From contig WFNP01000062.1 in assembly GCA_015488535.1 (NCBI GenBank), positions 1 to 34,266 of the forward strand: 34,266 nt of DNA, in the 5' to 3' direction. The translations under genes and the position numbers were made by a program. Numbering within the stretch: the first letter of the stretch is position 1; the number at the start of each line of letters is the position of its first letter. The notes beneath the pieces are model-generated. The model did no database searches and was not told the origin of the DNA. It was given only the letters and a program-made list of their open reading frames with translations. Source of the stretch: Nitratifractor sp. Its GTDB lineage: Bacteria > Campylobacterota > Campylobacteria > Campylobacterales > Sulfurovaceae. Shown one piece after another: positions 1 through 34,266 of this stretch.

Positions 1-22
1 ATTTTATACTATACAAAATCAA
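1..22 (-). CDS. start of a possible RelE/ParE-like toxin (partial)
   Basis: On the minus strand an open frame starts at TTG (22-20, or better 16-14) directly at the stop codon of the antitoxin-like gene and runs off the window edge. The visible codons after TTG 16-14 read YSIK, which resembles the opening beta strand of RelE/ParE-type toxins. Only about five codons are visible, so the call rests mostly on gene order (antitoxin first, toxin overlapping) and is weak. Confidence 0.2.
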
Positions 23-243
23 TCCCAATTTACTTCATCGATAGATATATAATCTTTAGGAGATTTTTTTCTCTCTTTTCTGGCATTTTCTATCTCTATA
101 TAATCCAAATCATCTTTGGAGACAATTTCAATATCTAATTCAGGTGATAATTTTTTAATAATCTTAACATCAGATTTTAAATTTTCAAGAAAATATAATA
201 CTTTGTCTGCTACCTGGTCATTTACTTCTATCATTAATTGCAT
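19..243 (-). CDS. small antitoxin-like protein
   Basis: A 74-residue acidic/basic protein with no membrane segment or signal peptide. The N-terminal 45 residues look like an alternating strand/helix module (IEVNDQVADKVLYFLENL), and the C-terminal third is charged (ARKERKK, then a DYISIDEVNWD-type tail). This layout, a small DNA-binding or dimerising head and a charged tail, is typical of type II antitoxins that precede RelE/ParE toxins. The start is well supported by AAAGGAG seven bases upstream of ATG 243. The partner would lie beyond position 1, where an overlapping frame begins. No specific family motif was recognised, so a stand-alone hypothetical protein remains possible. Confidence 0.5.
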   Translation of the reverse strand: MQLMIEVNDQVADKVLYFLENLKSDVKIIKKLSPELDIEIVSKDDLDYIEIENARKERKKSPKDYISIDEVNWD

Positions 244-335
244 ATATAACTCCTTTATTATTTAGAATATTTTTGATTATATCATAGTTGTGGATTAGAG
301 TGATACCCACAAAAAATACAAAAGAGCCTAAAACA

Positions 336-1340
336 TTAATAATACACCTGCATTGTAGAGCAGTGCAGACTGCCACCTTGCTCTATGAGTCTAAGTGAGG
401 GGATAGGAATAATCTCTTTTTTAGGAAATAACTCTTTAAAGATATCTTTAACTATTTTATCAGTTTTAGCCTCATAAGTAGGAAAAAGCAGTGCATCATT
501 TGTAATCAAAAAATTAGCATAACTAGCTGGTAGTCTATCTCCATCTTTGGAGTATTTGGCTTCACACATGGGCAGTGCTACCAAATTGTATGCTTTGCCA
601 TCTTTTGTTTTAAAGCCTCTTAACTGCTCTTTCATCTTTTTTAACTCTTGATAGTGAATATCATTTGTATCACTACACTCTATATAAGCTATCGTTTTAC
701 TGTCTATAAATCTAGCAAGCATATCTATATGGCTATCTGTATCATCTCCTTGCAAAAATCCGTAATCTAACCACAATACTCTATTGGCTCCTAGATACTG
801 AAATAGTTTTTTTTCTATCTCATCTTGTGTGAGTCCTCCATTTCTATTTGGATTTAGCAGACATTTTGAGGTAGTAAGAATTGTGCCATCTCCGTCACTC
901 TCAATCGAGCCACCCTCTAAAACAAAATCAATGCTCTTTAGGGGTGTTATGCCAAAGTATCCCATTTGAGAGAGTTTTTTATTGACTTCATTATCCAAAG
1001 AGGCTTCAAATTTGCCTCCCCATCCATCAAAAACAAAATCTAATAAAATTGCACTGCCCTTATTATCTTCAGCACTTATTGGACCATAATCTCTAATCCA
1101 TGTATCATTATAATCCATTTCAATAAATGTCATATTGTTTTTTGAGCAAAACAGATCTGATATTACTTTTTTGTTTTTACATAGGATATATACAGGCTGT
1201 GAATATGCTATAGCTTGAGCTATCCTTACAAATGGAGCATAATACCTCTCTAAATTGCCACTCTTTGCCCAATCTGTATCTTCGTGAGGAAAAGCAAGAA
1301 GCACTAACTTTTGTCTCTCCCATTCGGCTCTCATTCTCAT
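336..1340 (-). CDS. aguA: agmatine deiminase (peptidylarginine deiminase family)
   Basis: Hydrolyses agmatine to N-carbamoylputrescine and ammonia, a cytoplasmic step of putrescine/spermidine synthesis. The 334 residues have the PAD-family landmarks: substrate Asp region NDTWIRDYGP (78-87), EGGSIE with Glu142, the His of DDTDSHIDM (His204), and the nucleophile Cys327 in GGSLHCSTMQ near the C-terminus. Length is slightly short of the usual 340-370. The start ATG 1340 has GAGGAG six bases upstream; ATG 1334 is a second choice. It follows a 45-residue small ORF whose stop lies in the Shine-Dalgarno region of this gene, suggesting translational coupling. A paralogous arginine-related deiminase is possible, but agmatine deiminase is the usual function of this form in Campylobacterota. 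Confidence 0.88.
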   Translation of the reverse strand: MRMRAEWERQKLVLLAFPHEDTDWAKSGNLERYYAPFVRIAQAIAYSQPVYILCKNKKVISDLFCSKNNMTFIEMDYNDTWIRDYGPISAEDNKGSAILLDFVFDGWGGKFEASLDNEVNKKLSQMGYFGITPLKSIDFVLEGGSIESDGDGTILTTSKCLLNPNRNGGLTQDEIEKKLFQYLGANRVLWLDYGFLQGDDTDSHIDMLARFIDSKTIAYIECSDTNDIHYQELKKMKEQLRGFKTKDGKAYNLVALPMCEAKYSKDGDRLPASYANFLITNDALLFPTYEAKTDKIVKDIFKELFPKKEIIPIPSLRLIEQGGSLHCSTMQVYY

Positions 1341-1350
1341 ACTCTACTCC

Positions 1351-1488
1351 TCAATCCAAATCGCACTTATCGCTACATTTACCGCTATTGCTCTCTTTGA
1401 TTACTTTTCTAAGCTCTTTAATTAAAAGATACAAAATAATAATTGTCAATATAAATCCTATAATTTTTCCTATAACCATCCAGAGCAT
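1351..1488 (-). CDS. 45-residue single-pass membrane protein with Cys tail
   Basis: A small ORF with a good ribosome site (AAAGGAAG, four T, then ATG 1488). The protein starts MLWMVIGKIIGFIL, giving one hydrophobic helix (about residues 2-23), followed by a basic stretch (KELRKVIKES) and a C-terminal CSDKC motif. The form recalls small FeoB-associated-type Cys-rich membrane proteins, but there is no iron transporter nearby, so no function is assigned. Its stop codon overlaps the ribosome site of the agmatine deiminase gene, which implies co-translation. It diverges from alr, with only 38 bases between the two starts. Confidence 0.6.
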   Translation of the reverse strand: MLWMVIGKIIGFILTIIILYLLIKELRKVIKESNSGKCSDKCDLD

Positions 1489-1526
1489 AAAACTTCCTTT
1501 CAATACCATTTGGATATGATAAATTT

Positions 1527-2531
1527 ATGGCATATATACAAATTGATAAAAATAACTATATTTACAATCTTAACCAATTAGCTATAAAAGCCGGCTCAAA
1601 AGATAAAATAGCAGTGGTATTAAAAGATAATGCTTATGGTCATGGCTTGGAGATAATGGCTAAGATTGCTTCTGAGTTTGGCATAAGTAATGCAGTAGTG
1701 ATAGATAATAGAGAAGCTAATGCAATTAAGAGATACTTTAAAAATATATTGATACTAAATGATACAACTACTCTAAATAGCCACTTTTCCTATACAATCT
1801 CATCTATAGAGAGACTCAAAAGCTGTAATCCAAAATCAAAAATTGAGCTAAAAATCGATACCGGTATGCACAGAAATGGCATTATGCCAGATGAATTAGG
1901 CAAAGCTATAGATATAATCAAAAGAAGAAAAATCAATCTAGTTGGGGTTATGACTCACTATGCAAGAGCCGATGAGTTAGATAGTGGATACTATTATCAA
2001 AAAAAAATATTTGATGAAATTAGAGCCTATTTTAACCATACTGGATTTAAAGGAGTCAGATTTCACTCACACAATAGCTCAGCTCTCATTAGATGTAATA
2101 GCTTTGATGAAGATATAGCAAGAGTCGGGATAGCCTCATATGGATATAACTGTCTGCCTGATATATTTGGAGAGTTTAATTTAAAGCCTGTGATGTCTGT
2201 ATGGGCTAACAGGGTATCTACAAGGAGATTAAAAAAGGGGCAAAGAGTAGGATATGGAGGCGACTTTATAGCTCCAAGAGATATGATAGTCTCTACTTAT
2301 GATATAGGTTATGGAGATGGTTTGCCAAGAGGAGATAGCCAAAATCCATATACTCTGCCAAATGAATTAAAGATAATTGGCAGAGTCTCTATGGATTTTA
2401 TCACTCTTGAATCAACTAAAGAGAGAGTATGTATTATAAGTGATGCAAAGCTTACTGCTAAGTACTTTAATACGATAAGCTATGAGATAACCACATCATT
2501 AAAAGAAGCTATTAAACGAATAGTTGTATAA
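1527..2531 (+). CDS. alr: alanine racemase
   Basis: PLP enzyme that interconverts L- and D-alanine for peptidoglycan. The PLP lysine is Lys33 in VVLKDNAYGHG; LKIDTGMHRNG (about residues 111-121) carries the conserved Arg; the catalytic tyrosine of the second domain is in DIGYGDGLPRG, and GRVSMDF is also conserved. At 334 residues it is about 30 shorter than the typical enzyme, the loss being near the C-terminus, which is condensed but still ends in the ISYEI motif. No strong ribosome site precedes ATG 1527 (only GGATATGATAAATTT), and a TATGAT-like -10 lies just upstream, so the message may be leaderless or nearly so. It diverges from the small membrane ORF and aguA. Confidence 0.9.
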   Translation: MAYIQIDKNNYIYNLNQLAIKAGSKDKIAVVLKDNAYGHGLEIMAKIASEFGISNAVVIDNREANAIKRYFKNILILNDTTTLNSHFSYTISSIERLKSCNPKSKIELKIDTGMHRNGIMPDELGKAIDIIKRRKINLVGVMTHYARADELDSGYYYQKKIFDEIRAYFNHTGFKGVRFHSHNSSALIRCNSFDEDIARVGIASYGYNCLPDIFGEFNLKPVMSVWANRVSTRRLKKGQRVGYGGDFIAPRDMIVSTYDIGYGDGLPRGDSQNPYTLPNELKIIGRVSMDFITLESTKERVCIISDAKLTAKYFNTISYEITTSLKEAIKRIVV

Positions 2532-2567
2532 AATTTCAGAATAAAAAAAATTCCTGTTTAACTTTGA

Positions 2568-2645
2568 TTATAGTTTAGAGTGCATAATTACATTGTCGGA
2601 AGTAACCGACCGACACGGATAAACCAAACCGACCATCGAATTCAT
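2568..2645 (-). CDS. candidate 25-residue ORF behind second SD/ATG repeat
   Basis: AAAAGGAGGAAAA followed by ATG 2645 is a textbook initiation site. The frame runs 25 codons (MNSMVGLVYPCRS at the start) to TAA 2570-2568. It lies downstream of the PAS gene on the same strand. It overlaps, in another frame, a 31-codon ORF starting at 2670 behind a near-identical site. Coding is unproven; a leader peptide or a structural repeat are alternatives. Confidence 0.25.
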   Translation of the reverse strand: MNSMVGLVYPCRSVTSDNVIMHSKL

Positions 2646-2670
2646 TTTTCCTCCTTTTAGATGAATTCAT
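2575..2670 (-). CDS. candidate 31-residue ORF behind first SD/ATG repeat
   Basis: AGGAGGAAGGAAA followed by ATG 2670 opens a 31-codon frame (MNSSKRRKNEFDGRFG at the start, basic) ending at TAA 2577-2575. It overlaps the 25-codon ORF starting at 2645 in another frame. Both starts sit in direct repeats and share the sequence ATGAATTC. At most one of the two is likely to be a real product. Confidence 0.2.
   Translation of the reverse strand: MNSSKRRKNEFDGRFGLSVSVGYFRQCNYAL
2594..2615. repeat. short inverted repeat with alternative pairings
   Basis: TGTCGG (2594-2599) can pair with CCGACA (2610-2615), or GTCGG (2595-2599) with CCGAC (2606-2610). The two hairpins are mutually exclusive. It lies inside both candidate small ORFs and downstream of alr in the convergent alr/PAS gap. 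Confidence 0.4.
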
Positions 2671-2692
2671 TTTCCTTCCTCCTTTTAAATGA
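2638..2692 (-). repeat. tandem direct repeat carrying AAAAGGAGG and ATGAATTC
   Basis: Two imperfect copies, 2638-2664 and 2663-2692. Each reads on the minus strand as TCAT(C/T)TAAAAGGAGGAA, then A-rich bases, then ATGAATTC. They differ by a small GGA insertion in the upstream copy. Each copy is a strong ribosome-binding site plus start codon. Confidence 0.6.
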
Positions 2693-2706
2693 CCCCGAGA
2701 GGGGTC
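2691..2706. terminator. GC-rich hairpin after the first PAS gene
   Basis: GACCCC (2691-2696), GAGA loop, GGGGTC (2701-2706): a perfect six-pair stem ten bases past the stop of the PAS gene at 2717. No U-run follows on the minus strand, so it may be an RNA-stabilising end or attenuator rather than a complete intrinsic terminator. Confidence 0.4.
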
Positions 2707-2716
2707 TAGTAGAAAT

Positions 2717-3283
2717 CTATCTAAATTTCTTTTTCATTTTTTTAAAAAATGATTTAAATGCTCCCTTATCCTCAATTATACTTTTTACAAACTGCTTATA
2801 TGTCATATCTTTATCTTCAAGATAAGCTCTGAAATATTTTTCAGCTGATTCAATATCTGTTTCATCTTCAATCTCTTTTAGTTTTCTATAAAGTGGTTCT
2901 ATCTTTTCTACGGCTTTTTTAGATGTAGCTTTTCTATAAGCAGTGTAACCTGTAATCTCATTTGTAACATTATCAATTTTAGGTTCTATCTCTGCCAAAA
3001 GCCAGTAGTATCGTCCATCTTTTGCCATATTTTTCACATACAGAGTCATAGATTTGCCTTTTTTCAGCTTACGCCAAAGTATATCGAATAATACAGCCGG
3101 CATATCAGGGTGTCTTATAATGTTATGAGGTTGATTTATCAATTCAGACTCTTTGTATCCACTAATCTCTACAAAATAGTCATTACCATACTCTATGATT
3201 CCTTTTTCGTCTGTCTTGCTTACAATATATCTTTTTGGGTCTAATACAATCTCTTCACTTCTTGGCTTGGGTCTCTTTATCAT
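2717..3283 (-). CDS. CetB/Aer-like PAS domain sensor protein (copy 1)
   Basis: A soluble 188-residue protein with one N-terminal PAS domain (about residues 20-125). The opening VLDPKRYIVSKTDEKGIIEYGNDYF, the IIRHPDMP motif after it, and KDGRYYW and GYTAYRKA near the PAS end are the signature of Aer/CetB-type energy-taxis PAS domains, which normally bind FAD. A helical, basic tail (KSFFKKMKKKFR) may contact a partner or membrane. In Campylobacter the CetB PAS protein signals through a separate transducer, CetA; no such receptor is in this window. A paralogue sits immediately upstream (3606-4169). The start ATG 3283 has AAGGAT upstream. FAD binding is inferred, not seen. Confidence 0.82.
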   Translation of the reverse strand: MIKRPKPRSEEIVLDPKRYIVSKTDEKGIIEYGNDYFVEISGYKESELINQPHNIIRHPDMPAVLFDILWRKLKKGKSMTLYVKNMAKDGRYYWLLAEIEPKIDNVTNEITGYTAYRKATSKKAVEKIEPLYRKLKEIEDETDIESAEKYFRAYLEDKDMTYKQFVKSIIEDKGAFKSFFKKMKKKFR

Positions 3284-3605
3284 ATAGATAATCCTTTTTA
3301 ATGTATATAAAACTTGTCTCTATATACTATCATCCTAAAAATACAAATTGGTATCACAAATTGACCATAAATGAATAGAAGGCGAGTGGAACACCGCTCT
3401 ATGTAAGCCTAATGTCCCATTCCTAAGTAATGATAAAATATTCTGACTTTTAATTGCCGATAATATCAATAGTTGTTGAGAATTTTATATTTAAAATAAT
3501 ATAGATATTTCAGAAGATAAAAATAGTTCCTATATAGAGTGAATTTCAATCCTCTAAACTTGGAGGTTGAAACTTTTACACTCTTTTGTTTTAATTCAAT
3601 TTACA
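3284..3605. other. 322-base gap between the PAS paralogues
   Basis: AT-rich and without a convincing ORF on either strand. It holds the stem-loop at 3537-3583 after the upstream PAS gene and presumably a promoter for the downstream one; no clear -10/-35 pair stands out. The gap suggests the two paralogues are separate transcription units or are joined by a processed message. Confidence 0.5.
3537..3583. terminator. stem-loop downstream of second PAS gene
   Basis: TTTCAA+CCTC (3544-3549, 3551-3554) pairs with GAGG+TTGAAA (3563-3572), with a single bulged T at 3550; an outer GAGTG (3537-3541)/CACTC (3579-3583) extends the structure. It lies 23 bases after the stop of the PAS gene at 3606. The U-run is poor on the minus strand, so termination is plausible but not assured. 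Confidence 0.4.
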
Positions 3606-4169
3606 TTATCCAAATATCTTTTTCATTTTCCCGAAGAATGATTTAAAAAGTCCTTTGTCCTCTATAAGAGTATTCATAAACTGATCATAAGTCATATTTT
3701 TTTCTTCAAGATACCCTTTGAAGTACTTTTCTGCCGCTTCCATACCTGATTTTTCTTCTATCTCTCTAAGCTTTTTATATAGTGGCTCTATTGTCTCTAT
3801 AGCTTTTCTAGAAGCAGCTTTTCTATACGCAGTATATCCGATAATTTTGTCCGTAACAGGATCTACTTTTGGCTCTACTTCAGCATATACCCAATAGTAT
3901 CTTCCATCTTTTGCCAAATTCTTGACCAGAGATTTCATATTTTTTCTCTGCTTTATATTGTCCCAAAGCATCTTGAATACCACTTTTGGCATATCAGGAT
4001 GTCTGATAATGCTATGGGGTTTATCTATCAATTCAGGCTCAGTATAGCCACTAATCTCTACAAAGTAATCATTTCCATACTCAATTACCCCTTTTTCATC
4101 CGTTTTACTTACTATATACCGTTTTGGGTCTAGAAAAATCTCTTCATTTTTAGGTTCAGGTCTTTTCAT
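3606..4169 (-). CDS. CetB/Aer-like PAS domain sensor protein (copy 2)
   Basis: A 187-residue paralogue of the protein at 2717-3283, alignable end to end without obvious gaps. It has the same PAS landmarks: FLDPKRYIVSKTDEKGVIEYGNDYF, SIIRHPDMP, AKDGRYYW and GYTAYRKAASRKA, and the same helical basic tail. Differences cluster in the middle of the PAS domain (LWDNIKQRKNMKSLVK here, LWRKLKKGKSMTLYVK there) and in the tail helices, as expected if the two sense or signal differently. Probably an FAD-binding energy-taxis sensor. The start ATG 4169 has AAGGAT about ten bases upstream. It diverges from the CZB gene over a 78-base promoter region. Confidence 0.82.
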   Translation of the reverse strand: MKRPEPKNEEIFLDPKRYIVSKTDEKGVIEYGNDYFVEISGYTEPELIDKPHSIIRHPDMPKVVFKMLWDNIKQRKNMKSLVKNLAKDGRYYWVYAEVEPKVDPVTDKIIGYTAYRKAASRKAIETIEPLYKKLREIEEKSGMEAAEKYFKGYLEEKNMTYDQFMNTLIEDKGLFKSFFGKMKKIFG

Positions 4170-4215
4170 TCTTGCTATAATCCTTTTAGGTTTTAATTAT
4201 TTTATGAAATTGTAT

Positions 4216-4226
4216 TATACTATATT
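4216..4226 (+). promoter_or_regulatory. probable -10 region for the CZB gene
   Basis: TATACTATATT, 22 bases before ATG 4248 in the divergent gap between the PAS and CZB genes. No -35 box was evident, as is usual for Campylobacterota sigma-70 promoters. The exact -10 cannot be chosen between TATACT and TATATT. Confidence 0.4.
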
Positions 4227-4247
4227 ATCAAAAATGAGGGAGTTTAT

Positions 4248-4718
4248 ATGGCTGTCAAATCAAAAATGCTTGAGCATATCAAAGATGTAATAAAAGCTCA
4301 TGAGAGACATCAATGGTTATTGGGTTTTACTATCAATGGAGCTTTAACCAAAGAGAATGCAAAAGAGTTATGGTTACATGATAACAAATGTGAATGTGGC
4401 TTATGGTTGACTATGCGAAAAAGATGGATTGTAGAGTTTTTTGGCAAAGAGACTTTTGAAAAACTCTATCTCTTACATAGAAATTGGCACAAAGAGTTAT
4501 ATAAGATCAAAGAGTTATATGAAAAATCAAACAAAGGATTATTAAAAAAATTTGTAGCTACCAAAAGATTGGAAGGTGGTGATTTGGATATCGGTAAAGC
4601 ATATTATGATGATGCCAAAAGAATATCTGAAGAATTTATCAAGACTATGAATACACTGTTAATGAAAGCTACAAATATACCTCAATACAGATATGATGAG
4701 TTTGAAGAAGATAAATGA
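4248..4718 (+). CDS. stand-alone CZB (chemoreceptor zinc-binding) domain protein
   Basis: A soluble 156-residue, all-helical protein. Its ligand pattern matches the CZB domain: His21 (RHQWLLGF, with His18 nearby), Cys50 in CECGLWL, His77 and His81 in LLHRNWHKEL. These bind one zinc in characterised members such as E. coli DgcZ. Here the domain stands alone with a further helical tail (residues 90-156) and no receptor, GGDEF or kinase module. Next to two CetB-like PAS proteins it probably belongs to a taxis or redox/zinc-sensing module, but its partner is unknown. The start ATG 4248 follows GGGAG. The stop codon lies inside the shared terminator with the fumarase operon. Confidence 0.8.
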   Translation: MAVKSKMLEHIKDVIKAHERHQWLLGFTINGALTKENAKELWLHDNKCECGLWLTMRKRWIVEFFGKETFEKLYLLHRNWHKELYKIKELYEKSNKGLLKKFVATKRLEGGDLDIGKAYYDDAKRISEEFIKTMNTLLMKATNIPQYRYDEFEEDK

Positions 4719-4754
4719 AGATGAGAGATACTTACTCTCTCATCTTCATTTTTA
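4715..4754. terminator. bidirectional terminator between CZB gene and fumarase operon
   Basis: Perfect 14-pair stem: ATGAAGATGAGAGA (4715-4728) with TCTCTCATCTTCAT (4736-4749), a seven-base loop, then a T-run on the plus strand. The stem includes the CZB stop codon, and on the minus strand it directly follows the fumarase beta stop. Confidence 0.85.
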
Positions 4755-5309
4755 ATCTTTTACTTCGTATTTGGCTCTGCCCATCTCGTATAGATCATTA
4801 CCTTTTGTATCATTAATTACAGTAACTGGAAAATTTTCTACTTCAAGCTCTCTGACTGCTTCCGGTCCAAGCTCTTCATAGGCTATTACTTTGGCTTTTT
4901 TGATAGCCTTTGCTATCAAAGCTCCAGCTCCACCGGTAGCACCAAAATATACAGCTTTATGCTCCTTACAGGCATCTTTTACCTCTTGGCTTCTTTTACC
5001 TTTGCCTATCATTCCTTTTTGACCATGCTTAATAAGAATTGGAGAGTAACTGTCCATTCTGTAGCTTGTAGTAGGTCCTGCACTTCCTATCGGCTCACCC
5101 GGTTTTGGAGGAGTTGGTCCTACAAAGTATATTACAGAACCCTTTAAGTCAAAAGGTAGCTCTTCACCCTTTTCTATCAAATCTACCAATCTTTTGTGTG
5201 CAGCATCTCTTGCTGTATAGATTGTGCCACTTAGATATACAATATCTCCGGCTTCCAATTTACTTACATCTTCATCACTAAGTGGTGTTGTCATATGATA
5301 TTCAGCCAT
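4752..5309 (-). CDS. class I fumarate hydratase, beta subunit
   Basis: The C-terminal half of class I fumarase as a separate 185-residue subunit. Together with the alpha subunit it interconverts fumarate and malate. Recognisable are TARDAAHKR (32-40), GPTTSYRMD (78-86), which contacts substrate, GMIGKGK (99-105) and the swivelling-domain sequence VYFGATGGAGAL. Length is normal for a split beta subunit. It starts ten bases after the alpha stop, with AAAGGAT upstream, so the two are co-translated. In a Campylobacterota setting with icd and mdh it can serve the reductive TCA cycle (malate to fumarate). Confidence 0.93.
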   Translation of the reverse strand: MAEYHMTTPLSDEDVSKLEAGDIVYLSGTIYTARDAAHKRLVDLIEKGEELPFDLKGSVIYFVGPTPPKPGEPIGSAGPTTSYRMDSYSPILIKHGQKGMIGKGKRSQEVKDACKEHKAVYFGATGGAGALIAKAIKKAKVIAYEELGPEAVRELEVENFPVTVINDTKGNDLYEMGRAKYEVKD

Positions 5310-5319
5310 TTTTTATCCT

Positions 5320-6171
5320 TTATAGTGTGATATGTGAATGTCTAGAGCTGTGGCACTGGACATTTACACTTACCGGTAGTGAAGCAATATGGCAAGGATT
5401 CTTCTCAATATGCACAGCCAATACTGTCTGTGTTCCACCCATTCCCATAGCACCGATGCCAAGTTTATTCAATTCCTCTTTTAACTCTTTTTCAAAAGCA
5501 TCCAAATCCGGATTTGGGTTTGGAGTCCCTGCTTCTCTAAACAGAGCATGTTTAGATGATTTGGCTGCTACTTCAAAAGTGCCTCCTATTCCTACACCTA
5601 CTATTATCGGAGGGCACGGATTAGGTCCGGCATCACTGATAACCTGCTTCACAAAATTCATAATTCCCGGCTTACCCTGAGCAGGTGCCAAAACAGTGGC
5701 TCTTGATACATTCTCACTACCGCCACCCTTTGCTGCATACTCTATCTCAATTTTATCACCCGGAACTATATCAAAATGGATTACTGCCGGTAGGTTATAT
5801 CCCACTTCATCTTTGAGATTGTGTCTGTCAAAACAGTCACATGTAGAAGCTCTTAGATACCCCTCTTTGTAAGCCTGTTCTGTTGCTTCATTTATTGCAT
5901 CTCTGATTGAGCCTCCAACTACTTTGACATCTTCACCAACATTTATGAAATATACGGCAAGTCCGGTATCTTGACACAGAGGTCTATCCTCTGATTTAGC
6001 CAGTTGGGCATTGTCTAAAATCTGCTTTAGCACAGATTTGGCTACCTCACTCTTTTCTTCTTCATATGCTTTTTCGATCGCCTTTAGTGCATCTTCGGGC
6101 AAGTGTGAAGCTGTATGCATTACCATTGCTTTGACCGATTTTACCAGGTCATCATACGCTATTTCTCTCAT
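5320..6171 (-). CDS. class I fumarate hydratase, alpha subunit (4Fe-4S)
   Basis: The N-terminal catalytic half of oxygen-sensitive class I fumarase, 283 residues. The three cluster cysteines fit Cys66 (RPLCQDTG), Cys186 (GPNPCPP) and Cys273 (NVQCHSSRH), with spacings of 120 and 87, close to known single-chain enzymes. CDCFDRHNLKDEVGYNLPA, KGGGSENVS and GVGIGGTFEVAAKSSK are the usual conserved blocks. The start ATG 6171 has AAAGGAT nearby. It sits 21 bases downstream of mdh and just ahead of the beta subunit. An L(+)-tartrate dehydratase is the homologous alternative, but the TCA context favours fumarase. Confidence 0.93.
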   Translation of the reverse strand: MREIAYDDLVKSVKAMVMHTASHLPEDALKAIEKAYEEEKSEVAKSVLKQILDNAQLAKSEDRPLCQDTGLAVYFINVGEDVKVVGGSIRDAINEATEQAYKEGYLRASTCDCFDRHNLKDEVGYNLPAVIHFDIVPGDKIEIEYAAKGGGSENVSRATVLAPAQGKPGIMNFVKQVISDAGPNPCPPIIVGVGIGGTFEVAAKSSKHALFREAGTPNPNPDLDAFEKELKEELNKLGIGAMGMGGTQTVLAVHIEKNPCHIASLPVSVNVQCHSSRHSHITL

Positions 6172-6192
6172 ATTTTATCCTTTCAGTTTGAT

Positions 6193-7176
6193 TTATTCAG
6201 TGATAATATTATCTTCCGGATTTGTAAAGAAGTTATTCTCTTTTAAGACATTTATCATTCTTCTGACAGATGCCACACTTTTGGCAAATTTTCTCTTTTG
6301 TCCTTCGCTGAGTGTCATCTCAAAGAGTTTCTCTACACCATTTGCTCCCAAAGCCACCGGCACACCTGATACTACATCACTGTATCCGTAATGTCCGTCA
6401 AGATATACTGCACACGGATGGATTTGTCTTGTATCTTTTAAAATTGCCTCTACCATTATAGAGGTAGATTTGGCAGGTGCATAATATGCCGAGCCTGTTT
6501 TTAGATATCCTACTATCTCAGCTCCACCGTGTTTTGTTCGCTCTACAATCTCTACTATCTCATCTTCACTCAAAATATCTGTCAAAGGCACACCCGCTAC
6601 GGTAGAAAACTTTGGAAGAGGCACCATATCATCTCCATGCCCACCCATAACTGAAGCTCTGATTTGACCTGCACCGTAACCGATTTTTTCATAAATAAAA
6701 TGAGCCATTCTGGCACTGTCTAAAATACCTGCCATTCCTACAACTCTCTCTTTGGGAAAGCCACTCTCTTTGAGTGCTACATAAGTCATTACATCAAGAG
6801 GGTTTGATACCATTATCACAATAGAGTTTGGAGCATAAGTTTTTACATCATTAATTACCTCTTTGGTAATTTGGGCATTTATCATCAATAAATCATCTCT
6901 GCTCATTCCCGGTTTTCTTGGAGAACCGGCCGTAATTACGACTACATCACTATCTTTCATATCCTCAGCTTCTTCAGCTACTCTTACAATTGTATGCTGT
7001 CTTGCCGCATTTGCCGCCTGAGACATATCCAGAGCTTTGCCTTTGGCAATCTCCGGAGCTCTATCACGAAGCATTATTTCATGACAGCTTCCGTGCATCG
7101 CCAGTGAGTAGGCTACTGTAGCCCCTACATTACCTGCTCCGATTATCGTTACTTTTTTACCTTTTTTTCTTTCCAT
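6193..7176 (-). CDS. mdh: malate dehydrogenase (LDH-like type)
   Basis: Interconverts malate and oxaloacetate with NAD(H). The 327-residue chain has the Rossmann GAGNVG (13-18), and an Asp after the second strand (LRDRAP, Asp38) in the NAD-selecting position. Arg87 in SPRKPGMSR replaces the lactate-type Gln and marks malate specificity; the Asp153/Arg156 pair (LDSARM) and catalytic His180 (GGHGDDMVP) are present. AAAGGAT precedes ATG 7176. It is the second gene of the icd-mdh-fumarase operon, separated from icd by 134 bases that fold into two hairpins. Confidence 0.93.
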   Translation of the reverse strand: MERKKGKKVTIIGAGNVGATVAYSLAMHGSCHEIMLRDRAPEIAKGKALDMSQAANAARQHTIVRVAEEAEDMKDSDVVVITAGSPRKPGMSRDDLLMINAQITKEVINDVKTYAPNSIVIMVSNPLDVMTYVALKESGFPKERVVGMAGILDSARMAHFIYEKIGYGAGQIRASVMGGHGDDMVPLPKFSTVAGVPLTDILSEDEIVEIVERTKHGGAEIVGYLKTGSAYYAPAKSTSIMVEAILKDTRQIHPCAVYLDGHYGYSDVVSGVPVALGANGVEKLFEMTLSEGQKRKFAKSVASVRRMINVLKENNFFTNPEDNIITE

Positions 7177-7197
7177 GGCTATCCTTTGTTTGTGAGA

Positions 7198-7263
7198 GGA
7201 GAGCTATGCAAAACATAACTCAAAATATATATTTTCAATTATGCTTTGCTCTGTCGGCTCTCC
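7198..7263 (-). other. long imperfect palindrome before mdh
   Basis: Arms 7208-7228 and 7229-7249 are complementary around the centre AAAATATATATTTT with three mismatches. In the minus-strand (mRNA) sense two of those mismatches (19/38 and 13/44 in the last two digits) become G-U pairs, leaving one G-G. An outer GGAGAGC (7198-7204)/GCTCTCC (7257-7263) can close it. It lies just upstream of the mdh ribosome site and could affect processing, stability or differential translation within the operon. Confidence 0.5.
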
Positions 7264-7282
7264 CGTATTTGTAGCATTACAT

Positions 7283-7302
7283 GAGACGGAATACTCCGTC
7301 TC
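7283..7302. terminator. hairpin just after icd
   Basis: GAGACGGA (7283-7290), ATAC loop, TCCGTCTC (7295-7302): a perfect eight-pair stem eight bases past the icd stop. There is no T-run on the minus strand, so it is more likely an intercistronic stabiliser or partial terminator than a full stop for the operon. Confidence 0.5.
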
Positions 7303-7310
7303 TGTTTAGA

Positions 7311-9521
7311 TTATATAGATTCTGTTATTTTATTTAGAGTTTCACTCGGTCTCATAGCTTCATTGGCTTTTTCATCATTTGGATGATAATATCCGCCGAT
7401 ATCTTGAGGTTTGCCTTCTACTGCCATAAGCTCTTGCATAATCTTATCTTCATTCTCTTCCAAAGCTTTTGCAATAGGAGCAAATGTATCAGCCAACTCT
7501 TTGTCATCGCTGTTTGCCAGAGCCTGGGCCCAATATTTTGCCAGATAGAAATGACTTGCTTTGTTATCAGGCTCTCCAGCTTTTCTGCTTGGTGCTTTAT
7601 CATTATCTAGATATGCTTCATTTGCTTTGTCAAGAGCTTCAGTTAGAGCTTTGATTTTCTCATCGCCTGTTTTTTGTGAAATCATTCTAAGAGCTTCAGC
7701 AAGTGCCAAAAATTCACCCAAAGAGTCCCATCTTAGATGCCCCTCTTTCAAGAACTGCTCTACATGCTTTGGAGCTGAACCGCCTGCACCGGTTTCAAAC
7801 AATCCTCCACCGGCAAGCAGTGGAACAATAGACATCATTTTAGCAGATGTTCCAAGCTCTAGAATTGGGAAGAGGTCAGTTAGATAATCTCTAAGCACAT
7901 TTCCGGTTACAGAAATAGTATTAAGTCCGGCTCTACTTCTTTTGACTGTATATCTCATAGCAAGTTCTGGAGCCATTATATGATACTCGATTGGCTCTTT
8001 TTCAAGATATTTTGGAAGCTCTTCTACTACTCTTTTGATGATATTTGCATCATGAGCTCTATTGCTGTCAAGCCAGAATACTATCGGATCACCTGTAAGC
8101 TTACCTCTTTCGTGAGCCAATCTGATCCAGTCTTTTACTGCTATCTCTTTTACTCTGTATAGTCTCCAGATATCACCTTTTTTGACATTATGGCTCATCA
8201 GCACATTGCCGTTTTCATCTTTTACCTCTACTACACCATCTTCTGAGATTTTAAATGTAGTAGGATGAGAGCCATACTCTTCAGCTTTCATAGCCATTAG
8301 ACCGACATTTGATACATGCCCCATTGTAGTTACATCAAATTGACCGTTTATTTTGCAATCTTCAAGTATCTCTTTATACATTAGAGCATAACTTCTATCC
8401 GGAATTACAGCTTCACACTCTTGAAGCTCTCCATCTTTATTCCACATCTTGCCACCCTCTCTGATGACTGGAGGCATAGAAGCATCGATAATGATATCAT
8501 TTGAAGCGTGTAAATTTGTAATACCCTTATCACTATCAACCATTGCGATATTCGGCTGCTTTGTATATACCTCTTCGATAGCTTTTTTTATCTCTTCTTG
8601 CTTATCTGCTGGAAGTTTTTCAAGTTTTTTATACAAATCACCCATACCAAGGTCAGGATTTACACCAATCTCTTCAAACTCTTTGGCATATTTATCAAAT
8701 ACATCTTTGTAGAATACTTTTACAGCTTGACCGAACATAATAGGGTCAGAGACTTTCATCATAGTAGCTTTGAGATGAATTGACCATAACAGATCTTTAT
8801 CTTTGGCATCTTTTACACTCTGCTCCAAAAATTTATCAAGCTCCTCAGCACTCATAAATGAAGATGACAACTGCTCACCGTCTTCTACATCATTAAGCTC
8901 TTTTAATACTTTACCATTCAGCTCAATTGTTACTTTTCCACCCTTTTCCATAATAACAGACTGCTCATTGGCATAGAAATCACCCTTCTCCATGTGTGCT
9001 ACATACGCTTTGCAATCAGGTGCAAAAGGCTTGAGTCTGTGTGGATGCTTTTGTGCATACTTTTTAACCGCAGCTGCCGCTCTTCTGTCTGAGTTACCTT
9101 GTCTAAGCACAGGGTTTACCGCTGAGCCTAGACATGTAGCATATCTCTCTCTGATAGCTTTTTCTTCATCACTCTGAGGCTCTTCCGGGAAATCAGGAAT
9201 ATTATATCCCTGCTCTTGAAGCTCAGCTATACACTCTTTGAGCTGAGGAATAGAAGCTGAAATATTTGGTAACTTTATAATGTTTGCTTCAGGTTTATTT
9301 ACCAATTCTCCCAAATATGCCAATTCATCACTGACTTTTTGCTCATCACTCAAATAGTCATTGAAAGTAGCCAATACTCTACCTGCCAAAGAGATATCTC
9401 TCTCTTCCACATTTACTCCTGCATGTTTGCTAAATGCCTGAACGATAGGTAGCAGTGAATAAGTAGCCAGTGCCGGTGCCTCGTCGATTTTTGTCCATAC
9501 GATTGTAGGTTTTGAACTCAT
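7311..9521 (-). CDS. icd: isocitrate dehydrogenase, NADP-dependent, monomeric type
   Basis: Large single-chain IDH of 736 residues, the normal length of the monomeric (IDH-II) family and unlike the 415-residue dimeric enzyme. It converts isocitrate and 2-oxoglutarate. Recognisable are the start KPTIVWTKIDEAPALATYSLLPI, the block VIPDRSYALMYKEILEDCK, QFDVTTMGHVSNVGLMA, and FWLDSNRAHDANI followed by the C-terminal GAGGSAPKHV. The start has GGAG seven bases upstream of ATG 9521. First gene of the icd-mdh-fumarase operon; in autotrophic Campylobacterota this enzyme can run in the carboxylating direction of the reductive TCA cycle, though ATP-citrate lyase and oxoglutarate synthase are not in this window. 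Confidence 0.96.
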   Translation of the reverse strand: MSSKPTIVWTKIDEAPALATYSLLPIVQAFSKHAGVNVEERDISLAGRVLATFNDYLSDEQKVSDELAYLGELVNKPEANIIKLPNISASIPQLKECIAELQEQGYNIPDFPEEPQSDEEKAIRERYATCLGSAVNPVLRQGNSDRRAAAAVKKYAQKHPHRLKPFAPDCKAYVAHMEKGDFYANEQSVIMEKGGKVTIELNGKVLKELNDVEDGEQLSSSFMSAEELDKFLEQSVKDAKDKDLLWSIHLKATMMKVSDPIMFGQAVKVFYKDVFDKYAKEFEEIGVNPDLGMGDLYKKLEKLPADKQEEIKKAIEEVYTKQPNIAMVDSDKGITNLHASNDIIIDASMPPVIREGGKMWNKDGELQECEAVIPDRSYALMYKEILEDCKINGQFDVTTMGHVSNVGLMAMKAEEYGSHPTTFKISEDGVVEVKDENGNVLMSHNVKKGDIWRLYRVKEIAVKDWIRLAHERGKLTGDPIVFWLDSNRAHDANIIKRVVEELPKYLEKEPIEYHIMAPELAMRYTVKRSRAGLNTISVTGNVLRDYLTDLFPILELGTSAKMMSIVPLLAGGGLFETGAGGSAPKHVEQFLKEGHLRWDSLGEFLALAEALRMISQKTGDEKIKALTEALDKANEAYLDNDKAPSRKAGEPDNKASHFYLAKYWAQALANSDDKELADTFAPIAKALEENEDKIMQELMAVEGKPQDIGGYYHPNDEKANEAMRPSETLNKITESI

Positions 9522-9554
9522 ATAGTTCTCCTGTTTTGGATTATTGATGAGATT

Positions 9555-9560
9555 ATTATA
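9555..9560 (-). promoter_or_regulatory. probable -10 box of the icd operon
   Basis: TATAAT on the minus strand, 34 bases upstream of ATG 9521. No -35 match is obvious. The AT-rich upstream stretch includes an A/T run at 9586-9592. Confidence 0.5.
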
Positions 9561-9697
9561 TCTTTCATCGTTTACCTTAGGGCAAAAAAATCAATATAAG
9601 TAATATGATATATAAATAGTGTTTCATTACGACACATATATATCTAAACAACTTATGCAGTAACTCCCATACAAGATATACATAGTGTGTATTATAG

Positions 9698-9729
9698 TAA
9701 CACTTGGATAGTTTGGGTAAGAAGTGTTA
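9698..9729. promoter_or_regulatory. inverted repeat upstream of icd (possible operator)
   Basis: TAACACTT (9698-9705) and AAGTGTTA (9722-9729), perfect eight-base arms with a 16-base spacer, about 180 bases upstream of icd. Regulator binding is a guess from the symmetry; chance occurrence in AT-rich DNA is possible. Confidence 0.25.
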
Positions 9730-9826
9730 TATAATTTACTCTGTTTCAAAACTCATTTTTAATGACTGATGTTATGTATATTGTTTGAAATCACCATAAT
9801 TTAATACAATAAAAAGCTCTAAATTT

Positions 9827-10573
9827 TTAATTATCCAAAGGTATCCACTGAGGCTCTTCTTCCATATTAGGGAAACCATCTAATATCTCAAGTCCGCTAA
9901 ATCTTTTTTTATAAGCAAATGCTTTGCATCCATCTACCCAATACCCTAAATATATATACCTCAATCCCATACTTTTGGCTATCTCTATCTGATACAGCAA
10001 AGAGAATGTCCCAAGAGAATAGTATGCATAATCTGGGTCATAAAAGAAGTAAATCGCACTGATACCATCTTCTACTATATCTATCAAATCTACACCTACA
10101 AGTTTGTCATCTCTGACATATAGCACCTCTTTTCCGAAACCGTGAGCACCCTGAGCGAAATTTTCATAATATTCACTCAAATTTATCTCTTTGTATTTCC
10201 ATGCATCTTTTTGGGATTTCCATTTATGGTATCTATTGTAAAGCTCTATATGCTCATCACTTATAGTCGGTCTTCTTACAATTATGCCCGTATCAAGATT
10301 TCTTTTGTAAGCTTTTTTTTGAGAACGAGACATTTTAAATCTGTTGATATCTATTCTCAGACTTTTACACTCATTGCAACTAGCACATATCGGATAAAAA
10401 TAAAAGTTGCCAAATCTTCGCCATCCTCTTTGAATGACAGTCGTGCAAAATGCCTCATCGGCATCTTCTGTATATCGGTAGAGCATACGGGTATTGCGAC
10501 CCTCAAGATAAGCACAAGGATAATCCAGTGTGCAAAAATCGGTAAATTCCATATTTGTATTTTGCTTTTTCAT
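9827..10573 (-). CDS. bpt: aspartate/glutamate leucyltransferase (R-transferase family)
   Basis: Transfers leucine from Leu-tRNA to N-terminal Asp or Glu of proteins, marking them for ClpS/ClpAP degradation (N-end rule). The 248-residue chain has the family blocks: the Cys-containing start DFCTLDYPCAYL, RGWRRFGNFYFYPICASCNECKSLRI with the C-x2-C-x2-C set, and the GNAT-like C-terminal half with YFFYDPDYAYYSLGTFSLLYQIEIA and YLGYWVDGCKAFAYK. ATG 10573 has AGGAT upstream at a long distance; ATG 10552 (residue 8) is an alternative. It diverges from the methyltransferase gene over a short shared promoter region. Confidence 0.9.
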   Translation of the reverse strand: MKKQNTNMEFTDFCTLDYPCAYLEGRNTRMLYRYTEDADEAFCTTVIQRGWRRFGNFYFYPICASCNECKSLRIDINRFKMSRSQKKAYKRNLDTGIIVRRPTISDEHIELYNRYHKWKSQKDAWKYKEINLSEYYENFAQGAHGFGKEVLYVRDDKLVGVDLIDIVEDGISAIYFFYDPDYAYYSLGTFSLLYQIEIAKSMGLRYIYLGYWVDGCKAFAYKKRFSGLEILDGFPNMEEEPQWIPLDN

Positions 10574-10623
10574 AAATGAGATTCTATCCTATTTTGATAC
10601 AATTGCGAAAAAAAGCAGAGAGT

Positions 10624-11319
10624 ATGTTCTTATATCAGCCAAGCAGTGGATACAGATATAACAGTGATTCAATATTTTTATACGATTTTATTCAAGAATT
10701 TAAGCCAAAAGGTGAGCTACTTGATATAGGGTGTGGAGTAGGTATAATATCTCTTCTACTTGGTAGAGATTTTCCTCTCAAAATAACAGCTATAGACAAG
10801 CAAAGAGATGCGGTAACTTATGCTGAACGAAACTATCTGCTAAACGCAATAGATGCAAATGTATATCATATGGATATTACAAAGGAGTTACCAGAGGGAG
10901 AGTATGATTATATAGTATCAAACCCGCCTTTTTATGCTCCTAGTGTCCGGCAAAGTGAAGATATATCTTTGAATATTTCCAGATATTCACATCATATGCC
11001 AATAGCTTCTCTAATTTCAGCTGTAAAAAAGCTATTGAAACCAAGAGGATATTTTATATTTTGCTACGATTCCAAACAGAGTGATATTGTATTAGAGGAG
11101 TTAAGAAAAGCAAAACTAAATCCTGAGCTGTTAAGATGTGTGCATCCAAAAATTGACAGAGATGCCAAAATAGTGATGATATCTGCCAGAAAAAACTCAA
11201 ATGCCATGCTAAAAATCTCTCCACCTTTGATAGTATTTGATAAAGACGGAGAATATACAGCCGAGGCAAAAGAGGCTTTCAAAAAAGCAGGAACACACTC
11301 AATAAAAGGAGATTTGTGA
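10624..11319 (+). CDS. TrmN6/YfiC-like N6-adenine tRNA methyltransferase
   Basis: A class I SAM methyltransferase of 231 residues. It has the SAM loop DIGCGVG (34-40), an Asp-ending second strand (TAIDKQRDA) and the catalytic NPPFY (100-104) typical of N6-adenine enzymes. The opening FLYQPSSGYRYNSDSIFL matches the YfiC/TrmN6 group, which modifies A37 of tRNA1(Val). I chose ATG 10624 rather than ATG 10576: the 16 extra codons overlap the divergent bpt promoter region, and homologues begin with the (M)xLYQP segment. Synteny with Campylobacter upstream of trpC supports an ancient gene set. Target RNA is inferred from family only. Confidence 0.8.
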   Translation: MFLYQPSSGYRYNSDSIFLYDFIQEFKPKGELLDIGCGVGIISLLLGRDFPLKITAIDKQRDAVTYAERNYLLNAIDANVYHMDITKELPEGEYDYIVSNPPFYAPSVRQSEDISLNISRYSHHMPIASLISAVKKLLKPRGYFIFCYDSKQSDIVLEELRKAKLNPELLRCVHPKIDRDAKIVMISARKNSNAMLKISPPLIVFDKDGEYTAEAKEAFKKAGTHSIKGDL

Positions 11320-11335
11320 AAAAGGAGACAAAAGA

Positions 11336-11710
11336 GTGGGAATAATGAAAGAAGAGGGTTATCCGTTTGCTTTTGACCCAAAGGCGTGTGAGAGTTGTGA
11401 GGGTGAGTGTTGTAGAGGTGAAAGCGGATATATATGGGTCAAATATCCGGAAATAGTAGCAATTTCTCAATATATAGATATAGAGTTGGAAAATTTCGCT
11501 AAAATCTATCTCAAAAAAGTGGGTCACAGATACTCTCTTGTAGAGAAACAGATAGCCCAAGATGATTATGCATGTATCTTTTTTGATACAACAAAGATGA
11601 GATGTTCTATATATCCGGTGAGACCTTTACAGTGTAGAACATTTCCGTTTTGGCAACAATTCAAAAACAGTAAAGATGAGGTGAAAAAAGAGTGTCCAGG
11701 AATAATATAA
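11336..11710 (+). CDS. YkgJ-family Cys-cluster (zinc/iron-chelating) protein
   Basis: A 124-residue soluble protein with the N-terminal cysteine cluster Cys18, Cys21, Cys25, Cys26 (CESCEGECC) and later Cys80, Cys90, Cys100 and Cys120 (DYACIFF, MRCSIYPVRPLQCRTFPFW). This is the pattern of the putative metal-chelating YkgJ (CxxCxxxCC) family; the true function is unknown. GTG 11336 is preferred as start because AAGGAG lies eight bases upstream; ATG 11345 would be too far. It follows the methyltransferase by 16 bases and overlaps the TPR gene by 19. Confidence 0.8.
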   Translation: MGIMKEEGYPFAFDPKACESCEGECCRGESGYIWVKYPEIVAISQYIDIELENFAKIYLKKVGHRYSLVEKQIAQDDYACIFFDTTKMRCSIYPVRPLQCRTFPFWQQFKNSKDEVKKECPGII

Positions 11711-12993
11711 AATTTGCAACTATCTTATTTGTATCGCTTGTATATGCTATAAATGCAAACAATTTAAAAAGTAAAGATGGCTTTTTTGAAGATACTTATA
11801 TTGTAAAAGCCCTTCTTGCCAAAGAGCATAGAGATTTAAAAACATCTAGTCAAATATTTACTTATCTTTATGACAAAACAGGTAAATATGAGTATCTAAT
11901 ACAAGCTTTGGCTGATGCTGGTGATAGTGGTAAAATCAGTGATGAGCTTTTAAACAGAGCTGAACACTTCATAATAGAGAAGCATACAAAAAAACAAAAA
12001 GAGTTCATTGCTACATTTTTAGCAAAAATATATGCTCTAAGAGGAGATGTTAAAAAATCTGATGAGATTATAAAAAAATACCTATCTAATACCAATAATA
12101 AAGAGATTTTAAAAGCTTTATATAAAATTTATATGCAACAAAAACGATATGAAGATGCTTATAAAATTTTAAAAAAGAGATACTCATCTCCTCCTACTGA
12201 ATATGAGATAATGGATGAAGCTGAGTTTTTATATGATACACTTGGGAAAAAATCTGAAGCTAAAAAACTGCTTGAGACATATATCAATATGCACGAAGAT
12301 AAAGACACTGATCCAAATATATATTTAAAACTTATAGACTTTTATATACAAGATAAAGATATAAATAATATATTAAGAGTATATGAAAAGCTATACAACA
12401 GATATCCCAAAAAATTTATACTGAAAAAGATTATAAAACTCTATCTTTACAAAAAAGATATAAATGGCTTAATATCTTTTCTCAAAAAGCATGAAAAAGG
12501 CAATGAAGAACTGCTTTATATGATATATAGAGAAAAAAGAGATATAAAAAATGCTCTAAAAATAGCAGATAAACTATACAAATCAACAAAAAAGCCCAAA
12601 TGGCTTGCCGAAAAAGCTATGTTGATGTATGAAGAAGCTAAAAAGAATCAAAAGATAACTCCGCAATTTTTGAAAAAGTTTTCTGAATATTTTGATAAAG
12701 CCATCAAAGAAGGAGCTGATGACAGCATATATCTAAACTACTATGGTTATACATTAATTGAGCATAATTTGGATATAAAAAGAGGTATAAAACTTGTAAA
12801 AAAAGCCCTAAAGCAAAAACCTAACAGTTATTATTATCTAGATTCTCTGGCATGGGGTCTTTATAAAGAAGGAAAGTGTAATGAAGCAAAGAGGATAATG
12901 GAAAAAGTGACAAAACTAGGCGGTCTAAAAGAGAGTGAAATAAAAGAGCATAAAATAAAAATTGATGAATGTGCAAACAAAAAGGATAAATAG
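11692..12993 (+). CDS. exported tetratricopeptide-repeat protein
   Basis: A 433-residue protein with a hydrophobic N-terminal segment ([15 protein letters not shown], about residues 8-22) that looks like a signal peptide without a lipobox Cys. It is followed by degenerate TPR-like helical pairs over the whole length. The clearest lie near the C-terminus ([28 protein letters not shown] and [26 protein letters not shown]). Very Lys-rich. Probably periplasmic and a protein-binding scaffold; the partner is unknown. The start is GTG 11692, overlapping the previous gene, so it is translationally coupled. Its stop overlaps trpC by one base. Campylobacter has a TPR-like lipoprotein in the same place next to trpC. 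Confidence 0.8.
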
Positions 12994-13787
12994 TGGCAGA
13001 TATTTTAGATGAAATTATAAAAAAAACAAAAGATGATTTAGAGAGAAAAAAAGTAGAATATCCTATGGAGTGGCTCGGACGCTCTTTGTCTTTCAATCCG
13101 TTTTTACCAAGAGATGTCCATTCAGTGCTGAAATCTACACCGGAAAATCCATACAGAATTATTGCCGAAATAAAAAAAGCAAGTCCCAGTAAAGGTATAA
13201 TCAGAGAGGATTTTGACCCTATGCTAATAGCCCAGGAGTATGAAAAAGGAGGAGCAGATGCTCTCTCTATATTGACTGAACCTCACTGGTTTAAAGGTAA
13301 TGTAGAGTATCTTGGTATGGTAAGAAGATATGTCCCTACGCCATTGCTTAGAAAAGATTTTATCATAGACAAGTATCAGATATTAGAAGCTCTAGTTTAT
13401 GGAGCCGATTTTATACTGCTGATAGCAAAAGCACTCTCAAGAAAAGAGCTGAAAGAACTCCTTGATTATACCAGACACCTCGGTATGGAAGCACTCGTAG
13501 AGATACACGACAAAGTAGATTTGACCAAAGCAGTCTTTGCAGGAGCTGATATCATCGGAATCAATCACAGAAACTTAGAGACATTTGAAATGGATATGAA
13601 GCTTAGTGAAAGACTCATCCCTTTGATTCCAAACAGTAAAATTATAGTAGCCGAAAGTGGTATAAACAACCATGAAACAGTTGTGGAGTTATCCAAAGTA
13701 GGAGCAGATGCTTTCTTGGTAGGAGAGCATTTTATGAGACAAGATGATATATCTTCAGCACTCTCAAAACTGAAATACGGAGAATAA
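12993..13787 (+). CDS. trpC: indole-3-glycerol phosphate synthase
   Basis: Fourth step of tryptophan synthesis: closes the indole ring of CdRP in a TIM barrel. The 264 residues show all usual blocks: [21 protein letters not shown] (catalytic Lys), [62 protein letters not shown] and [12 protein letters not shown] with [12 protein letters not shown]. It starts at GTG 12993 inside TAGTG, sharing a base with the TPR stop. No other trp genes are nearby, so the pathway is dispersed, as is common in the phylum. Confidence 0.95.
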
Positions 13788-13790
13788 AAC

Positions 13791-13866
13791 TTATTATCCA
13801 CAAAAGGAAGAACGACTTTGAGCATATAAAAATGGCTAGAGGGGTCTTCTCTTCCAAAAGTAATAA
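13791..13866. terminator. possible bidirectional terminator after trpC
   Basis: Interrupted long stem between convergent genes: TTATTA (13791-13796)/TAATAA (13861-13866), GGAAGA (13806-13811)/TCTTCC (13850-13855) and GAC/GTC inside. The loops are large and the pairing is broken, so this is only a plausible termination structure. Confidence 0.3.
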
Positions 13867-15798
13867 TTATTCATAGCTTATCCATCCTATACTGTAATAA
13901 CCGTCTCCTTCAAGAGGAAAAATATTGATTTTATCAATGTTACTTTTTTGTTCCAAAGTCATAGACCTGTTTTGAATGCCTATACCATAAGTTGCGGGTA
14001 ATAAAAATATATCTACAATTTTACTCTTATGTAACAAAATCACCAAATATTTATCATTATTATCAAATCCTATAGAAAGATGCTTTAAAGCTGTAGATTT
14101 GTCAAATAGTATAGATATACCTTTGGAACCAAACTTTACCGCTCCTGCTCCGTCCCATTTCATACCATCTCTGTGTATTTTTGATATTTTGTCGATATTT
14201 ACCATATGTGTCGGTTTCATAGAGATATATTTAGGATAAAGCTTTGCAAGTAAACTCTTACTATATATAGGAATATTTATATTGGGATTGCTATATTTTT
14301 CTTTTTTTATAAAATAATTTTTTGTATTGATATTATATATACTATACAGCCTTTTAAATTGCCATAAATTACCTTCTGTAATATTTTTTATATCGTGATA
14401 AAGACTGTTCAATTCTTTATCATAAAGTGATGTATTACTATGCACTACTGCATAAATATAATCAGTAGGAATTTTCCTCATCTCATGTCCTATTCTCCAA
14501 TCTTTTTTTTGTATAGCAGGTAACTGTGACAAAAGAGGATCTGTAAGTGCGCAAATATCTATATAAAATATATCATCTCTATGGCTCAAAGCATAGGCAC
14601 CCAATCCCCCACATATACTCTTTACTTTAGTAGGTCTTTTGTGTTTTAAAGTAGTAATTTTTGGCCACTCTCTTTGGGGTGATATCAATCCATATTTGCT
14701 AAAATAAAATCCTCTCTCATCAGCTACTCCCATATATGCATTTTTATCACTGTAATTTTTATCTACCATCAGAGGAGATGAGGCACTACTGCTTATATAT
14801 ACAACAGGTAACAATATCAGATACAGCCAGAAAATATTTTTTTTATCTAACAAAAAATCAACAATTAAAAAAGTAGCGATAAATGCCGGGACTGCAAAAA
14901 AGCGACCCATCATAAAATCCCCTCCAATTTTGACTATATAGAGCAGATATATAATCAAACCTAAAGCCAAAGCTCGTCTAAATCCTCCCTGGAAAACTCC
15001 TAATACTACTCCAACAGCTATAATAAGCAGTGTAATCAAGTCATGGTGATATTGAACTTGATAGTATTGTAAACCTCTTTTTATAAACTCTCCAACAGGA
15101 TATCCTGATTCAAGTTTGGCATAAAATGTATTTGGTAAAAAGTGTCCAAAATAAAACAGTGAAAACAGCATCCATGCTATTACTATCATAGATGATACTA
15201 TTACAGGCTTTATATTGCTTTTTTTATATCGTATCCATAAAGTAATCACAACAGGAAAGATAATAAGAATATAATCCATTCTGTTTAGAAAAATCATAGC
15301 AAACAGTATATAGAGTAACTTCAATTGCCTGTCACTAAAATTATTATATGAAAAAAGTATATATAAAGTAATAGCAAAGAGAAAATATGTCAATGGATTT
15401 TCCAATCCGGAACTACTGTAATCAATAAACGCTTTGGAAAAAAGCAAAAGTAGTAATCCCAATACAACTGCATTGAGAGAGTTTCGTTTGGAGGCATAAT
15501 ATATTATTGTAAATATAGCTAAAAGAGATAATACTATAGATATATAGATGATTGTATAGTAATAATCTCCGGTAATATATGTCAGCACAGAAAGCAATAA
15601 AAACCATAAAGGATGTGTAAAAGCCTGGACTCTCTGAGCAAAATTAAATACCAATCCGTCACCATGATGAAGGTTTACTATTTGAGTCAAGGATATCAAA
15701 GCATCATCGCTAATCCATGCTGATATATACATAGCATAGGCAAACAGGGCAATAAAAACAAATCCGACTATCCATACTTTATATTTAAATATATTCAC
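13867..15798 (-). CDS. GT-C-type polytopic membrane glycosyltransferase
   Basis: A 643-residue protein with about ten hydrophobic helices in the first 340 residues and a soluble C-terminal part. The N-terminal pattern, a first helix then SDDALISLTQIVNLHHGDGLVFN with FTHPLWFLLL soon after, is typical of lipid-carrier-dependent GT-C transferases of the AftB/ArnT-like kind; Asp31-Asp32 in the first outer loop would be the catalytic/metal pair. The likely role is transfer of a sugar from a polyprenyl phosphate to an envelope glycan; donor and acceptor cannot be told. It stands 29 bases downstream of rsmE on the same strand and is convergent with trpC. No companion glycan genes are visible. Confidence 0.7.
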   Translation of the reverse strand: MNIFKYKVWIVGFVFIALFAYAMYISAWISDDALISLTQIVNLHHGDGLVFNFAQRVQAFTHPLWFLLLSVLTYITGDYYYTIIYISIVLSLLAIFTIIYYASKRNSLNAVVLGLLLLLFSKAFIDYSSSGLENPLTYFLFAITLYILFSYNNFSDRQLKLLYILFAMIFLNRMDYILIIFPVVITLWIRYKKSNIKPVIVSSMIVIAWMLFSLFYFGHFLPNTFYAKLESGYPVGEFIKRGLQYYQVQYHHDLITLLIIAVGVVLGVFQGGFRRALALGLIIYLLYIVKIGGDFMMGRFFAVPAFIATFLIVDFLLDKKNIFWLYLILLPVVYISSSASSPLMVDKNYSDKNAYMGVADERGFYFSKYGLISPQREWPKITTLKHKRPTKVKSICGGLGAYALSHRDDIFYIDICALTDPLLSQLPAIQKKDWRIGHEMRKIPTDYIYAVVHSNTSLYDKELNSLYHDIKNITEGNLWQFKRLYSIYNINTKNYFIKKEKYSNPNINIPIYSKSLLAKLYPKYISMKPTHMVNIDKISKIHRDGMKWDGAGAVKFGSKGISILFDKSTALKHLSIGFDNNDKYLVILLHKSKIVDIFLLPATYGIGIQNRSMTLEQKSNIDKINIFPLEGDGYYSIGWISYE

Positions 15799-15827
15799 CC
15801 ATACTCTCCTGTTAAATATAAAGAAAC

Positions 15828-16499
15828 TTATAACAACAATATTGAAGCGGCTGATATTGCGGCTGTTTCACTCCGCAAAACAGTGGAAGTATTCAAACCT
15901 ACAATTCTGTTTTCATCAAACAGATTTCTTTCTCTGTCGCTAAAACCACCCTCGCAACCTATAACAATGGTAGAGATATTATCTCTTTTATCTCTTATCA
16001 TATTTTGAGAAAAATTCAACATATAACAACTCTTTTCAGATTGGACAAATTCATCTATACTCATAGACGGCATAATCTTTAGCAATCTACTTCTACCGCA
16101 CTGTTGAGATGAATTTATCAAAATTCTTTTCAATCTATCCATATCTATTTTGAAATTTCTTTGGCTTCTGTCACATATAAGAGGAGTTATTTTTGATACA
16201 CCTATTTCATTGAGAGGAGGGAGAAATTTTTCAAGTGTTTTGGTATCTATCAGACACCATCCTATATGAAGCTCTTTAGCAGGTGCAACTACTTTAAATA
16301 TACTCTCTATCAGACTCAAAACAGCTCTACGCCTCTCTATAAAATCAACTCTGTATTTATAGAGATAATCATCTTTTAAGTTTCTCAAATATATCTCAGA
16401 TGATATCTTCAGCCGTCTTGCTTTAAATAAGTGGCGATACTCTTCACCCTCTACTGTGAGCTTTGGATTACCTGCATTTGTATCATATAGATATATCAT
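15828..16499 (-). CDS. rsmE: 16S rRNA m3U1498 methyltransferase
   Basis: A SPOUT-class methyltransferase of 223 residues. An N-terminal PUA-like part (EEYRHLFKARRLKISSEIYLRNL) precedes the knotted SAM domain. The latter has KFLPPLNEIGVSKITPLICDRSQR, SSQQCGRSRLLKI, VIGCEGGFSDRERN and LNTSTVLRSETAAISAASILLL, all family blocks. The usual PEGG is CEGG here, and the chain ends straight after the last conserved helix, which makes it a short version. The start overlaps the stop of the 4-TM gene by four bases (ATGA type), so the two are coupled. Confidence 0.9.
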   Translation of the reverse strand: MIYLYDTNAGNPKLTVEGEEYRHLFKARRLKISSEIYLRNLKDDYLYKYRVDFIERRRAVLSLIESIFKVVAPAKELHIGWCLIDTKTLEKFLPPLNEIGVSKITPLICDRSQRNFKIDMDRLKRILINSSQQCGRSRLLKIMPSMSIDEFVQSEKSCYMLNFSQNMIRDKRDNISTIVIGCEGGFSDRERNLFDENRIVGLNTSTVLRSETAAISAASILLL

Positions 16500-16885
16500 G
16501 ACATTTTGGTTACTGCTACTATCATTAGAGTCAAAAGAAGCTCAATACCCACTACGCTCATACTGAATGTAGAAGCATCACCGCCTGATAGCCATATCTT
16601 TTTGTTTTTGACAGCTCTATATCCATCCAATACAGGCAAAATCACTGCTAATGCTATCATGGCATCTACTCTCAAAGTAAGTGCATGTTTGGTAAAGACA
16701 AATACAATCAATCCACTAAACAGGCTCATAGACCACAATGCCCAAAAGGCAAAATATCCAATTCTTGTATATAAAATATACTTATCCATACTGTTTCTCA
16801 ATCCCAACGGCAAAAAGAGATTTATCAGCATTACAAGCATCAACCCCTCTACCATCAAAAAGTGATAATGTATCAAAACATCCAT
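16496..16885 (-). CDS. four-helix integral membrane protein, function unknown
   Basis: A 129-residue protein with four hydrophobic segments (about residues 8-28, 41-64, 72-90 and 104-126) and short loops. I do not recognise a named family. A conserved-looking feature is His6 and His8 with Glu13 at the start of the first helix; whether they bind anything is unknown. It lies six bases after moaA and overlaps rsmE by four bases, so it is the middle gene of a moaA/4-TM/rsmE unit. Confidence 0.75.
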   Translation of the reverse strand: MDVLIHYHFLMVEGLMLVMLINLFLPLGLRNSMDKYILYTRIGYFAFWALWSMSLFSGLIVFVFTKHALTLRVDAMIALAVILPVLDGYRAVKNKKIWLSGGDASTFSMSVVGIELLLTLMIVAVTKMS

Positions 16886-16891
16886 TGTTTC

Positions 16892-17860
16892 TTATCCTCC
16901 GGTTTGATAAAAGGCTCTGTTTGAACTCTCATTTTCATCTTCACTCCATCTGTTCTCTTTTGGTTTGTTTGCCAATACTTCACCAAGTATTTCAGCAGCT
17001 CTGTCAATATCTCCACCTCTGACAGCTTCGGAGATAGACATCGCTTCATCAAAATACAGGCAAGGTATCAAATCACCCTCTGCGGTGAGTCTGATTCTGT
17101 TACAGCTTTCACAAAAATCATGTTTGTGAGGGTCTATCAATCCAAAAATATAACCATTTTCTTCTATCTCATAATTAAATGATGGACTAGCACCACTTCG
17201 CCCCAATTTGTGAATAGTATATTTTTGTTTGATAACTTCAAGTATCTCTTTGCCGTGCATACCTTTGATATCACTGTCTGCATGAGCATTTTCCATATAC
17301 TCTATAAATCTGACTCTGATACCGTTTTCTCTGCCATACTCCAGAATATCGAGTATCTCACTATCATTTATACCTTTTAGCGGCACCATATTTATTTTGA
17401 CTCCAAGTCCCAAATCCAGAGCCATATCAATCCCCTGTAATACTCTGCCAAGCACATTTTTTTGAGCTATCTGAGCAGCCACGGCAGGTTTGAGAGAATC
17501 TAAAGATATATTTATCCTCTTTAAACCGGCCTCTTTGAGTGCTTTTACAGTATCAGGAAGCATATAGCCATTGGTAGTCAAAGCCAAATCTATATCAGGC
17601 TTGTAATCATGTATCATCTTGATAAATTTGTCCAAATCCTGTCTCACAAGTGGCTCACCACCTGTAATTCTGATTTTGTTGATACCGCTGTCTATACCGA
17701 TTTTTATAAATTTAAAGAGATCTTCAAACTCAAGTAAATTCTCTTTTGGCACCCAGCTGAAAGGTTTTTCAGGCATACAGTAAAGACACCTGAAATTACA
17801 CCTCTCTGTTACCGATACTCTCAAATAATTGACGACTCGTCCATGTCCGTCTATAAGCAT
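16892..17860 (-). CDS. moaA: GTP 3',8-cyclase (molybdenum cofactor synthesis)
   Basis: Radical-SAM enzyme that turns GTP into the cyclic intermediate of molybdopterin. The 322-residue chain has the N-terminal cluster Cys21, Cys25, Cys28 (CNFRCLYC), GGEP (67-70), the second cluster Cys250, Cys253, Cys267 ([18 protein letters not shown]) and the required C-terminal Gly-Gly. Between the second cluster and the end it follows the normal pattern. First gene of a unit with the 4-TM protein and rsmE. No other moa genes are in the window; the cofactor would serve enzymes such as nitrate, formate or polysulfide oxidoreductases elsewhere. Confidence 0.95.
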
Positions 17861-17956
17861 ATTATTTATATCCTCTATATACCAAAAGGTATGATTTTAG
17901 TTTGAAAGAAGATTATCAGAAACTACTTAAAGAGTCGATGATTTCTATCATATAAT

Positions 17957-18670
17957 TTATACTCTCTTTTTAAGATACAGAGTAATTGCCCTTATCACTC
18001 CATATAGTATATACAGACTTACTATAATAGCGATTGCTGAACTGTCATACAGATATATAACAGAAGCTGTCATTGTAATAATTACAAAAGTTTTCAACAT
18101 CAAAGGACGCTTGATATCTATCTTTTTAAATGACGGATATCGAATATTACTCACCATCAAAACAGCTACCATAAAAGATGCACCCAAAAATACAGCTGAG
18201 GCTATACCATCAGCACTGCCTTTTGGCACAGTAAGCACCATAGAGGCTATAAATATTGCTGCTGTGGGAATAGGGAGTCCTATAAATACAGAAGGGTCAT
18301 TTTTCATTGTAGTGATATTAAATCTTGCTAATCTTACAGCACCAAAAATTATAAACAAAGCACTTACCAAAATACCGTATCTGCCATAGTAAATACCGGT
18401 ATAGAGATAAAGTAAAATCGCAGGAGCTACACCAAAAGCCACAATATCAGCAAGAGAATCATACTCCATACCGAATTTTGAGCTTGTATTTGTAAGCCTT
18501 GCTACTCTGCCATCCAATCCGTCAAATACCAAAGAGAGAAATATCAGCCATGCCGCACTCTCAAAATCTCCGGCAATGGATTTGGAGATACTGATAAAAC
18601 CTGTAAATATGGAAGCGGAGGTAAAGAGATTGGGAAGGATATAGGCTATACTCTTTTTATCGCTTCCCAT
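17957..18670 (-). CDS. pssA: CDP-diacylglycerol-serine O-phosphatidyltransferase
   Basis: Makes phosphatidylserine, the precursor of phosphatidylethanolamine, in the inner membrane. The CDP-alcohol phosphotransferase motif D-x2-DG-x2-AR-x8-G-x3-D-x3-D is complete in FDGLDGRVARLTNTSSKFGMEYDSLAD, and about six hydrophobic helices follow. I prefer ATG 18670: GGAG lies at proper distance, whereas the upstream GTG 18679, which overlaps the ftsH stop, would have almost no spacing. The order prmA-ftsH-pssA is also known in Helicobacter and Campylobacter. Confidence 0.9.
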   Translation of the reverse strand: MGSDKKSIAYILPNLFTSASIFTGFISISKSIAGDFESAAWLIFLSLVFDGLDGRVARLTNTSSKFGMEYDSLADIVAFGVAPAILLYLYTGIYYGRYGILVSALFIIFGAVRLARFNITTMKNDPSVFIGLPIPTAAIFIASMVLTVPKGSADGIASAVFLGASFMVAVLMVSNIRYPSFKKIDIKRPLMLKTFVIITMTASVIYLYDSSAIAIIVSLYILYGVIRAITLYLKKRV

Positions 18671-18675
18671 TACTG

Positions 18676-20673
18676 TCACTCTCCATCTCTTTTGTCTGTA
18701 TCCTCTGTATTACTATCTTCTTTTATAGCACACTTCTGCACATCCGGCTTATCATTATGGGCAAGTCTGCTTGGTTTGTTATGCTCTTTTTCAAACTCTT
18801 CGATAATTTCACGCACTTTACAACCCTCAATTACCTCAACATCAAGCAATACCCCTGCCATTTTATGAATAGCTTCTCCATATTCACTTAGCGTCTCTTT
18901 TACAAATTTATATCTCTCATCAAGCAGACTCTTAACAGCTACATCTATCGCTTCTGCTGTCTTTTCACTGTAATCTTTTATTGTTTGACCACCATTTAAG
19001 AATGCTCCGCCTGAATTTTTTTCCAATACCATCAATCCTGCTACATCACTCATACCATATTTGGTAATCATATCTTTGATTATATCGGTAGCCCTTTGTA
19101 AATCATTACCGGCTCCAGTAGATATATCACCAATAAAAATCTCTTCTGATGCTCTACCACCTAATAATACATCAATCTCTGCCATCAATTCATGCTTTTG
19201 TTTTAAAAATCTATTCTCTTCATCTGGCAAATGTAGAGTATAACCCAATGCTCCAAGACCTCTTGGAATAATAGAGACTTTTGTTACTCTTGTAGCTCCT
19301 TCTGTAAGCTCTGCCATAAGTGCGTGTCCGCTCTCGTGATAACTTACAATTCTCTTTTCCAAATCATTAATTTTTCTGTTTTTCTTCTCAAGTCCTACAA
19401 AGGCTCTCTCGATAGCTTCCATCAAGTCACTCTGCTCTATCTCTTTTTTATTTTGGCGTCCGGCAAGAAGTGCAGCTTCATTTATGATATTTGCCAAATC
19501 TGCTCCGGCAAGTCCAGCTGTAGCTTTGGCTATCTCTTCAAGATTTACCTCTTTTGAGAGTTTGACATCTTTGCTGTGGATTTTGAGTATTGCAAGTCTT
19601 CCTTCATAATCAGGCTTATCAACCAAAACCTGTCTGTCAAATCTACCGGCTCTAAGCAGTGCAGGATCAAGCACTTCAGGTCTGTTTGTAGCTGCCAATA
19701 CAATTACCGGTGTATCTGTGCCAAATCCATCCATCTCAGCCAATAGCTGATTGAGAGTCTGCTCTCTCTCATCATTTCCACCCATTGGACCGCCTGAAGT
19801 TCTACTCTTACCGATAGCATCAATTTCATCTATAAATATGATTGATGGAGACTCTTTTTTAGCCTGTTCAAACAAATCTCTTACACGACTTGCTCCAACT
19901 CCAACAAACATCTCAATAAAACTTGAGCCACTTACAGAAAAAAACGGCACACTCGCCTCTCCGGCTACTGCTTTGGCCAAAAGTGTCTTACCGGTTCCCG
20001 GAGGTCCTACAAGTAGCACTCCTTTTGGAATTTTTGCTCCAAGAGCTATATATCTCTCTGGATATTTTAGGAAATCTACTATCTCTTTTACCTCATCTTT
20101 GGCTTCATCAACTCCTGCCACATCATCAAATTTGGTATTTGGCTTTTCAGAGTTTATAAGTTTTCCAGCTTTGCCAACTCCCAAAATGCCTCCGCCCATA
20201 CCTTTTGACATTCTCTTTGCCAAAAATATCCAGATAGCGAAGAATATAAATATAGGTAAAAGCATACTAATCATTTCACTCACAAAGCCATTGCCCATCA
20301 CTCCGCTATACTCTACCCCCTTTTTATCAAGCATTTTGATAAAACCAGGATCTGAAGCCGGAATCTTTTCAGCTATAAATCTAATCTTTTTATCGCCCTC
20401 TTCACCAAGAGCCTCTATTGTGGTAGGAGTAATCTTTACTTTTTTAATTACCCCTTTTTCTACCAGCTTTTTAACCTCAGAGTATGATACTTTTTTGGTC
20501 ATACTCACTCCCATACTCTGCCCCATCATTTGATTAAAGCCTCCACCATTAGGCTCACCGATGAAAACCTTAAACAGTAAAATGACTACTATCGAAAATA
20601 TTGCAAATGCCAATAAGGGATTATCATTAAAAAAATTCTTATTGTCATTATTATCTTTTTTGTTATCTGCCAT
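18676..20673 (-). CDS. ftsH: ATP-dependent zinc metalloprotease FtsH
   Basis: Membrane-anchored AAA+ protease that degrades misassembled membrane and short-lived cytoplasmic proteins as a hexamer. The 665 residues comprise TM1 (about 20-38), a periplasmic domain, TM2 (about 133-152), an AAA domain with Walker A GPPGTGKT (223-230), Walker B IIFIDEID (278-285) and the second region of homology [16 protein letters not shown]. The zinc site is HESGH (446-450), with a downstream Asp ligand in [11 protein letters not shown]. The pore motif [14 protein letters not shown] is present. The start overlaps the prmA stop, so the two are coupled. Confidence 0.97.
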
Positions 20674-21494
20674 TAATATCCTTTTTTATAAATTAGCGTT
20701 ATCCACTCATCTTTTTTGATTCTGTCTATCAATTCCATATCTTTAAATGAATCTGTAACTATATTCTCTTTTGTATCCAAAATTCCTGAAAGAATTAAAA
20801 ATCCATCCTCTTTTACTCTCTCTTTGAGTTGTTTTGAAATAGCTTTTAATACATCTGCTATGATATTGGCTATTACTATATCATATACTTTACTACTCTT
20901 ATTAACAGAGCCTACCCATATATCATTATAAGTTTCACTATTTAACTCAAAATTCTCTTTTGCACTATCTACGGCTATCGGGTCGGTATCGCACAAATCC
21001 ACCTCACCACCAAGCTTTTTACTTGCAAGTGCCAAAATACCACTGCCACACCCCACATCCAAAACCTCATCGCCACTCTTTACATACTCAGAAATTGCTT
21101 TTAGACAAGAGTATGTAGTAGCGTGGTGTCCGGAGCCAAAGGCAAGAGCCGGATTAATCAGTATATTTATTTTCCCTTCCATTGGCTCATACCACTCTGG
21201 ATGGATATAAAATTTACCTGTATCTATTGGCTCAATGGAGTCTTTATATTTTTGTATCCAATCTATATTTTCCTTTTCTTCTACTTTTATATCAAGTGGC
21301 AAGGGAGAAGATAAAGAATCATTTATCTCTTTGAGCGATTCAATTACACCATCTACACTATCTTCTGTTCGTAAAATTACTCTATCATTTCCAAACTCTA
21401 CTGCATCATCTGTAATTGAAGCCACAAAATCACCCAAAATATCCACAAACTTCGGCTCTGTTATAATTGTCAATTCATAATAACTACTATTCAT
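20673..21494 (-). CDS. prmA: ribosomal protein L11 methyltransferase
   Basis: SAM-dependent enzyme that trimethylates amino groups of ribosomal protein L11. From ATG 21494 the chain has 273 residues: an N-terminal ferredoxin-like substrate domain ([10 protein letters not shown]...), then [13 protein letters not shown], motif [28 protein letters not shown] and the catalytic-area NIIADVL. An earlier in-frame ATG (21548) would place 18 residues inside hisA; GAGGG five bases before ATG 21494 and the position at the hisA stop (ATG overlapping the end of hisA) decide for the shorter form. It is followed without gap by ftsH. Confidence 0.93.
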
Positions 21495-22209
21495 CACTAC
21501 CCTCTTTTGTGAGTTTAAATGCCTCTTCCAAATCAAGTGTGCCTTCATAAAATGCTTTACCTACGATTGTGCCGTATATATCAGATTCTATCAATTTTTT
21601 GATATCTTCTATATCTTTGAGTCCTCCACTTGCAATTGTAGGAATACCACTGGCATTGGCTATGGAGCGGGTAAATTCTACATTGATACCGCTTAGCATA
21701 CCGTCTCTGCCTACATCTGTGCAGATAATTGCCTCTACTCCGGCATTGGCAAACTCTTTTGCCAAATCGGTAGCCTTCATTGAGCTAACCTCTGCCCACC
21801 CCTCAACTGCCACCATACCATCAATCGCATCAATTCCGACTGCTATTGGATACTTTTTAGCCATCTCTTTGACAAAATCTGGTTTTTTTACAGCAATTGA
21901 ACCAAGAATCAATCTATCAACTCCCAAATCAAGATACATTTTAATAGTATCTTCATCTCTGATACCGCCTCCAAGCTCCATTTTGAGATTACAATTATCT
22001 CTAATCTTTTTAATCTGCTCCAAATTTTTTGGCTCACCTGCAAAGGCACCATTTAAATCTACCAAATGAAGCCACTCACTCCCCATCTGCTCAAATCTTT
22101 TTGCCACCTGCCACGGCTCATCACTGTAAATTTTGGCTGAATCCATCAGCCCCTTGCTGAGCCTTACCGCCTTACCGTCTTTTAAATCAATTGCCGGAAG
22201 TATTACCAT
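21487..22209 (-). CDS. hisA: ProFAR isomerase (histidine biosynthesis)
   Basis: Fourth step of histidine synthesis: Amadori isomerisation of ProFAR to PRFAR in a TIM barrel. The 240-residue chain shows the duplicated half-barrel pattern: [18 protein letters not shown] with catalytic Asp8, [24 protein letters not shown], then [15 protein letters not shown] (second Asp), [15 protein letters not shown] and [14 protein letters not shown] with [18 protein letters not shown] lies seven bases before ATG 22209. It follows hisH by about 160 bases containing two hairpins and overlaps prmA. Confidence 0.95.
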
Positions 22210-22276
22210 TAGTCTGCTCCTTTAAATAACTCTATCAGTTTTTCTTTTATAACTTGAAATTTACTATCTTTACTTG

Positions 22277-22298
22277 CTCCACATCTCCTGATGTGGAG
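22277..22298. terminator. hairpin 2 between hisH and hisA
   Basis: CTCCACATC (22277-22285), TCCT loop, GATGTGGAG (22290-22298): a perfect nine-pair stem. It shares the core ACATC...GATGT with hairpin 1. No strong U-run follows, so partial termination or RNA processing is more likely than a full stop. Confidence 0.4.
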
Positions 22299-22334
22299 TA
22301 TAGCTACCGGATTGGCTTTACATCAGAAAGAAGT

Positions 22335-22362
22335 TAGTTACACATCAAAAGATGTGTAACTA
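22335..22362. terminator. hairpin 1 after hisH
   Basis: TAGTTACACATC (22335-22346), AAAA loop, GATGTGTAACTA (22351-22362): a perfect twelve-pair stem nine bases past the hisH stop. On the minus strand it is followed by ACTTCTTTCT, a weak pyrimidine run. Likely terminator or attenuator between hisH and hisA. Confidence 0.55.
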
Positions 22363-22371
22363 GAAAATATA

Positions 22372-22983
22372 TTACATTTTCAAAAAATTCTCAATAATTT
22401 TGAGTCCGTTGTCATGAGACTTCTCAGGGTGTGGTTGAAATCCGAATATATTATCTTTCTGCACGGCACTTGTAAATTCATAACCATAATAAGTAGAACC
22501 TATAATATACTCCTCATCTGTAACTATATGATATGAATGAACAAAATAGAGATAAAACTCTTTTGGTAAATTGGAAAATATTGGACTCTCTTTTTTAACA
22601 AACAGTTCATTCCAACCCATATGAGGGATTTTGAGTTCTTTATCAAATTTATCTTTATCAAACTTTACTACATTACCGGGAATAAATCCAAGTCCTTTGG
22701 TCTCTCCAAACTCTTCACTACTATCAAAAAGCAGTTGCATTCCAAGACAAGTCCCCATCAGAGGCTTACCACTATTTGCAAACTCTTTGAGTGCTTCATC
22801 CATTCCACTCTCTCTCAAATGACTCATAGCATCAGGAAATGCACCGACTCCCGGCAGCATTACTCTGTCGAATTTTTTTAAATCTTGCGGATTGCTTACA
22901 ATCTCAGGCTTACCACCCATCTTCTCTACTGCGTTTTTTACTGAGCCTAAATTACCCATTTTATAATCAACAATAGCAGTCAT
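22372..22983 (-). CDS. hisH: imidazole glycerol phosphate synthase, glutaminase subunit
   Basis: Releases ammonia from glutamine for the HisF cyclase in histidine synthesis. From ATG 22983 it has 203 residues, a class I glutamine amidotransferase with nucleophile Cys79 in GTCLGMQLLF, and His185 and Glu187 in QPHPEKSH. VDYKMGNLGSV at the start and MLPGVGAF are also diagnostic. I chose ATG 22983 (AAGGA six bases upstream) over ATG 23004, because homologues begin with the MxxIVDYxxGN segment. hisF is not in the window; hisA is next downstream. Confidence 0.94.
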   Translation of the reverse strand: MTAIVDYKMGNLGSVKNAVEKMGGKPEIVSNPQDLKKFDRVMLPGVGAFPDAMSHLRESGMDEALKEFANSGKPLMGTCLGMQLLFDSSEEFGETKGLGFIPGNVVKFDKDKFDKELKIPHMGWNELFVKKESPIFSNLPKEFYLYFVHSYHIVTDEEYIIGSTYYGYEFTSAVQKDNIFGFQPHPEKSHDNGLKIIENFLKM

Positions 22984-22994
22984 ATCTATTCCTT

Positions 22995-24491
22995 TTAATT
23001 CCACTCTAATTTATCTTCACTTCTACCGTCTATTACCTCTATATCCAATCCTTTGGGCTTTTGCATATATTTTATCTCTTCTCTTGCAAGGTATAGATTT
23101 TTATCACTGTAAATATATAAGATACCATCTTTATATCTGAATGATATCTTGGCATCAGTGGAGTTTTCATTTATGATAAGAGTAAGTGTATATATAAAAC
23201 AGAGCCACTTTACTGTTTTTTTGGAAGGTAACAACTTTTTATACTCTGTATATAGAGGTTTATAATACAAAGAGTCCCCTTTTGAGCGTAACAGCAGTGC
23301 AATAAGCACCATCTGCTCATGGGTAAATCCGTAATTGAGTTCCTGCATGGCAATATAAAAAGCGTGCTGATGCTCTTTATATATAGTAAGCATTTTACCT
23401 ATATTGGAGAGTCTCAAAGCGTTATGCAACTCATTTGCATAATTCCCCTCTATTTCAAGATTATCTTTGAGTATCTGATACAGAGCATTGGCTGTTTTGT
23501 GTCTATTTCCCACAGGCAAAGAGAGCAAATCAAATCTATCAAGTATGCTTGTTATACTTGGATTTATACCGGGCGGAAATCTAAATCCGTCACCTCTTAG
23601 CAAATCATGCAAAAAGACCCCCTCTCTCACACCTACGCCACTAGAGATAACTTTTTTAGCACCAATATACTCCAATACTGCATCAAATATTGAAACACCT
23701 TCTCTTATCGTATCAAAACGGTTTTTTTTGATATTATATTTGGATAGTTTTTTGATATCTGATTCTATTATCTGCTTTATCCATTTACGCTCATCAATAT
23801 AGCTATAACTAAAAGCGTGTATCTTATCCAGAGGATAATTCCTATTGATAATAATAGAGCGTGAAAGTGCTCTTGTGGTTCCACCTATGCCTACAGCGGT
23901 TTTTGATTTAAAACTTGTCGGCAATGCTTTTAACTGCTCGAGAATATAATCTTTTGCTTTGGATAGTGACATATTTCTGTCACTAAAGAGCTCTTTTATC
24001 CTGACTGTTCCTATATTCAAAGAGTATGTATCTATGATTTTGCCATCTCTTAGCAGAGCCATATCGGTAGAGCCTCCACCGATATCTATCGTAATGCCGT
24101 CTCTTATCGGGAGCAGATTTTTAGCAGCAAGAGCAGAGAAATACGCCTCTTTTTTACCATCTATCACTTTGATATTCAATCCAAAATCTTTTCTGATGAG
24201 GGAGATAAATTCACTCCTGTTTGGAGCATCTCTCAATGCAGAAGTAGCTACACATAAAACTTTTCTTACCTTGTACTCTCTGATAGTCTGGGCAAAAGAG
24301 CTAATCGCACCATATGCTCTACGCACACCTACACTCTGAAGTCTGCCCTCCTGAGCGTAGGCTCCCTCTCCTATCCTGACACGACTCTTTTGCTGACATA
24401 TCAAATGAAAGCCATAGCGACTGCTTCGTTGATATATCACAAGTCTGGCTGAATTGGAGCCTATATCTATGACTGCTGTTCGTTTAGGCAT
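22995..24491 (-). CDS. Ppx/GppA family polyphosphate/pppGpp phosphatase
   Basis: Member of the ASKHA-fold exopolyphosphatase/guanosine pentaphosphatase family, acting on polyphosphate or pppGpp in the cytoplasm. The 498 residues have the phosphate loop DIGSNSARLVIYQ at 9-21, the second loop TIDIGGGSTDMAL near residue 138, GIGGTTRALS, and a C-terminal HD-like helical part with HALRLSNIGKML. Ppx and GppA cannot be told apart from this. Its start follows the ferredoxin stop by four bases with AAGG close to ATG, so it is coupled to that gene; hisH follows 11 bases later. Confidence 0.9.
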   Translation of the reverse strand: MPKRTAVIDIGSNSARLVIYQRSSRYGFHLICQQKSRVRIGEGAYAQEGRLQSVGVRRAYGAISSFAQTIREYKVRKVLCVATSALRDAPNRSEFISLIRKDFGLNIKVIDGKKEAYFSALAAKNLLPIRDGITIDIGGGSTDMALLRDGKIIDTYSLNIGTVRIKELFSDRNMSLSKAKDYILEQLKALPTSFKSKTAVGIGGTTRALSRSIIINRNYPLDKIHAFSYSYIDERKWIKQIIESDIKKLSKYNIKKNRFDTIREGVSIFDAVLEYIGAKKVISSGVGVREGVFLHDLLRGDGFRFPPGINPSITSILDRFDLLSLPVGNRHKTANALYQILKDNLEIEGNYANELHNALRLSNIGKMLTIYKEHQHAFYIAMQELNYGFTHEQMVLIALLLRSKGDSLYYKPLYTEYKKLLPSKKTVKWLCFIYTLTLIINENSTDAKISFRYKDGILYIYSDKNLYLAREEIKYMQKPKGLDIEVIDGRSEDKLEWN

Positions 24492-24495
24492 AACC

Positions 24496-24747
24496 TTACA
24501 GTTCAGCCTCTAACTGTTCATATTTGAATTTCAACTCTTCAGCACTCTCTATATTATCAGGGTCAAGGACAATACAATCTACCGGACACACAGCTATACA
24601 CTGTGGCTCATCATAAAAGCCTACACACTCAGTGCATCTGTCCGGGTCTATTATATATATAGGGTCATTCTCTTCAATTGCTTCTGTAGGACACTCTTCT
24701 CTACATGCATCACACGCTATACATTCATCTTTTATTATCAGTGCCAT
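24496..24747 (-). CDS. Alvin-type 2[4Fe-4S] ferredoxin (YfhL-like)
   Basis: An electron carrier of 83 residues with two clusters: Cys9, Cys12, Cys15, Cys19 (CIACDACREEC) and Cys38, Cys41, Cys50, Cys54 (CTECVGFYDEPQCIAVC). The eight-residue insert in the second motif and the C-terminal acidic helix mark the Allochromatium vinosum type, known for very low potential. In an organism with the reductive TCA cycle it could feed 2-oxoglutarate or pyruvate synthase, but that is inference. I chose ATG 24747 over ATG 24792: GAGGTGAAG precedes it, and a -10 box (24782-24787) lies within the longer frame. It is the first gene of the run with ppx and hisH. Confidence 0.92.
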   Translation of the reverse strand: MALIIKDECIACDACREECPTEAIEENDPIYIIDPDRCTECVGFYDEPQCIAVCPVDCIVLDPDNIESAEELKFKYEQLEAEL

Positions 24748-24781
24748 ATCTTCACCTCTTCTGTAAAAAATTTGATTTCGT

Positions 24782-24787
24782 GTTATA
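24782..24787 (-). promoter_or_regulatory. probable -10 box for the ferredoxin-ppx-hisH run
   Basis: TATAAC on the minus strand, 35 bases before ATG 24747. It would start transcription inside the alternative longer ferredoxin frame, which supports the shorter protein. Confidence 0.4.
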
Positions 24788-24885
24788 ACCAATCAAACCT
24801 TATCAATTACTGACATAGATAAATATATTCTTTGATTTAAATATCTTGTAAATGGCAGGTAACATATACCAATTAAATGATTTGT

Positions 24886-24891
24886 TATAAT
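24886..24891 (+). promoter_or_regulatory. extended -10 promoter of the restriction-modification island
   Basis: TGTTATAAT, a TGn-extended perfect -10 (24884-24891), 32 bases ahead of ATG 24924 of hsdM. No -35 match seen. It is the only strong plus-strand promoter found before the operon. Confidence 0.6.
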
Positions 24892-24923
24892 CTCTGCAAG
24901 TAAACATACAAAGTGAGTAATCT

Positions 24924-26879
24924 ATGACACAACCATCACTATCATCACTAATTTGGAGTACAGCTGACCTGCTTCGTGGTGACTATAAACAATCAGATTA
25001 TGGCAAAGTTATTCTGCCATTTACACTGCTACGCCGTTTGGAGTGTGTGATAGAGCCGACACGAGAGGCAGTTTTAAAGGAGTATCAAGCACGCAAAAAC
25101 CTCGACATACCGCTTGAAAAGATACTGGTACGCAAATCCGGACATAACTTTTACAATACATCCAGATACACGCTCTCAAAGCTGATGAGTGACCCAAACA
25201 ACCTGAGAGAAAATATTGAGAGTTATATCAACAGTTTCAGTCCCAATGCAAGGGAGATTTTTGAGAAGTATGAATTTAGCGTCCAACTCGACAAGCTCGA
25301 AGAGACCAACCTGCTCTACCTTATTGTAGAGAAGTTTGCTTCTGTAAACCTGCATCCTGACCGTGTGAGCAACCACCGAATGGGTATCGTTTTTGAAGAG
25401 CTTATCCGTATGTTTGCCGAAGCTTCCAATGAAACAGCCGGAGAGCATTTCACCCCACGGGATATTGTGCGTCTGACTACATCACTGCTCTTCTCTACAG
25501 ATGATGAAGTGCTTACCAAGCCCGGCATTGTCCGCAGTCTGTATGATCCGACAGCCGGAACAGGCGGATTTTTGACAAGTGGGACAGAGTATATCCACGA
25601 AATCAATCCAGATGCCACGCTTGTTACCTTTGGGCAGGAACTCAATGCCGAATCCTATGCCATCTGCAAAGCCGATATGCTCATCAAAGGTCAAAAGGTA
25701 GAGAATATCAAACACGGCAACACACTCAGTGATGACCAACTCAAAGATATGAAATTTGATTATATGCTCTCCAATCCGCCTTTTGGTGTGGAGTGGAAAA
25801 AGGTGCAAAAGGCAGTAGTCAAAGAGCATGAAGAACAAGGCTACAACGGTAGGTTTGGTCCGGGTCTGCCAAGAGTGAGTGATGGTTCTTTGCTTTTCCT
25901 TCTCCATCTCATCTCCAAAATGCGTTTACCGATAGAGGGTGGCAGTCGTATAGGCATCATCCTAAACGGCTCTCCACTCTTTACCGGAGGGGCTGGAAGC
26001 GGAGAGAGTGAAATACGCCGTTATATCCTCGAAAATGACCTACTCGAAGCTATAGTAGCTATGCCTACAGATATGTTTTTCAATACCGGCATCGCCACCT
26101 ACATCTGGATACTTTCCAACCACAAAGCACCCCAACGCAAAGGCAAGGTGCAACTAATAAACGCAAGTAATATGTATGAGCCTATGCGTAAATCACTTGG
26201 AAACAAACGCAAACAGCTCAGCCAAAAGCAGATAGAAGAGATAGTCCGTATCTATGGTGAGTTTGCAGAGTCAAAAGTGAGCAAAATATTTGATACGAGC
26301 GATTTCGGCTACCGTCGTATCACCGTAGAGCGACCGTTACAACTGAGCTTCTACCCGCACGATGAGACACGAATTGAGGCACTCAAAGCCGACAAAGCAT
26401 TTAAAAAATGGAGCGACACTCTGCAATCAGAGATACTCGAAGCACTCTCAAAGATGAGTGAAGCAAAGATAAGCGACCGTGAAGTGTTTGTCAAAAAGCT
26501 TGGTGTCAAACTCACCGCTACACAAATCAAACTCCTACAAAAACATCTGGCTGAACACGATGATGAAGCCACGCTCTGCCGTGACAAAAAAGGCAATCTC
26601 GAACCAGACCCCAATCTGCGTGATTATGAAAATATCCCACTTAAAGAGGATATATATGACTATTTCGAGCGAGAAGTCAAACCGCATGTGCCACTGGCAT
26701 GGATCGATGAAAAGAAGATAGATGCAAAAGATGGCAAAGTGGGCATAGTAGGATATGAGATACCTTTCAACCGATACTTTTATGAATATAAACCACCAAG
26801 AGCATTAGAGGAGATTGATGCAGAACTAGATGCGGTAACGGAAGAGATTATCAAACTTCTTGGGGAGATAAAGGAATAA
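24924..26879 (+). CDS. hsdM: type I restriction-modification methyltransferase subunit
   Basis: Modification subunit of a type I system: with HsdS it methylates adenine at N6 in the recognition site. In 651 residues there is the N-terminal helical HsdM domain (residues 5-150), then GEHFTPR (173-179), SAM motif [11 protein letters not shown] (208-217) and catalytic NPPFG (284-288). The C-terminal part continues into a charged helical tail of more than 150 residues, longer than in classic 500-residue HsdM. Arg codons are often CGN and Leu codons often CTN, unlike the AGA/TTA-rich neighbours, which suggests acquisition by transfer. It is followed by hsdS with no gap (TAAATG). Confidence 0.95.
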
Positions 26880-28187
26880 ATGGCTATGAATCAAATTAAA
26901 AAATTTAGATATAAACCCTACCCGAAATATAAACCAAGCGGTGTGGAGTGGCTGGGGGATGTGCCGGAGGGGTGGAATATATCAAAATTAAAATATGTAT
27001 TAATGTCAATCATTGCAGGAGGTACACCAAAAACAGACAAACCTAATAACTGGTGTGAATCAGGCGATGGAGTACCTTGGGTCTCAATAGCAGATATGAG
27101 TATAAATCACATCATAAGCAAAACAAAAAAAGATGTGACACTCAATGGAATTTTAGAAAAAGGGCTTAAAGTTCTGCCGAAAGGTACTTTACTCTATTCT
27201 ATATTTGCATCTCTTGGTAAAGTAGCAATAGCAGATACAAAACTTACCACAAATCAAGCTATTCTTGGATTGGTGCCAAACAAAAATATAACAAATGAAT
27301 TTTTATACTGGTTGTTAGTTTCATTGGAAAAATATGTACACTTTGTCGCAAGTAGCAATACACAAGACAATCTAAATATGGAAAAAGTTGCTAATTTTCC
27401 AATACCTCTTCTATCTAAAAATGAACAAACCGCCATCGCTAACTTCCTCGACCGAGAAACTGCCAAAATAGATACGCTGATAGCCAAGCAGGAGCGACTC
27501 ATCGAACTTTTGCAGGAGAAACGCCAAGCCCTCATCTCCCACACCGTCACCAAAGGGCTTGATCCCAATGTCAGGATGAAAGACAGCGGGATTGAATGGC
27601 TGGGTGAGGTGCCGGAACATTGGGAGGTTAAGAAATTAAAATTTAATCTTCGCCTTAGAACAGAAAAATCAAAAATAGAAAAACATAAAATCATTGCTTT
27701 GGAAAATATAGAGAGCAAAACAGGAAAATATATTCCAACAGAATCAATATATCAAGGAGAAGGGATAGCATGTTATTGTAATGATGTTTTATTTGGCAAA
27801 TTGCGTCCATATTTAGCAAAAGTTTACAGATGTAATGAAAATGCTATAGCTTTTGGAGACTTACTTACATACCAACCATTAACAAACTATAAAAGTTCGT
27901 ATGCCTTTTATATGCTAATTTCTGAGACTTTTATAAAAATTGTCAATAGCTCAACTTATGGTGCAAAAATGCCAAGGGCAGGTGCAGATTTCATAAATGA
28001 GATGCCACTACCTACACCCCCAATAGATGAACAACAACAAATCGCCGACTACCTCGACACCCAAACCGCCAAAATCGATACCCTCATCAAAAAAGCCCAC
28101 CAAGCCATCAAGCTACTCAAAGAGCGAAGAGAGGCACTCATCAGTGCGGCGGTGACGGGGAAGATTGATGTGAGGGAGAGTGCATAA
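26880..28187 (+). CDS. hsdS: type I restriction-modification specificity subunit
   Basis: Specificity subunit that recognises the two half-sites for HsdM/HsdR. The 435-residue chain is a tandem of two units, each with an entry motif (WLGDVPEGW 24-32; WLGEVPEHW 240-248), a target-recognition domain, and a long spacer helix (FLDRETAKIDTLIAKQERLIELL... at 190-222; YLDTQTAKIDTLIKKAHQAIKLL... near 393-430). Both recognition domains look intact and differ from each other, so the site should be asymmetric bipartite. At the DNA level the recognition domains are clearly AT-richer than the conserved flanks. The start has AAGGA just upstream. Its stop overlaps the next gene by one base (TAATG). Confidence 0.95.
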   Translation: MAMNQIKKFRYKPYPKYKPSGVEWLGDVPEGWNISKLKYVLMSIIAGGTPKTDKPNNWCESGDGVPWVSIADMSINHIISKTKKDVTLNGILEKGLKVLPKGTLLYSIFASLGKVAIADTKLTTNQAILGLVPNKNITNEFLYWLLVSLEKYVHFVASSNTQDNLNMEKVANFPIPLLSKNEQTAIANFLDRETAKIDTLIAKQERLIELLQEKRQALISHTVTKGLDPNVRMKDSGIEWLGEVPEHWEVKKLKFNLRLRTEKSKIEKHKIIALENIESKTGKYIPTESIYQGEGIACYCNDVLFGKLRPYLAKVYRCNENAIAFGDLLTYQPLTNYKSSYAFYMLISETFIKIVNSSTYGAKMPRAGADFINEMPLPTPPIDEQQQIADYLDTQTAKIDTLIKKAHQAIKLLKERREALISAAVTGKIDVRESA

Positions 28188-28885
28188 TGAAGTTTTTGGT
28201 TTACTGCGATGAAACGCTACCCGATCTGTTTACCACCACCCAACAGGTCGATAAAAAGCTGATGATTGGCAGCCTTTGGATAGAGGAAGAGATCAAAGAG
28301 GTTTTCAAGGCAAAGATCAAAGCACTGCGAAAAAAGCATAACTGTTGGGGTGAGATCAAATGGACGAAGGTTTCAAAAGCAAAAGAGATGTTTTATTTCG
28401 AGCTTGTTGATCTTTTTTTCTCTTTTGGGATGCAGGCTCGGTTTCGCTCTATCGCTATAGATCCAAGAGAGGTAAACTGGGCGGTACACGGCAACGACAG
28501 AGAACTTGGATTTTACAAGTTTTACTATTTTCTTTTAAAGCAATGGTTGCTTGATTTTAACGAATACTCCATCTTTTGCGATGCAAAAGTCAATAGAGAC
28601 CTTTCAAGACTCCAAACACTCCACAAGATATTGGCAAATGCAAACTACAACGCTTATATCAAACAAGTGCAGGCACTTCCATCAAAAGAAGTTGTTTTGA
28701 TACAGCTATCTGACCTTTTTCTCGGGGCAACAAGTGCGAAAATGAACAAAACCATTCTTTCAAACAAAGGAAAAATCGATCTAATCCAACATATCGAGCA
28801 ACACTTAGGGCGCCCTATACGAACAACGAATATGTATGAACAAAAGTGGAACTTATTTTCCATAAAACTCAAGAGAGGGTGGTGA
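28187..28885 (+). CDS. DUF3800 family protein
   Basis: A soluble 232-residue protein with features of the DUF3800 family, which is thought to have an RNase H-like fold: an acidic opening strand FLVYCDET (Asp8, Glu9), a following LMIGSLWI strand, EIKWTKVSKAKEMFYFELVDLF, FCDAKVNRDLSRLQTL with its Asp, and VVLIQLSDLFLGATSAKMN near the C-terminus. Members are common in defence islands and phages; activity is unproven, a nuclease being the usual suggestion. It overlaps hsdS by one base and the following gene by one base (TGATG), so it is translated as part of the restriction operon. Confidence 0.7.
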   Translation: MKFLVYCDETLPDLFTTTQQVDKKLMIGSLWIEEEIKEVFKAKIKALRKKHNCWGEIKWTKVSKAKEMFYFELVDLFFSFGMQARFRSIAIDPREVNWAVHGNDRELGFYKFYYFLLKQWLLDFNEYSIFCDAKVNRDLSRLQTLHKILANANYNAYIKQVQALPSKEVVLIQLSDLFLGATSAKMNKTILSNKGKIDLIQHIEQHLGRPIRTTNMYEQKWNLFSIKLKRGW

Positions 28886-29346
28886 TGTTACCCGAATTTG
28901 TCATTTATGATACAGTTGAAGAGTATAGACGATATTATGAAGAGAGATTTTGTCGCCAACCTATTGTAACTTTTGATGCGATACCGGTCTATTTTTCTAA
29001 AGAGAAGTTTTCACATGCCTTTTACGAAAGCTCTGACAGAAGAGGTTCTAAAGATGTTTTTTCACTAGAGCGTGCAAAGCGGATGGATTGGATTAAAGCG
29101 ACACTTCAAAGTAGTGAATCTCTCCTTTTTCAAGGATGGGATGCTAAAAAAAAGAGATATTTTGCAAATAGGCGCGTTAGCATAGTTTATGAAAACTTTG
29201 TTGTTATTATCCAGATAAGTCTCAAAAAAAATGGCTCACTTAAAGCCAATTTTATAACCTGCTATCAAGCGAACAATAGCATAGGTAAAATAAAAGCATC
29301 ACCAATTTGGGAAAAGGAAAAATGTTTAGAGGAACTAAGGAGATGA
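28885..29346 (+). CDS. small basic protein, possible PBECR/RelE-fold nuclease
   Basis: A 153-residue, Lys/Arg-rich protein starting at ATG 28885, which overlaps the DUF3800 stop in TGATG; GAGAGGGTGG lies just upstream. An upstream ATG (28846) in the same frame would lie within the DUF3800 gene and is less likely. The order of elements, a strand VYFSKEKFSHAFYES with His44, the helix LERAKRMDWIKATLQ, then RRVSIVYENFVVIIQISLKKNGSLKANFITCY, resembles the Barnase/EndoU/ColicinE5/RelE-like (PBECR) nuclease group, but this is fold-pattern reading without a family match. If right, it would be an RNase-like toxin paired with the DUF3800 protein. Confidence 0.5.
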   Translation: MLPEFVIYDTVEEYRRYYEERFCRQPIVTFDAIPVYFSKEKFSHAFYESSDRRGSKDVFSLERAKRMDWIKATLQSSESLLFQGWDAKKKRYFANRRVSIVYENFVVIIQISLKKNGSLKANFITCYQANNSIGKIKASPIWEKEKCLEELRR

Positions 29347-29480
29347 TTTTGATCGCTGATTTGCTACGCTGGTTCAGCGATCGAAACCTCGATAGATTCA
29401 AGCTACCGATAGGTAGTGAATTCAATAGCAATTATATCACCATAATTTTAATATCACATAAAATAGGGGAAACAGTATGA
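29343..29480 (+). CDS. candidate 45-residue coupled small ORF before fic
   Basis: ATG 29343 overlaps the previous stop (ATGA) and the frame's own TGA (29478-29480) overlaps the fic ATG 29477 (again ATGA), so the ORF exactly bridges the gap. AAGGAG touches the ATG; TTG 29349 has better spacing. The peptide opens MILIADLLRWFSDRNLDRF, amphipathic and charged, and ends in an AT-rich hydrophobic part (NYITIILIS). Against coding: the first third contains a perfect nine-pair inverted repeat, and the second half is as AT-rich as a promoter. It may instead be the structured leader of fic. Confidence 0.35.
   Translation: MILIADLLRWFSDRNLDRFKLPIGSEFNSNYITIILISHKIGETV
29351..29416. repeat. structured inverted repeats upstream of fic
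   Basis: GATCGCTGA (29351-29359) pairs with TCAGCGATC (29374-29382) around a 14-base loop. CTACC (29403-29407) pairs with GGTAG (29412-29416) around GATA, flanked by TTCA/TGAA. On the sense strand these would make two adjacent hairpins ahead of fic. No T-run follows. Confidence 0.5.
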
Positions 29481-30481
29481 GCTATACCCCACCTTTCACA
29501 ATCAGCCCGAGTATTCTCGATCTCGTCAGCCAAATCAGCGAAGCAGTGGGTAAGCTCGAGGTATTGGCTCCGACAGCCATGACACCAAAACTTCGCAAAG
29601 ACAACAGGATAAAGACTATTACCGGCACACTCGCTATCGAAGGCAACACCCTCGGTATTGAGAAGGTTACGGCTATCATCGAGGGTAAACGGGTAATGGG
29701 TAGTGTCCGTGAGATAGCAGAAGTCAACGGAGCTATCAAAGTCTATGATAATCTTGATAACTTCGATTATAAAAAGCTTAATGATTTGTTGTCAGCACAT
29801 AAGATGCTGATGGGTGAAATATTAACAAAAGCCGGGAGTTTCAGAACAAGCAATGTAGGTGTGGGAGGGGAAGAGGGGGTCGTGCATGTCGCTCCGCCAT
29901 ATGACAGAGTGCCGGAGTTGATGGGTTATCTGTTTGACTGGCTTGCAACTACCGACATTCATCCGCTTATTAAAAGCTCCGTCTTTCACTACGAGTTAGA
30001 ATTTATCCATCCATTTGAAGATGGCAACGGACGCATAGGCAGACTCTGGCAAAGCCTGATACTCTATGACTGGAAACCCATCTTTTCTGCTCTTCCCATA
30101 GAGAGCGTTATAAAGGAGAGTCAGCAAGGTTATTATGAGGCTTTAGAAACTGCAGGAAGTGCAGGAGAAAGCACACCCTTTGTGGCATTTATGCTCCAGT
30201 CTATCCTGCGAAGCTGTAAAGAGGAGTTGGCAATCAAAAGAGATGTCCCAATAAATGTCCCTAAAAATGTCCCAATAAACAGGCATAAAAAAATCATAAG
30301 CTTGATGCAGAAAAACAGTGCCATCACCATAGAGCAACTTGCTAATGCCTGTGAAGTCAGTGACAAGACCATCAAACGGGATATTGCCAAGCTCAAGAAA
30401 GAGGGCAAAATCGAACGGGTGGGCAGTTTGAAAAGCGGATACTGGAATATAAAAGGAGTGATACAAAATGAGCAAGCATAA
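29477..30481 (+). CDS. self-inhibited (class II) Fic protein with winged-helix tail
   Basis: A 334-residue Fic-domain enzyme, presumably an AMP-transferase using ATP on protein hydroxyls. The N-terminal inhibitory helix is T-L-A-I-E-G (51-56), matching [S/T]xxxE[G/N], so it is a class II protein that restrains itself. The active loop HPFEDGNGRIGR (178-189) is intact with His178. The flap VVHVAPPYDRVPELM and N-terminal Fic_N part are normal. Residues 265-330 form a winged helix (TIEQLANACEVSDKTIKRDIAKLKKEGKIERVG), preceded by a curious VPINVPKNVPIN repeat. AGGGGAAAC precedes ATG 29477. It overlaps hsdR by 14 bases. Fic-like genes (RloF) are known between hsd genes in Campylobacter. The target is unknown. 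Confidence 0.9.
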   Translation: MSYTPPFTISPSILDLVSQISEAVGKLEVLAPTAMTPKLRKDNRIKTITGTLAIEGNTLGIEKVTAIIEGKRVMGSVREIAEVNGAIKVYDNLDNFDYKKLNDLLSAHKMLMGEILTKAGSFRTSNVGVGGEEGVVHVAPPYDRVPELMGYLFDWLATTDIHPLIKSSVFHYELEFIHPFEDGNGRIGRLWQSLILYDWKPIFSALPIESVIKESQQGYYEALETAGSAGESTPFVAFMLQSILRSCKEELAIKRDVPINVPKNVPINRHKKIISLMQKNSAITIEQLANACEVSDKTIKRDIAKLKKEGKIERVGSLKSGYWNIKGVIQNEQA

Positions 30482-31799
30482 AGAAGAGAGATTTGAAACC
30501 GAAATCGTCAAATATCTGACCGATAATGGCTGGGTCGAAGGTAACTCCAAAGGCTACGATGTAGCACTTGGACTATATCCCAAAGATTTACTTACATATA
30601 TCAAGCATACTCAGCCCCAAGCGTATGAAAAGATGTATCGCAGAGAGGGAACACGAACAGATGATGTGCTATGCAAACATATCTCCAAAAGTATGGACAA
30701 ACATGGTGCCATACATACCCTGCGTAAAGAGGTCAAATATATCGGTGCGAAATTCAAGCTCTGCCAATTCAAGCCCGAACTACCCAACCCAGATACACAG
30801 GCACGATATGATGCCAATATCCTGCGTGTGGTGCGTCAGCTTTACTACTCAGCCAAAAACAACAACAGCATTGACCTTGTATTTTTCCTCAATGGTATTC
30901 CAATAGCAACGGCAGAGCTGAAAACAGACTTCACACAAAATGTGCAAGATGCCATCAATCAGTATCGATATGACCGCAACCCCAAAGGCGAGGTGCTACT
31001 AAGTTTCAACAGACGGACACTCGTTCATTTTGCTGTCAGCACTGATGAAGTCTATATGACTACCAAGCTTGAAGGCACCAAGACACACTTCCTGCCTTTT
31101 AACAAAGGCAAACCAGACGGCAGTGCCGGCAACCCTCCAAATCCAAACGGTTATGCCACTGACTACCTCTACAAAGAGATTCTACAGATTGACTCTCTTA
31201 TGAACATCATAGAGCGTTATCTACATCTTGAAGTAAAAGAGAAAGAGGACCATCAGGGTAAAAAATACAAAAGCCAAACACTCATTTTTCCACGATATCA
31301 TCAGCTTGATGCTGTGCGTAAACTGCTCAGCGATACCAGAGAAAAAGGGGTAGGTGAACACTACCTCATTCAACACAGTGCCGGTTCGGGCAAATCAAAC
31401 TCCATTGCCTGGCTGACACATCAACTTGCCTCTTTGCACGACAACAACGAAGAAGCGATATTTAACTCTGTCATTGTCATCACAGACCGGACGGTACTGG
31501 ATAATCAATTGCAAGAGACCATCGGCTCATTTGAACACAAAGATGGTGTAGTAGTCGGTATCAATAAAAAGGATTCCAACGAGAGCAAATCGCTACAGCT
31601 TGCCAATGCTCTGGAAAATGGAGCAAAGATTATCATCACAACTATACAGACTTTTCCGTTTGTGATTGATGCTATACGCCACCGTGCAAGTCTCAAAGAG
31701 CGTAAATACGCCATCATTGCCGATGAAGCCCACTCTTCACAAAGTGGAGGCGACTGCCAAGAAGCTCAAAGAGGTGCTAGGTGTCAAGCAGGTGGATGA
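30468..31799 (+). pseudogene. hsdR: type I restriction endonuclease subunit HsdR, N-terminal part (frameshifted)
   Basis: The N-terminal 424 or so residues of HsdR, the motor and nuclease of the type I system. The PD-(D/E)xK nuclease region is IDLVFFLNGIPIATAELKTD (Asp136, Glu150-x-Lys152) with a following Gln/Tyr stretch (QDAINQYRY). Then come the Q-motif PRYHQLDAV, Walker A HSAGSGKSNS (303-312) and the DEAH box IIADEAHSSQSG (417-428). After Gly428 the frame goes wrong and stops within 15 codons. The homologous continuation resumes in another frame from about 31750. A two-base loss (GAGAG to GAG) or a one-base gain at about 31745-31752 explains it. The ATG overlaps the fic end. Confidence 0.85.
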
Positions 31800-33657
31800 A
31801 GATGCCCAAATCAGTGCAGAGGATGTAATGAGCGCAACTCTTGAAGCAGAAGGCAAAAGACGAAATATCAGCTTTTATGCCTTTACTGCAACACCAAAGG
31901 AGAAAACACTGCAACTCTTCGGCACCCTGCCCGATCCGTCTATGCCACCATCAGATACCAACATGCCACAACCATTTCATACATACACGATGAAACAGGC
32001 TATTGAAGAGGGTTTTATCCTCGATGTTTTGCGTGGCTATACCACATACAAAATCTTCTACAAACTCGAACACGCCAACTCAAAAAAGGATCAAGAGGTC
32101 GAGAGCAGAAAAGCAAAGGCAAAAATAGCAAAGTGGCTCAATATCCATCCATATAATATCGCACAAAAAGTGGATATTATCATCGAACATTTTCGCATAC
32201 ATGTCTCTCATCTGCTTGACCATCAGGCAAAAGCGATGGTGGTTACTTCAAGTCGTCAGGCTGCGGTACGCTACAAATTGGCATTTGACAAGTATATAAA
32301 AGAGCATAATTATCAAAATATACAGGCAATGGTGTCATTTTCCGGCAAAGTGATTGATGATATAGAAGGAGAGCAAAAGGAGTACACCGAAGCAAATATG
32401 AATCCCAATCTGCGTGGGCGTGATATGCGAAAGGCATTTGATACCAACGAGTATCAAGTGATGATAGTTGCCAATAAATTCCAGACAGGATTTGACCAAC
32501 CAAAACTATGTGCGATGTATGTCGATAAGAAACTCGGCGGTGTGGACTGTGTGCAGACACTATCACGGCTCAACCGTATATATCCGGGTAAAGAGCAGAC
32601 ATTTATCCTCGATTTTGTGAATGAGACAGAAGATATCAAAGAAGCATTTGCACCCTACTATAAAAGCACCGTGCTTGAAGATGTTACCGACCCCAACATT
32701 CTTTATGACCTGCAAAGCAAACTGGAAGCATCAGGAATATTTACAGCAAGTGAGGTTGAAGCATATGCAGATACATTCTTTGACCCAAAAGGCACACAGG
32801 CACAGATGAGTGCATCAATCAAACCGGCATCAGATCGATACAAGATGCGATACAAAGAAGCCATAGAGAAAATAGATACTCTTGAAAAGGAGATAATCAA
32901 AGCAGAAAAAGACGGAGATGAAAAGAGCCTCCACAATCTCTCTCTTGAGCGTGAAGAAGCCTCCAAAGCAAAAAAAGCACTGGAAATTTTCAAAAAAGAC
33001 CTCACTACCTTTGTAAGAATGTATGAATTTCTCTCACAAATTGTCGATTATCAGGATGAAGAGTTGCTCTCGCTGTATGTCTATGCAAAAGGACTACTCC
33101 CCAACCTCAAAACTATAGATGAAAAAGACCCCATTGACCTCTCTGCTGTGGAGCTGACACACTACAAGCTACACAAACAAAAAGAGGAGAGTATCCGCCT
33201 GGATGAAGAGGCACATCCTTTGCCACCTCTCAATCCAGGCGAAGCAAAACCACACGACCCAGACAAAGACCTGCTCTCACATATTGTGCGAGAAATCAGT
33301 GCCTTGTTTGAGGGTGAGTTGAGTGACAAGGATATACTGAACTTCACCAGAACTATCGGCGACAAGATGATGGAAAATGAAAAGGTCGTCCATCAGGTGA
33401 AAAATAATAACAAAGATCAGGCTATGATGGGCGGTTTCTCTGATGCTATCAGCACAGCGGTTATAGAGAGTCTTGATATTCACCAAAAACTTGCAACACA
33501 ACTACTGAGTGAAGACTCCAAAATGAATCTTTTTGCGAACATGATTTATGAAATGGTCTCCACAGGACTCAAACAGGCAAATGCTAAAGCAGAAAACAAT
33601 ATCTATGAACCTGTTATGAAAGTATCAGAATCCTCATCAGGGTATGGAAAAATATAG
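31666..33657 (+). pseudogene. hsdR: HsdR, C-terminal part (frameshifted)
   Basis: Continuation of HsdR in the +1 frame; meaningful homology starts at about 31750 (ATAKKLKEVLG), not at the first possible start codon 31666, whose first 28 residues are the wrong frame of the upstream half. It has helicase motif III ISFYAFTATPKEKTL, GFILDVLRGYTTYK, VMIVANKFQTGFDQPKLCAMYVDKKLGGVDCVQTLSRLNR (motifs V and VI), then the long charged helical C-terminal domain for MTase binding. Without the shift the whole protein would have about 1060 residues. It has no ribosome site of its own that I can support, so it is probably not made, unless the shift is a sequencing error or is bypassed. Confidence 0.85.
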
Positions 33658-33863
33658 ACGATAAACAGACATTGAGGCAGATACTTAATGTCTAACCTTG
33701 TTTGTCAAAACTAAAAATCGATTGTTTGAAAGCTATATTAAATTTTTCACAAAAAAGTGAATTACACTTAAACAGGTTCGTTTCAAGTTGTATTAATAAT
33801 TTTAGCCTCAAGAGAATATTTATATAAATAATTAAATGGATATATAAAAGCAGTATTTTAAAA
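33658..33863. other. gap between hsdR and the tRNA cluster
   Basis: About 200 AT-rich bases without a gene. A weak inverted repeat AGACATT (33667-33673)/AATGTCT (33687-33693) follows hsdR but has a 13-base loop and no T-run. No clear terminator after tRNA-Ser and no copy of a tRNA 3' end were found. Confidence 0.4.
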
Positions 33864-33951
33864 TGGCCGGGAGACAGGGATTCGAACCCTGGGAGGTGTT
33901 ACCCTCAACGGTTTTCAAGACCGCCGCTTTCGACCACTCAGCCATCTCCCG
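33864..33951 (-). tRNA. tRNA-Ser (UGA)
   Basis: 88 bases including encoded CCA (33864-33866). Acceptor CGGGAGA/TCTCCCG with discriminator G, anticodon loop CTTGAAA giving UGA, long variable arm and TTCGAATC T-loop. Last gene of the leftward tRNA cluster; its 3' end faces the restriction-modification island. Confidence 0.95.
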
Positions 33952-33966
33952 AAACAGTAGTAAATG

Positions 33967-34041
33967 TGGAGGCGCCACCCGGATTCGAACCGGGGATCAG
34001 AGCTTTGCAGGCTCCTGCCTTAGCCACTTGGCTATAGCGCC
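33967..34041 (-). tRNA. tRNA-Cys (GCA)
   Basis: 75 bases including encoded CCA (33967-33969). Acceptor GGCGCTA/TGGCGCC with discriminator U, anticodon loop CTGCAAA giving GCA, T-loop TTCGAAT. Between tRNA-Leu and tRNA-Ser, 11 and 15 bases away. Confidence 0.95.
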
Positions 34042-34052
34042 TCATCTTTTGG

Positions 34053-34140
34053 TGGTGCCCGGAGCCGGACTTGAACCGGCACAGCTGCAATAGCCGGGGG
34101 ATTTTAAGTCCCCTGTGTCTACCAATTCCACCATCCGGGC
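34053..34140 (-). tRNA. tRNA-Leu (UAA)
   Basis: 88 bases including encoded CCA (34053-34055). Acceptor GCCCGGA/TCCGGGC with discriminator A, anticodon loop CTTAAAA giving UAA, long variable arm and TTCAAGT T-loop. Confidence 0.95.
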
Positions 34141-34172
34141 TTCAGACACCTGAATAAATCACGATAATTTTT

Positions 34173-34178
34173 ATTATA
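34173..34178 (-). promoter_or_regulatory. extended -10 box for tRNA-Leu/Cys/Ser
   Basis: Minus-strand TGATATAAT, a TGn-extended perfect -10, 33 bases before the 5' end of tRNA-Leu. It suggests that the three downstream tRNAs have their own start besides any read-through from tRNA-Gly. Confidence 0.6.
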
Positions 34179-34203
34179 TCATCTTTATAATTAAAAATAA
34201 CTA

Positions 34204-34266
34204 TGGAGCGGGAGACGGGATTCGAACCCGCGACCCCAACCTTGGCAAGGTTGTGCTCTACCCCTG
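34204..34266 (-). tRNA. tRNA-Gly (GCC), 5' end cut by the window
   Basis: 63 bases visible. Encoded CCA (34204-34206), discriminator U, acceptor 3' strand CTCCCGC, T-arm GCGGGTTCGAATCCCGT and anticodon loop TTGCCAA giving GCC. The D-arm and acceptor 5' strand lie beyond the window. Confidence 0.93.

Follow-up and report, generated by a model that had tools for sequence, protein, structure and literature searches.

A DUF3800 Protein, a Basic PDC-M04B Protein, and a Small Structured RNA Form a Recurrent Cassette within a Type I Restriction-Modification Operon of Nitratifractor sp., with Stand-Alone RNA Copies in Phages

Introduction

To our knowledge, DUF3800 genes and their companion RNAs are a known pair for which no function has been described. 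PADLOC includes PDC-M04 as a phage-defense candidate, for which two proteins are listed, and its source is presumably the 2024 guilt-by-embedding preprint of Payne et al. Our literature search found no report of a phage-defense test of PDC-M04. The association of structured RNAs with DUF3800 genes was noted previously (PMC10910872), and relatives of DUF3800 occur alongside Cas12a2 and at some type VI-F/V-A2 loci, where a role in interference or in the handling of crRNA has been proposed (PMC10910872, PMC12669027). Phage PhiTE carries a pseudo-ToxI directed against the ToxIN system (PMC3475682), and the rlfA and rlfB genes of phage P1 are both non-essential (PMC10695390).

In this report, we describe a locus in the window, by which we mean the whole stretch of 34,266 nucleotides that was analyzed (contig WFNP01000062.1 of assembly GCA_015488535.1, Nitratifractor sp.). 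The original prediction described a type I restriction-modification (R-M) operon with four genes inserted between hsdS and hsdR. The analysis provides good support for a cassette of three parts, namely, a DUF3800 protein, the basic protein PDC-M04B, and a small structured RNA.

Results

Organization of the Locus. The protein-coding genes are all found on the plus strand, and their order and overlaps are largely as first described. The gene for the type I DNA methyltransferase subunit, hsdM (24924..26879; Pfam N6_Mtase and HsdM_N; PADLOC MTase_I, E 5e-288), directly abuts hsdS (26880..28187), which encodes a specificity subunit with two target-recognition domains (Pfam Methylase_S in two stretches; PADLOC Specificity_I, E 8e-124). 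One common base, 28187, joins hsdS to the DUF3800 gene (TAATG), and another, 28885, joins the DUF3800 gene to that for the basic protein (TGATG). The end of fic at 30481 overlaps the start of hsdR at 30468 by 14 bases. The identities of HsdM, HsdS, DUF3800, Fic, and HsdR were upheld by Pfam and PADLOC profiles, and hsdM, hsdS, and hsdR are all present according to Pfam, NCBIfam, and PADLOC, as is required of a type I R-M system.

Two elements of the description had to be revised. The small open reading frame upstream of fic is not a gene (see below), and hsdR is not a single gene. The 5'-part of hsdR (30468..31799; Pfam HSDR_N and SWI2_SNF2) extends to the DEAH box, and the frame is broken just past it; the 3'-part (31666..33657; Pfam T1R_D3-like, NCBIfam hsdR) is in another frame. 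The HsdR of one relative (L008) is uninterrupted, with a single frame across this site. The break, at the hsdR junction at 31740–31765, either marks hsdR as a genuine pseudogene or stems from a fault in the assembly. Because hsdR is broken in this genome, the surrounding R-M system may be decaying here.

The fic gene (29477..30481, plus strand) encodes a SoFic-like Fic protein with a C-terminal winged HTH (Pfam Fic, E 4.5e-21; PADLOC SoFic, E 8e-49). The translation contains HPFEDGNGRIGR and an N-terminal TLAIEGN, and the Fic domain with an HPFx(D/E)GNxRxGR motif identifies the protein as a SoFic or Fic AMPylase. Fic had been counted as part of the inserted set, but this locus is the only one in which it was found to separate the pair from hsdR, it matches PADLOC SoFic by itself, and in L011 a divergent Fic is located at another place. 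We regard Fic as a separate module and not as a member of the unit because it is not conserved with the pair. RloF, which the original prediction took to be Fic-like, is described instead as a DUF262/GmrS protein, and this domain defines RloF (R-linked ORF F; PMC4619093). None of the window proteins gave a Pfam match to DUF262.

DUF3800 and Basic Proteins. The DUF3800 protein (28187..28885, plus strand; 232 residues; Pfam DUF3800, E 3e-9) and the basic protein (28885..29346, plus strand; 153 residues) are adjacent matches to PADLOC PDC-M04A (E 3e-65) and PDC-M04B (E 2e-63), respectively. The pair is conserved in many phyla, and M04B is present at 84 of the 88 loci. The junction between the two genes is exactly one common base at 54 of 80 loci across phyla, more than is expected by chance.

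The DUF3800 protein is a predicted RNase-H-like nuclease. The best Foldseek matches to its AlphaFold model (pLDDT 91) are RNase HII enzymes (1eke, E 4.6e-6). In the columns of the family alignment, D8, E9, and D132 are invariant, and D176 is nearly so. The predicted fold and the conserved acidic residues together place the protein in the RNase H-like superfamily.

The original prediction of a possible RNase-like toxin finds some support, in that M04B is a putative RNase of the BECR type (barnase/EndoU/colicin E5-D/RelE-like). The PBECR2 profile gave weak matches in 10 of 55 M04B members (best E 4e-4), and residues F42, H44, R63, W69, and T125 are conserved. A search of the PDB with the AlphaFold fold of M04B (pLDDT 94.6) returned no match; the distant viral matches to this fold are polyvalent and MuF C-terminal proteins. 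PDB sequence searches with the alignments of both proteins also gave no match.

A Predicted Structured RNA Gene under the Small Open Reading Frame. The reported small gene of 45 codons (29343..29480, plus strand) is an open frame without a family match in Pfam, NCBIfam, or PADLOC, and the frame is not conserved. A start codon followed by at least 40 codons was found in only 11 of 55 relatives, and most of the frames stop 16 codons past the anchor. We therefore consider it to be an accidental reading frame above the gene for a structured RNA of approximately 78 nucleotides (29350..29427, minus strand; model R1, 83.4 bits) that is convergent to the operon. The tight coupling inferred through this frame is uninformative. 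The feature conserved at this site is the structure of the RNA.

The RNA is composed of a 5'-hairpin (P2), a linker, and a pseudoknotted 3'-hairpin (P1), and it is located downstream of the pair in 72 of the 86 loci searched. The covariation was determined to be 0.270, compared with 0.125 ± 0.007 for shuffled alignments, and none of 500 shuffles reached the observed value. Changes on both sides were found for 15 of the 21 base pairs, including a pseudoknot pair (C-G 25, U-A 19). In keeping with a terminator, a run of four U residues follows the hairpin in 55 of 75 loci, versus 15. Rfam contains no family that is matched by the window RNA or its relatives, even at permissive thresholds.

The RNA is predicted to be a minus-strand transcript with a promoter of its own. 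A TATAAT −10 box (29431..29436, minus strand) precedes it, and promoters are likewise placed in relatives: a TTGAC element occurs on the RNA strand in 50 of 67 loci, versus 1.3 when shuffled, and TAnnTTTG occurs in 8 of 8 Bacteroidetes loci, versus 0.4. At paired columns, A-C exceeds G-T (43 versus 18 in host loci, 37 versus 16 in viral loci), counts that come from related sequences and are weak when taken alone. The operon-strand reading was rejected because of this excess together with the promoters and the strands of neighboring tRNA genes.

The RNA is a single copy in the window genome; elsewhere, there are one or two per genome, always at the locus. One close relative was found on a plasmid, in Phyllobacterium. 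The RNA model also matched tmRNA in five Campylobacterota genomes at 25–28 bits, in the direction of the tmRNA itself. Kinship with tmRNA was considered, and these matches, though unexplained, were treated as convergence because the tmRNA of the window genome is not similar. Two further weak matches (L089 and L094) are inside coding genes. A search of ten host genomes for RF02969 gave no signal, and the controls were equally silent, so the search is uninformative.

Distribution and Autonomy from Restriction-Modification. The pair recurs as a unit, and at 51 of 83 loci, which represent several phyla, it is inserted in a type I R-M operon; to this extent the original prediction is supported. Its position varies among hsdS-pair-hsdR, pair-hsdM, and hsdM-pair-hsdS. 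The other 32 loci show no hsd gene, and several adjoin housekeeping genes such as gyrB, uvrA, and nrdA. The copy in phage P1 and chromosomal copies stand alone. Because it is found elsewhere beside housekeeping genes, the cassette is autonomous from R-M, and the proposed dependence of the inserted genes on the R-M system was not sustained; nor was the set of four, since one of its members is no gene.

Among 397 genomes sampled from the phylum, the basic protein of the window type was found in 2, and the PDC-M04A profile matched 22. Twelve of these 22 were inspected, and the majority again have the pair among hsd genes. The pair is thus not unique to this genome; the full order that includes Fic was found only here.

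Stand-Alone RNA Copies in Phages. Of the 48 viral contigs that match the RNA, 40 are without both protein genes. Phage structural or packaging genes are present on 5 of the 10 contigs tested. The viral copies retain the structure, with a covariation of 0.252 versus 0.092 and none of 500 shuffles reaching this value. The isolated phages Lacusarx (55.3 bits) and DSS3_MAL1 (44.1 bits) carry the RNA, and neither belongs to the phage records in which a relative of DUF3800 is present. For a second class of RNA, that of phage P1 rlfAB, 67 of 81 sites are without the proteins. Where a tRNA gene is located within 1 kb, the RNA is on the tRNA strand in all 35 cases (8/8 and 27/27). A separate phage RNA in L225 and L232 matches Rfam DUF3800-VIII, and on one phage contig a DUF3800-VIII RNA is positioned approximately 90 bases past a class-2 RNA.

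Discussion

The computations show that the protein pair is conserved, that the RNA has a fold and a promoter of its own and is linked to the pair, that the DUF3800 protein is predicted to have an RNase-H-like fold, that the cassette is autonomous from R-M, and that phages carry stand-alone copies of the RNA. The reading that best fits them, which we hold with moderate confidence, is a nuclease defense restrained by (or dependent on) the RNA and countered by phage RNA mimics. The RNA made from its own promoter would bind the DUF3800/M04B pair and restrain the BECR RNase, and DUF3800 may process or guard the RNA-protein complex. Infection could then disturb the supply or turnover of the RNA, and the freed RNase would halt translation or growth. 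Phages would presumably escape through RNA mimics expressed from tRNA arrays, as PhiTE does with pseudo-ToxI against ToxIN. The binding, the RNase activity, the direction of control, the trigger, and the decoy role are the conjectural steps of this scheme, and phages might retain the RNA for another reason. Also weighing against it are the weak PBECR2 matches of M04B and the failure of its fold to match the PDB, the differences from type III antitoxin RNAs, the presence of all parts on phage P1, where both genes are non-essential, and the broken hsdR of this genome.

The same linkage, structure, and phage data are also in line with the RNA as an activating cofactor, a possible but more tentative explanation. 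A DUF3800/M04B ribonucleoprotein, with the RNA as scaffold, guide, or sensor, would attack phage nucleic acid, and the phage copies would be sponges that resemble RNA anti-CRISPRs. The occurrence of DUF3800 relatives near Cas12a2 and in some type VI-F/V-A2 loci (PMC10910872, PMC12669027) is consistent with such a role. However, the RNA has no variable guide segment, its loops are conserved, and it is a single copy in most genomes; a small BECR-like protein with a structured RNA suits a restrained RNase at least equally.

It is improbable that the inserted genes, including Fic, form a single composite system with type I R-M in which they cooperate with it or protect it. In favor of this view are the tight coupling, the 51 of 83 loci among hsd genes, and the DarTG2 of E. 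coli, which is likewise located between hsdS and hsdR (PMC12255303). The 32 loci without hsd genes, the variable position, and the solitary P1 and chromosomal copies argue against it, as do a Fic protein found at this site only here and an hsdR that is broken while the cassette is intact.

We give still less credence to the idea that the RNA regulates the operon in cis, as an antisense or 3'-end element that limits, for example, hsdR or M04B. The RNA is convergent in most loci and sometimes overlaps the stop codon of M04B, but it is on the operon's own strand in three Bacillota-type loci, compensatory changes keep the fold, and the phage copies stand alone with the fold kept. A mere DNA feature or transcription terminator is hardly credible: the P1 hairpin precedes a U-run in many loci, but the element also has an upstream promoter, a second hairpin, pseudoknot covariation, and stand-alone copies in tRNA arrays that are always on the tRNA strand.

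To return to the restrained nuclease, the wider proposal is that antiphage nucleases gated by RNA, each with DUF3800, a BECR-like protein, and a pseudoknot RNA, make up a widespread family, with P1 rlfAB and the DUF3800 RNAs of Rfam as branches, and that this family is opposed by stand-alone RNA mimics in the tRNA arrays of many unrelated phages. We consider the case for this family to be evenly balanced. If it is true, it would account for a class of small RNAs that are found in the tRNA arrays of phages and have lacked an explanation, the stand-alone mimics would be a general RNA-based counter-defense, and the defense/counter-defense pair would be testable in laboratory E. coli with the genes of phage P1. 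The additions to the known DUF3800/RNA pairing are the partner protein, the strand and promoter of the RNA, and the phage RNA without proteins as a clue to function. The locus also cautions that RNA genes can hide under the short open reading frames of tight operons.

Comparison with Known Systems

PDC-M04 has both proteins of the cassette; loci of the window type add a third part, a structured RNA under a promoter of its own, and this RNA also has stand-alone copies in phages. The Rfam DUF3800 RNAs (DUF3800-I, -VIII, -IX, and others) are likewise small structured RNAs beside a DUF3800 gene, but the window RNA scores below the gathering threshold of every family. DarTG2 is similarly a toxin-like defense module between hsdS and hsdR (PMC12255303), with unrelated proteins and no RNA part. 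The type III toxin-antitoxin system ToxIN, together with the pseudo-ToxI of PhiTE, shares a structured RNA, a protein that in the window is putatively RNase-like, and, as proposed here, phage RNA mimics. In contrast, the window cassette has another protein family and a second, RNase-H-like protein, and no window protein matches the ToxN-type toxin family in Pfam, NCBIfam, or PADLOC. Type III antitoxin RNAs are tandem repeats upstream of the toxin, whereas the window RNA occurs once, on the downstream side, is antisense in most cases, and has a promoter of its own. Phage P1 has all parts of the cassette, and the annotation there reads "possibly associated with lytic replication". The P1 cassette differs in that it is on a temperate phage and its RNA is of another sequence class, but rlfA and rlfB are the same pair (36% and 21% identity) with the same TGATG junction, and rlfB is followed by a predicted two-hairpin RNA with the promoter TTGAAA-N17-TAGATT.

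Organization of the Operon

The positions and junctions of the open reading frames in the original prediction were confirmed on the DNA of the window. The plus strand carries hsdM (24924–26879; HsdM family), hsdS (26880–28187; HsdS family), a DUF3800 gene (28187–28885), the gene for a basic protein of 153 residues (28885–29346), fic (29477–30481; Fic with HTH), and hsdR. The last of these, of the HsdR family, had been taken as a single frame starting at 30468, but was found in two parts (30468–31799 and 31666–33657), the frame being broken just past the DEAH box at 31740–31765. The hsdR of the closest relative, L008, is unbroken at this site, and the break in the window is either a pseudogene or an assembly error. 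The 45-codon frame at 29343–29480, previously read as a gene, does not encode a protein; a conserved two-hairpin element is located there.

Four clustered tRNA genes directly follow hsdR (33864–34266), one of them truncated by the end of the window, and the defence locus may have inserted at this cluster. In L008, whose DUF3800 protein is 73% identical, a different open reading frame of 133 residues (7084–7482) occupies the position of fic. An operon of the same type from Phyllobacterium zundukense (L004) has a GIY-YIG nuclease gene between hsdM and hsdS (9786–10754).

Identity and Distribution of the Protein Pair

PADLOC assigns the DUF3800 protein to PDC-M04A (E = 3e-65) and its basic partner to PDC-M04B (E = 2e-63); the Fic protein matches SoFic (E = 8e-49). 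The rlfA and rlfB genes of phage P1, both of which are non-essential (PMC10695390), encode the same pair, likewise with a one-base junction.

To determine the distribution, a DUF3800 alignment, and not hsd genes, was run once against 84,980 species genomes, and the best 80 of 289 matches, which derive from many phyla, were taken. M04B is present in 84 of 88 loci. The two genes share exactly one base in 54 of 80 loci and overlap by four bases in 5 more. The pair lies between hsdM/S and hsdR in 35 loci, before hsdM/S in 9, after hsdM/S with no hsdR seen in 6, and near hsdR only in 1, and no hsd gene was seen around it in 32; these fractions are rough, as many contigs are short and the matches taken were the best 80 of 289. 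Several of the loci lacking an hsd gene adjoin gyrB, uvrA, nrdA, or other housekeeping genes. Among 397 Campylobacterota genomes, M04B of the window type was found in 2 and the PDC-M04A profile matches 22, with the pair between hsdM and hsdS in several of the latter. The pair does not need the R-M system, with which it had been proposed to act, nor do Fic, the pair, and the small frame constitute a four-gene set. RloF, which had been cited as Fic-like, is a DUF262/GmrS protein (PMC4619093).

Predicted Structures

The model of the DUF3800 protein is confident (pLDDT 91), and its best solved neighbors are RNase HII (E = 4.6e-6), in agreement with the published RNase H fold of DUF3800 (PMC10910872). 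The conserved residues are D8, E9, D132, and D176. The M04B model is also confident (pLDDT 94.6) and combines mixed helices with a four-stranded sheet. It has no neighbor among solved structures; its distant viral neighbors include polyvalent and MuF C-terminal proteins, and weak PBECR2 matches were obtained for 10 of 55 members. On the basis of these matches and neighbors, M04B is likely to be an RNase.

A Conserved RNA Adjacent to M04B

In tblastn searches, the middle of the 45-residue frame was found just after M04B in distant phyla, and reading the DNA revealed the two hairpins. In an alignment of 46 sequences, standard pairs occupy 91.8% of the paired cells, both sides have changed in 15 of 21 pairs, and the covariation score is 0.270, compared with 0.125 ± 0.007 for shuffled alignments (0 of 500 reach it). 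A pseudoknot between GGY of the P1 hairpin loop and RCC of the linker has one supporting pair, which alternates between C-G (25) and U-A (19). With a covariance model the element was detected in 72 of 86 loci; three have tandem copies, and in three it is on the same strand as the operon. The genome of the window has one copy, and twelve others have one or two each. There was no Rfam match at gathering or permissive thresholds. In divergent loci (phage P1, L003, L080–L087, and the Campylobacterota subfamily), hairpins occur at the same place, beyond the reach of the model. In the phage P1 locus (L005 5152–5230; NC_005856, ~52909–52987, minus strand), a small RNA gene missing from the annotation is predicted to run convergently to rlfB; it has two hairpins, a U-run, and the promoter TTGAAA-N17-TAGATT. 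Five Campylobacterota genomes (L090–L093, L095) have, close to the 3′ end of their tmRNA, a pseudoknot similar in sense orientation to that of the P1 hairpin (25–28 bits); the tmRNA of the window genome has no such resemblance.

Covariation is silent on the strand, since a pseudoknot remains a pseudoknot when reverse-complemented. Three other signs point to transcription antisense to the operon, from the minus strand. In the plus-strand paired columns, A-C is more frequent than G-T. On the minus strand, the region preceding the RNA contains TTGAC in 50 of 67 loci (1.3 shuffled) and, in Bacteroidetes, the motif TAnnTTTG in 8 of 8 (0.4 shuffled), and a run of four Ts follows the last hairpin in 55 of 75 (15 shuffled). 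Where a stand-alone phage copy has a tRNA gene no more than 1 kb away, the two share a strand in 8 of 8 cases, and in 27 of 27 for RNAs of the phage P1 rlfAB type (class 2). In the window, a −10 box, TATAAT, lies at 29436–29431 (minus strand), about seven bases before the RNA start.

Stand-Alone Copies in Phages

Exact-pattern matches to the P1 hairpin were obtained in 48 viral contigs. Within the DNA fetched, the protein pair was present in 8, always adjacent to the RNA, and absent from 40. The phage copies maintain the structure by compensatory changes of their own (0.252 versus 0.092; 0 of 500). Terminase, portal, tape-measure, or sheath genes were found on 5 of 10 contigs tested, and phage replication genes on others. 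The RNA is also carried by two sequenced isolated phages, Sphingobium phage Lacusarx (55.3 bits) and DSS3_MAL1 (44.1 bits; within a tRNA array); a DUF3800 relative occurs in 19 phage records, and neither of these phages is one of them. The cassette is carried by relatives of their apparent hosts, sphingomonads for Lacusarx and Rhodobacteraceae for DSS3_MAL1, whose host is inferred from its name.

The class-2 pattern matched at least 120 viral contigs, and 14 of 81 sites on the 80 contigs fetched are in loci with the proteins; the definition of this class rests on a single hairpin pattern and on position, with the fold checked by stem length. Class-2 RNAs are common in phage tRNA arrays (L171–L250), where a CTCATCTACCatgtGTAGAAGGAG hairpin is followed by a variable second hairpin that may set specificity. 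On a 164-kb phage contig (L225 683–865; L232 12244–12426), a class-2 RNA shares its strand with an Rfam DUF3800-VIII RNA that begins about 90 bases after it.

Proposed Function and Relation to Known Systems

The protein pair as a candidate, and DUF3800-linked RNAs as a kind, are already known. As far as open-licence papers show, four things are new: the RNA family, the strand and promoter of this RNA, its grouping with M04B and DUF3800 as a three-part unit, and the abundance of stand-alone copies in phages. Some of these may already be described in subscription papers or preprints.

The components are consistent with a small nuclease system under the control of RNA. In the reading that we favor, the RNA would restrain M04B. 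The closest alternative is an effector that depends on the RNA, with the phage RNAs serving as sponges for it. Both predict that phage RNA lowers protection, and they differ in the behavior of M04B without the RNA. Restraint is favored by analogy, because a small BECR-like protein beside a pseudoknot RNA recalls the type III toxin-antitoxins, and because the RNA-only phage copies recall the pseudo-ToxI of PhiTE (PMC3475682). Defence modules are known to insert in type I operons, one example being DarTG2 (PMC12255303).
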